NCBI GenBank assembly: GCA_029564765.1
Contig: JAKQPK010000043.1
Coordinates: 1 to 46,283, forward strand
Length of the DNA stretch: 46,283 bases
Source: Candidatus Omnitrophota bacterium
Lineage (GTDB): Bacteria; Omnitrophota; Gorgyraeia; Zapsychrales; Aceulaceae
Reading direction: 5' to 3'
The notes beneath the pieces are model-generated. The model was not told the DNA's origin. It did not search any database and saw only the letters and a list, made by a program, of their open reading frames with translations. This document shows positions 1 through 46,283 of this stretch, one piece after another; positions within the stretch are counted from its first letter, which is position 1; every line of letters begins with the position of its first letter. The translations under genes were made by a program, and so were the position numbers.

Positions 1-66
1 GTTTCTAACCTGCTTCAGCCAGCGACCCCAGTCTTTCGGGTTATAAGACTTAAAATTTAAACCCAT
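1..66 (-). CDS. Possible 5' end of a gene running off the left edge
   Basis: An ATG at 66 opens a frame of 22 codons to the left edge, with N-terminus MGLNFKSYNPKDWGRW. AGGG lies just upstream as a weak ribosome site. I do not recognise the protein. Against it, a plus-strand rho-independent terminator lies immediately to the right (68-101), which suggests these bases are instead the 3' untranslated tail of a plus-strand gene. Part of the stretch (4-27) recurs in a non-coding position at 36873-36896. A real gene is less likely than not. Confidence 0.25.
   Translation of the reverse strand, partial: MGLNFKSYNPKDWGRWLKQVRN
4..27 (+). repeat. Dispersed repeat, copy 1
   Basis: A 24-base stretch beginning TCTAACCTGCTTCAGCC matches 36873-36896 at 23 of 24 positions in the same orientation. 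Both copies lie a short distance upstream of a plus-strand terminator. The origin is unknown; it may be a 3'-UTR element or a remnant of a genome-wide repeat. Confidence 0.6.
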
Positions 67-67
67 G

Positions 68-101
68 ATCCCTGACGACTTAGCGTTGTCAGGGATTTTT
101 G
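68..101 (+). terminator. Rho-independent terminator
   Basis: A 9-bp stem (ATCCCTGAC at 68-76, GTCAGGGAT at 88-96) is followed directly by a run of T. The T-run is only on the plus-strand side, so it ends a transcript entering from the left. Confidence 0.8.
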
Positions 102-432
102 TTTTGGAAAAGAATTTTTCCAAAACATCCCGAGGCCTTCATTTCTCGACGAGAGAAATGAGCCGAGGGGTTACCGCTCAATACGACGTAAACGCTTAGG
201 AAAAGTATTATTGTCCGACGGATAACTGAGCTCTGCAGTTTTGCATGTCCTCCAAGGCCAATGCAATATTGAGAGTTTTGAGATCAGAATCTGCCCAATA
301 CTCTCGAAAGTCGATCCTAGTTAATGCCTCGTAGTTAATTGACATAATCTGTCTATCGTCACATATACAAATATCAAAAGGTGCGATTAACCAAGAGTCG
401 CAAGAATATCCTCACGGCAGCAGATAAACTCT
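102..432. other. Intergenic stretch with a hairpin and a doubtful small ORF
   Basis: A perfect 8-bp stem (CATTTCTC at 140-147, GAGAAATG at 153-160) stands out. On the minus strand an open frame lies at 208-345 (ATG at 345, stop at 208-210, 45 codons, starting MSINYEALTRIDFREYW). The same frame is open upstream to about position 410 without a better start, so it may be the tail of a decayed gene. No family is recognised and no convincing ribosome site is visible. Confidence 0.3.
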
Positions 433-1127
433 TTAGTCTGAGAGTAGGGTTTTCCACATTTCCGACTGTTTATTCCGGTCGGGTTCTTTGGTAAGCGGGC
501 GGATCTGGTATTCGGGGATGGAGAACAATCGCGGGTCGTTTGAAAAGAGCAAATATTCTTGAATCTGGGGCGCAAGGGAAAGCAGGTTCATGATCTGATG
601 AATTCGCGGTAGGCTCAAATTAGTCCATTTTGCGATTTGCGCGAAGTCCTTGGCTGTTCCGTTATCAAGAAATTGCTGGATCTGATAAGCCAATAGCAGG
701 TGTCGCAGGATAGGCGGCAGGTCTTCAGCTTCAGCTTTCTTCGTCGATCTGTTGTCGGCCTTAAGGTCAATATTAAAAACATGCTTTGTCCCATCCTTGG
801 GGTGATCTCAATGGTTTGTTTTATAGCATCATACTCGATCAGTTCAACTGCTGAGCGAATAGCATCTATTTTTTCCCTTGCTGTGAGTTGTCCCCAGGCA
901 TTTGGCGTAAACTGGTAAGAAGCGGAAATTTTTCTAAGGCAATCAAGGATTGTATTTTCTGTCCGTTGTGCATTGAGGATTTTCGTCGGGCAATTATGAT
1001 ACCCTGTCTTATTCGCTTTAGCGCATAGATAAAAATGGTACTGATATTTAGATTTCCTTGTGTATGTGTAGATGATGGCGCTGTCACAGGCTTTGCAGCG
1101 GAAAATTTGGCTTAAAAGGCCTATGAC
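433..1127 (-). pseudogene. Serine recombinase C-terminal remnant, frameshifted
   Basis: Read leftwards from about 1127, the frame encodes a recombinase zinc-ribbon region (Cys pair in FRCKAC, later YLCAKAN and CPTK) and then the helical segment ending near RLNRS-type recombinase tails. A second frame continues as LPPILRHLLLAYQIQQFLDNG, RIHQIMNLLSLAPQIQEYLL and a C-terminus with QSEMWKTLLSD. That is the helix-turn-helix tail found on many large serine recombinases. Joining the two halves needs a frameshift around 740-790, because neither frame alone runs through. The catalytic N-terminal resolvase domain with its serine is absent: towards 1130 the sequence switches to an unrelated gene on the opposite strand. 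This is therefore a dead fragment of an integrase, probably left by the element that brought in the island. Confidence 0.75.
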
Positions 1128-1151
1128 GAGGCGGTTCTTGATCTGGAGGTT

Positions 1152-1604
1152 GTGGCCGAGACTATTGAGGAACTCAAGCAGAAGCTTGCCGTTGCGATTG
1201 AGGCGAACCGGCAGGATGAATCGAAGCGGCTTTTGGATATGCGGGCACGGCTCGACAATGAGCGGGAAAAAGCCATGCGTGAGCTGGCCAAGGCCAAGGG
1301 CCGGTTGATGGGACTGGCGTTTGGCATCTACGGACATCCGGCAGTCACGCGCAGGAATCTGGAGGCGCCGAGGAGTTTCACGTTTACAGCATCGGATCCG
1401 TTTTATGAAGAGTTTGAGGCCGAATATAAAAAGGCGGTTTCGGAATTAAGACATCCGACCTTCGCGGAAATCGACACAGACTATGACCGGAAATCGAACT
1501 GGCTCTCGTCCTTTAATCCGGATGAGGAATTCGCGCGGGTCTTGAAGAGGTATCGGGACAAGTACGCGGTTGAGGCGAGGGAAGCTCAGCCGGTTGAAGC
1601 TTAA
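1152..1604 (+). CDS. Unidentified charged protein, probably 5'-truncated
   Basis: This open frame of 150 codons (GTG at 1152) is in a more GC-rich style than the island to its right. Residues 1-55 are strongly helical and charged (EELKQKLAVAIEANRQDESK, then Arg/Glu/Lys-rich), probably coiled coil. The remainder has aromatic and acidic motifs such as DPFYEEFEAEYKKA and ends REAQPVEA. No family is recognised. The frame stays open and coding-like upstream (KAYDEAVLDLEVV from 1116) to a TAA at 1113-1115, exactly where the opposing recombinase fragment begins. The natural 5' end was therefore probably lost at that junction. The GGAGG at 1145-1149 is too close to the GTG to be a convincing ribosome site. 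Confidence 0.5.
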   Translation: MAETIEELKQKLAVAIEANRQDESKRLLDMRARLDNEREKAMRELAKAKGRLMGLAFGIYGHPAVTRRNLEAPRSFTFTASDPFYEEFEAEYKKAVSELRHPTFAEIDTDYDRKSNWLSSFNPDEEFARVLKRYRDKYAVEAREAQPVEA

Positions 1605-1770
1605 TGCGGACAGGCACCGGCTATCCAATGGGCCGGTGACTGATAATGCGGAGGAATCTTTGTGATACGGTTGGCTGGCTCCAATGATCACAAAGGCTTT
1701 GACAAGTAAATGCGCTTGTCAGAAGGACATCCTCCAGAAAACATCCTTCCTCCGCACGCGTTTTTCTTTC
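1602..1770. other. Nested inverted-repeat element, candidate structured RNA
   Basis: Downstream of the truncated ORF lie four complementary pairs. A hairpin CACCGGC (1615-1621) pairs with GCCGGTG (1632-1638). An outer 10-bp stem TGCGGAGGAA (1647-1656) pairs with TTCCTCCGCA (1747-1756). Two inner stems sit inside it: CTTTGTGAT (1658-1666) with ATCACAAAG (1687-1695), and TGACAAG (1700-1706) with CTTGTCA (1715-1721). Together the last three make a three-way junction, followed by a T-rich stretch from 1761. No known RNA family is recognised. It could be a non-coding RNA, a terminator complex, or a palindromic mobile-element end. Confidence 0.5.
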
Positions 1771-1909
1771 TCCGTAATATTTTCTTTTCCCCTGCCCCGT
1801 CTTTTTCTTTCTTATTGATTTGTGGTACGAGTTGTAATACACTATGGACTAATACGGATTAAAATGGATTTGGGAAAAACCCGGTGTTTAAGTCAACGAG
1901 GGTGATTTT
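1771..1909. other. AT-rich leader before the HTH gene
   Basis: The stretch is pyrimidine-rich at first (1760-1815) and then AT-rich. No promoter with good spacing could be assigned. GAGGGTG at 1899-1905 is the ribosome site of the HTH gene that follows. Confidence 0.4.
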
Positions 1910-2089
1910 ATGGATGACATTAAAAAGTATTTAACTGTTCGTGCTGTAGCCAAGAAATTCGGTCTGACCGAGGAGTGGATCCGCGACCTGATCGCCAAGA
2001 AAGAGATCAAGGCCGTCAAGATCGGCCAGTGGCGGATCAAACCGGCGGATTTGCAGGCGTTTGTTGATTCTCGTAAGAACATAAATTAA
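1910..2089 (+). CDS. Excisionase/MerR-like helix-turn-helix protein
   Basis: A 59-residue protein starts MDDIKKYLTVRAVAKKFGLT. It follows the pattern of the small winged-helix HTH_17/excisionase family: a first helix over the VRAVAKKFGL segment, a recognition helix around TEEWIRDLIAKKEI, and a wing with KIGQWRIKPADLQAFV. That accounts for almost the whole protein. The start is supported by GAGGGTG about 5 bases upstream. It ends 62 bases before the methyltransferase and points the same way. It may therefore be the transcriptional controller of the restriction operon, as small C-proteins are in other restriction-modification systems, or a leftover excisionase of the mobile element. Family assignment is good; the target is inference. 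Confidence 0.75.
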   Translation: MDDIKKYLTVRAVAKKFGLTEEWIRDLIAKKEIKAVKIGQWRIKPADLQAFVDSRKNIN

Positions 2090-2151
2090 AAAGTTAAATA
2101 CGTCCTGATAGGCGTTGTTTTTGCCGACCAGTATGACGTTTGTGGAGAAAT

Positions 2152-4038
2152 ATGACAGCAAAAGGTTTTCAGTCCAGAGTGCATCCGTTTCTTAAGTGGG
2201 CGGGAGGCAAGACACAGTTATTAGCCGAATTAGAAAAACATGTTCCGGAAAAATACGGGACATATTTTGAGCCTTTCGTTGGAGGAGGGGCATTATTTTT
2301 TTATCTTAATCCCAAGAAGGCAATATTGGTTGATTCGAATCCTGAGCTGATCAATTGCTACGTTGTTGTTAGGGATGAGCCGAAAAAACTGATTGCCGCA
2401 TTGAAAAAGGGGTATGTTAACCGCGAGGATTATTATTATCACGTTCGAGATCAAGAGCCGGAAGTGCTTGACCCGATAGCTAGAGCCGCACGTTTTATAT
2501 ATTTAAATAAGACATGTTTCAACGGATTGTATCGGGTTAATAAAGAGGGGCGTTTTAATGTTCCTTTTGGTAAAAGAGTTAATCCTGCGATTTGTGAAGA
2601 AAAGAAATTGTTGTCGGCGCACCAAGCCCTGCAGGGAGTGCGAATAATATGTGACAGTTACGACAAGGTTGTTCGTGCTTCAGCGAAAGAGGGGGATTTT
2701 GTTTTCTTTGATCCGCCATATCATCCAGTGGGAGTTAACTCTGATTTTAAGAGATATACCAAAGAGTTCTTTTATGAAGAAGATCACATAGCTTTGCGCG
2801 ATCTTGTAAAAGACCTTGTTGATCGGGGAGTATATGTTTTATTAACGAATTCAAATACTGATTTTGTGCGAAGGCTTTTTAGCGGGTTTGAATACAAAGT
2901 GATTGAAACGCGTAGGAATATTAGCAGTAATGCAGAAACACGCACAGGTCAGGATTTAATAGTAATAGCCACGTCCGCGAAAAAGAAAACCTCTTCATAT
3001 TTTTCACTTCAGAGTGATGAGGTTCTTAAGAACTTTCCCGGGACGAGGTTCATGGGGAGCAAGTATCGAGTGCTTCCGTTCATTTGGGACTGTGTTAAGG
3101 ATTTACCATTTAAGTCCGTGATTGATGCTTTTTCTGGTAGCGGATGTGTTTCGTACATGTTTAAACAGGCAGGAAAGCGGGTTATTAGTAATGATTTTAT
3201 GCATTTTTGCAGTCATCTTACTATGGCTTTAATAGAGAACCCAGACGTTAGGCTTAATAAGAATGACATAAAGTTGCTTTTGTCGTCGAATAACAAGAAT
3301 AGTGGTTTTATATCTAAGAATTTTAAAGGTCTGTATTTTACTGATGGGGAGAATGCGTTTTTGGATTCTGCTAGGGCTAATGTTGATCTGCTGAAGGATA
3401 AGTATAAGAAATCCATGGCACTTGCGGCTTTGGCTAGGGCGTGTTTAAAAAGGCGAGCGCGCGGGATTTTTACTTTTGTTGGAGATCGTTACGATGATGG
3501 CAGGAGAGACATGAGGATGACTCTTCGGGAACATTTTGAAGAAAATATCGAGGCGTTTAATAATGCGGTTTTTGACAATGGTCAACAAAACAAGGCATGC
3601 AATGGGGACATTTTCGATTTGAATCAAAAAGCCGATCTGGTTTATTTTGACCCGCCCTATTTCACGCCTCAGTCAGATAATGATTATTGTCGGAGATATC
3701 ATTTTGTTGAAGGCCTCGTGCGGAAATGGGATGGGTTGATTATTCAAGAACACACGAAAACGAAGAAATTCAAGAAATATGAGACGCCGTTTTCTGCCAA
3801 AAATACGGTAGATAAGGCTTTTGATGATTTGTTTCGGAAGTTCAAGGATAGTATTTTGGTTGTTTCGTATTCTTCTAACTCTATCCCATCGAAGGCGGGG
3901 CTTGTTGAGCTTCTTAGAAAGTACAAGAATGAAGTCATTGTTCATCAGGTTGAGCATTTATATTCCTTCGGTAACCAAGGACACAAGGTCGGCCATAATG
4001 CCAATCGAGTGTTGGAGTATATTTTTGTTGCTTATTAA
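2152..4038 (+). CDS. Fused twin D12-class DNA adenine N6-methyltransferase
   Basis: A 628-residue protein contains two complete Dam/D12-type methyltransferase halves. The first has the FLKWAGGKTQ opening, an SAM-binding FVGGGA (42-47) and catalytic DPPY (187-190). The second begins near residue 295 (TRFMGSKYRV), with FSGSG (327-331) and DPPY (500-503). Each half transfers a methyl group from S-adenosylmethionine to adenine N6. Two fused D12 domains are the architecture of M.FokI, where each half protects one strand of an asymmetric site, so an asymmetric (type IIS) target is expected. The ATG at 2152 is chosen over the TTG at 2140 because GGAG lies 4 bases upstream of it. The endonuclease gene starts 11 bases after the stop, so this is the modification half of the system. 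The recognition sequence cannot be read from the protein. Confidence 0.92.
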   Translation: MTAKGFQSRVHPFLKWAGGKTQLLAELEKHVPEKYGTYFEPFVGGGALFFYLNPKKAILVDSNPELINCYVVVRDEPKKLIAALKKGYVNREDYYYHVRDQEPEVLDPIARAARFIYLNKTCFNGLYRVNKEGRFNVPFGKRVNPAICEEKKLLSAHQALQGVRIICDSYDKVVRASAKEGDFVFFDPPYHPVGVNSDFKRYTKEFFYEEDHIALRDLVKDLVDRGVYVLLTNSNTDFVRRLFSGFEYKVIETRRNISSNAETRTGQDLIVIATSAKKKTSSYFSLQSDEVLKNFPGTRFMGSKYRVLPFIWDCVKDLPFKSVIDAFSGSGCVSYMFKQAGKRVISNDFMHFCSHLTMALIENPDVRLNKNDIKLLLSSNNKNSGFISKNFKGLYFTDGENAFLDSARANVDLLKDKYKKSMALAALARACLKRRARGIFTFVGDRYDDGRRDMRMTLREHFEENIEAFNNAVFDNGQQNKACNGDIFDLNQKADLVYFDPPYFTPQSDNDYCRRYHFVEGLVRKWDGLIIQEHTKTKKFKKYETPFSAKNTVDKAFDDLFRKFKDSILVVSYSSNSIPSKAGLVELLRKYKNEVIVHQVEHLYSFGNQGHKVGHNANRVLEYIFVAY

Positions 4039-4049
4039 TTGAGGTCGTA

Positions 4050-6296
4050 ATGCCAAAAGTCTGGAATTTAGGAAACACAACAGTTAGAAATCCCAACCGC
4101 TTGAGGGATGGCCTGATTCTTTTGTCCGAAGAATTTAATGGCAGGCTTTATGGCGCAGAGCAGGAAGGGAACTTCTCTCGTCGACTTAATGAGGTGGGCA
4201 TTATTGATTCCGCAGGAACCAGTCCGGATTGGTTCGGGAGAAAGTGGCGGTCTGCTTTTGTTAAGTTAGGGTTTATAACCGAGAAATTTAGTCAGAGACA
4301 TAAAGCGATTGTTCAGCGGCTATCAGATGATTTTGGCTTTACTGAGTCGGGTTATGAGGTGACGCCTGCGGGGCGACTTTTAGTTGGCGCAGACTCCTTG
4401 GGCGCAATTGAGGACATTTTCACAAGGCAGTTGATTCAGCATGAAATAGCATCTCCCCTTGAAGGTTCCTTTCCAGAAGGGAGCATGAAGCCATTTATTC
4501 TATTCTTACAAGTTTTGTATAGGCTTCATCGGGAGGGACAGCCCGGGCTAAATAAACTCGAAATAGCGGCATTTATTCAATTGTTTAGAAATCATACGCC
4601 ATCGACGGCTGATGAGGTTACAAACGATGTCTTGGAATTTCGCAGGAAGCGAGCGGCTTGTCGGGATAAGAGGGAAAAGGGTCGTTGCGATCAAGAGGCT
4701 TTGGAATCGGCTAGTCGTCTTAAGATTGAAGGAAGCGTAGCGGCTGATTCTTTGGGTGATTATGCAGATACGACTGTTAGGTATACCAAGATGACCGGGT
4801 TAATTGCTGAGGCTGGTTCACGTGTTATTGTTCGTGAGACCAAAATTGCTTTTATCGAGGCTGTCTTAGCGAGAGAGCCGATTTTTCTTGCGACTGTTAA
4901 TCCTAGCGAATATTTAAAGAAATTTTATTCCGGTGGTGAGATTCCTACGGATGATCGTGTGTTCGCACATCAGGAGATTAATCGAGTGAGTCGGCGCCTT
5001 GAGGAATTGGGGAAGGGTATTCCTCAAGAATTGATTACAAAGGCTGAGCGGGCAGACATTAAAGAGTTGGAGCAGGTTAGATATAAACTGCTTGAGCTAG
5101 TGAATCAATCGGAAGAAGAAGTTTATGCATTGAACCAGCAAAAAGACGAGTTTATTAAAGAAATTTTGGAAGGTTTGACTGCTTTTGGTAATAATGGAGC
5201 AAAACGCATGTATAACGATCTGCCGACATATTTTGAGTGGATTGTGTGGCGGTCTTTTCTTGCTATTGATCACATCGCAGTGCCTGTTCATACAACAAGA
5301 CGTTTTCCGGTCGATGAGGATATATTGCCTCGGCATCCTGCGCCGGGAGGCGGGCCGGATATGCAGTTCGAGTTCAAAGATTTTGTCCTTGTTGTAGAGG
5401 TCACTTTAAAAACATCATCAAGGCAGGAAGCGGACGAAGGTGAGCCGGTTAGAAGACATGTTGCCGTAGCCTGCCAAGATAACCAGAAAGATGTGTATGG
5501 CGTTTTTATTGCGCCAACTATCGATACAAATACGGCGGAAACATTTCGTACGGGCGTTTGGTATCACCGCGAAGAAGTACGTCATTTAAAAATAGTTCCT
5601 TTTTCAATAGAGCAATTTAGGCTCATATTTTCAGCATTGCTTAATAAACGGTATACGCCGGGAGATTTAAAGGGTCTTATTGATCAATGTTTATCTGTTC
5701 GTCAGGGGATGCATGCTCCTGAATGGAAGAAGCATATCGATGAAGAAACAAAGAGATGGTGTCAGGGGTTGATCGCACAGGATGAGCGGTTTATTGATCA
5801 GATTGAGCGCGAGGTGAATGAGAGCCTTAAGTTTGTAGAATATTTACCCGTCTACGCTTTAGCGGCCGCTTGTGGAAAGTTTGGAGAGGGGCAGGAGGCG
5901 GATCCTGATGGCTGGATTCATGTTGAGAAAAGGGAATGGGAAAGAGATATTACTTTTGTGGTGCGCGCGGTAGGGCATTCAATGGAGCCCGACATTAAGG
6001 ATGGCGATTATTGTATTTTTAAAGCGAATCCGGGCGGCCCCTATTCTCATCAGAGAAGAATCTATTTGATTCAGCATCATGGTAAGACGGATCCGGAGAC
6101 CATGGGTTCTTACACAATTAAGGGCTACCGGAGTCACAAGGGGCCGGATGGGCTAAATATTCGAGTCGAGTTATTGCCGTTCAACAAAGAGTATGAGCCG
6201 ATGAGTTTTGGTGAAGCTGAGCAGGATATTGCTTCGCGGCTTATTTTTGTGGGTGAATTCGTTGAAGTGGTTAAGGCTATGAAAGAGGCACTATGA
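4050..6296 (+). CDS. AlwI-family restriction endonuclease fused to an S24 peptidase domain
   Basis: This 748-residue protein begins with the AlwI-family hallmark WNLGNTTVRNPNRLRDGL (residues 5-22). It carries a PD-(D/E)XK-like centre at PD (436-437) and VVEVTLK (448-454), followed by GEPVRRH. AlwI cuts at a distance from an asymmetric site, which fits the twin methyltransferase upstream. After about residue 600 a second domain appears: VRAVGHSMEPDIKDGDYCIF (638-657) and YTIKGYR (688-694). These give the Ser (S644) and Lys (K691) of an S24 LexA/UmuD-type peptidase. S24 domains self-cleave, so the nuclease may be switched by autoproteolysis. The domain could alternatively be only a binding module, as in some other defence proteins. 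The stop overlaps the start of the SIR2 gene. Nuclease family confidence is high; the S24 role is inference. Confidence 0.85.
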   Translation: MPKVWNLGNTTVRNPNRLRDGLILLSEEFNGRLYGAEQEGNFSRRLNEVGIIDSAGTSPDWFGRKWRSAFVKLGFITEKFSQRHKAIVQRLSDDFGFTESGYEVTPAGRLLVGADSLGAIEDIFTRQLIQHEIASPLEGSFPEGSMKPFILFLQVLYRLHREGQPGLNKLEIAAFIQLFRNHTPSTADEVTNDVLEFRRKRAACRDKREKGRCDQEALESASRLKIEGSVAADSLGDYADTTVRYTKMTGLIAEAGSRVIVRETKIAFIEAVLAREPIFLATVNPSEYLKKFYSGGEIPTDDRVFAHQEINRVSRRLEELGKGIPQELITKAERADIKELEQVRYKLLELVNQSEEEVYALNQQKDEFIKEILEGLTAFGNNGAKRMYNDLPTYFEWIVWRSFLAIDHIAVPVHTTRRFPVDEDILPRHPAPGGGPDMQFEFKDFVLVVEVTLKTSSRQEADEGEPVRRHVAVACQDNQKDVYGVFIAPTIDTNTAETFRTGVWYHREEVRHLKIVPFSIEQFRLIFSALLNKRYTPGDLKGLIDQCLSVRQGMHAPEWKKHIDEETKRWCQGLIAQDERFIDQIEREVNESLKFVEYLPVYALAAACGKFGEGQEADPDGWIHVEKREWERDITFVVRAVGHSMEPDIKDGDYCIFKANPGGPYSHQRRIYLIQHHGKTDPETMGSYTIKGYRSHKGPDGLNIRVELLPFNKEYEPMSFGEAEQDIASRLIFVGEFVEVVKAMKEAL

Positions 6297-7696
6297 CAAA
6301 AGAAAAACGAAAATATTGTTTAAAGGGCCCATCTGAGAATGGTCAAATAGAAGACTTGTTGGAAGGGAAGGATGATAAAGATAGTCGCCAGCGATTGCAG
6401 GCCTTAATTGCTGAGTGGCTTCGCATGGAGAACCTTGTCGTCTTGACAGGGGCGGGATGTTCGGTAAGTTGCGGAGGGAAAAAAATTGAAGACCTTGAAA
6501 AGTCGGTTTTAGAGGCCGTCGGTGAGGTCGCGAAGAAGACGAATGATAAGAAGACCATGCTGTCTGCTGGAGCCAAGGCTTTGATTGTTGAACGCCAAAA
6601 GGAATTTAGTAAACGGCAGTCTTGGGCGCAGACAAGTTTTGAGGAGTGGTTGTCCTATCTTGTGAATACTGTTCATGTGATGTCGGATAAAAAGTCTCCA
6701 ATAAAATCGATTGGGTGGAAAGAAGACGGAGCGAGTATTGAAGATGTAGATCAGTTGGTTTCGTATATTTCGAAAGCAATATACGCTGAGTGTGCTTTGA
6801 CTCTCCCAGATGAGACAGGAGCAAAGGAAGGCGAGAGGCAGATTGCTCCACATTTGGCGTTCTTGTCAAAGCTTGTAACGCGTGATAGCAATTTGGGAAG
6901 GACGCATCTCTTCACGTTGAATTACGACACCCTGTTTGAGCAAGCATTGGAAATATTAGGGATCCAATATTTTGATGGATTTACGGGAAAAGCTAATGCG
7001 CGCTTTGATCCGGCAGTTTATGGCCTTGATATTTATTATCCCGGGGAAGTTGCTGAAGGGAGGGTTAGGCGTTTTGATAAATTTCTTCATTATTATAAGT
7101 TGCACGGTTCGATTCACTGGAAAATTGTGGCAGGAGAATTAAGAGCGAGGCATGATGCCATTTTAGATTTTGAGAAATATCGTATAAAAGAAGCCGTTAA
7201 GAAGGCGGAAGATTTAATAACGGCTGGTTTTGCTTGTAGCCACAAAGAGTTTGGAATTCTTCCGACATCGAATAAGTTTGTACAGACATTGGAAATGCCG
7301 TATGCGCACCTTTTTAGATCGTTCAGCGCGCGGCTTAGTATTCCTCAGACATTCCTGCTGGTTCTTGGTTACGGTTTTGGAGATGACCATATCACCAAGA
7401 TTATTGAAACAGCACTCACAAATCCCGCGTTAGTTATGCTCGTTGTCGAGCCTAGGCCGGATAGTCCAACGATCGAGAGAATCAGTAGATATAAAGAACT
7501 TGGCAAGAGAGCGTTTGTTCTTACATCGACAGAAGACGCGTTCAAGTCTTCCGAGTATAAATACGCGACATTCGATGATTTTGCAAAGTCGGTCATGCCG
7601 GATGTTCAATGGCTAGATGATTTTTTGCGTTTGAGACGTTTCGAGAAACAATTACAAAAAGATAGAGATGAAAAAGATGGAATAGAGGACGCATAA
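6293..7696 (+). CDS. SIR2-family NADase-like defence protein
   Basis: A 467-residue protein with a SIR2 Rossmann core. GAGCS at 53-57 binds NAD, TLNYD carries N210, and KLHGS carries H271, which are the usual catalytic Asn and His of SIR2 enzymes. LVLGYGFGDDH near residue 360 closes the fold. Related SIR2 proteins in defence islands hydrolyse NAD+ when phage is sensed and cause growth arrest. The start overlaps the end of the AlwI/S24 gene by 4 bases and the stop overlaps the HerA start by one base, so translation is coupled. SIR2 next to HerA is the arrangement of the described SIR2-HerA (Nezha) antiphage system, in which the two proteins form one complex. The protein is not a deacetylase of the Sir2/CobB type: no zinc-binding cysteine set is apparent. 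Confidence 0.9.
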   Translation: MTKEKRKYCLKGPSENGQIEDLLEGKDDKDSRQRLQALIAEWLRMENLVVLTGAGCSVSCGGKKIEDLEKSVLEAVGEVAKKTNDKKTMLSAGAKALIVERQKEFSKRQSWAQTSFEEWLSYLVNTVHVMSDKKSPIKSIGWKEDGASIEDVDQLVSYISKAIYAECALTLPDETGAKEGERQIAPHLAFLSKLVTRDSNLGRTHLFTLNYDTLFEQALEILGIQYFDGFTGKANARFDPAVYGLDIYYPGEVAEGRVRRFDKFLHYYKLHGSIHWKIVAGELRARHDAILDFEKYRIKEAVKKAEDLITAGFACSHKEFGILPTSNKFVQTLEMPYAHLFRSFSARLSIPQTFLLVLGYGFGDDHITKIIETALTNPALVMLVVEPRPDSPTIERISRYKELGKRAFVLTSTEDAFKSSEYKYATFDDFAKSVMPDVQWLDDFLRLRRFEKQLQKDRDEKDGIEDA

Positions 7697-9777
7697 TGGA
7701 GAATCCTCGAATAATTGGCCATGTTGTTTCTGTGAATGGGTTTCGGGTCAAGGTTGAGCTTTTAACAGAAGCCCGTTCGCCATCACGCGCCACGCTTGAC
7801 GGTGTTCAGACGGCTGCTGCGATTAATTCTTATTTAACGTTTTCTATTGGTTCGGGATTGTCAATTATTGGTGTAATAAGCGACTTGGAGGCCCGAGAAA
7901 GTTATGATCCATCTTCAGGCGATGATCTTTCTTTAGAGCTTTTAAAGGCTCGCAGAGTTGCTAGTGTTCAGCTTTTAGGAACAATTGAACGAGATGGAGA
8001 ACAGTGGCGGTTCAATCCGGGGATAACGGTGCTTCCCACATTAGATACGCCTGCTGAAATCGGCTCTCCAAAAGTGTTAGCGGCAGTTTTTGAAAATCCT
8101 CCCCAAAAGAATAAACCTGATAATTATGAAGGAGAGGGATTTGATTTTGATCTTGTTTTAGGTTGTCCGACGGGTCAGAAAGATAACAGGGTTAAGGCAT
8201 CGTATAACGATCTTTTTTCACGACCGCTAGCCATTGTTGGTAATACGGGGTCAGGAAAATCGTATACTGTTGCTAGTGTGCTTAAGAAGGCAATGGTGGA
8301 AATTGGAGACGATGAAAAAAACGCCCCACATGTTTTCATTCTTGACATTAACGGGGAGTACGCTAGGGCTTTCTTATCCGAAGAGTCGGCAAGGCTTGTA
8401 CGAGAGCCTGATCGCATTTACCTTAATGGGCAAGAGTTTGGAGTTCCTCTTTGGTTTTTCAATGCTCAGGAGATTTGTGGATGGCTTAGCGCCGCTGAGC
8501 AGACACAGGAGCCGGTCTTAAAAGATTGGTGGGCGATTTCGAAGGCAAAGAATGCTCAAAAAGTAGTGACAGCGGCTGAGAATTCTTTGCGTTATGCTCT
8601 AACGAAGGTTGAACATCTTATTCAATGTTTGGATGATAAGAACGGTCCTAAGAAATTAAACTTGTGCTCGTATTTTAAAGTATTGAAAGATTATATCGGG
8701 GCCTTGAGTATTAATGGTTTGTCGCAATTAGAAGCAGAATTAAGTTCTCACCAGAGGGCGGATAAGAACGACTGGACTCCTCCGTCGAATGAAGTAGCGA
8801 TTCGAAAGCATGCCGTCGAGGTTCAGGAAGCTCTGCGTAAGGAAGTTGCGAAATCTATTGAAGAGGCTGGCGAAATTATTGGGACAGCAGATACGCCATT
8901 GCCGGTGGCAATCATGGATCTTGATGACCCGACGCTACTGAATCGTTCGGTACGACAAGAAGATGTAAGTCGTATAGATGCGCATCTTACGACTTTGAAA
9001 CTTAGATTAAAGACAAGGCTGGATGATAAGCGTTGGCAGGCATTTCTGAATTATGAGAAAGATAAAACAAGAGTTCTTTCTTTTGATAAATGGTTGGATC
9101 GGTTTGGATTTTTGGAACAGAAAGCTCCGCGTGTTTCGATTGTAGATCTTTCCATGTTGGCTCATGAAACATTGCCATATGCTTGTGGTGTAATTGGTAG
9201 AATTTTGCTTGAAGTAAGAGAGCGATTGCCTGCCCATGAAAGATTTTGTCATCCGTGGGTTCTAGTTCTTGAGGAAGCTCACAATTATGCAAAACCCGCC
9301 CGGCAAGATGAGGATAGGGGGCAAGCGTTATCAAGGATAGCCTTTGAAAGAATTGCCAAAGAAGGACGGAAATTCGGTTTATCTTTGATTGTTGCAAGTC
9401 AGAGACCAAGTGAAATTAGTCCGACTATTATTAGTCAGTGTGCTAACTTTGTTAGCCATAGACTTCAGAATCCAGATGATATTGATCACTTTCGTCGGAT
9501 AATTCCTATGCAAGCGAGACGGCTCTTAGATCAGGTGACCGTCTTGGCTTCCGGAGAGGCTATTGTTTTTGGTAGTGCGTTTCATATTCCTGCTCGTGTA
9601 CAGATTGATATGCCAGAGCCTCCCCCATGGAGTCAGACCGCCGCTCCTTATCATCAATGGAAAGAGAATAAAACTTGCTTTCCGGTGGATACGATTATTA
9701 AGAACTGGGGGCTGGAAGCAAAAACTGAAACGCAAACTAATAACGCCCCTGTTGCCGATGGTGTTGACGATCTATGA
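7696..9777 (+). CDS. herA: HerA-type hexameric ATPase/helicase
   Basis: A 693-residue protein opens with a HAS-barrel-like beta region (about 1-90). Walker A is GNTGSGKS at 182-189 and Walker B is VLVLEE at 522-527, followed by the SQRP motif (VASQRPSEISPTIISQ) that marks HerA/FtsK-like translocases. A charged insertion occupies about 290-480, between the Walker motifs. HerA rings translocate DNA, and in SIR2-HerA they hold the SIR2 subunits and supply nuclease, helicase or sensing activity. No NurA nuclease is encoded nearby, so SIR2 and possibly the AlwI nuclease are the candidate partners. The gene shares the A of the TAATG junction with the SIR2 gene. The family is clear; the partner assignment comes from context. 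Confidence 0.92.
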   Translation: MENPRIIGHVVSVNGFRVKVELLTEARSPSRATLDGVQTAAAINSYLTFSIGSGLSIIGVISDLEARESYDPSSGDDLSLELLKARRVASVQLLGTIERDGEQWRFNPGITVLPTLDTPAEIGSPKVLAAVFENPPQKNKPDNYEGEGFDFDLVLGCPTGQKDNRVKASYNDLFSRPLAIVGNTGSGKSYTVASVLKKAMVEIGDDEKNAPHVFILDINGEYARAFLSEESARLVREPDRIYLNGQEFGVPLWFFNAQEICGWLSAAEQTQEPVLKDWWAISKAKNAQKVVTAAENSLRYALTKVEHLIQCLDDKNGPKKLNLCSYFKVLKDYIGALSINGLSQLEAELSSHQRADKNDWTPPSNEVAIRKHAVEVQEALRKEVAKSIEEAGEIIGTADTPLPVAIMDLDDPTLLNRSVRQEDVSRIDAHLTTLKLRLKTRLDDKRWQAFLNYEKDKTRVLSFDKWLDRFGFLEQKAPRVSIVDLSMLAHETLPYACGVIGRILLEVRERLPAHERFCHPWVLVLEEAHNYAKPARQDEDRGQALSRIAFERIAKEGRKFGLSLIVASQRPSEISPTIISQCANFVSHRLQNPDDIDHFRRIIPMQARRLLDQVTVLASGEAIVFGSAFHIPARVQIDMPEPPPWSQTAAPYHQWKENKTCFPVDTIIKNWGLEAKTETQTNNAPVADGVDDL

Positions 9778-9848
9778 GTGAGAGGGGAAAAGGAAAGGCA
9801 ATTCAGCGCGTTGAGTGGATGTTTGAAAACGCACAGGTCGTGGTTTAA
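9774..9848 (+). CDS. 24-codon ORF overlapping the HerA stop, likely gene remnant
   Basis: An ATG at 9774 overlaps the HerA TGA (ATGA) and encodes MSERGKGKAIQRVEWMFENA plus four residues before TAA. The coupling looks like that of a genuine next gene in the operon, but the protein stops after 24 residues. The simplest reading is the 5' stub of a deleted fifth gene whose place was taken by the following SIR2 gene. No family is recognisable. Confidence 0.35.
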   Translation: MSERGKGKAIQRVEWMFENAQVVV

Positions 9849-9875
9849 CAGGTGAGGCTATTAGGGAAATCTTGA

Positions 9876-11093
9876 ATGTTTTATAAGACAACAACGAGCA
9901 TTAATCCTGAATTTCAATATTTCACGAAGAATCGGGATACTATTTTCTTTTTAGGGGCAGGATTTTCGGCTGATTTAGGTCTGCCAATTATGAAGGATTT
10001 CCGATCTGCGTCGGAGTTAGAACGTAATCTTCTTTCCCAAGAGGATACTTCTATAAAGCCAGCAGTGCGAATATTTCTTGATTCATATCGATTCTATGAT
10101 GATTTTCGAGAAATCGTGGAGAAGGCAAAGAAGCATATTAAAGTTGATCCTGATAACTTTGAAGATATATTTTGCGTGGCTGAATCGTTCTTGCATTCAG
10201 GCATGTTTGCGCAAAAGTTGGATGGCGGGAAGTATCATATGCAAGATGTCTATATGCATATTGGATTTTGGTTGTGGAATATGTATAAACAGTTTCCACC
10301 CTTAGATATTCGTAAAGGAAAGACGGAAGAGGGACGAGTATACGAGGATTTCTTTGCCTTTCTTAAGGACAAGACAAGGGATAGGATGTCAATAGTGACA
10401 ACCAATTATGACTTAACTTGCGAATATTATATGAACAAGAATCGTTTCCAGATTTCTTATCCTATCCCAAAGGCAAAGTATAAGGATGTTTCTATATGCA
10501 GGTGTCAGAATTATTATGTTAACGATAGGACTAGTTTTGACAGTGTTCCGCTGTGTAAATTGCATGGAAGCATAAATTATTTTGAGAATAATAAACGTTT
10601 CTTTATCAATAGGGAGTTGTCGGAGGCGGGGGCATGTGTCGGAGGGAGTAGTATCCCTAGTGAGCGGCCCGCATTGTTTGCCTTGGATGCATTGTCAGAA
10701 ATTAGAAGCAAGCTGAAGAATCCATTGGGACAATTGAGAAACTTTGAGATTGGAGTTGTCCCGCCGACATACGCCAAGCTTGATAAAAGAGAATGGTTGA
10801 AATACATATGGAATGGGGCATTTGATTTAATAAGAAGAGCCAAAAAAATAGTCTTTATTGGGTACAGTTTTCCGGTCTCCGATGGATTTATGAAATCGAT
10901 GTTTCAAGCGGCGTTCTCATTGAGAGGCGGTGATGATGATTTGAGGATTATCGTGGTTGATAAAAATAAATCTGTGCTCGAAAAGTTCAAGAGCGACGAT
11001 TATTTTGGCAATAGAGTTGAAGAGGTGTTTGAAGGTCAGTTTGTAGATGTTTGGAGAAAAGGTGAGTTAAGGGCGCGCCTGCAAAGTTTTTGA
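9876..11093 (+). CDS. Second SIR2-like protein, stand-alone type
   Basis: A 405-residue protein with its own SIR2 signature: FFLGAGFSADLGLP (GAGFS at 27-31), TTNYD with N177, LCKLHGS with H230 and a late IVFIGYSFPVSD. Sequence and length differ clearly from the 467-residue SIR2 protein, so it is not a recent duplicate. Between the motifs it has aromatic-rich stretches and a CRCQNYYVND segment with two cysteines, possibly a metal or sensor site. Predicted activity is NAD+ hydrolysis in an abortive-infection response; many such SIR2 proteins act without a partner. Ile codons are largely ATT, unlike the housekeeping genes further right. AGGGA about 10 bases upstream supports the ATG. Confidence 0.82.
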   Translation: MFYKTTTSINPEFQYFTKNRDTIFFLGAGFSADLGLPIMKDFRSASELERNLLSQEDTSIKPAVRIFLDSYRFYDDFREIVEKAKKHIKVDPDNFEDIFCVAESFLHSGMFAQKLDGGKYHMQDVYMHIGFWLWNMYKQFPPLDIRKGKTEEGRVYEDFFAFLKDKTRDRMSIVTTNYDLTCEYYMNKNRFQISYPIPKAKYKDVSICRCQNYYVNDRTSFDSVPLCKLHGSINYFENNKRFFINRELSEAGACVGGSSIPSERPALFALDALSEIRSKLKNPLGQLRNFEIGVVPPTYAKLDKREWLKYIWNGAFDLIRRAKKIVFIGYSFPVSDGFMKSMFQAAFSLRGGDDDLRIIVVDKNKSVLEKFKSDDYFGNRVEEVFEGQFVDVWRKGELRARLQSF

Positions 11094-11143
11094 TTTGGAT
11101 TCGTGCGCGGGGCGATCAGGCTAAGGATTTAGAAAGGGCGAGT

Positions 11144-11159
11144 CAACGTTTTAACGTTG
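11144..11159. promoter_or_regulatory. Inverted repeat upstream of the AbiE-like operon
   Basis: CAACGTT (11144-11150) and AACGTTG (11153-11159) form a perfect 7-bp inverted repeat with a 2-base centre, 36 bases before the antitoxin start. AbiEi antitoxins bind inverted repeats in their own promoter, so this is a candidate autoregulatory operator. Confidence 0.5.
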
Positions 11160-11194
11160 GCGGAACAAAGAAACATGATCAATCGACGAGGTGC

Positions 11195-11863
11195 GTGTTG
11201 AATAAGAAGGCATCGTTAAAAGAGTATGCGCAGAAATACCGCTATTTTTCCATTGGCGATATCGCGCGGGATCTTGGTTTTGAGAAAAAGACCTTGAAGG
11301 TGTACTTATCTGCCTTCAAGAAGGAAAAAATTGTTTATGATGCTGGTCGCGGCTGGTACTCGAATATTGCTGAGCCGTTTGAGTTGAGTACAGAGTCCCT
11401 TCAGGAAATCGTTGCTGTTTTGAGAAAGAAGTATCCGTTATTAAAATTTTCCTGCTGGTCTATGCAACAGATCAATCGGTTTACGCACCATATGTTGGGC
11501 AAGTATGTTACTTTTATTTATATGGATTGGGATTCGATGTCGGTGGTTTATGATTTCTTAAAGGATGCCGGATACGATGTTTGGTTGAATCCGCGCGGGA
11601 AAGAGGCGGAGCGTTTTTCGGTGCGCGAGCAGACCATTGTTTTGCGTCCGGCTATATCGGGCCAACCTGCAAAGGGCTTCTTTGCTCCGATTGAGAAGAT
11701 CATGGTGGATCTGTATCTTGAGATCGAGACCTTAAACGTGATGTCAGAATATGAAATCGTGAGGTCGAATATCCTTGCTGATGGCAGGATTGATGTTGCG
11801 AGTTTATTAAGCTATGCCAGAAGGCGAAGGGTTCCTAAAGCAGAAGTATGGGGGAATAAATAA
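11195..11863 (+). CDS. AbiEi-like type IV antitoxin/transcription factor
   Basis: The frame encodes about 222 residues from a GTG at 11195 (or TTG at 11198), both just after GAGGTG at 11188-11193. A TTG at 11090 would add a non-coding-looking extension that runs over the inverted repeat, so it is rejected. The N-terminus (SLKEYAQKYRYFSIGDIARD, then an LKVYLSAFKKEKIVYDAGRG stretch) is a winged-helix DNA-binding domain. The rest resembles the AbiEi/DUF6577 antitoxin body with a C-terminal helical domain. Its job would be to repress its own promoter and neutralise the adjacent nucleotidyltransferase toxin. The pairing with the next gene, 41 bases away, is the strongest support. Family-level match is from memory. 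Confidence 0.7.
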   Translation: MLNKKASLKEYAQKYRYFSIGDIARDLGFEKKTLKVYLSAFKKEKIVYDAGRGWYSNIAEPFELSTESLQEIVAVLRKKYPLLKFSCWSMQQINRFTHHMLGKYVTFIYMDWDSMSVVYDFLKDAGYDVWLNPRGKEAERFSVREQTIVLRPAISGQPAKGFFAPIEKIMVDLYLEIETLNVMSEYEIVRSNILADGRIDVASLLSYARRRRVPKAEVWGNK

Positions 11864-11904
11864 ACCTTCTACGCTTTTTAAAAAAAGAGTAAAAGGTTAA
11901 TGTA

Positions 11905-12990
11905 TTGGCGTATATGATTGAAAAACATTGTGTTACAAGAGAGTGGATAGATAAAAAGAGGGCGGAAATCGGTCGGGTTGATCCTATTCTTTTGGAGAAG
12001 TGCATTCGAGCTCTTGTTTTGTTGAGCGCTCTGACCAGTTTCAAGATGCCGTTTGTTTTTAAAGGCGGGACCAGCCTGATCCTGCTTATAAAGGGTTTTC
12101 GTAGACTTTCTATTGATGTTGATATTGTCACGGATATTCCGCGCGCCGAATATGAATTGGTCTTGAAAGATATCAGCCGGGGGTTTTCTTTTACCGGGTA
12201 TGAGGAGGATAAGCGGGGTGAGCGCGGTTTGCCCAAGCGGGCACATTTCAAGTTTTTTTATGATTCCGTTGTTACAAATCGGTCTGAATATGTTTTGCTG
12301 GATATTCTTGAGGAGAAGAATCTTTATCCGAAGACAAAAGTCGTTCCGGTCAGGGCGTCAATTCTGGAATTATCACAGGAGACGGTTGTTACGGTGCCAA
12401 CATTGGAATGTTTGCTGGGTGATAAGCTGACAGCTTTTGCGCCGAATACGATTGGGATTTCGTATCATCCGTTATCGAGTATGCAGATCATCAAACAGCT
12501 ATTCGATGTCGGCGAGATGTTTAATGTGGCGGAAGATATGGGTATGGTTGTGCGGGCTTACGAAGCGATTGCCCGGGCTGAAATCGGGTATCGTGGAAAC
12601 AAGGTTTCGGCTCAGGAGGCTATAGAGGATACATTTCAATCAGCAGTGTTGGCGTGCGGTCTCGGGCTCAAGGGCGTCAAGCCGGATGAGCGATCAGAGT
12701 TGTTTCTGGATGGAATCAAGAGGGTCGGCAGTCATTTGGTGAATTGTTATTTTCGTATGCCGGAAGCCCGGCTGATGGGGTCTCGTGTGGCTTTATTGGC
12801 GACTATGATTAAGGCGAGAGCTGAAAAGCGTGATTTACGCGCTTTACGCTGGAAACCGGAGGAGGCTGATCGTCTTGAGTTATTGTCTTTGAGCGGCTCA
12901 TTGGAAAAGCTCAACAGGATCCGGCAGACTGAGCCTGAAGCGTTTTACAATTTACACACAGCCCAAGGCTTCTTGGGAAGCATAGGATGA
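11905..12990 (+). CDS. AbiEii-like nucleotidyltransferase toxin
   Basis: A 361-residue protein with the nucleotidyltransferase core of the AbiEii/MenT family: KGGTSL at 53-58, the metal-binding SIDVDIV (69-75, Asp71 and Asp73), and LLGDKLTAFAP as the downstream conserved motif. AbiEii toxins transfer nucleotides, in related MenT enzymes to tRNA acceptor ends, and stop growth during phage infection. The TTG at 11905 is preceded at 8 bases by AAAAGG. An in-frame ATG at 11914 lacks such a site. It is the last gene of the defence island; a convergent terminator follows. GC and codon style shift partway towards that of the downstream region. Confidence 0.85.
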   Translation: MAYMIEKHCVTREWIDKKRAEIGRVDPILLEKCIRALVLLSALTSFKMPFVFKGGTSLILLIKGFRRLSIDVDIVTDIPRAEYELVLKDISRGFSFTGYEEDKRGERGLPKRAHFKFFYDSVVTNRSEYVLLDILEEKNLYPKTKVVPVRASILELSQETVVTVPTLECLLGDKLTAFAPNTIGISYHPLSSMQIIKQLFDVGEMFNVAEDMGMVVRAYEAIARAEIGYRGNKVSAQEAIEDTFQSAVLACGLGLKGVKPDERSELFLDGIKRVGSHLVNCYFRMPEARLMGSRVALLATMIKARAEKRDLRALRWKPEEADRLELLSLSGSLEKLNRIRQTEPEAFYNLHTAQGFLGSIG

Positions 12991-13127
12991 TTAAATTTCA
13001 CGCTGTTGTTTGTTAGTATATCTTGTTCTTAAAACGGCATTTCCACGGTCAATGTAAAGGTTCGATTTTCCACCCAGCTTGGGACCCCAGACTTTTCTCA
13101 CTCCGCCGAGGAAGTGAGATAAAATGA

Positions 13128-13160
13128 GCCGTGATCATCGCTGGTGATTACGGCCTTTTT
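13128..13160 (+). terminator. Terminator at the right end of the defence island
   Basis: GCCGTGATCA (13128-13137) pairs with TGATTACGGC (13144-13153) with one mismatch, followed by CTTTTTA. It ends plus-strand transcription at the stop of the convergent response-regulator gene. A second small stem, CTCACT/AGTGAG, lies at 13098-13118. Confidence 0.7.
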
Positions 13161-14007
13161 ATGCGTAAAGGAATTTTTGTATCTGGGAAGTAAAATCTTG
13201 AGAGGAATAGGCGCCAATGTATCCTAAGGCGCCATTCTTGCAGCATTTTTGGACGAACATTTTGTTATCGTTTGCCTTATCATAGATGGATCCCGCTTCA
13301 CTGATCCATATCTTTTCTAAGCTTCTTTCTTCTTCATAGAGAATGATACGCATTTTTCCTGGCGCTTCAGGTGCTGGATGCGGTTGGACATAGATGGCTT
13401 TTTTTGGGATGGTCCAATGACTTAAGATATACACCAGAAGATCGATCGGGACCTTTGTGTCAACGTCCAGGCCTAAGAAAAAAAGATCTGGATCGATCTC
13501 TTCGACCGCGGCAATGATCTTTTGTTCGTCTGTAATATCTGTGACGGCACAACCAAGATCTACAAGTTTTTGGTGCATGTCTTGTAGCGTAGGGCCGCTT
13601 TTGCCAAAGATAATGCTTTTTTTATCATCCAGTCGCGCGCGCTTAACGCGATTGACCAGCTTATCCACCTCGATCAGGAATTGGCTGCCATTAATAGGCT
13701 TCGCGATAAAGCTATCCGCGCCTATTTCCATCAGCGCGTCAGCCATTTTTGGTCTGGCTGTGACGATCAAGACGGGGATCTTGGCCATGGATTGGTCATG
13801 TCGGATCTCTTTTAAAAAGGCGTAGCCATTCATGTGCGGCATCATGACATCCGAGATCACGACCAAAGGGGCATCCTGCTTGATCTTCTGCAGGCCTTCT
13901 CGGCCATCACAGGCGCGTGTTACCTTGTATCCATGCTCCTCCAGCATAGCCTGAAAAAGATCCAGGTCTTCGCGCGCGTCATCAACGATGAGGATAATGT
14001 CTTTCAT
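13159..14007 (-). CDS. Response regulator with a C-terminal receiver-like domain
   Basis: The N-terminal half (1-118) is a complete receiver domain. Asp9 and Asp10 are the acidic pocket, Asp53 (VISDVMMPHMNGY) is the phosphorylation site, Thr83 the switch residue and Lys103 (KPI) the conserved lysine. Residues 130-282 look like a second, degenerate receiver-type or flavodoxin-like fold (KSIIFGKSGPTLQDMHQKL) without the phospho-acceptor set. They also lack any DNA-binding or GGDEF domain that I can see. Output is thus unknown, perhaps by protein contact. AGGGGAAAG upstream supports the start. It is the only gene downstream of the c-di-GMP riboswitch, so its level should follow cyclic-di-GMP, linking it to motility or surface behaviour. 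No histidine kinase is adjacent. Confidence 0.85.
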   Translation of the reverse strand: MKDIILIVDDAREDLDLFQAMLEEHGYKVTRACDGREGLQKIKQDAPLVVISDVMMPHMNGYAFLKEIRHDQSMAKIPVLIVTARPKMADALMEIGADSFIAKPINGSQFLIEVDKLVNRVKRARLDDKKSIIFGKSGPTLQDMHQKLVDLGCAVTDITDEQKIIAAVEEIDPDLFFLGLDVDTKVPIDLLVYILSHWTIPKKAIYVQPHPAPEAPGKMRIILYEEERSLEKIWISEAGSIYDKANDNKMFVQKCCKNGALGYIGAYSSQDFTSQIQKFLYA

Positions 14008-14057
14008 GGCTTTCCCCTCGTATGGCGGGCCCGCTGACCGACGCTCTTTTTAATAAA

Positions 14058-14092
14058 CAAAAAACCTATCCTGCAAAACGGATAGGTTTTTG
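14058..14092 (-). terminator. Expression-platform terminator of the c-di-GMP riboswitch
   Basis: Read on the minus strand, AAAACCTATCC (14090-14080) pairs with GGATAGGTTTT (14071-14061) and is followed by a T-rich tract. The left arm AAACCTAT also occurs at the 3' edge of the aptamer (14120-14113). That segment could compete for the terminator's right arm, the usual logic of an attenuating riboswitch. Confidence 0.8.
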
Positions 14093-14112
14093 ATCGCGCA
14101 CAAAAAAGAGTA

Positions 14113-14206
14113 ATAGGTTTGTGTTGATTCGGCAACTGGCTATCCTCCCGTTAGGACCCTATAGTTTTGCGTCCCCGCCTTACGGCGAGTTTGCCCGTTC
14201 GTCCAT
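14113..14206 (-). ncRNA. Cyclic-di-GMP-I (GEMM) riboswitch aptamer
   Basis: On the minus strand the aptamer core reads CGGGCAAACTCGCC, then GGGGACGCAAAACTATAGGG, then a loop, GGATAGCCAGTTGCCGAA. These match the class-I c-di-GMP riboswitch consensus: GGGCAAA before P2, GGGACGCAAA between the stems, and the closing A-rich strand after P3. P2 is closed by a GTAA-type tetraloop and P3 carries the usual receptor region. It lies between a good promoter and a terminator, directly before the response-regulator gene. Binding of c-di-GMP would change whether transcription continues into that gene; the direction cannot be fixed from sequence alone. Confidence 0.9.
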
Positions 14207-14219
14207 AACCTCCAATATA

Positions 14220-14248
14220 AGTATATATCATTTTAAAAAGAAAGACAA
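14220..14248 (-). promoter_or_regulatory. Sigma-70-type promoter of the riboswitch transcript
   Basis: Minus strand: -35 TTGTCT (14248-14243), 17-base spacer, -10 TATACT (14225-14220). Transcription should start near 14213, immediately before the aptamer. The remaining intergenic sequence to 14471 shows nothing further recognisable. Confidence 0.75.
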
Positions 14249-14471
14249 AGCGCTCAACAATTGTTAGCGTCTGAACTTTTCATTGCTATAAATTACCATT
14301 GCCCATATAATACCGCTGTGAAAGGAAAGAAGTTCCGCCGCAAAACGATTATTTCTTCTCACCTTGTCTATCTTTCTCTTGCCAAGTGACGAGAAAATAA
14401 GATTTCATCGGCTCCTGAGCCCATTATTGGGAAGGCCATACAAATTTAATCCTTAGCAAGAAAGATCTGCC

Positions 14472-15914
14472 ATGAGATATCATCACGCCTTATTCCTTAA
14501 TCCATATATCGAGGAGAACGCCACCAGCACCATGATGCTTTTTCCTCCAACAGGATTGGAGTACGTGGCGGCGAGCGCTAAGGGCTTAGTGGACAAGATC
14601 ACTCTTCTTGACTTGCGCCTGGGGGGAGAATTTGCAGATCCGGAAAAACTTTTAGGGTTTATTGACCAGCACGTTGATATTGTCTGCGTAAGCGTGGGCT
14701 GGGATAGGCAGTTTGAAGAGATCTGCCGTTTGCTGAACCGTATCCCTAAGCGGATCCCCGTGATCGTTGGCGGATATAAGGCCACGGAAAAGGTTGAGGA
14801 ACTTTTTAGTCGATGTCCTCACATCAACATGATCGTGCGCGGTGAAGGCGAAGAAACGATTAAAGATATTTTACGGTTCAAGCCGATGAAAGAGATCTTA
14901 GGGATCTCTTATCGTCAGGGAAACCAGGTTGTTCACAATGCCAATCGTCCTTTTTCTCCTGTAGAGAGCATTGTCTGTCCAGACCGCTCGTTAAGGACAG
15001 GAAAATACGCGTTCTCGCTTAATGGGATCAAGGTTGCTAATCTTACTTTTGACGCGGTGTTAAGTTCGCGAGGTTGTCCTTTCAACTGTAAGTTCTGCAC
15101 GTTCAGCCTAAATCCTCTAGGGCAGAAAAGAAATTATGAGGCGCGAAGCGCGAAGTCCGTGGTCGATGAGATCCAGATGCTGGAGGCCCAGGTCATTCTT
15201 CTTAGTGATGACAATTTTTTTGCTATCCCGCAAAGGGCTGAAGACATTTGCGACCTGATCATCAAGCGCAAGATTAAAAAACGTTTTGTAGCGCAGACGC
15301 GTCTGGATATCGCAAAACATCCACGGCTTTTAGAAAAGGCGGTGCAAGCAGGCTTCAAGGCGCTTTTGATCGGCATCGAATCTCCTCATGACTGGATCTT
15401 GGCGCAGCTTGACAAGGGATTTGACCAAAAGACGATCAGAAGATCTTTCGCTGTTCTTAGCCGTTACCCGATCTTCTACAATGGTTATTTTATTTATGGC
15501 AACATCGGCGAAACAGAGGAAGAGATGCTGTATATTGCGCAATTCGCTAAGGAGATCGGCGTTGACGTGATCGCCTGTAATAAATTAAGGATCGAAAAGT
15601 TTTCTCCCCTCAAAGAGCTTGCTGAAAAAACCCAGGGTTATCATGTAACAGACAAAGGAGAGCTTTATTCGGATATGTATAGCCACGCGGCACTGAAGAA
15701 GATCGGGAGAAAAATAAAATTTTCATTCTATACTCCTGGCCGGTATATAAGGATTTTATGGAAGAATATTTTTATCACTAAGTTTTTTACTTTTAAGGAG
15801 ATCCTGCTTGTCCTGTTGGCTTCTCCGCGTATTATTTGGAGCGTGATCTTAAAAGAGCGACGCAGGGGAAGGCTCAAGGATTCTTTGAGGCGGACATTTA
15901 TCCGGAATGATTAA
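14472..15914 (+). CDS. B12-binding-type radical SAM protein
   Basis: A 480-residue protein. Residues 1-150 form a Rossmann-like cobalamin-binding-type domain (FPPTGLEYVAA, then VDIVCVSVGWDRQ, PVIVGGYKAT and VRGEGEETIKDIL) without the DxHxxG base-off motif. A radical SAM core follows, with Cys202, Cys206 and Cys209 in SSRGCPFNCKFC holding the 4Fe-4S cluster. Downstream segments LLSDDNFF, ALLIGIES and YNGYFIYGNIGETEEEM are typical of the B12-radical SAM family used for methylation or lipid and hopanoid modification. The C-terminus has hydrophobic and basic helices (ILLVLLASPRIIWSVIL), which suggests membrane association. It is monocistronic, and the substrate is not predictable. Confidence 0.85.
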   Translation: MRYHHALFLNPYIEENATSTMMLFPPTGLEYVAASAKGLVDKITLLDLRLGGEFADPEKLLGFIDQHVDIVCVSVGWDRQFEEICRLLNRIPKRIPVIVGGYKATEKVEELFSRCPHINMIVRGEGEETIKDILRFKPMKEILGISYRQGNQVVHNANRPFSPVESIVCPDRSLRTGKYAFSLNGIKVANLTFDAVLSSRGCPFNCKFCTFSLNPLGQKRNYEARSAKSVVDEIQMLEAQVILLSDDNFFAIPQRAEDICDLIIKRKIKKRFVAQTRLDIAKHPRLLEKAVQAGFKALLIGIESPHDWILAQLDKGFDQKTIRRSFAVLSRYPIFYNGYFIYGNIGETEEEMLYIAQFAKEIGVDVIACNKLRIEKFSPLKELAEKTQGYHVTDKGELYSDMYSHAALKKIGRKIKFSFYTPGRYIRILWKNIFITKFFTFKEILLVLLASPRIIWSVILKERRRGRLKDSLRRTFIRND

Positions 15915-15971
15915 AAAGATTTTTTTCCGTTGAGTGTTCTGCCTTCTTTTCGATCACACAAAAGGAGCGCG

Positions 15972-16124
15972 ATGAAAAAAGTCAGTACATCCCATAAAGG
16001 GCGAAAATGTCAGCACCCTCGATGCAAGCACATTTTGAGCGTTTATAACCATGAAGCTTATTGTCATGTTCATTCAAGCTTTTCTTCACAAGAACAGCGC
16101 GCTCGCAAGGCCGCTGCAAAATAG
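15972..16124 (+). CDS. Small zinc-knuckle protein
   Basis: A 50-residue basic protein with a strong ribosome site, AAAGGAG (15961-15967). It begins MKKVSTSHKGRKCQHPRCKH. It contains CxxxxC, a central SVYNHEAYCHVH with Cys and two His, and a basic QEQRARKAAAK tail. The Cys/His spacing suggests one bound zinc and nucleic-acid or ribosome contact. I recall no named family. An upstream in-frame ATG at 15930 is rejected because it lacks a ribosome site. Confidence 0.6.
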   Translation: MKKVSTSHKGRKCQHPRCKHILSVYNHEAYCHVHSSFSSQEQRARKAAAK

Positions 16125-16282
16125 CTCGATCAGGCCCCTGCCCTAAAAGGTAGTCATGGCTTTTTAGGCCTTGATGTGATAGAATCTCCTTCACTTTTTC
16201 CTTGATCTAAAAATTAACAAAAGAAAATGTCTTGTCGCCTATTTTCTTTGGCGTCAGATGATTCGAACAAAAAGATGATCCT

Positions 16283-17899
16283 ATGATTTCTGTCAATAAT
16301 GTTTCATTACAGTACGGCCAGCGAAAACTTTTTTCCGGCGTGAACATTGTTTTTTCCCCAGGGAATTGTTATGGCCTGATCGGCGCTAATGGTTCTGGAA
16401 AATCGACGTTCTTAAAGGTGCTTTCCGGCGAGATCGAAACAACGACCGGGGAAGTTGCTGTCGCTAAGGGCAAAAGGATCTCGATCTTAAAACAAGACCA
16501 ATTTGCTTTTGATGAGCATACGGCGTTAATGACCGTGATCATGGGGCACAAGCGTTTATATGAGATCATGATGGAAAAAGAAGCGCTATACGCCAAGCCC
16601 GACTTTTCAGATGCTGATGGTATGCGTATCGCGGATCTGGACCATGAATTTTCCGAGCTTAACGGTTGGAACGCGGAATCAGAGGCTGCACAGCTATTAA
16701 GCCGGCTTGGCATTGGCGAGGATCTGTGCCCGTTGCCGATGAAGCAGCTTAAGGCTGGACACAAGGTCCGCGTTCTTTTAGCACAGGCATTATTTGGCAA
16801 TCCGGATATTTTACTTTTGGATGAGCCGACGAACCATCTGGACATTGCAACATGCATGTGGCTGGAAGAATTTTTGTGTGATTTTGAGAATACTGCGATC
16901 GTTGTTTCGCACGACCGGCATTTTTTGGATAAGGTATGCACGCATATCGCGGATATTGATTTTGGCAAGATCCAGCTTTACCCCGGCAATTATACATTCT
17001 GGCAGGAGTCAAGCCAGTTGGCGTTACGCCAGCGCAGTGAAGCCAACAAGAAGATCGAAGAAAAACGCAAAGAATTGCAGGATTTTATCGCGCGTTTCAG
17101 CGCGAATGCCTCTAAATCCAAGCAGGCCACTAGCCGCAAGAAGATCCTCGAGAAGCTCACGATCGAGGAGATCCGTCCCTCGTCCCGTAAGTACCCTTAT
17201 ATTGGATTTGAGCAAGAACGAGAAGCTGGCAATGACCTTCTGCATATCAACGGCCTATCAAAGGCTGTAGATGGCCAGGTGATGTTCAAGGATCTTAACA
17301 TCACGATCGAAAAAGGGGATAAGGTGGCTTTTGTGGGGCCGCACGACCTTGCAAAAACAACTCTTTTTCAAGTCTTGATGAGCGAATTGGCGGCTGATCA
17401 CGGAAGTTTTAAATGGGGCTTTTCAACGCTACGGGCGTATTATCCCAAGGATCATCTGAAATATTTTGATAATGACCTGAATATGATCGATTGGCTTAGA
17501 CAGTTCTCGGATAATACTGATGAAAATTTTGTTCGGGGATTTTTGGGCCGCATGCTTTTTTCTGGCGAAGAAACGTTCAAGCCCGTCAGGGTGCTCTCTG
17601 GAGGAGAAAAGGTGCGATGCATGTTGGCGCGCATGATGCTGATGCGGGCGAACGTTCTGATCTTGGATGAACCGACAAATCATTTGGATCTGGAGGCCCT
17701 TACAGCGCTAAACCGTGGATTAGAGAAGTTTCGCGGCACGATCCTTTTTTCTTCACATGACCATACCTTGGTCCAGACTGTGGCTAACCGTATCGTTGAG
17801 ATCACGCCTAACGGATATGTTGACCTTGTGGCCACGACCTTTGATGAATACTTGGCTGATGAAAAGACCCAAAAGCGACTGGAGGGTTTTTATCAATAA
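16283..17899 (+). CDS. ABC-F family ATPase, YbiT-like
   Basis: A 538-residue soluble protein with two ABC cassettes and no membrane segments. It is co-linear with E. coli YbiT (LFSGVNIVF, YGLIGANGSGKSTFLKVL, LKQDQFAF, VIMGHKRLYEI, and RFSANASKSKQATSRKKIL as the linker). Cassette 1 has Walker A 34-42 and LLDEPTNHLD. Cassette 2 has LSGGEKVRCMLARMM and LILDEPTNHLDLEAL. ABC-F proteins act on the ribosome, relieving stalling or protecting against antibiotics. The second Walker A is unusual: G-P-H-D-L-A-K-T-T (352-360) has Ala in place of the glycine before the lysine, and His-Asp where Asn-Gly is normal. ATP handling at this site may be weakened. The gene stands alone. Confidence 0.92.
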   Translation: MISVNNVSLQYGQRKLFSGVNIVFSPGNCYGLIGANGSGKSTFLKVLSGEIETTTGEVAVAKGKRISILKQDQFAFDEHTALMTVIMGHKRLYEIMMEKEALYAKPDFSDADGMRIADLDHEFSELNGWNAESEAAQLLSRLGIGEDLCPLPMKQLKAGHKVRVLLAQALFGNPDILLLDEPTNHLDIATCMWLEEFLCDFENTAIVVSHDRHFLDKVCTHIADIDFGKIQLYPGNYTFWQESSQLALRQRSEANKKIEEKRKELQDFIARFSANASKSKQATSRKKILEKLTIEEIRPSSRKYPYIGFEQEREAGNDLLHINGLSKAVDGQVMFKDLNITIEKGDKVAFVGPHDLAKTTLFQVLMSELAADHGSFKWGFSTLRAYYPKDHLKYFDNDLNMIDWLRQFSDNTDENFVRGFLGRMLFSGEETFKPVRVLSGGEKVRCMLARMMLMRANVLILDEPTNHLDLEALTALNRGLEKFRGTILFSSHDHTLVQTVANRIVEITPNGYVDLVATTFDEYLADEKTQKRLEGFYQ

Positions 17900-17919
17900 G
17901 ACCTCAAGATATTTAACCC

Positions 17920-17947
17920 TTGACGCTTGCAAGGGATAGCTTATACT
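17920..17947 (+). promoter_or_regulatory. Promoter upstream of the RG-rich protein gene
   Basis: TTGACG (17920-17925), 16-base spacer, TATACT (17942-17947). The expected start, near 17954, gives a leader of about 65 bases to the ATG at 18021. Confidence 0.65.
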
Positions 17948-18020
17948 GGCAGTGCCAGCATCGACGCGTTACCATGAGGGTAATCGAAGATCGTGCTGTG
18001 GTTTGGGAAAGGAAAAGATC

Positions 18021-18485
18021 ATGAGTGAAGAACTAAAGGCTAGCGCTGATACGAATACCACAGAAACACAGACAGATGTTATTGTTTTGATCAAAAACAT
18101 GCAACAACAGCTGATCTATCTTGAAAAAAAGATCGACGCTTTGATTGGCCAGCTTCAGCAGAGGCCTTCTGAAGATAGGCCATACAGGGAAAAGCGCTTT
18201 GAAAGATCTTTTCGGTCTTTTGACCGTTCCCGCTCGCAAGGTCATTACCGCGGCAGAGGGGACCAGGAACGCGATCCTCGAGATAGGAGTTTTCGTCCGG
18301 GACGCCATTTTGGAAAGCGCGACAGTGAAGAGCGTCAGGATTTTGGCAGGCCGAGAGAAGATCGTGACCGCGGCTTTGATGGCGTGTCAGGCCAAGAACG
18401 TCCTTTCAAGAAAAGTTTTGGCGGCGGGAAGAAAGAATTTAATCCTCGCAAAAAATCTTTTTTCCGTGGGCGAAGGGACCGCTAA
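18021..18485 (+). CDS. Coiled-coil protein with Arg/Gly/Asp-rich tail
   Basis: A 154-residue protein from the ATG at 18021, which follows GGGAAAGGAAAAG. A longer frame opening at 17952 would overlap the promoter and is rejected. Residues 15-50 form an amphipathic coiled coil (VLIKNMQQQLIYLEKKIDAL). From about residue 52 the protein is low-complexity, rich in Arg, Asp, Ser, Phe and Gly (RGRGDQERDPRDRSF, then FGGGKKEF, ending FFRGRRDR). This resembles RGG-type RNA-binding disordered tails. No enzymatic domain is present. It probably oligomerises through the coiled coil and binds RNA or nucleic acid. The phosphoesterase gene starts 15 bases downstream and may be co-transcribed. Confidence 0.65.
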   Translation: MSEELKASADTNTTETQTDVIVLIKNMQQQLIYLEKKIDALIGQLQQRPSEDRPYREKRFERSFRSFDRSRSQGHYRGRGDQERDPRDRSFRPGRHFGKRDSEERQDFGRPREDRDRGFDGVSGQERPFKKSFGGGKKEFNPRKKSFFRGRRDR

Positions 18486-18500
18486 CCTCTCATCTTAAGC

Positions 18501-19355
18501 ATGAAGAAAATGCGTTCTCATCATTTGAAGAGACTTATTCTCGCGGCTGGTTTCTTTTTGCTGGCAAACCTTGATCTTCAGGTGTTTGCCGGCAATATCG
18601 CCATATTAGGGGATAGTCAGTCCTATGAATATGTGCACGATCGTCTGGTCAAGATCATCCTGGAGCATCGTCCGACGGCAGTTTTTAGGGTCGGGGACCT
18701 TGTCAATGATGGGCTTGATCCGCAGCAGTGGGAAGATTTTAATCGTATAGAAGCGCCTTTGTTGTCAACGGTCAACTATTATCCCGCGCTTGGCAATCAT
18801 GAAATGGATTCGCCTCTTTATTTCAAGAATTTTCCGTATCTATACGGCGCCCGCTGGTATTCTGTTCAGGAAGAAGGGATCCATTTTATTGTTCTGGACA
18901 GTAACTCCGACCTGCGTCCGGGTTCAGCGCAATATTTTTGGCTTCAAGAGGATCTCAAGAGCATTAGCGAAGATATAACCTATCGCATTGTTATCTTCCA
19001 TCATCCGCTGTTGAGCAGTGGATATCATAAGGAAGATTCAAAAGGCCTGCGTGATATCTTAATGCCGCTGCTGCAGACGCATGGCATTTGCGCGGTGTTC
19101 TCAGGCCACGATCATCATTATGAGCGCCTGGAATATGAAGGCATCGTTTTTATTGTGACCGGTGGTGGCGGATCGGCCTTGCGTGATCGAGCGCGCCATA
19201 GCCCTTATTCCAAGAAATTCTTAAAGGAATATCATTTTTGTTTATTATCGAAAGAAAGTGCCGGCATCAACGTTACAGCCATCGACAGCAACCGCAATGT
19301 GATCGATCAGTTCGTGGTCGAGGCGAAGATCTTGGCCGGCGAAGGGAAAAAGTAG
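18501..19355 (+). CDS. Secreted calcineurin-like metallophosphoesterase
   Basis: A 284-residue protein with an N-terminal signal peptide (basic MKKMRSHHLKR, hydrophobic LILAAGFFLLANL, cleavage near VFA). The five metallophosphoesterase blocks follow in order: ILGDSQS, FRVGDLVNDG, ALGNHEMDSP, IFHHPLLSS and FSGHDHHYERLE. These supply the Asp, Asn and His ligands for two metals. The domain resembles purple-acid-phosphatase-type or PhoD-like exported phosphoesterases. The first block has Ser-Gln where the family usually has a His (GDxH), so one metal ligand may be altered. It acts in the periplasm or outside the cell on an unknown phosphate ester. Confidence 0.85.
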   Translation: MKKMRSHHLKRLILAAGFFLLANLDLQVFAGNIAILGDSQSYEYVHDRLVKIILEHRPTAVFRVGDLVNDGLDPQQWEDFNRIEAPLLSTVNYYPALGNHEMDSPLYFKNFPYLYGARWYSVQEEGIHFIVLDSNSDLRPGSAQYFWLQEDLKSISEDITYRIVIFHHPLLSSGYHKEDSKGLRDILMPLLQTHGICAVFSGHDHHYERLEYEGIVFIVTGGGGSALRDRARHSPYSKKFLKEYHFCLLSKESAGINVTAIDSNRNVIDQFVVEAKILAGEGKK

Positions 19356-19465
19356 GGCCTAGCAGAAAAAAGAACCTAGAATATTTTTTCTTGTGAAAAC
19401 AGCTTTGCACGATTACAATATTTTGAATATTTGATCGTTGCTTTCTAAAAAAGAGGAGAGGATTT

Positions 19466-19972
19466 ATGATCCAGCAGACACTTGTGATCGTTAAGCCTGA
19501 TGGGCTTAAGAAATCGTTAACGGGCAATATTTTAACACGCTTATCCGAAACAAAATTGCGTATCGTGGCCGCCAAGGTCGTCCATGTCTCTCCAGAGCTC
19601 GCAGAGAAACACTATATTCATCTTAAAGATAAACCTTTCTTCCAAGAAGTTGTGAAGTATATCTGCGGAGAGCTCCACGGGGCAGAATATCGCAGGGTCT
19701 TGGCCATGGTGTATCGTGGCGATGACGCCATCGTGAAAGTCCGCAAGCTTGCCGGCACGACCAACCCTGAAGAGGCAGAAGCGACCAGTATCCGAGGCCA
19801 ATACGGACGACTGACAACCAAGGGCTTGTTCGAAAATGTTTTGCACTGCTCTTCTGATGAAAAAGAAGCGGAACGGGAGATCAAGCTGTGGTTTGAGCCG
19901 CAAGAGATCGCTGAAGACATTTTTCCTGTTGAAAGTATAGAAACAAAGGTCCAGAGAACAGTTTGGAAGTAA
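19466..19972 (+). CDS. ndk: Nucleoside diphosphate kinase
   Basis: A 168-residue protein starting MIQQTLVIVKPDGLKK, the family's N-terminal signature. His127 in FENVLHCSSDEKEAEREI is the phosphohistidine that passes phosphate from ATP to nucleoside diphosphates. GTTNPEEAEATSIRGQYG is the nucleotide-binding loop. It is some 25-30 residues longer than the usual bacterial enzyme; the extra length is mainly at the C-terminus (QEIAEDIFPVESIETKVQ). The ribosome site GAGGAGAGG lies just upstream. It is a single-gene unit supporting nucleotide pools. Intergenic sequence to 20119 shows nothing recognisable. Confidence 0.95.
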   Translation: MIQQTLVIVKPDGLKKSLTGNILTRLSETKLRIVAAKVVHVSPELAEKHYIHLKDKPFFQEVVKYICGELHGAEYRRVLAMVYRGDDAIVKVRKLAGTTNPEEAEATSIRGQYGRLTTKGLFENVLHCSSDEKEAEREIKLWFEPQEIAEDIFPVESIETKVQRTVWK

Positions 19973-20119
19973 TTTATTAGCCTATATTCAGACGGCTACG
20001 AACCTACTAAAATATTTGGTTCGCTGGCTTGTTTTTCTTCTTTTCGTATGGCATACTTACCTTAAATCCTTTCTTGCTGTATTATCCAGTTGTAGTTTTT
20101 CCAGGCAGGATAACGTGAT

Positions 20120-23005
20120 ATGAGAAAACTGATCTTAAATAAAAAGATAATTTTTACATTAATACTTATATTTATAGCAACAACCCATTTCCCATTGGGT
20201 GCCAGCCTTGTTTTTGCTCAAGCACAGACACTTGCGCATCCATCTGTAGGGTCTTTGAGCCTCACGCAATCTTTTTCTCCTATCCTTTTAAGCGGTGTTC
20301 GCATTGATCCCCAAGAGCCTTTTCAGCTGACATTTGTCCTTGACCGTGGGGATTCTGGCCTGCGAGGAGATGCCTTAAAGCCTGAAGCTGATAAGCTTGT
20401 CAGATATTTTATGGCAGCCCTCACGATCCCTGAAAAAGATATCTGGGTAAATCTGTCGCCTTATGAGCCTGACCGGACCATCCCTCATGATTTAGGCCTG
20501 ACAGACATGGGTAAGGACCTTCTTTCTCAAGACTATGTGCTTAAGCAATTGACCGCTTCCTTAGCACACCCACAGGGTGAGCATGGAAGAAAATTTTGGG
20601 ATACGGTTTACAAAAAGGCTTATGAGGCGTTCGGGACAACTCAGATCCCTGTCGATACGCTGAACAAGGTATGGATCATCCCGGAAAAAGCGGTTGTTCT
20701 GGAAAATGCCCAAGGAGCGTCCGTTGCCGAAGCGAAACTAAAGGTCATGCTGGAAGAGGATTATCTTGCGCTAGAGCGCTCAAGTGAAGCGTTAAACGTG
20801 AAACGTGAAACGCAAGACGCTTCACGAACGACGAACGACGTTTCACGGAATGCTTTTTCTTCCCAGATCGTCCGCGAGATCTTGCTTCCGCTTTTGGAAA
20901 AAGAGGTCAACGAAGGCAAGCATTTTGCGCCTTTGCGCCAGATCTACAGCGCGATCATCCTTGCGGCATGGTACAAGACGGCGTTAAAGAATTCTGTCTT
21001 AAACCATGTTTACAGCGATCAACAAAAGATCAGCGGTATTGACATCGAGGATAAAAAGGCAGCTGAAAAAATATACGCTCAGTATTTAGAAACGTTTCTA
21101 AGAGGGGCTAACGCATTCGTTCAAGTCGACCACGACCCGATCACAAATAAAAAGATCGCGCGCAAATATTTTTCTGGAGGGATCACAAAGTTCACCGAGC
21201 TGACAGGCCCTTCTTCTATTCTTGAGAGGCGACCAGCTGATCAGCTGCCTAGCGGGCCAAGCATTCGGGTTGAGCTTAATGACACAGAGCAAGTGATCAG
21301 CAGCGGCTTGATCGTTAGCGATCTGAACCCTGATACTTTGCTTCAGATCGCTGATATTATTCCAGGGTCTCGCCTTGTCGGCGTAAAAGCTGTTGTTGAT
21401 CTGGCGACCAAAAAGATCTTCTTTTTTCCAACGACAGTGCGCCATCAGGCGATCGTTGCGGAATATTTTCCCGATGCAAAGACGCCGTATGAAGAAATCT
21501 TTGGTTTTGAACTTCAGATCAACCCTTCTACGCGCGCGGTTTTAGGGATACAGCTTAACTGGCGAGGGGCGCAGGAGCAGGTAACCACTTTTGAAAATAT
21601 CCATCAGGCTACGCAGACCCTTCTCAATCATATTTTCTTGTCTCGAGAGAGTCATTTGATCCGTATCAACAACAGAATTGAGTATGACAGAGAATCTGTT
21701 GAGAAATTTAACAAAGATAGAAGTGACCTTGTTTATCGAGAGATGTCCGCGGAGCTTGCAACGGATTATTTTATTAAAAATCCTGAGGCCGCGGATCGTA
21801 TGGTTCATGAGATCGTGGACTTGCTACCGTATGACCCGGAAAATTTAGATCATCGAGGCAAGATCAGCAGGACGATCACACACTTTGCCGCCTTGGTTAT
21901 TGCCGATCGCCTGCAAAGACATGGCGTTGAAACGGCTTTGATCCAAAAGATCCTTGATCTGCTCTCCGGCATACAAGATCCTGAGCCAGAAGAGGCAGAG
22001 ATAATCGAAAAGATATCTGACGAGATCCTTGATTCTTTTTTAGCTTTTTCTTTTGCTAATGATGTTCGTGTGATCATGGATCGAGCGACTATTCTATCGA
22101 ACCCTGAAAGCAGAGTGGCTGGGCCTCAAGAACTAAAGAACCTTTCTGAGTTGGTCCATGATGCTATTGGGACGATCAGTGCAACCAGGCTAATGTTCTT
22201 AACGAATCAACATCATTCGACCGTTCAGCGCCAGATCCTGCCGCGCATTTGCACTGATGCTCTGTCAAGACAGCTGTCTGGAGATTTTGATGGCATGGTG
22301 GATTTGACAAGAGGTGAAGCAGTATTCTTTCCTCGCTTAAAAAATGGTATTCCCAGAGAAGAGTTTGCCCGTTTTGTTTTAAGGCGCAAAGGGCCTTTCG
22401 TTGTTTTTCAATTAAAAACATCTAATGCGCAAAAGCGTAGTTTTTTGCGATCTATTGAACCCGTGGCCATTCTGCGTCTTGGGCAAAAAGATGCTATTTT
22501 GACCCAGCAAGAGAATGTCGATATACGCCAAGAATTGATAAAAGCAGAAAGCCATTTACGCTCCAATTTGTTTCTTGACAGATCTTTGGAAAGCTTCTAT
22601 TCGGTTCCACCCGCATTCAATAGTCCACAGATACAAATAGTATCTTTTAATGAACAGCTTGATGCTGTGATCCAGTGGGTGACATCAGATCGTTCAGATA
22701 TTCCAGACGTGGAGCCTTTTCTCAAACAGGCGTTTGAAAACGTCCAGAGTATTATTGCTCAGGAAAAAAAGAGTTCTGTCGCAAGTCCTGTTGGAGCTGG
22801 CACCCAAAGCGTTTCGGCGCCTATCGAAGCAATCGCCAATCGTGATGTCGTTGGCGGTATTGATTTTGATAAACAGGGTTTTTTAGAAACCATCTCGCAA
22901 GAAGGAACGCGAACAGTCTTTTCTGTCCGTGGATCCTTATCCCGCGATATTAAGGGTCTGAAGCCTGTCATCGTTATGATCCAGGATGAGGCGGTTTTTC
23001 CTTAG
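20120..23005 (+). CDS. Giant secreted protein of Omnitrophota type
   Basis: A 961-residue protein. Residues 1-34 are a signal peptide (basic start, hydrophobic IIFTLILIFIATTHFPLG, cleavage near VFAQA). The body contains RGDALKPEADKLVRYFMAAL, IWVNLSPYEPDRTIPHDLGL, KFWDTVYKKAYEAFGTTQIP and VWIIPEKAVV. I recall this pattern from long, uncharacterised, secreted proteins in Omnitrophota genomes. No catalytic motif is visible. A low-complexity linker at about residues 222-246 is encoded by a palindromic repeat (separate entry). The C-terminal third is rich in helical, charged segments. A surface or periplasmic structural or host-contact role is only a guess. The start overlaps no other gene, and no partner gene is obvious. 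Confidence 0.75.
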   Translation: MRKLILNKKIIFTLILIFIATTHFPLGASLVFAQAQTLAHPSVGSLSLTQSFSPILLSGVRIDPQEPFQLTFVLDRGDSGLRGDALKPEADKLVRYFMAALTIPEKDIWVNLSPYEPDRTIPHDLGLTDMGKDLLSQDYVLKQLTASLAHPQGEHGRKFWDTVYKKAYEAFGTTQIPVDTLNKVWIIPEKAVVLENAQGASVAEAKLKVMLEEDYLALERSSEALNVKRETQDASRTTNDVSRNAFSSQIVREILLPLLEKEVNEGKHFAPLRQIYSAIILAAWYKTALKNSVLNHVYSDQQKISGIDIEDKKAAEKIYAQYLETFLRGANAFVQVDHDPITNKKIARKYFSGGITKFTELTGPSSILERRPADQLPSGPSIRVELNDTEQVISSGLIVSDLNPDTLLQIADIIPGSRLVGVKAVVDLATKKIFFFPTTVRHQAIVAEYFPDAKTPYEEIFGFELQINPSTRAVLGIQLNWRGAQEQVTTFENIHQATQTLLNHIFLSRESHLIRINNRIEYDRESVEKFNKDRSDLVYREMSAELATDYFIKNPEAADRMVHEIVDLLPYDPENLDHRGKISRTITHFAALVIADRLQRHGVETALIQKILDLLSGIQDPEPEEAEIIEKISDEILDSFLAFSFANDVRVIMDRATILSNPESRVAGPQELKNLSELVHDAIGTISATRLMFLTNQHHSTVQRQILPRICTDALSRQLSGDFDGMVDLTRGEAVFFPRLKNGIPREEFARFVLRRKGPFVVFQLKTSNAQKRSFLRSIEPVAILRLGQKDAILTQQENVDIRQELIKAESHLRSNLFLDRSLESFYSVPPAFNSPQIQIVSFNEQLDAVIQWVTSDRSDIPDVEPFLKQAFENVQSIIAQEKKSSVASPVGAGTQSVSAPIEAIANRDVVGGIDFDKQGFLETISQEGTRTVFSVRGSLSRDIKGLKPVIVMIQDEAVFP
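20791..20847. repeat. Palindromic repeat inside a reading frame
   Basis: Two overlapping CGTGAAACG units (20797-20805 and 20804-20812) face CGTTTCACG (20839-20847), with tandem ACGAACG units between them. The segment encodes the low-complexity linker LNVKRETQDASRTTNDVSRN and keeps the frame open. Confidence 0.65.
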
Positions 23006-23024
23006 TTTATTCTACGGTTTTTCT

Positions 23025-23465
23025 ATGTCAGCGTATCGCACGATCACTCCCCAAAGTTTTAAATCCTACGGCAAGATCATCCACTATCCCGGACAGAACT
23101 CGAAGGGAACAAGGCGTAATCTTTGGCGGATCGTTCATGCAGAAAAAGCGCGCGTAGGTTGGCGGGTCGCTTATCTGGTTTTGCGGGATAAAACGATCGG
23201 CCGGTTGGAATGCCATCCTTTTTCCGATGAGACGTTTGAGCCCGTTAAGGGCCGTGCGTTGTTTTTTGTTTCGCGTACGCGATCCCTGAAACGTGTGAAG
23301 TGTTTTCTTCTTGATCGCCCTGTAGTTTTGCACAAAGGCATCTGGCATGGCCTTGTCGCACTTGACTCTGAAGCCGAGATCAAGATCACCGAAAACAACT
23401 ACGTTACTTGTCGGTATTGGCCTCTTGACTCCCGTGTCCGCACACTTGCCTGCTTTCAAAAATGA
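23025..23465 (+). CDS. Ureidoglycolate-lyase-like cupin protein
   Basis: A 146-residue protein from ATG 23025 (MSAYRTITPQSFKSYGKIIH). An in-frame ATG at 22986 would lie inside the preceding gene, so it is not preferred. The opening TPQSFKSYGKII, the RLECHPFSDETFEPVKGRAL block and the HKGIWHGLVAL block match the AllA/ureidoglycolate lyase fold, including the strand that leads to the metal- or substrate-binding HGL. AllA releases urea from ureidoglycolate in purine catabolism. No purine-degradation gene is nearby, so the real substrate may differ. The codon style is that of the backbone. The family is likely; the reaction is uncertain. Confidence 0.7.
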   Translation: MSAYRTITPQSFKSYGKIIHYPGQNSKGTRRNLWRIVHAEKARVGWRVAYLVLRDKTIGRLECHPFSDETFEPVKGRALFFVSRTRSLKRVKCFLLDRPVVLHKGIWHGLVALDSEAEIKITENNYVTCRYWPLDSRVRTLACFQK

Positions 23466-23479
23466 TCTTTTTTCTTGCC

Positions 23480-23507
23480 TTGACAGACGAGTAAATTAGG
23501 TTATAAT
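23480..23507 (+). promoter_or_regulatory. Consensus promoter of the CorA-like gene
   Basis: TTGACA (23480-23485), 16-base spacer, TATAAT (23502-23507). Both hexamers are perfect matches. The predicted start near 23514 leaves a leader of about 14 bases before ATG 23528. Confidence 0.85.
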
Positions 23508-23527
23508 CAATCAAAAAAATAAAGCCC

Positions 23528-24448
23528 ATGATTCGAAAATACCACCTCATAGACGGAAAGCTTGTCGAAAACGGCAGCAATGAAAGCCCGATCCAGGTGT
23601 ATGTTAACCCGGATAAGGATGAAAAGTCCTTTCTTGTTAATACGCTGCAGATCGACGAGCACACGCTGAATTCAGCCCTTGATCCCGACGAGTTAAGTCG
23701 TTTGGAGTTCGAGGCAAGCCACGCAGCAGTCATCATCAAAAGCCCCAAGCGCTATACGGCTGAAGATAACTTTTTGTTTAAAATTTCCTCCATTGGCCTT
23801 TTTTTATTCACAGATAAGTTGGTCATTGTCCTTAGCGAAGAAGCCGTGCTTTTTGACGGGAGGCCCTTTCAGAAACTGCGCTCCACGCTGGATGTTTTCT
23901 TAAAAGTGATCTTTCGTTCGATACAGCATTTTGAGAGCCATCTGAACATCATCCACAAGATCTCCAGCGAACTGGAAGCAGAGATCAATCACGCCTTGAA
24001 CAATAAAGACCTTGTGAACATGTTCAATCTTGAGAAAAGTTTGGTCTATTATCTAAAGGCTATCAGTTCTAACAGCAAGGTTGTTGAGCGCATGAAAGTA
24101 AACGCGCCCAAGCTTGGGCTCTCCCAGGAAGACAGTGAGTTCATCGAAGATATTACGATCGAGACCGCGCAGTGCTTTGAAGAAGCGAATACGTATTTGC
24201 AGGTTATTTCCAACCTGATGGATGCCTGGGCTTCTATGGTAAGTAACAATATCAATATTCGCATGAAAACGCTGACGATCCTATCGATCTGTATTATGAT
24301 GCCGACTTTTATCGTGAGCCTTTTTTCCATGAACGTCGCTTTGCCCTTGCCTCAGCAAGAAAGCATGTGGCCGTTCTGGTTCATTGCTTTTCTTGGGAGT
24401 TTATCCGTAATCGTGATCGCTGTCTTATGGCGTGTCCGTAAGTGGTAA
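23528..24448 (+). CDS. CorA-family divalent cation transporter with altered GMN motif
   Basis: A 306-residue protein with the CorA layout: an N-terminal cytoplasmic alpha/beta domain, a long helical stalk (FESHLNIIHKISSELEAEI through DITIETAQCFEEANTYLQVI), and two C-terminal transmembrane helices (MKTLTILSICIMMPTFIVSL and WFIAFLGSLSVIVIAVLW). CorA pentamers carry Mg2+ or Co2+, with the ion held by a GMN loop after the first membrane helix. Here it reads S-M-N (267-269) in LFSMNVALPLP, so the glycine is replaced. This may alter ion selection or place it in the ZntB-like or other divergent branch. It is a single gene under a strong promoter. Confidence 0.85.
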   Translation: MIRKYHLIDGKLVENGSNESPIQVYVNPDKDEKSFLVNTLQIDEHTLNSALDPDELSRLEFEASHAAVIIKSPKRYTAEDNFLFKISSIGLFLFTDKLVIVLSEEAVLFDGRPFQKLRSTLDVFLKVIFRSIQHFESHLNIIHKISSELEAEINHALNNKDLVNMFNLEKSLVYYLKAISSNSKVVERMKVNAPKLGLSQEDSEFIEDITIETAQCFEEANTYLQVISNLMDAWASMVSNNINIRMKTLTILSICIMMPTFIVSLFSMNVALPLPQQESMWPFWFIAFLGSLSVIVIAVLWRVRKW

Positions 24449-24482
24449 AACAATACACCGCTCACCATAAAGGAGAGGAAGA

Positions 24483-26252
24483 ATGCCGACACCGTTAGAA
24501 AAATGGGTTGAACAACAAGCACAGCTAACAAAGCCGGATAAGATCTATTGGTGCGATGGCTCCGAGGAAGAGGCGCGTACGCTCATGCAGATCGGCATGC
24601 AGGAAGAAAATATTGAAGGAACGCCAGTTTTTCAAGCGCTCAATCCTTCTGCTTGGCCGGATGCGTATTTTCACCGCAGTCATCCTAGTGATGTGGCACG
24701 CACAGAACACCTAACCTTTGTTTGTCATAAAGAAAAGGTAACTGCCGGCCATAATAATAACTGGATGGCGCCGGATGAAGCAAAAGCCCTTATGACTAAG
24801 CTTTCCGATGGCTGCATGAAGGGAAGGACCATGTACGTTCTTCCTTATATGATGGGCCATCCGGACTCTCCCTATGCGAAGGCTTGCGTTCAGATCACTG
24901 ATATTTCCTATGTGGCCGTTAGCATGCGGATCATGACGCGCATGAGCAAAAAGGTGGTCGAGAAAATCGGCAATAGCGAGAACTTCGTGCGCGGGCTTCA
25001 TTCCGTAGGGGATTTCGACGTTAATAAACGCTTTGTAATGCATTTTCCAGAAGAAAATTTTGTCTGGAGCATCGGCTCAGGCTATGGCGGCAACGCTCTC
25101 TTAGGGAAGAAATGTTTTTCTTTGCGCATTGCTTCCTGTCAAGGTTATCGCGAAGGATGGCTTGCCGAGCATATGGTTATCTTGGGGATCGAGGATCCTC
25201 AAGGAAACATCAGCTATGTGACTGTCGCTTTGCCGTCTGCTTGCGGAAAAACAAATTTGGCCATGTTGCAGCCGACCTTGCCTGGATATAAGGTGTGGAC
25301 CGTTGGTGATGATATTGCCTGGCTTAACGTTGGAAAAGATGGACGACTATATGCCATCAATCCTGAGGCAGGCTTTTTTGGCGTAGCCCCTGGCACTTCC
25401 ATGAAAACGAATCCCAACATGATGCGCACGTTACACGCGAATAAGTTTTATCCGACTTTATTCACGAATACGGCTTTAAACGTTGAGACAAATGAGCCTT
25501 GGTGGGAAGGATTGGATGGGCCGAGGCCAGAAAAATTGATCGATTGGCAAGGAAAGCCATGGGATCAAAATTCTGGCACAAAAGCGGCGCATCCCAACTC
25601 GCGATTTACTGTTTCGCTGTATAACTGTCCAACCCTCTCTAAGGAAGTTGACAATCCTCAGGGTGTTCCGATCTCGGCGATCATTTTGGGTGGGCGCAGG
25701 ACCCAGCGCGTGCCTCTTGTTGTTGAAGCCTTTGATTGGCAAAACGGTGTTTTCTTAGGCGCGCGTACAGGGTCGGAGATGACAGCTGCCGCAGCAGGGC
25801 AAGTTGGCGCTTTGCGACGTGATCCAATGGCCATGCTGCCGTTCTGCGGTTACAATATGGGAGATTATTTGGCTCACTGGCTGAAGATCGGACAACGCTT
25901 GACGCATCCGCCAAAGATCTTCGCGGTGAATTGGTTTCGCGTGGATGATCAGGGAGAATTTGTTTGGCCTGGTTTTGGCGAGAATATTCGTGTTTTAAAA
26001 TGGATGATCGATCGAGCAAGCGGCCGTGTTGGCGCGCGTCAAACACCGATCGGGCTTCTGCCGGAATTAAAAGATCTTGATATGGCTGGTCTACATATCC
26101 CTCAGGAAAAGATGGAGAAGCTTTTTGCCGTTGATCCGGATGGCTGGCGAGAGGAAGTCAGGGATATTGAGAAATTCTTCCATGAATTTGGGGATCGCTT
26201 ACCTAAGGCCATGGCGGAAGAGTGCGCAAAGTTAGCTAAGGCCTTTGCTTAA
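24483..26252 (+). CDS. pckG: Phosphoenolpyruvate carboxykinase, GTP-dependent
   Basis: A 589-residue enzyme interconverting oxaloacetate plus GTP with phosphoenolpyruvate, CO2 and GDP. Evidence is end-to-end similarity: WCDGSEEEARTL, HRSHPSDVARTEHLTFVC, MYVLPYMMGHPDSPYAK, GSGYGGNALLGKKCFSLRIA, the GTP/kinase loop PSACGKTNLAMLQP, TVGDDIAWL and GVAPGTS. The length is normal for the GTP class. AAAGGAGAGGAAG just upstream gives a strong ribosome site. It is transcribed alone, with a strong terminator immediately after. In this organism it would connect the citrate-cycle intermediates to gluconeogenesis, or run anaplerotically in fermentation. Confidence 0.97.
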   Translation: MPTPLEKWVEQQAQLTKPDKIYWCDGSEEEARTLMQIGMQEENIEGTPVFQALNPSAWPDAYFHRSHPSDVARTEHLTFVCHKEKVTAGHNNNWMAPDEAKALMTKLSDGCMKGRTMYVLPYMMGHPDSPYAKACVQITDISYVAVSMRIMTRMSKKVVEKIGNSENFVRGLHSVGDFDVNKRFVMHFPEENFVWSIGSGYGGNALLGKKCFSLRIASCQGYREGWLAEHMVILGIEDPQGNISYVTVALPSACGKTNLAMLQPTLPGYKVWTVGDDIAWLNVGKDGRLYAINPEAGFFGVAPGTSMKTNPNMMRTLHANKFYPTLFTNTALNVETNEPWWEGLDGPRPEKLIDWQGKPWDQNSGTKAAHPNSRFTVSLYNCPTLSKEVDNPQGVPISAIILGGRRTQRVPLVVEAFDWQNGVFLGARTGSEMTAAAAGQVGALRRDPMAMLPFCGYNMGDYLAHWLKIGQRLTHPPKIFAVNWFRVDDQGEFVWPGFGENIRVLKWMIDRASGRVGARQTPIGLLPELKDLDMAGLHIPQEKMEKLFAVDPDGWREEVRDIEKFFHEFGDRLPKAMAEECAKLAKAFA

Positions 26253-26277
26253 AGATCAGTGTAAAGGTTTTGAATAA

Positions 26278-26328
26278 AACCATCTGTTCACCCTCAAATA
26301 TTTCGGGAGCGAACAGATGGTTTTTTGT
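26278..26328 (+). terminator. Strong terminator after pckG
   Basis: ACCATCTGTTC (26279-26289) pairs with GAACAGATGGT (26311-26321) across a 21-base loop, followed by six T. Confidence 0.9.
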
Positions 26329-26389
26329 TGGACCGCATTCTTTTTTTCTGGTGATAGACAGTAAACTCCAAGCGTGTTAAGATTCGACC

Positions 26390-28171
26390 ATGATGTCAGA
26401 ATTTTCTTTTCTTCCCATGTTTCCCACTGAGGTCCGCCGTAAGGGCTGGAGTGAAATAGATATTTTGATCGTCAGCGGGGATCCTTATGTCGATCATCCG
26501 GCGTATGGCGCGGCTGTGATCGGCCGCGTACTACAGGCGCAAGGCTACAAAGTCGGCATCATCGCGCAACCGGACTGGAAGACAACAAAAGATTTTACGC
26601 GCTTAGGCCGTCCGCGCTTGTGCGCGTGCGTGACCGCGGGCAATGTTGATTCGATGATCGCGAATTATACGGCCAACAAGCGCCATCGTTCTTGTTGGCG
26701 CGGCGAAAAGGGATTTCAAGGCGCGCGGCCTGATCGCGCGACCATTGTGTATGTTAATCAGCTGCGGGCTGCATTTAAGCAACTGCCTATCATTATTGGC
26801 GGCGTAGAAGCGAGTTTGCGGCGTTTAGCGCATTATGATTATTGGGATGATGCTGTCCGCCGATCTTTGTTGTTAGACGCGAAGGCGGATATTCTAGTTT
26901 ATGGCATGGGCGAGCGGCAGATCGTTGATATCGCGCATCGCCTGCGGCAAGGGGAGACGATCTCAGCGCTCCGCTCGATCCCGGGAACCGTTGTCCGCGC
27001 GAACAAGGAAGATGTGCCCAGCAATGCGCTTTGGCTGCCGTCGTTCGAAGAAATAGGCCAAGATCCCAAAATATTTAACCGAGCATTTCGCTTGGCGTAT
27101 GAGCAGATGAACCCTTTTGCCGCAAGGCCGATCGTTCAAACCCATGGCGGTCAGTGTGTCTTGCAGTTGCCGCCTGCCTTACCATTAACAACACAAGAAT
27201 TAGATGCAAGTTATGCCTTACCGTATCAGCGTAAACCCCATCCGTTTTATGATGCTTTTGGCGGTGTCGTTGGATTTGAAACCGTGCGCTGGTCGATCAT
27301 CGCTGTGCGGGGTTGTCCGGGAGAATGCAGCTTTTGCGGATTGACCATGCATCAGGGACGCATTGTTCAAAGCCGAAGTGAAGAGTCGATCTTGGCTGAG
27401 GCAAGGGCTTTAGCACGCGACCCTGATTTTAAAGGAACGATCACTGATATTGGCGGTCCAACAGCCAATTTGTATGGCGCACAATGCCAGAAAAAAGGCG
27501 CGCACGGTCCCTGCGCTGACAAGCAGTGCCTTATGCCGCAGAAATGTTCCGCGCTTGATATTCCTTATTCGCGAACGATCGCATTGTATGAGGCGATCCG
27601 TAGGATCCCGCGCGTAAAGCATGTTTTTGTTAGCAGTGGCTTGCGCTATGATCTATTGCTTGAGCCAGAGGCCAAAGAGTATTTGCGTCAGTTGTGCGCG
27701 TACCATATCAGTGGCCAGATGAAGGTGGCCCCTGAGCATACAGAGGATGGGGTTTTGGCGGTTATGAACAAACCGTCTTATAAGAAATATGAAGAGTTTG
27801 TTCAGGAATTCGAGAAAGTTAACAGCCGGCTTAAAAAAAGAAGTTATTTGGTAAATTATTTTATTAGCGCGCATCCAGGCAGCTGTCTTGAGAACGCGCT
27901 GTCATGCGCGACAAAACTTTTATCGCGGCGTATCCGTCCGGAACAAATTCAAGATTTTTTGCCTTTGCCTATGACGGTTTCAGGCTGTATTTATCACACA
28001 GGATATCATCCAATGACGGATAAGCATGTTTTTACGCCTAAAAGCCATGAAGAGCGCGCGCTTCAAAGAGCGCTTTTGCAGTCGCAAAATGTCAGCAATC
28101 GCCTATTGATCAAAAAGGCCTTAAAGATGTTGCGCCGTGAGGACCTATCCAAAAGATTTGGCGTACGATAG
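26390..28171 (+). CDS. YgiQ-family radical SAM protein
   Basis: A 593-residue protein matching YgiQ throughout: the opening FLPMFPTEVRRKGW, the FSRLG-like segment (here FTRLGRPRLCACVTAGN), the YDYWDD block, radical SAM cysteines Cys309, Cys313 and Cys316 in RGCPGECSFCGLTMHQGR, and late CMPQKCSAL and APEHTEDGVLAVM. YgiQ is universal in many anaerobes, and its reaction is not established. It has a B12-binding-like N-terminal Rossmann domain and a C-terminal domain with a basic tail. The start is MMS; the second Met (26393) could be used as well. The HtrA-like gene starts 3 bases after the stop, so the two are in one operon. Confidence 0.93.
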   Translation: MMSEFSFLPMFPTEVRRKGWSEIDILIVSGDPYVDHPAYGAAVIGRVLQAQGYKVGIIAQPDWKTTKDFTRLGRPRLCACVTAGNVDSMIANYTANKRHRSCWRGEKGFQGARPDRATIVYVNQLRAAFKQLPIIIGGVEASLRRLAHYDYWDDAVRRSLLLDAKADILVYGMGERQIVDIAHRLRQGETISALRSIPGTVVRANKEDVPSNALWLPSFEEIGQDPKIFNRAFRLAYEQMNPFAARPIVQTHGGQCVLQLPPALPLTTQELDASYALPYQRKPHPFYDAFGGVVGFETVRWSIIAVRGCPGECSFCGLTMHQGRIVQSRSEESILAEARALARDPDFKGTITDIGGPTANLYGAQCQKKGAHGPCADKQCLMPQKCSALDIPYSRTIALYEAIRRIPRVKHVFVSSGLRYDLLLEPEAKEYLRQLCAYHISGQMKVAPEHTEDGVLAVMNKPSYKKYEEFVQEFEKVNSRLKKRSYLVNYFISAHPGSCLENALSCATKLLSRRIRPEQIQDFLPLPMTVSGCIYHTGYHPMTDKHVFTPKSHEERALQRALLQSQNVSNRLLIKKALKMLRREDLSKRFGVR

Positions 28172-28174
28172 CCT

Positions 28175-29014
28175 ATGAAAAAGAGAATTTTATCCATTTT
28201 CTGCTGTGGCGTTATTATAGGCACTGCGTCCTTATCGTGGGCCGCCTCTCAGTCTCTTTCTGTTGAAGAGATCGTTTCCAAGAACGCTGACGCGATCGTA
28301 CTTGTGGGAGCGCTGACCGCAAAAGGAACGAGTTTCGGAAGTGGTTTTGTTGTTTCGCGCGACGGTTTGATCGTCACGAATTATCATGTGATCCATAATG
28401 CTCTTAGCGTTGGCATCAAATTAAAGAATAACAAGCGATACGAGAACGTTCTCTTGGCCTATACGGATGAACAGAAAGATATCGCGGTCTTAAAAGTACA
28501 AAAAGGCAACTTTGCGCCTGTTGCTTTAGGCAACAGTCAGAACGTAAAGACAGGTGAGCGCGTGGTCGCTATCGGGAATCCTTTGGGATTAGAGCGTACT
28601 GTTTCTGATGGTTTGATCAGCGCGATCCGGGACGCTGGCAAGGGGCTGAAGGTTTTGCAGATCACAGCGCCTGTCTCTGAGGGCTCTAGCGGGGGACCTT
28701 TGTTCAACATGAAAGGCGAGGTGATCGGTATCGCCGTTGGAACGAACAAAGACGGCCAGAATATCAATTTTGCCATCCCGATCAATTATGTTAAACGCTT
28801 GCTTGATCCTGACAGGAATTCGCGCAAAGATGAAAGACAAAAAGTAAGTGAACGCTCAAAACATACGCGCATTTATACTGTGCGCAGTAAGGATACGTTG
28901 TTTAGCCTGTCGCGGCGCTTTAATACAAGCGTTGAACATTTAATGAAGATCAACGGCTTGGCTGATGCAAATATTTTCGCAGGTCAAGCGCTGAAAGTTC
29001 CAAAAGCGCCGTAG
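28175..29014 (+). CDS. Exported HtrA-like serine protease with LysM domain
   Basis: A 279-residue protein. A signal peptide ends near WAA (23). The trypsin-like fold follows with His71 (NYHVIHN), Asp102 (QKDIAVLKV) and Ser172 in GSSGGPLF, the full catalytic triad of the S1C family. The usual PDZ domain is missing. Instead, residues 232-279 form a LysM domain (YTVRSKDTLFSLSRRFNTSV, ending ALKVPKAP) that binds peptidoglycan. It is therefore expected to be tethered to the cell wall and to degrade or process periplasmic proteins. It is translationally close to ygiQ (3 bases), which may simply reflect compact gene packing. Confidence 0.92.
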   Translation: MKKRILSIFCCGVIIGTASLSWAASQSLSVEEIVSKNADAIVLVGALTAKGTSFGSGFVVSRDGLIVTNYHVIHNALSVGIKLKNNKRYENVLLAYTDEQKDIAVLKVQKGNFAPVALGNSQNVKTGERVVAIGNPLGLERTVSDGLISAIRDAGKGLKVLQITAPVSEGSSGGPLFNMKGEVIGIAVGTNKDGQNINFAIPINYVKRLLDPDRNSRKDERQKVSERSKHTRIYTVRSKDTLFSLSRRFNTSVEHLMKINGLADANIFAGQALKVPKAP

Positions 29015-29063
29015 GGATCTTTAGGCTGATCCTGTGGCGCAAACGGTTATCCAGGAGGTTTTT

Positions 29064-29873
29064 GTGAGAAGCAAGAATATTTTTCCTTTCAAGGTTTTAA
29101 AGAAGGTCCGCGAAGAAAAACCCATCGTTCATCATGTGACCAATTGGGTCACGATCTATGATTGCGCGAATATTGTTAAAACTTTTGGCGGCTCACCCGT
29201 GATGGCTCATGCGAAAGAGGAGGTCGCCGACATGGTGCAGATCGCCAACAGCCTTGTGTTGAACATCGGGACGCTGACCCCGGAGCTTGTTGACGCGATG
29301 AAATCGGCCGCCAAGGCCGCGAACAAAAAAGGTATTCCGGTTGTTCTGGATGTTTGCGGGGCGGGAGCGACCCCATTGCGCGATAAAAAATCTTTTGAGC
29401 TCTTAAATGAAACGCATGTCGATATCATCAAGGGGAATGCTTCGGAGGTTGCGCGCGTTGCAGGGGAGTCTGTTTCAACTAAGGGTGTAGACGCGGGCGA
29501 TGTGCAAAAGGATATGGTCAAGGTCGCTGAGGGTTTGGCAAAAGAACGCCATTGTGTCGTTGTTGTCACAGGCAAAGAAGATATCATTACTGACGGTGCA
29601 AGAACATTGATCGTCAAAAATGGTGATGCGATGATGGCGCATGTTGTCGGGACTGGATGCATGGCGGCATCTGTCGTTGGCACTTTTGCTGCGGTTGAAA
29701 AAGACCTTGTATCTGCCGCCGCGAGCGCTTTAGCCTGCTTTGGGATCGCGGCCCAGCGCGCGGCGAGAATGTCCAAGGGGCCAGGAACATTTAAAGAACG
29801 ACTGTTTGATTGCGTGTTCCATTTAGACCAAGGCACGGTCATAAAGATGCAGCGTATCACCTCTTATCGTTGA
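29064..29873 (+). CDS. thiM: Hydroxyethylthiazole kinase
   Basis: A 269-residue enzyme phosphorylating 4-methyl-5-(2-hydroxyethyl)thiazole for thiamine salvage. KPIVHHVTNWVT, FGGSPVMAHAKEEV, GTLTPELVDAM, PVVLDVCGAGAT and the phosphate-binding VVGTGCMAAS are the family blocks in order; the Cys in GTGCM is catalytic in ThiM. The GTG at 29064 is preferred over the GTG at 29034 because AGGAGG stands 5 bases ahead of it. The upstream start would add a non-conserved extension. It follows the HtrA gene at 49 bases. No TPP riboswitch precedes it, unlike the thi4 gene 5.5 kb away, so the two thiazole routes appear to be regulated separately. Confidence 0.93.
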   Translation: MRSKNIFPFKVLKKVREEKPIVHHVTNWVTIYDCANIVKTFGGSPVMAHAKEEVADMVQIANSLVLNIGTLTPELVDAMKSAAKAANKKGIPVVLDVCGAGATPLRDKKSFELLNETHVDIIKGNASEVARVAGESVSTKGVDAGDVQKDMVKVAEGLAKERHCVVVVTGKEDIITDGARTLIVKNGDAMMAHVVGTGCMAASVVGTFAAVEKDLVSAAASALACFGIAAQRAARMSKGPGTFKERLFDCVFHLDQGTVIKMQRITSYR

Positions 29874-29914
29874 GACATCATCAGGATCGATCTTGCGGGA
29901 TCGCTTGATCATCA

Positions 29915-29959
29915 GGGCCAAGAAAATCGTTGTCATGGAACTTTTTTCTTGGCCCTTTT
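29915..29959 (+). terminator. Terminator after thiM
   Basis: GGGCCAAGAAAA (29915-29926) pairs with TTTTCTTGGCCC (29944-29955) across a 17-base loop, followed by TTTTG. Confidence 0.85.
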
Positions 29960-30073
29960 GTCTAATAGTGTAAGGGCGCGATCATGATGGAAAATTTAAT
30001 TCTTTTGTAAATAGATGATGCGCCTGGACATTGTTTTGATAGAATAAAGACAAAAGTTTTGGGAAGCCGCTCC

Positions 30074-31357
30074 ATGAATACGAAAAGATCATTAATATTC
30101 ATAAGTATACTATTTATATTGTCTTCTTTCATCCCTACCTTAGGCGCTCAAGAAGTCCTCACATGGCATGACTGCCTTGCGCAAGCGAAAGAAAACAATC
30201 CCGACCTTATTTCATCCGCGGAAAAAGTAAATCAACAAAGATCAGGAAAAGATATCGTTGCCAGTAGCCTTTATCCGCAAACTAGCGCTACCTTCGGCGC
30301 TTCCACATCAGAAGCAGGATCAGACAGCGGGTCTTCCGCGACAACCAACAGTTATTCTTATGGCATTAACGCGAGCCAGCTGATCTTTGACGGCCGGAAA
30401 AGCATCAACAGCGCCAAGGCAGCGGATGAAGAGATCATTGCCGCGCAAGAAAATTATCGCTTCACGTCAGCGCAAACACGCTGGAATTTACGCGCGTCTT
30501 TTGTAAAGTTGCTCAAGGCCCAAGAGTTGATCAAGGTCGCTGAAGATATTGAAAAGATCCGCCGGGACAATCTTGTGCTGATCACGTTGCGTTATCAATC
30601 CGGTTTGGAGCATAAGGGCGCGCTTTTGACCGCTGAGGCGAATGTCGCTCAGGCGCGCCTTGAACTCGCGCAAGCAAAGCGTGATGTGGAGCTGGCACAG
30701 CGTCAACTCGCGAAAGCCATGGGAGCAAAAGAGTTCAAGGTATTCTTTGTTCAAGGAGATTTTATTGTTTCCGATACAGCCGCCCAGAAGCCGGACCTGG
30801 AAGCGCTGATCAAAAATAATCCATCTGTGCTGCAGGCGATCGCGAAAAGGAACGCGGCTATGTTGAACATCAGCGCGAGCAAGGGGAATTTTTCTCCGCG
30901 GATCTCCGCTAGCGCGGGGGCTGGGCGAAAAAGTTCTGATTGGCCTCCGGAGAACAATCAATGGAGCGCGGGGCTGAACGTTAATTTACCTTTATTTGAA
31001 GGCGGGTTAAAGCAAGCGCAGTTAGACCAGTCGCGGGCTTCTTATCGTCAAGCCCAAGCGGACGCGCGGATCGCCGAAGACACTGTTCTGGTCAATCTAC
31101 AGCAGGCGTGGGGTAATTTGCAGGACGCCTTAGAACGTGTTGGCGTTGAGCAAAAAACATTGGAAGCTTCGCAAGAGCGGTCAAAGATCGCGGAAGCCCA
31201 GTATGCCATCGGTTTTATTTCTTTTGATAATTGGATCATTATCGAGAACGATCTGGTGACAGCCAAAAAATCCTATCTGCAGGCGCAAGCCGCGGCTTTG
31301 TTGGCCGAAGCGGATTGGGTCTTGGCGAAAGGAGAAACGTTAGAGTATGCGCATTAA
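30074..31357 (+). CDS. TolC-like outer-membrane efflux protein
   Basis: A 427-residue protein from ATG 30074; a TTG frame opening at 30059 is rejected. A signal peptide ends near LGAQ. Two repeats of the outer-membrane efflux protein family follow, each with the coiled-coil helices (AADEEIIAAQENYRFTSAQT; SYRQAQADARIAEDTVLVNL) and a beta-strand segment (SYGINASQLIFDG; WSAGLNVNLPLFEGG). TolC trimers form the exit duct for tripartite pumps or type I secretion. The stop codon lies inside the start of the next gene (11-base overlap), tying it to a MacA-MacB-type pump. The upstream intergenic region (29960-30073) holds no confident promoter. Confidence 0.93.
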   Translation: MNTKRSLIFISILFILSSFIPTLGAQEVLTWHDCLAQAKENNPDLISSAEKVNQQRSGKDIVASSLYPQTSATFGASTSEAGSDSGSSATTNSYSYGINASQLIFDGRKSINSAKAADEEIIAAQENYRFTSAQTRWNLRASFVKLLKAQELIKVAEDIEKIRRDNLVLITLRYQSGLEHKGALLTAEANVAQARLELAQAKRDVELAQRQLAKAMGAKEFKVFFVQGDFIVSDTAAQKPDLEALIKNNPSVLQAIAKRNAAMLNISASKGNFSPRISASAGAGRKSSDWPPENNQWSAGLNVNLPLFEGGLKQAQLDQSRASYRQAQADARIAEDTVLVNLQQAWGNLQDALERVGVEQKTLEASQERSKIAEAQYAIGFISFDNWIIIENDLVTAKKSYLQAQAAALLAEADWVLAKGETLEYAH

Positions 31358-32330
31358 AAAGATACTTCTTATTATTTTGTTTGTTGGGTTGGTCTCAGGC
31401 GGCCTATGGGCGAAATTTCATTGGAAAGAGACGTCCGCGAAAACGAGCAGTCTGACAGAGGTCATTCCTTTTATAGGCGATATTGAGAATGTGATCTCAA
31501 CCACGGCGACTGTGCTGCCGCGCAATCGCCTGGAGATCGTTCCGCCGGTCAATGGCCGCATCGACAACATCCTTGTCCGTGAAGGCCAGCGGGTAACAAC
31601 AGGGCAAACATTGGCTGTCATGAGCTCTACTGAGCGTGCGGCATTATTGGACGCGGCGCGCGGACAGGGAGAGGAGACGCTAAAATATTGGCAAGAAGTC
31701 TACAAGGCGATCCCTCTAACTTCGCCTATTGACGCGGACGTGATCGTGTCCAAGACCCAAGCCGGCCAGACGGTCACAACCGCGGACGCGGTCGTTGTCT
31801 TATCAGATGAGTTGATCGTGCGCGCGCAAGTGGATGAAACCGATATCGGCAAGGTAAAGCTTGGCCAATTCGCGACCGTCACGCTCGATGCCTATCCTGA
31901 TGAGAAGATCAACGCGGTCGTACAACATATTTATTATGAGTCCAAAACGATCAATAATGTGACGATGTACGAAGTTGATCTGGCGTGCGAAAAGATCCCC
32001 TCATTTTTTCGCTCCGGCATGAACGCGACCGTTGATTTTTTAGAAAATTCTAAAAAAGACATCCTCCTTATCCCCCTAGAAGCGGTCACGACTGAAAACG
32101 GCGAAAGCTTTGTCTTTGTAAGATCGTCTCAAGGAGCAGAGCCTGTTAAAAGACAAGTACAGTTGGGACTTTCCGATGAGCGTTATTGGGAAGTGATCTC
32201 GGGGATCAGCAAGGACGATATTGTGATCATCAAAAAGCAGACAGCTAATTCTTCCGGCGATCGGTCTGAAAAAAATCCTTTCATGCCAAAAATGCCAACA
32301 CGAAAGAAAAATAGCGAGATCATCCGATAA
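31347..32330 (+). CDS. Periplasmic adaptor (MacA/HlyD family), short hairpin
   Basis: A 327-residue membrane-anchored adaptor with an N-terminal signal-anchor (KKILLIILFVGLVSGGLW). The lipoyl half-motif NRLEIVPPVNGRIDNILVRE is followed by the second half PIDADVIVSKTQAGQTVT, and then beta-barrel segments (VDETDIGKVKLGQFATVTLD). The helical hairpin between the lipoyl halves is only about 40 residues (AVMSSTERAALLDAARGQGE), far shorter than in MacA. Its reach to the TolC tip would therefore be short. It links the TolC-like and MacB-like proteins, and its stop lies 6 bases before the MacB start. Substrate unknown. Confidence 0.9.
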   Translation: MRIKKILLIILFVGLVSGGLWAKFHWKETSAKTSSLTEVIPFIGDIENVISTTATVLPRNRLEIVPPVNGRIDNILVREGQRVTTGQTLAVMSSTERAALLDAARGQGEETLKYWQEVYKAIPLTSPIDADVIVSKTQAGQTVTTADAVVVLSDELIVRAQVDETDIGKVKLGQFATVTLDAYPDEKINAVVQHIYYESKTINNVTMYEVDLACEKIPSFFRSGMNATVDFLENSKKDILLIPLEAVTTENGESFVFVRSSQGAEPVKRQVQLGLSDERYWEVISGISKDDIVIIKKQTANSSGDRSEKNPFMPKMPTRKKNSEIIR

Positions 32331-32336
32331 ATCATT

Positions 32337-34310
32337 ATGATCGAGATCAGGAATCTTAATAAAACCTACCAGATGGGATCCGTCAAGGTCGAGGCACTGC
32401 GCAAAACGTCCTTGAAGATCGCCGCGGGTGAGTTTGTCGCCATTATGGGAGCGTCGGGCTCCGGCAAGTCTACTTTGATGCATGTTTTGGGGTTGCTTGA
32501 CAGGCCGGATTCAGGAGAGTTCCTTTTAGAAGGCGAAGACATGACAAAGCTTTCTGACAAGGAATTGGCGTTGGTGCGCAATCAGCTTGTTGGATTTGTT
32601 TTTCAGCAATTTCATTTATTGCCGCGTATGACAGCGCTTGAAAACGCTCAACTTCCCTTGATCTACGCGGGGCGTAAGCATTTAAAAGATCGTGCGATCA
32701 AAGAAATAACAGAGGTTGGGCTTAAAGACAGGATGCTGCATAAGCCCAATGAAATGTCCGGAGGCCAGCAGCAAAGGGTGGCGATCGCCCGGTCGCTTGT
32801 CAACGACCCTCCGATCATCTTGGCTGATGAGCCGACAGGGAATCTTGATACCAAAAGCAAGGAAGAGATCGTCGCGATCTTAAAGAAGCTCAATCAAAAA
32901 GGCAAGACGATCATTATCGTTACCCATGAACCGGAGATCGCCGCGCATTGCCGCCGCATCATTTATATGCGCGACGGACAGATCATTTCCGATCAAGCAA
33001 ACGCCCAGGCCCTTGGGCCAGGGCAGGGATCTTTTCAGGAAACCCCTGTCAAAGATATCTTGTCCAATGCCAAAAAGTCTTTTAGCGCGCGGATGGAGCT
33101 TTTTGATTATTTTCGCCAGGCTTTGTTCGCCATGATGTCACATAAGATGCGTTCTTTTTTGTCTATCCTGGGTGTTCTGATCGGCGTAGCAGCTGTTGTC
33201 GCGATGCTCGCGATCGGTCAAGGCGCGAAAGAATCTATCGAAAAGCAGTTGTCTTCCCTTGGCTCCAACCTGCTCATTGTCAGATCTGGGGCGCCTATGT
33301 CTGGAGGTGTCGCTCTCGAGGCAGGGGCGGCAACACGGCTTCGGACAAAGGATGTTTCCGCCATTAAAGATCTTAAAGAATATGTTTACAGCGCCAGCCC
33401 GTCGGTATCGTCCAGGGCGCAGGCGGTCTTTGGAAACAAGAACTGGAATACCCGGGTTGAGGGAGTTGATGTTGAATATGAACGCATACGCGCCTCTACG
33501 CCAACATCAGGGAGGTTTTTTACAGCCCAAGAGGTCAAGCAAAGAGACAAGGTCGCCTTGCTGGGAACAACGGTCTTAAAAGAACTTTTTGGCGATACTG
33601 ATCCTTTGGGCCAGACCATTAAGATCAACGCGATCAACTTTAAAGTGATCGGTGTCTTACCCGCCAAGGGATCGATGGGCCCATCGGATCAGAACGATAT
33701 CATCATTATCCCTATTACGACTGCGATGTATCGCGTCCTGGGGAAACAATATTTGGATTCTATTTATGTGGAGGCGAAAGACGCGGATCTCATTGACGAG
33801 ACCCAGAGAGCTATTGTCAGGCTGATGATCAAAGAGCATCGCTTACGCACCGATGAACAAAAAGATTCTTTTCAGATTCGCAACATGGCAGATATTAAAA
33901 ACACATTAACGGCTACCACAAAAACAATGTCGCTTTTATTAGGCGCTATTGCCGCTATTTCGTTGTTGGTCGGCGGGATCGGCATCATGAACATCATGCT
34001 TGTTTCTGTCACGGAACGTACGCGCGAGATCGGATTGCGCAAAGCGATCGGGGCGAATAACACGGATATCATGATTCAATTTTTGATCGAGGCGGTCTTG
34101 ATGTCGCTGTTGGGCGGCATCAGCGGCGTTGCTTTGGGTGTGGGAGCATCGATTCTGATCACATCCATTGCCGGTTGGGCTGCCAAGGTCTCAGTTTTCT
34201 CGATCGCGTTATCTGTTGTCTTTTCTCTTTTTATCGGCGTTGTCTTTGGGCTTTGGCCGGCCCGTCAAGCTTCCAAGCTAGATCCCATTACGGCCTTGCG
34301 TTACGAATAA
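32337..34310 (+). CDS. MacB-like ABC exporter, fused ATPase and permease
   Basis: A 657-residue inner-membrane protein. The N-terminal ATPase (1-225) has Walker A GASGSGKST, the signature MSGGQQQRVAIARSL and Walker B IILADEPTGNLD. A transmembrane helix near residue 280 (SILGVLIGVAAVVAMLAIGQ) is followed by the MacB periplasmic domain (from GAKESIEKQLSSLGSNLLIV). Three C-terminal helices come after it, with the FtsX-type sequence TREIGLRKAIGAN. This is the MacB mechanotransmission design used to expel macrolides, lipoproteins or peptide products from the periplasm through TolC. Together with the two upstream genes it makes a complete export machine; the cargo is not encoded nearby. Confidence 0.94.
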   Translation: MIEIRNLNKTYQMGSVKVEALRKTSLKIAAGEFVAIMGASGSGKSTLMHVLGLLDRPDSGEFLLEGEDMTKLSDKELALVRNQLVGFVFQQFHLLPRMTALENAQLPLIYAGRKHLKDRAIKEITEVGLKDRMLHKPNEMSGGQQQRVAIARSLVNDPPIILADEPTGNLDTKSKEEIVAILKKLNQKGKTIIIVTHEPEIAAHCRRIIYMRDGQIISDQANAQALGPGQGSFQETPVKDILSNAKKSFSARMELFDYFRQALFAMMSHKMRSFLSILGVLIGVAAVVAMLAIGQGAKESIEKQLSSLGSNLLIVRSGAPMSGGVALEAGAATRLRTKDVSAIKDLKEYVYSASPSVSSRAQAVFGNKNWNTRVEGVDVEYERIRASTPTSGRFFTAQEVKQRDKVALLGTTVLKELFGDTDPLGQTIKINAINFKVIGVLPAKGSMGPSDQNDIIIIPITTAMYRVLGKQYLDSIYVEAKDADLIDETQRAIVRLMIKEHRLRTDEQKDSFQIRNMADIKNTLTATTKTMSLLLGAIAAISLLVGGIGIMNIMLVSVTERTREIGLRKAIGANNTDIMIQFLIEAVLMSLLGGISGVALGVGASILITSIAGWAAKVSVFSIALSVVFSLFIGVVFGLWPARQASKLDPITALRYE

Positions 34311-34328
34311 TATTTTTCAGTCAGCTTG

Positions 34329-34357
34329 TTGACAAATACACTTGCTTGATGTTTAAT
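34329..34357 (+). promoter_or_regulatory. Promoter of the TPP riboswitch transcript
   Basis: TTGACA (34329-34334), 17-base spacer, TTTAAT (34352-34357). The expected start, near 34365, lies just before the aptamer. Confidence 0.75.
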
Positions 34358-34381
34358 GATAGCGTTGTTGTATAAGAAAAA

Positions 34382-34473
34382 AGGGGAGGCCGCTAAAGCG
34401 GCCTGAGAGTCTTCGTGGTAACGAAGTGACCCTGATAACCTGATCTGGATAATGCCAGCGGAGGGAAAGGACG
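34382..34473 (+). ncRNA. Thiamine pyrophosphate (TPP) riboswitch
   Basis: The THI-element core is present: GGGGAGGCCGC, then CTGAGAGTC, a variable stem with TCGTGGTAACGA, GACCCTGATAACCTGATCTG and GATAATGCCAGCGGAGGGA. The pyrimidine-binding CTGAGA and the pyrophosphate-binding CTGATCTGGATAATGCC are intact. It lies directly before a terminator and then thi4. TPP binding would let the terminator form and shut thi4 off when thiamine is plentiful, the known mode for this riboswitch in bacteria. Confidence 0.97.
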
Positions 34474-34487
34474 GTGAACATATTGGG

Positions 34488-34520
34488 CCTTTATGCTTTC
34501 GCATAAAGGTTTTTTATTTT
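34488..34520 (+). terminator. Expression-platform terminator of the TPP riboswitch
   Basis: CCTTTATGC (34488-34496) pairs with GCATAAAGG (34501-34509) over a 4-base loop, followed by TTTTTTATTTT. It lies 14 bases past the aptamer and about 50 bases before the thi4 start. Confidence 0.92.
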
Positions 34521-34569
34521 CCGCTTTCAAAATCTGGCGGTTTTCCAGATTTATTTAAAAGGAGATTTT

Positions 34570-35343
34570 ATGCGTATTGATGAGATCAAAGTTTCAAAGG
34601 CTATTCTGACAACTTTTCAAAAGAAATTCTTGGATTTTCTCGATGTGGATGCCGCGATCGTCGGCGGAGGGCCGGCGGGAATGGTCTGCGGGTATTATTT
34701 GGCAAAGGCCGGCAAGCGCGTTGCGTTGTTTGAGCGCAAGCTTTCCGTGGGCGGCGGCATGTGGGGCGGCGGCATGATGTTCAATGAGATCGTTGTCCAG
34801 CATCAGGCAAAGGCTGTCCTGGATGAATTTGGTATCCGCACAGAGCTTTTTGAAGAAAATTGCTATACGGCGGACGCGGTTGAATGTGTTTCGGGCATTT
34901 GTTTTAAGGCTGTTCAGGCGGGGCTCAAGGTCTTTAATCTAATGAGCGTTGAAGATGTGATGGCTCGCAACAAAAAGATCAGGGGTCTTGTCTTGAATTG
35001 GACAGCTGTGGAGATGGCCAATCTTCATGTGGACCCGATGACGATGCGCGCTAAGCATGTGGTGGACGCTACAGGCCATGCGGCAGAGGTCGTGCGCATC
35101 GTTGAGAGAAAATCAGGTATTCGGCTAAAGACAAAAACCGGCAAGATGATGGGTGAGGGGTCTATGTGCGCCCATGAAGGAGAGCTCGCCACACTGCGTA
35201 ATTCAAAAGAGGTTTGCGATGGGCTATCCGTTTGCGGGATGTGCGCTAACGCGGTTTTTGGCGGCCCTCGCATGGGGCCGATCTTTGGGGGTATGCTTCT
35301 GTCAGGACGCAAGGTCGCCCAGGAGCTGATCAAGAAAATATAG
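34570..35343 (+). CDS. thi4: Thiamine thiazole synthase, histidine (catalytic) type
   Basis: A 257-residue Thi4 enzyme making the adenylated thiazole of thiamine from NAD+ and glycine. The FAD/NAD Rossmann loop [20 protein letters not shown] (29-48) and the glycine-rich [11 protein letters not shown] (61-71) are intact, and the late GAMCANAV-like block is [19 protein letters not shown]. The key residue is His153 (NLHVDP). Yeast Thi4 has Cys here and donates its own sulfur once, whereas archaeal-type enzymes with His take free sulfide and turn over repeatedly with iron. This protein should therefore be catalytic, needing sulfide and low oxygen. It is the only gene behind the TPP riboswitch and carries a strong ribosome site, AAAAGGAGA. 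Confidence 0.95.
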
Positions 35344-35354
35344 GATGAGTCTGT

Positions 35355-35393
35355 AAAGGGCTGGGCGCTATTCGCGCCCAGCCCTTTGTCTTT
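35355..35393 (+). terminator. Strong terminator after thi4
   Basis: AAAGGGCTGGGCGC (35355-35368) and GCGCCCAGCCCTTT (35374-35387) form a perfect 14-bp stem with a 5-base loop. Confidence 0.9.
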
Positions 35394-35543
35394 GAAGTTT
35401 GCCCATTTTTCTTGGAAGTCTTGAAAAGTAAATAGGATAAGAAGAAACGTTCTGGGGTTTTCGCAAAAAATTTAATCAGATTGGAAACCTGAAAGGCGGG
35501 TAACGAGAAGCTGCGTCTTAAAAGTTGTGTTATAATTAACTTC

Positions 35544-36803
35544 ATGAAATGTTCCAAGACTTATAATCTTAAAGTAGTAAATCCCAAATTAGCTTTAGAA
35601 TGGCACCCTACCAAGAATGGCCAGTTAAGCCCAAATGATGTAGCACCCAAATCTAATAAAAGAGTGTGGTGGAAATGCATCAAAGGTCATGAGTGGGAAG
35701 CAAAGATTAATAATCGTTCAGCTTTAGGAAGAGGGTGTCCAGTCTGTGCGAATAAAGTTGCCGTTGAAGGAGTAAATGATTTAGGCACAACTCACCCACA
35801 ACTTATAGAAGAATGGCATCCAAGCAGAAATAGTAATTTAACTCCAAAGAATGTTACGCATGAAAGTGGCAGAAAAGTTTGGTGGTTATGCCCAATAGGG
35901 CACGAATATCAAGCAAGTATACTTCATAGGTCATCGGGAACAAACTGTCCTTTTTGTAACTCTGGCAGGCAGACATCTTTTGCAGAACAAGCTGTTTTTT
36001 ATTATGTTAAAAAATTATATCCTGATGCCAAAAGTCGATATTCAGCAAGATTTCTAGGCAGAATGGAGTTGGATATTTACATCCCTTCTATAAAATATGC
36101 AATCGAATATGATGGTGAAGCGTGGCATAAAAAAGACACGATCAAGCGAGAACAGTTGAAATATAAGAGGTGCCACGAAAATGGTATTAAACTCATAAGA
36201 TTGAGAGAAAAATTTGCTGAACTTGGTTCAGATGTTGCTGATTATCAGTTTGGGACTAATAAGCTATATGAACCTAAGAATCTCGAATACATAATAAAGG
36301 AAGTTTTTAAACGTATAAATTTTTCTGATGGCTGGATGATGAAATGCCCCGTAGATGTAAATATAAAACGTGATAAGTTCGAAATAGAAAATTACAGATT
36401 TAATTTAAAGAAAGGTTCTCTCTTGGACAAATTTCCTCAAATTGCAAGAGAATGGCATCCAACAAAAAATGGCAGCTTGAGGCCTAGCATGTTTAAGCCT
36501 CGTTCAGATAAAGAAATCTGCTGGAAATGCTTTATTTGTGGTTATGAATATGAATCCACAATTGGTCATAGAACGTATGGGACAGGATGTCCAAAATGTG
36601 CAATCGAAAAAGTTACACAAATAAAACGAAAACCAGTGAACATGATTGACCCTAATACAGGTGAAGTTGTTTCAAAATTTATTTCAATTTCAGATGCATC
36701 AAGGAAAATGAAAATTAATAGTTCAAATATTTCAATGGTATGTAAAGGGCAAAGACCCAAGGCAGGCGGGTATTATTGGTCGCATGATAAAAAAGATGAA
36801 TAA
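35544..36803 (+). CDS. Zinc-ribbon, Vsr-like nuclease and NUMOD1 protein
   Basis: A 419-residue protein, AT-rich and with codon use unlike its neighbours, so probably transferred. Three copies of a zinc-ribbon (DUF4379-type) repeat occur at about 15-70, 80-140 and 285-350. Each has the LALEWHPTKNGQLSPNDV style opening, a WWKC-type pair and a CPVC/CPKC pair. Between the second and third lies a Vsr-like PD-(D/E)XK nuclease segment (MELDIYIPSIKYAIEYDGEA, then IKLIRLRE). The C-terminal 50 residues, IDPNTGEVVSKFISISDASR through GGYYWS, are a NUMOD1 DNA-binding module common in homing endonucleases. The combination suggests a DNA-binding nuclease of a mobile or selfish element. A TATAAT (35531-35536) almost abuts the ATG, so the mRNA could be leaderless. 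Confidence 0.75.
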   Translation: MKCSKTYNLKVVNPKLALEWHPTKNGQLSPNDVAPKSNKRVWWKCIKGHEWEAKINNRSALGRGCPVCANKVAVEGVNDLGTTHPQLIEEWHPSRNSNLTPKNVTHESGRKVWWLCPIGHEYQASILHRSSGTNCPFCNSGRQTSFAEQAVFYYVKKLYPDAKSRYSARFLGRMELDIYIPSIKYAIEYDGEAWHKKDTIKREQLKYKRCHENGIKLIRLREKFAELGSDVADYQFGTNKLYEPKNLEYIIKEVFKRINFSDGWMMKCPVDVNIKRDKFEIENYRFNLKKGSLLDKFPQIAREWHPTKNGSLRPSMFKPRSDKEICWKCFICGYEYESTIGHRTYGTGCPKCAIEKVTQIKRKPVNMIDPNTGEVVSKFISISDASRKMKINSSNISMVCKGQRPKAGGYYWSHDKKDE

Positions 36804-36872
36804 AAACAAATAAGTGCCAAGGAAAAAGCTGCCAGATATATTTTAGGTGACAGGCAAAAGCATTAAACAAGC

Positions 36873-36896
36873 TCTAACCTGCTTCAGCCTGCGACC
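36873..36896 (+). repeat. Dispersed repeat, copy 2
   Basis: Matches 4-27 at 23 of 24 bases (the one difference is T for A at 36890). It is downstream of the transferred nuclease gene and upstream of a terminator, in the same orientation as copy 1. Confidence 0.6.
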
Positions 36897-36993
36897 GCTA
36901 TTTGACGCTTAAAGCTTGACACAAATCTGGCACGTGAGGATTTTTTTATAGCATAGTTGTTAAGAAAATAAAGATTTTCGGTTTCGTAACCTG

Positions 36994-37033
36994 AAGGGCT
37001 CTGATGAATACAATTCATCAGAGCCCTTTTTGT
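36994..37033 (+). terminator. Terminator before the sulfur operon
   Basis: GGGCTCTGATGAA (36996-37008) pairs with TTCATCAGAGCCC (37014-37026) around a 5-base loop, followed by TTTTTG. It ends the transcript from the left; the next promoter starts at 37070. Confidence 0.9.
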
Positions 37034-37069
37034 TGTTTAGACTCACAGATCATCGATTAAAAATAAGCC

Positions 37070-37098
37070 TTGACAAAGCGCACTCTTCATTATATACT
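37070..37098 (+). promoter_or_regulatory. Promoter of the Rrf2-metY-cysK cluster
   Basis: TTGACA (37070-37075), 17-base spacer, TATACT (37093-37098). A tandem TATAGGGAT/TATAGGGAA pair at 37110-37127 lies just past the expected start and could be a regulator-binding site. Confidence 0.85.
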
Positions 37099-37136
37099 CT
37101 ACCATGTCTATAGGGATTATAGGGAAACGGAGAGAT

Positions 37137-37577
37137 ATGAAAGTCACATACAAAGGGGATTACGCGCTCAAGGCAGTCCTGGATCTAGCAATTCATTACG
37201 ACAAAAAACTTGTCACCACCCATGAGATCGCCGAACGCATTGACGCTCCCATAAAATTTTTAGAGCAAGTTCTTGTGGAATTAAAAAAGGGAGGTTTTAT
37301 CGAAAGCCGGCGCGGCAAGGTTGGCGGGTATTCGCTCTCGCGTGACCCCAGCAAGATCACAGTAGGCGAGGTGATCCGTTTTGTTGATGGGCCCATAGAA
37401 CCTATTTCCTGCGTGAGCGCAGGGTATACGAATTGCGCGGATCTAAGAAAATGTGTGTTTAAGAAAATATGGCATCAGGTCGCGGATGCAACAGCGGATA
37501 TTATTGACAATGTGACCTTTGAGGACTTGGTTGTTCGGGTCAGCGCGCAGGAACAGGCGCTTGTTTACTCTATATAA
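37137..37577 (+). CDS. Rrf2-family regulator, probable iron-sulfur sensor
   Basis: A 146-residue protein from ATG 37137 (GGAGAG 3 bases upstream). An earlier in-frame ATG at 37104 is unconserved and lacks a ribosome site. The winged helix occupies residues 1-75 (YKGDYALKAVLDLA; IAERIDAPIKFLEQVLVELK; SRRGKVGGYSLSR). A dimerisation helix and three cysteines follow: Cys92, Cys100 and Cys106, spaced C-x7-C-x5-C, with His113 nearby. IscR and NsrR use three cysteines in the same place to bind an Fe-S cluster; CymR, a cysteine-metabolism regulator, does not. It lies immediately before sulfhydrylase and cysteine synthase genes. It therefore probably controls sulfur assimilation in response to cysteine, Fe-S or redox state, and likely itself. 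Confidence 0.88.
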   Translation: MKVTYKGDYALKAVLDLAIHYDKKLVTTHEIAERIDAPIKFLEQVLVELKKGGFIESRRGKVGGYSLSRDPSKITVGEVIRFVDGPIEPISCVSAGYTNCADLRKCVFKKIWHQVADATADIIDNVTFEDLVVRVSAQEQALVYSI

Positions 37578-38906
<1,329 letters not shown>

Positions 38907-38930
38907 TAATAAGAGGAAGCTCCGCGGTCG

Positions 38931-38954
38931 CTTGTCTATCAATTGATAGACAAG
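38931..38954. repeat. Perfect 24-bp palindrome between metY and cysK
   Basis: Two 12-base halves starting CTTGTCTATC are exactly complementary with no spacer. It could be an operator or processing hairpin. It has no T-run, so it is not a terminator. Confidence 0.7.
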
Positions 38955-38971
38955 CTCCCTGGGGTAAATTC

Positions 38972-39019
38972 GTGCGACTGACTTGACGTCAATCAAAAGG
39001 ACTCCGCAAGTCAGGCACT
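38972..39019 (+). promoter_or_regulatory. Imperfect hairpin in the cysK leader
   Basis: GTGC and CTGACTTG (38973-38985) pair with CAAGTCAG and GCAC (39007-39018) around a 21-base loop. It precedes the cysK ribosome site AAGGAAAGG (39025-39033). A six-codon ORF (MVRHG, 39038-39055) starts closer to that site than cysK does and overlaps the cysK start, so it may couple or attenuate translation. Confidence 0.45.
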
Positions 39020-39047
39020 CATTTAAGGAAAGGCATAATGGTGCGCC

Positions 39048-39977
39048 ATGGCTAAAATTTATTCTGATATCACAAAAACTGTCGGCAATACGCCTTTAGT
39101 GAAGATCAATAAGCTCGCGAAAGGCCTTGGAGCCACGATCCTTGCAAAGCTGGAATTCTTTAATCCGCTTTCAAGTGTCAAGGACCGTATCGGTGTTGCC
39201 ATGATCGAGACGGCTGAGAAAAAAGGATTGTTAAAAAAAGGCACTACGATCATTGAGCCAACGAGTGGCAACACAGGGATCGCGCTCGCGTTTACGGCGG
39301 CCGCTAAAGGTTACAAACTGATTCTGACCATGCCGGAGACAATGAGCGTGGAGCGACGACAGCTTTTGAAGATCCTGGGCGCCGAACTGATATTAACCGA
39401 AGGCGCTAAGGGCATGCGGGGTGCGGTTGAAAAAGCAGAAGAGCTCGCGAAGTCAACACCCAATAGTTTTATCCCTCAACAATTCAATAATCCGGCCAAT
39501 CCGGAGATCCACCGCAAAACGACCGCAGAAGAGATCTGGAAAGATACTGACGGCAAGGTGGATATTTTTATTGCCGGCGTTGGCACTGGGGGAACGATCA
39601 CTGGGGTCGGAGAAGCATTAAAGAAGAAAAAACCATCGATCAAAGTGATCGGGATCGAGCCTAAGGACTCGCCTGTGTTATCCGGCGGAAAACCCGGACC
39701 TCACAAGATCCAAGGGATCGGTGCAGGATTTGTGCCTCAGATCTTTAACCCAAAGATTATCGATGAGATTATTACGGTCGCGCACGAAGATGCCGGGATT
39801 TGCGCTAGAACATTGGCCAGAGAAGAAGGGATCCTGATCGGGATCTCAAGCGGTGCGGCGCTTTGGGCCGCGTTGGAAGTTGCCAAACGTCCGGAATCCA
39901 AAGGAAAAACGATCGTTGTTGTTTTTCCAAGCTGCGGCGAGCGGTATCTGTCCACCTGGCTTTTCCAGGATATTTAA
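39048..39977 (+). CDS. cysK: Cysteine synthase (O-acetylserine sulfhydrylase)
   Basis: A 309-residue PLP enzyme making cysteine from O-acetylserine and sulfide. [16 protein letters not shown] opens the fold. Lys45 in [11 protein letters not shown] binds [15 protein letters not shown] holds the substrate carboxylate, and [15 protein letters not shown] is the phosphate loop. [12 protein letters not shown] is the CysK substrate-closure segment. The start at 39048 lies 15 bases past AAGGAAAGG, an unusually long distance (see leader entry). With metY and the Rrf2 regulator it makes the sulfide-assimilation unit. Its spacing of 141 bases from metY and the two palindromic elements hint at separate control. 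Confidence 0.95.
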
Positions 39978-40040
39978 GAATAGGGAGATGGGCCAAGATC
40001 AAGTGTTGTCATCAATGAAGGCTGAGGATATACTTATTAT

Positions 40041-40346
40041 ATGAGAATGATATTTAGGCTTATAGCCTGCTTGGCAATGGTTATGTTGTTGTCCGGAATG
40101 TTCTCGCGCGTTGTTCATTGCGATCAGGCGCAATGTGCATGCTGCCAAAAGTGTTGTCCGGAAGAAAAAAGCTGCCATCAGGAAGATTACAGCTGTCTTT
40201 GCGGGAACGCAACACAGTTGCAGACTATCGTTATCGAGAAAAATAGCTTATTTCAGCCTGTTATTCTTGCAGGCCATCTGCCTAAGAACCTTTTTTCGTA
40301 TTCTTTTCTTTTGATCAAGGATATTTTCCATCCTCCTAAGGCGTAA
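40041..40346 (+). CDS. Small cysteine-rich exported protein A
   Basis: A 101-residue protein. Residues 1-26 are a signal peptide (MRMIFRLIACLAMVMLLSGM). A compact cysteine cluster follows at 27-55 (CDQAQCACCQKCC, then CHQEDYSCLCG), with nine Cys within about 28 residues and one His. The remaining 45 residues (LQTIVIEKNSLFQPVILAG, ending FHPPKA) lack cysteine and contain hydrophobic segments. The cluster suggests thiol or metal binding at the cell surface. The start overlaps a short preceding ORF (39988-40044, ATGA overlap). No family recognised. Confidence 0.6.
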   Translation: MRMIFRLIACLAMVMLLSGMFSRVVHCDQAQCACCQKCCPEEKSCHQEDYSCLCGNATQLQTIVIEKNSLFQPVILAGHLPKNLFSYSFLLIKDIFHPPKA

Positions 40347-40394
40347 AGCCGACTCCAAATTCTTTAACCATTGACATTATAAAAGGAGATTATT

Positions 40395-40625
40395 ATGAAA
40401 AATTGTCTTTTGATCTTAGCTGTCGTCATGTTCGCTTTTGTCGCTTGCGGACAGTCGCTGGCTGCCGGAAAGGCATGTTGCTTGAAGTCATCATCCTGCG
40501 CCTGCGGGAAAGCAGGGTGCCTTGTCGATGGCAAATGTGCTTGCGCGGAAAATTGTTGCAAGTCATGTGCATGCGGCTGCGCAGAGCAAAAAGCAGAGCA
40601 AGGTTGCAACTGTCATAAAAAATAA
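40395..40625 (+). CDS. Small cysteine-rich exported protein B
   Basis: A 76-residue protein with a strong ribosome site (AAAAGGAG, 40381-40388). A signal peptide (MKNCLLILAVVMFAFVACGQSLA) is followed by a mature part of about 53 residues that has 16 cysteines in CC, CxC and CxxC steps (KACCLKSSSCACGKAGCL, ENCCKSCACGC) and a final CNCHKK. The density is that of metallothioneins, with Cys-x-Cys typical of Cu(I), Zn or Cd binding; secretion is atypical for those. A lipobox-like VACG in the signal suggests lipidation at Cys18 as an alternative. It is 48 bases downstream of the other Cys-rich gene, so the pair likely works together. A perfect 14-bp palindrome (40627-40640) and a terminator follow. 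Confidence 0.65.
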   Translation: MKNCLLILAVVMFAFVACGQSLAAGKACCLKSSSCACGKAGCLVDGKCACAENCCKSCACGCAEQKAEQGCNCHKK

Positions 40626-40647
40626 GCGATAAGCTTATCGACAGATC

Positions 40648-40685
40648 ACCGGGAGCAGAGAGCGTCTCTGCTCCCGGTTTTTATT
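40648..40685 (+). terminator. Terminator after the cysteine-rich pair
   Basis: ACCGGGAGCAGAGA (40648-40661) pairs with TCTCTGCTCCCGGT (40665-40678), then TTTTTA. Stem of 14 bp. Confidence 0.92.
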
Positions 40686-40771
40686 TAAGGGAGGCGAAAA
40701 AATGTTTAAAAATATATTCTTTCCTGTCTTTCTTGCTACAATCGTGAGAAACACGATCAAGGTCAAAGATC

Positions 40772-42064
40772 ATGAAGAGCATGGCACATATCCGGCAGAC
40801 ATTTCGCGCGCTCGCGAACAAAAATTATCGCTTCTTTTTTATCGGACAAAGCATTTCTTTAGTTGGGACATGGATGCAGCAGGTTGCCATGAGCTGGCTT
40901 GTGTATCGCCTGACAGGCTCTGCCTTGTGGCTGGGATTGATCGGTTTTTTGGGCCAGGCGCCGGCATTCTTTCTAACACCTTTTGCTGGTGTTTTGGCTG
41001 ATCGTTATAAGCGGCATCGGATCCTGATGACCACGCAGATCCTGGCTATGAGCCAGGCCATCGTTCTTTTTGTGCTCGTCCTAACCGATATTATTTCGCT
41101 ATGGCATATCATTGTGCTTAGCATCCTGTTTGGATTGATCAATGCTTTTGATATTCCTGCCCGCCATGCTTTCACGATCGAGATGATCGATAAGAAAGAA
41201 GACCTCAGCAACGCGATCGCTCTCAATTCTTCCATGGTGAATTTGGCAAGGCTGATCGGCCCGTCGGTTGCCGGTATTATCATTGCGAGCGCGGGAGAAG
41301 ATCTTTGTTTTCTTCTTAACGCGCTGAGTTATGTCGCTGTCATCATCGCGCTTTTTATGATGAAAATAAGCGGCCAGCCTCCCGCGTTAAGGCAGGTCTC
41401 TATCCTGGCGCATTTGCGCGAAGGCTTTTCGTACGCTTTTGGATTTCCACCGATCCGCTATATCCTTTTTCTTTTAGGGCTTGTGAGCTTGATGGGAGTT
41501 CCTTATCAGGTCTTGATGCCTATTTTCGCTAAAGAGATCTTTCAGGGCGGGCCTGCAACATTAGGGTTTCTGATGTCCATGGCCGGTATAGGCGCATTGA
41601 TAGGGGCGGTTTATCTTGCGGGGCGCAAGACCGTGTTAGGCCTAGGCAAGATCATCGGGATCGCGGCGATCGTTTTTGGATTAGGACTCTTTTTGTTCGC
41701 TCGTTCAACGAATTTGTGGTTTTCCTTTGTGATCGTGTGTATCGCTGGCTTCGCGATGATGGTTCAGATGGCGGCAAGCAATACGGTCTTGCAGACCGTT
41801 GTCGACGAAGACAAAAGGGGCCGCGTGATGAGCTTTTATACCATGGCGTTCATGGGAACAGCGCCCTTTGGCGCTTTGATCGCCGGATGGCTAGCCAGCA
41901 AGATAGGCGCGCCATCGACCTTGATGATCGGCGGTATTTGCTGTGTGGCAGGCGGGATCGCCTTTTTACGCAAGTTGCCTATTGTGCGAGAAACAATTCG
42001 CCCGGTTTATCTTAAGAAAGGCATCATCCAGGAAATCATTCGCGACATCCGTGAAGTGTCGTGA
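40772..42064 (+). CDS. MFS exporter of the EntS/DUF894 type
   Basis: A 430-residue membrane protein with the twelve-helix major-facilitator layout. FRALANKNYRFFFIGQSISL and VGTWMQQVAMSWLVYRLTGS match the EntS-like siderophore-exporter branch, and GVLADRYKRHRILMTTQ is the MFS A-motif loop. The second half contains GPATLGFLMSMAGIGALIGA. AAGG about 9 bases upstream supports the ATG at 40772. A frame starting at 40702 with a strong GGGAGG lies ahead in another frame and may be a leader or nothing. The gene ends 11 bases before the convergent symporter gene. Substrate unknown. Confidence 0.9.
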   Translation: MKSMAHIRQTFRALANKNYRFFFIGQSISLVGTWMQQVAMSWLVYRLTGSALWLGLIGFLGQAPAFFLTPFAGVLADRYKRHRILMTTQILAMSQAIVLFVLVLTDIISLWHIIVLSILFGLINAFDIPARHAFTIEMIDKKEDLSNAIALNSSMVNLARLIGPSVAGIIIASAGEDLCFLLNALSYVAVIIALFMMKISGQPPALRQVSILAHLREGFSYAFGFPPIRYILFLLGLVSLMGVPYQVLMPIFAKEIFQGGPATLGFLMSMAGIGALIGAVYLAGRKTVLGLGKIIGIAAIVFGLGLFLFARSTNLWFSFVIVCIAGFAMMVQMAASNTVLQTVVDEDKRGRVMSFYTMAFMGTAPFGALIAGWLASKIGAPSTLMIGGICCVAGGIAFLRKLPIVRETIRPVYLKKGIIQEIIRDIREVS

Positions 42065-42075
42065 GGCTGTCGAGA

Positions 42076-43533
42076 TCAGGCAATATCCTGGAATGCTTTT
42101 TTCAGTAATTCTTGCGACGGTGGCCTTGTGAACCAGCTGACGACAGGAACCACGATGAAAGGAACGATCATCGCGATGCTGGACGCCATTGGTGAATTTT
42201 GAGGCCCGAACTTGAAGAAAAGAACGATCGCAAGCGTTAGCCCTGTGGCCATTCCTGCCTTGACACCCCAAAGTGTCGCCTTCTTCCAGTAAAGCCCGTA
42301 CACATAGGGCGCCATAAATGTTCCAGCTACTGCGCCCCAAGACAAGGACATCAGCGTGATGATCAAGGAAAAGTCATTGCGCGCGATAAAATAAGACATA
42401 ATGATAAAGATGCCGCTTAAGAAGCGGATCATCAATAATGATTTATTTTTTGAGATGTTAGGATTTACATGGCCTTTGTAAAGGTCGATGGCGATCGCTG
42501 ACGCGGAAACAAGGATCAGTGAAGATAATGTTGACATCGACGCCGAGAGGACAAGCAAGACGATCAGGATCATAAGCCCCTGCGGGATATAGGTCGTAAG
42601 AAGATCAGGAATGAGCCGGTCAAAATCTGGTTTTCCTGCAGCCGTCAGAGGAGGCGTTTGATAAAAGACATGGGATAGGGCGCCTACAAAATAAGCTGAG
42701 AACGTGATGATCAAGGCAAAGAGGGTCGTAATGACCGCGGCTTTGTAGACAATGTTTTCATTTTTGATAGCGTAGAATTTTTGGACCATTTGCGGCAGGC
42801 CCCAGACCCCAAAGGAGGTCATGAAAACAAGCGATGCTAAAAGCCAGAAACTCGGTTGTTTGTCGTAAGGAACATGAGCCGCGTATTGTTGTTGGATCAG
42901 GGTGATAATATTTTCTGAGCCTCCGGACTTGCTGACAAGGACAAAGACCATGGCTACGGCCCCAAACAACATCAGGATCCCTTGGATAAAATCAGTGAGC
43001 GTGACCGCGAAATATCCACCCAGGATCAAATAAATACCGGTGATACAAATGATCATCAGCAAGACCTGTTCATAAGGCATGTGAAAAGATTTTTCAAAAA
43101 GATAGCCCAGGCCTTTGAACACGGACGCGGAATAGGGCAGCAGGAAGATAAATATGATGATCGCGCTGAACATTTTTAAGAAAGTACCTTGATAGCGCTC
43201 ATGGAGGAACTCCGGCATGGTCATGGCGTTTAGGTTTTGAGTCATTCGCCTTGTTCTTTTGCCTAAGACAAGCCATGCCAGCATGGATCCGATCAGCGCA
43301 TTTCCAAGAGCGATCCAAAGAACATTAAGGCCGAATCCCCAGCCGAGCTTTCCAGCGAAACCAATGAATATGACGGCTGAAAAGTATGTCGTTCCATAGG
43401 CAAGAGCGGAGATCCATGGGCCGATACTGCGATTTCCTAAGAAGAAGTCGCCGACACTCGATGTTCGGCGCATTCCCCAGATACCGATCCCGATCATAGA
43501 TATAAGGAAAAGCCCCAGGAACAGTGACATCAT
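42076..43533 (-). CDS. Sodium:solute symporter (SSS family)
   Basis: A 485-residue protein from ATG 43533, which has AGGAGA 6 bases upstream; the frame continues upstream to 43740 without conserved sequence. Thirteen hydrophobic segments are expected, beginning MMSLFLGLFLISMIGIGIWG. SVGDFFLGNRSIGPW and AYGTTYFSAVIFIGFAG are SSS-family motifs, and LSASMSTLSSLILVSASAIA is the Na+-site helix with Ser/Thr. This family imports proline, pantothenate, acetate or sugars with Na+; the closest feel is the proline/pantothenate branch. It is transcribed away from the ior operon. Confidence 0.92.
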   Translation of the reverse strand: MMSLFLGLFLISMIGIGIWGMRRTSSVGDFFLGNRSIGPWISALAYGTTYFSAVIFIGFAGKLGWGFGLNVLWIALGNALIGSMLAWLVLGKRTRRMTQNLNAMTMPEFLHERYQGTFLKMFSAIIIFIFLLPYSASVFKGLGYLFEKSFHMPYEQVLLMIICITGIYLILGGYFAVTLTDFIQGILMLFGAVAMVFVLVSKSGGSENIITLIQQQYAAHVPYDKQPSFWLLASLVFMTSFGVWGLPQMVQKFYAIKNENIVYKAAVITTLFALIITFSAYFVGALSHVFYQTPPLTAAGKPDFDRLIPDLLTTYIPQGLMILIVLLVLSASMSTLSSLILVSASAIAIDLYKGHVNPNISKNKSLLMIRFLSGIFIIMSYFIARNDFSLIITLMSLSWGAVAGTFMAPYVYGLYWKKATLWGVKAGMATGLTLAIVLFFKFGPQNSPMASSIAMIVPFIVVPVVSWFTRPPSQELLKKAFQDIA

Positions 43534-43684
43534 AACGTTCTCCTTTTTGTTAATGGTTTCGAGGTCTTTTGGCGCAATAAATAATAATATATCTATTAAT
43601 AAGATATCGGTTCTAGCGCAGGGAAGCAAACAGAATTTAGGGTTTTTCCTTTGAGCCCGCCCATAGCTTTGGTCGTAAAAATAT

Positions 43685-43713
43685 TTGATAAAAAAAGACC
43701 ACAGAGCTATAAT
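43685..43713 (+). promoter_or_regulatory. Promoter of the ior operon
   Basis: TTGATA (43685-43690), 17-base spacer, TATAAT (43708-43713). The predicted start, near 43720, gives a leader of about 29 bases. The rest of the divergent intergenic region (43534-43684) is AT-rich around 43580-43610, where the symporter promoter probably lies. Confidence 0.85.
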
Positions 43714-43748
43714 AAACCTTTCACAACTGGTTTTTTGCACTCTATCTT

Positions 43749-45311
43749 ATGAGATCAACCCATACTCAGTCTTTAGTTCTTTTTTCCGGTGATGAAGCTT
43801 TGGCTCAAGGAGCATTTGAGGCCGGCTTAGAATTTGCTGCCGGCTATCCAGGCACACCCTCAACAGAGATCATCGAGCATCTCGCTCAATTCCCTGAAGT
43901 TAATGTCCAGTGGTCTGTTAATGAAAAAGTCGCTTTTGAGGTCGCTTATGCCGCGGCCATTGGTGGCAAGCGGTCTATGTACGTTAGCAAGCATGTAGGC
44001 TTGAACGTCGCGATGGACCCTTTGATGACATCTTCGTATGTGGGCGTCAACGCGGGTTTTGTGATCGTTGTTTGTGATGATCCAGGCATGCATTCTTCTC
44101 AAAATGAACAAGATACCCGTCTTTTCGCGCGCGCGGCCAATGTCCCTCTTTTGGAGCCCTCAAGTCCGGCGGAGGCAAAAGAATTCGTGAAAGAAGCTTT
44201 TGCGATCAGCGAGCGTTTTGATATCCCTGTTATTGTTCGTTTGACAACACGTATTTGCCATAGCAAAGAAAATGTCGAGCTTGCAGAGCGCCATGTTCAG
44301 CCAACAAAGCCTTTTACGATCAATATGGCAAAATATGTCATGGTCCCGCGCAACGCTTTGGCACGGCATCAGGACCTGATGGGACGCATGGCGATGATCA
44401 AGATTTTTAGCGAAAGATCCAAACTCAACATCGCCCAGTCAGGGAAAAAGGCGATAGCGTTCATTACCAGCGGCGTTTCTTATCTTTATATTAAGGAAAA
44501 TTATCCTGATTCCCCGATCTTAAAGCTTGGCATGCCATATCCTTTTCCAGAAAAGAAAGTAAGGGATTTCTGTAAAAAATATAAGAATGTGTACGTGATC
44601 GAGGAGTTGGAGCCTTACCTTGAGGAACAGATGCGCATGCTTAGGATGCGTTTTAAAACAAAGCATCCTTCTTTTTCTGTAGGTGAGCTGCGCCCTGAAC
44701 ACATCCCCGTGATCGTCAGCGGCAAACCGAAACCTAAGCGCATTGTTCCTGCTAGGCCGCCGATGCTATGTTTGGGTTGTCCGCATCGCCTTGTTTTTAA
44801 TCTTTTAAAGGATCTGGATGTTGTGGTGGCTGGAGATATTGGCTGCTACACTTTAGGGTCGCTGCCACCTTTTTCCAGTCTGCACACGTGCCTTTGTATG
44901 GGGGCGGGCGTGACCTTTTTTGAAGGGTTAAGCCATGTCTTCAAGGATAAAAAAGTGGTGGGCGTGATCGGTGATTCCACGTTCGTTCATTCGGGTATCA
45001 CAGGCCTGATCAATGCCGCTTACAATAAGGCTAAAGGTGTTGTGATCATTTTAGATAATGCTATTACGGCGATGACCGGAGGCCAGCCTCATCCAGCGGT
45101 TGGGACAACCATTCGCAGCGAGCCAACAAAGAAATTGATCTTGGAAGACCTTTGCCGCGTCGCGGGTGCGGACCATGTGGATGTCATTGACCCAACAGAC
45201 CTTAAAGGTTTAGAACAGTTGTTGCGCCAGCGCATTGACGAAGACGCGCTTTCGGTCGTGATCGTGCGTAAGCCATGCATTTTACTCGTTCAGAAAATGA
45301 AAAAAGGATAG
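43749..45311 (+). CDS. iorA: Indolepyruvate:ferredoxin oxidoreductase alpha subunit, no ferredoxin domain
   Basis: A 520-residue thiamine-pyrophosphate enzyme that decarboxylates aryl pyruvates (from Trp, Phe, Tyr) to aryl-acetyl-CoA with reduction of ferredoxin. SGDEALAQGAFEAGLEFAAG, YPGTPSTEIIEHLAQ and SSQNEQDTRLFARAANVPL are the pyrimidine-binding half; LCLGCPHRLVF, GDIGCYTLGSLPP and GDSTFVHSGITGLINAAYNK are the TPP-pyrophosphate half. The usual C-terminal two-4Fe-4S ferredoxin domain is missing: the protein stops at VVIVRKPCILLVQKMKKG, where that domain should begin. Electrons must pass by another route or a separate ferredoxin. iorB follows at 2 bases. Confidence 0.93.
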   Translation: MRSTHTQSLVLFSGDEALAQGAFEAGLEFAAGYPGTPSTEIIEHLAQFPEVNVQWSVNEKVAFEVAYAAAIGGKRSMYVSKHVGLNVAMDPLMTSSYVGVNAGFVIVVCDDPGMHSSQNEQDTRLFARAANVPLLEPSSPAEAKEFVKEAFAISERFDIPVIVRLTTRICHSKENVELAERHVQPTKPFTINMAKYVMVPRNALARHQDLMGRMAMIKIFSERSKLNIAQSGKKAIAFITSGVSYLYIKENYPDSPILKLGMPYPFPEKKVRDFCKKYKNVYVIEELEPYLEEQMRMLRMRFKTKHPSFSVGELRPEHIPVIVSGKPKPKRIVPARPPMLCLGCPHRLVFNLLKDLDVVVAGDIGCYTLGSLPPFSSLHTCLCMGAGVTFFEGLSHVFKDKKVVGVIGDSTFVHSGITGLINAAYNKAKGVVIILDNAITAMTGGQPHPAVGTTIRSEPTKKLILEDLCRVAGADHVDVIDPTDLKGLEQLLRQRIDEDALSVVIVRKPCILLVQKMKKG

Positions 45312-45313
45312 CC

Positions 45314-45805
45314 ATGGCAAAGGCAAAAATAACGAATATTGTTTTTTACGGAATTGGCGGCCAAGGTATCGTTACCATGGCGGAAGTTTGCGGATGGGCC
45401 GCGATGTTGGCTGGATTTCATGTGAAAAAAACAGAGGTGCACGGTATGGCCCAGCGAGGCGGATCGGTGGAATCCTATATTCGTTTTGGCAAAAAAGTTT
45501 TTTCACCCTTGCCTCAAACCGCAACGGCTGATTATCTTATCTGTCTTCATCCTGAGGAGCATCCAAGGCTTTTGGGCGAGCTGAAAAAAGGCGGGGTAGA
45601 CCTTTTTCCGTATCTTGAGGTCGCGCAAAAAGTTGTTGGCGATAAGAAAGTATTTGTAAATTCTTTTTTGTTAGGAGTCCTGTCATCTTATCTCGGCCTT
45701 GAGCAGTCTTATTGGATGCAGGCGATGGAAAAGATATTTAAAAGAAGCCTCGATGAGAATAAGGCATTTTTTCAGCAAGGATACCAGGCAGGGGGAAGTC
45801 TATGA
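45314..45805 (+). CDS. iorB: Indolepyruvate:ferredoxin oxidoreductase beta subunit
   Basis: A 163-residue subunit starting MAKAKITNIVFYGIGGQGIV, with the gamma/beta-domain signature FYGIGGQGIVTMAEVCGWAA and TEVHGMAQRGGSVESYIRFG. The ATG at 45314 is taken because an earlier frame start (45275) lies within iorA. It completes the oxidoreductase by supplying the CoA-side domain. The stop overlaps the ATG of the ligase gene (ATGA), making a three-gene operon. It lies within normal length limits for IorB (about 190 or slightly fewer). Confidence 0.93.
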   Translation: MAKAKITNIVFYGIGGQGIVTMAEVCGWAAMLAGFHVKKTEVHGMAQRGGSVESYIRFGKKVFSPLPQTATADYLICLHPEEHPRLLGELKKGGVDLFPYLEVAQKVVGDKKVFVNSFLLGVLSSYLGLEQSYWMQAMEKIFKRSLDENKAFFQQGYQAGGSL

Positions 45806-46283
45806 TCTACAATGAACGTTATGAATGTATGTCCAGCGAAGAAATGAAAGAGGTTCAATCCCAGCGGCTTGTTAAGACCGTTGCGTATGTCCACAAGAAT
45901 TCGCCTTTTTATCAAAAGAAGTTCGCGGAATTCGGGATCGCCCCTGCGGATATTAAAACGATCGATGATATTAGAAAGCTGCCTTTTACTGTGAAAGATG
46001 ATCTGCGGGATGGATATCCTTTTGGTTTGTTCTCTCAGCCTTTAAAGAATATCCGCGAGATCCATGTGTCCAGCGGCACGACCGGAAATCCTACGGTGGT
46101 CGGATACTCTAAAGAAGATATCGATCTGTGGTCTGAAGTGGTCGCGCGTTGCTTGGGCTGCGCGGGAGCTGTGCCTGGGGATATGATCCAGATTGCTTAT
46201 GGATATGGGCTTTTTACCGGAGGGTTGGGGCTTCACTATGGCGCGTTGGCCATGGGGCTAACGGTCATTCCATGTTCTTCGGG
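45802..46283 (+). CDS. paaK: Phenylacetate-CoA ligase, 5' part
   Basis: The open frame continues past the right edge; 160 residues are visible. MIYNERYECMSSEEMKEVQS, then VHKNSPFYQKKFAEFGI, the phosphate loop HVSSGTTGNPTVVGYS and IAYGYGLFTGGLGLHYGAL match the start of the PaaK-type adenylate-forming family. The enzyme activates aryl acetates to CoA thioesters. Next to iorAB it would work in the reverse sense: hydrolysing or exchanging the arylacetyl-CoA made by Ior to yield ATP, as in aromatic amino-acid fermentation. The start overlaps the iorB stop by 4 bases. Confidence 0.93.
   Translation, partial: MIYNERYECMSSEEMKEVQSQRLVKTVAYVHKNSPFYQKKFAEFGIAPADIKTIDDIRKLPFTVKDDLRDGYPFGLFSQPLKNIREIHVSSGTTGNPTVVGYSKEDIDLWSEVVARCLGCAGAVPGDMIQIAYGYGLFTGGLGLHYGALAMGLTVIPCSS

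Follow-up and report, generated by a model that had tools for sequence, protein, structure and literature searches.

Do a twin methyltransferase, a restriction endonuclease, a SIR2-like protein and a HerA-type ATPase encoded side by side constitute one dedicated antiphage system, or are they separate defense modules carried in a common operon? The question is raised by a locus on a contig of 46,283 nucleotides from a Candidatus Omnitrophota bacterium, the whole of which is referred to here as the window. SIR2-HerA is known to deplete NAD+ against phages (PMC11559045), and the trigger that activates it has been described as unclear (PMC12198126). In the initial annotation of the locus it was proposed that restriction cuts or the state of methylation activate SIR2-HerA within a composite system of four proteins.

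Organization of the locus

The four genes lie on the forward strand between positions 2152 and 9777, and direct reading of the open reading frames and their junctions bears out the positions and spacings originally given. The methyltransferase and endonuclease genes are separated by 11 bases (4039-4049), the endonuclease and SIR2 genes overlap by four (ATGA, with the SIR2 ATG at 6293), and the SIR2 and HerA genes share a single base (TAATG, with the HerA ATG at 7696). Such spacing fits a single transcription and translation unit, that is, one operon, as had been claimed. Promoter matches at the locus were below the shuffle level and not above chance. The assigned domains (twin D12, AlwI plus S24, SIR2 and HerA) were likewise confirmed by matches to Pfam, PADLOC and NCBIfam, with domain scores well beyond those expected by chance, and the catalytic motifs are intact in all four proteins.

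What had not been recorded is that the run of genes continues on the same strand to position 12990. A second, diverged SIR2-like gene (9876-11093, forward strand; PF13289, E = 3e-7, with weak PADLOC Aga_SIR2/SIR2 matches) begins 98 bp after the HerA gene and is followed, also on the forward strand, by genes for an AbiEi-like (DUF6577) protein (11090-11863; PF20217, E = 1e-32; AbiEi, PDLC02235) and an AbiEii nucleotidyltransferase (11905-12990; PF08843, E = 5e-16; PDLC02299, 334 bits). The second SIR2-like protein, for which no match was found among plasmids, may belong with this AbiE pair. Each of the seven genes between 2152 and 12990 is of the defense type, and the four-gene operon is most likely the first half of a defense island. 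Preceding it are a gene for a small HTH_17 (excisionase-type) DNA-binding protein (1910-2089, forward strand; PF12728, E = 2e-12), possibly a regulator or a mobile-element leftover, and a serine recombinase remnant (Zn_ribbon_recom, 615-1337). Together these two features suggest arrival on a mobile element. Elsewhere in the window, a gene with repeated zinc-ribbon-like segments (35544-36803), possibly for a homing-type endonuclease, overlaps the kilobase of lowest GC content (0.347).

The methyltransferase and the endonuclease

The first gene (2152-4038, forward strand) encodes a twin D12 adenine methyltransferase of 628 residues (PF02086, E = 2e-86; TIGR00571, 298 bits; PADLOC MTase_II, PDLC03261, 785 bits). 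The N-terminal half belongs to the Dam family, the C-terminal half is a second D12-like domain, and the protein contains two FxGxG-type and two DPPY motifs. The second gene (4050-6296, forward strand) encodes a protein of 748 residues in which an AlwI-family endonuclease, delineated by approximately residues 4-570 (PF09491, E = 5e-88), is followed by a C-terminal S24/LexA-like domain, approximately residues 596-745 (PF00717, Peptidase_S24, E = 4e-7, a match above the Pfam cut-off). The motif PD...EVTLK is located at residues 436-454, and PADLOC identifies the protein as REase_II with 284 bits. The presence of an RE_AlwI domain and an adjoining adenine methyltransferase, with the motifs intact, places the pair among the AlwI type II systems. 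Given the Dam-like N-terminal half and the AlwI family, the methyltransferase site is probably GGATC/GATCC. Over 246 kb, the only part of the genome counted, the observed/expected ratio is 0.83 for GGATC (rank 25 of 512) and 1.33 for GATC. A scan of viral contigs gave no match to the endonuclease.

AlwI type II pairs on plasmids of Geobacillus (pHTA426) and Priestia show the same order, with a Dam-family methyltransferase gene followed by that for the AlwI endonuclease, and these enzymes are 37-40% identical to the nuclease part of the protein described here. Unlike the latter, they lack the S24 tail, ending at around residue 570, and SIR2-HerA does not adjoin them. On the Priestia plasmid L026 (6856-19728), dptF, dptG and a DUF87 gene come immediately after the AlwI methyltransferase-endonuclease pair, a further case of a HerA-like ATPase encoded beside an AlwI pair.

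The SIR2 and HerA proteins

The third gene (6293-7696, forward strand) encodes a SIR2-like protein of 467 residues, a presumed NADase (PF13289, SIR2_2, E = 5e-12; PDLC04085, 718 bits), which is present as a single copy in the 1.86-Mb assembly. It contains the active-site motifs TLNYD and KLHGS, and among solved structures it is closest to 8j4u_A (E = 9e-30), a chain of a SIR2-HerA complex. The fourth gene (7696-9777, forward strand) encodes a HerA/DUF87 ATPase of 693 residues (PF01935, E = 5e-20; PDLC04106, 1049 bits) with Walker A at residues 182-189 and Walker B (LEEAH) at residues 525-529, and the protein matches solved defense HerA chains. In the scan of viral contigs, SIR2 had four distant relatives and HerA none.

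As in SIR2-HerA (Nezha) systems, the SIR2 gene is directly followed by that for HerA, and the active-site and Walker A/B motifs are intact. The pair differs from these systems in its subfamily (PDLC04085/PDLC04106) and in riding on a type II restriction operon. Indeed, against the NCBIfam antiphage equivalogs SIR2 scores 162 bits (cut-off 500) and HerA 220 bits (cut-off 850). Judged by these scores, both of which lie below the cut-offs, the pair is a related but distinct subfamily rather than the NCBIfam equivalog.

Conservation of the gene arrangement

A scan of genome contigs with a two-row SIR2 alignment yielded 45 loci in which SIR2 identity is 52-72% across most of the gene length, fragments aside. 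The flanks extend up to 10 kb in many, with some shortened by contig ends. When searched by tblastn with the window proteins, HerA was found to adjoin SIR2 in 42 of the 45 relatives, and neither the D12-D12 methyltransferase nor the AlwI endonuclease was detected in the flanks (up to 10 kb) of any. No restriction gene was detected in the flanks of the closest relative that has them, which is from a Nitrosomonas MAG (71% identity). The closest overall (L028, 72%) includes 89 bp of upstream sequence and carries a type I HsdM gene approximately 0.5 kb after HerA. AlwI domains are found in six of 193 genomes of the phylum, and among the phylum neighborhoods read, S24 or SIR2-HerA accompanies AlwI in the window alone. 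Across the 45 SIR2 relatives and the AlwI pairs of the phylum and of plasmids, the exact foursome was found once, in the window.

The gene slot upstream of SIR2-HerA is variable among the relatives. It is occupied by a VapBC-type pair in 17 loci, largely from one alphaproteobacterial lineage, by HigBA in three, by HipBA in one and by UvrD plus DUF2130 in one. At this last locus (L043, 3511-8535), the genes for the UvrD-like helicase and the DUF2130 protein end ∼14 bp before SIR2-HerA, which may represent a further association. Restriction genes also recur. In two sister rows of one clade (L061 and L070), a type III helicase-DUF4391-Mod-Res array ends ∼12 bp before SIR2; in L064, SIR2-HerA lies inside a type I operon with the order HsdM-x-HsdS-SIR2-HerA-...-HsdR; and in L057 a DNA methylase gene is positioned 1.07 kb upstream of SIR2. 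These cases (L061/L070, L064, L057 with its DNA methylase, and the window) fall at separate places in a SIR2 tree that was built by a quick method with SH-aLRT support only. L059 was rejected as a type III locus, given that the assignment rested on a short upstream open reading frame and was not supported by blastp. A pair that is 29% identical, from a genome of the same order (L106), is embedded in a type III operon with the order DUF4391-SIR2-HerA-Mod(III). Most of the more distant SIR2-HerA pairs on plasmids have no restriction genes beside them, but HsdMSR immediately precedes the pair on a Mycolicibacterium plasmid. On a Haematobacter plasmid, AbiEi-AbiEii lies 23 bp upstream of the pair.

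SIR2-HerA is, in fact, a self-standing mobile two-gene module that is carried repeatedly, though not always, by restriction or toxin-antitoxin operons, and its repeated recruitment into restriction operons is supported. The proposal of a composite system survives to this extent: SIR2-HerA recurs in type I and type III restriction operons, but the exact combination of four does not recur.

The S24 tail of the endonuclease

The S24 tail (5865-6275, forward strand) carries a Ser-Lys dyad of the LexA/UmuD type. In an alignment of fused tails, the dyad corresponds to Ser644 and Lys691, and the candidate cleavage pair to Cys608-Gly609 (protein numbering). Both the serine (G-x-S-M) and the lysine (T-[IV]-K) are invariant in the 19 rows of this alignment, and in a larger set of 36 S24-tail proteins one or the other could not be read by simple pattern in a few rows. 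A segment LP[VI]Y-x-L-x-A is conserved ahead of the serine. The cleavage pair is Cys-Gly in UmuD and Ala-Gly in LexA. A Cys-Gly pair 35 residues ahead of the serine is found in the endonuclease and in a subgroup of the tails, and many others have Ala-Thr or Ala-Ser at this position. The same genome encodes a separate LexA, with Ala-Gly 34 residues ahead of its serine. The tail has in common with the self-cleaving LexA and UmuD proteins both dyad motifs and, as a candidate cleavage pair, a Cys-Gly 35 residues ahead of the serine; it differs from them in being fused to a nuclease, in having no repressor DNA-binding domain and in its longer Ser-Lys spacing. From these residues, LexA-like self-cleavage appears plausible for the endonuclease and less so for other S24 tails. 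A PDB search with the tail alone gave no match, and a profile search starting from it matched LexA weakly (E ∼0.006). A structure prediction from the single sequence had a pLDDT of 35 and was not relied on.

The tail is present in 31 of the 193 genomes sampled from the phylum. Within the same order, the endonuclease finds its best matches through the tail rather than through the nuclease. It is C-terminal on HsdR-type proteins (L093, L099, L101, L140, L144-L146), on type III Res or ResIII proteins (L089, L094, L142, L152, L158) and on Schlafen group 3 helicases (L091, L097, L148, L149). It also occurs on an HsdS specificity subunit (L159, 922-2727) and is thus not confined to nucleases and helicases. 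No description of S24-tailed restriction enzymes was found in the open-access literature. The spread of the tail over several types of protein, with the LexA Ser-Lys dyad kept, suggests that restriction enzymes have a switch built into them, one that may be SOS-responsive. The role of a switch, already assigned to the S24 domain in the initial annotation, is therefore a reasonable one.

Discussion

The locus is probably best described as an AlwI type II restriction-modification operon that carries SIR2-HerA (Nezha-type) as 3' cargo, an arrangement that would provide layered defense under shared expression. The twin methyltransferase would mark host sites, most probably GGATC/GATCC, and the AlwI enzyme would cut unmarked invader DNA. 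To judge from the solved homologues, SIR2 and HerA would assemble into a complex of their own, bringing NAD+ depletion and DNA processing to bear on phages that survive restriction. The common operon would ensure co-expression and joint transfer rather than a fixed signaling pathway. Least certain is the S24 tail, which may act as a LexA-like regulatory module able to down-regulate the endonuclease; its self-cleavage, perhaps stimulated by RecA during DNA damage, would amount to a kind of restriction alleviation. A second locus combining AlwI with SIR2-HerA was not found, and selection for the pairing is thus without support. The 4-bp and 1-bp overlaps may point to tighter integration than simple cargo, as may an S24 tail that was found on no other AlwI enzyme.

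It is unlikely, though by no means negligible, that the modules are chance neighbors joined by insertion in a defense island, with short overlaps of the sort usual in a compact operon. The seven defense-type genes on one strand, the recombinase remnants and HTH_17 gene upstream, and the single occurrence of the foursome are all in keeping with such a history. What weighs against it is the raw recurrence of type I, II and III restriction genes beside SIR2-HerA, in some cases with the pair embedded.

It is quite unlikely that the S24 tail is a portable, LexA-like self-cleaving module through which DNA damage would switch type I, II and III restriction enzymes and Schlafen-type helicases, cleavage here disabling the endonuclease so that SIR2-HerA takes over.

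Another possibility, and an improbable one, is that SIR2-HerA watches the restriction enzyme, in the way that PrrC guards EcoprrI, and depletes NAD+ upon inhibition of that enzyme or cleavage of its S24 tail. Restriction is known to be guarded by PrrC and by PARIS (PMC12707154), restriction operons with HEPN effectors inside them have been documented (PMC3710099), and the unclear trigger of SIR2-HerA leaves room for such a role. Both PrrC and PARIS are abortive-infection effectors tied to restriction, and the PrrC gene lies within its restriction operon; SIR2-HerA is similarly found inside or directly after operons of types I, II and III, at the 3' end here and embedded in L064 and L106. The effector in the window is, however, a presumed NADase-ATPase pair, and any sensing of restriction by it is hypothetical. 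Moreover, in most relatives the searched flank contains no restriction genes, many stand behind toxin-antitoxin pairs, and a restriction enzyme thus cannot be the general trigger of SIR2-HerA. No interaction interface was identified.

A dedicated four-protein system in which restriction cuts or the state of methylation activate SIR2-HerA, for which the translational coupling and the S24 tail might speak, is highly improbable, since for this exact foursome the homologues occur mostly as separate modules, with neither methyltransferase nor AlwI gene in the flanks (up to 10 kb) of any of the 45 SIR2 relatives and no S24 or SIR2-HerA with the other AlwI pairs read on plasmids and in the phylum.

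The recurrence of SIR2-HerA inside or behind restriction operons provides concrete loci for asking whether NAD+ depletion is linked to restriction or forms a further layer of defense. According to PMC4231737, restriction alleviation of EcoKI in E. coli proceeds by ClpXP proteolysis of HsdR. The S24 tail that restriction subunits of several types have in common points to a way of alleviating restriction that is built into the proteins themselves.
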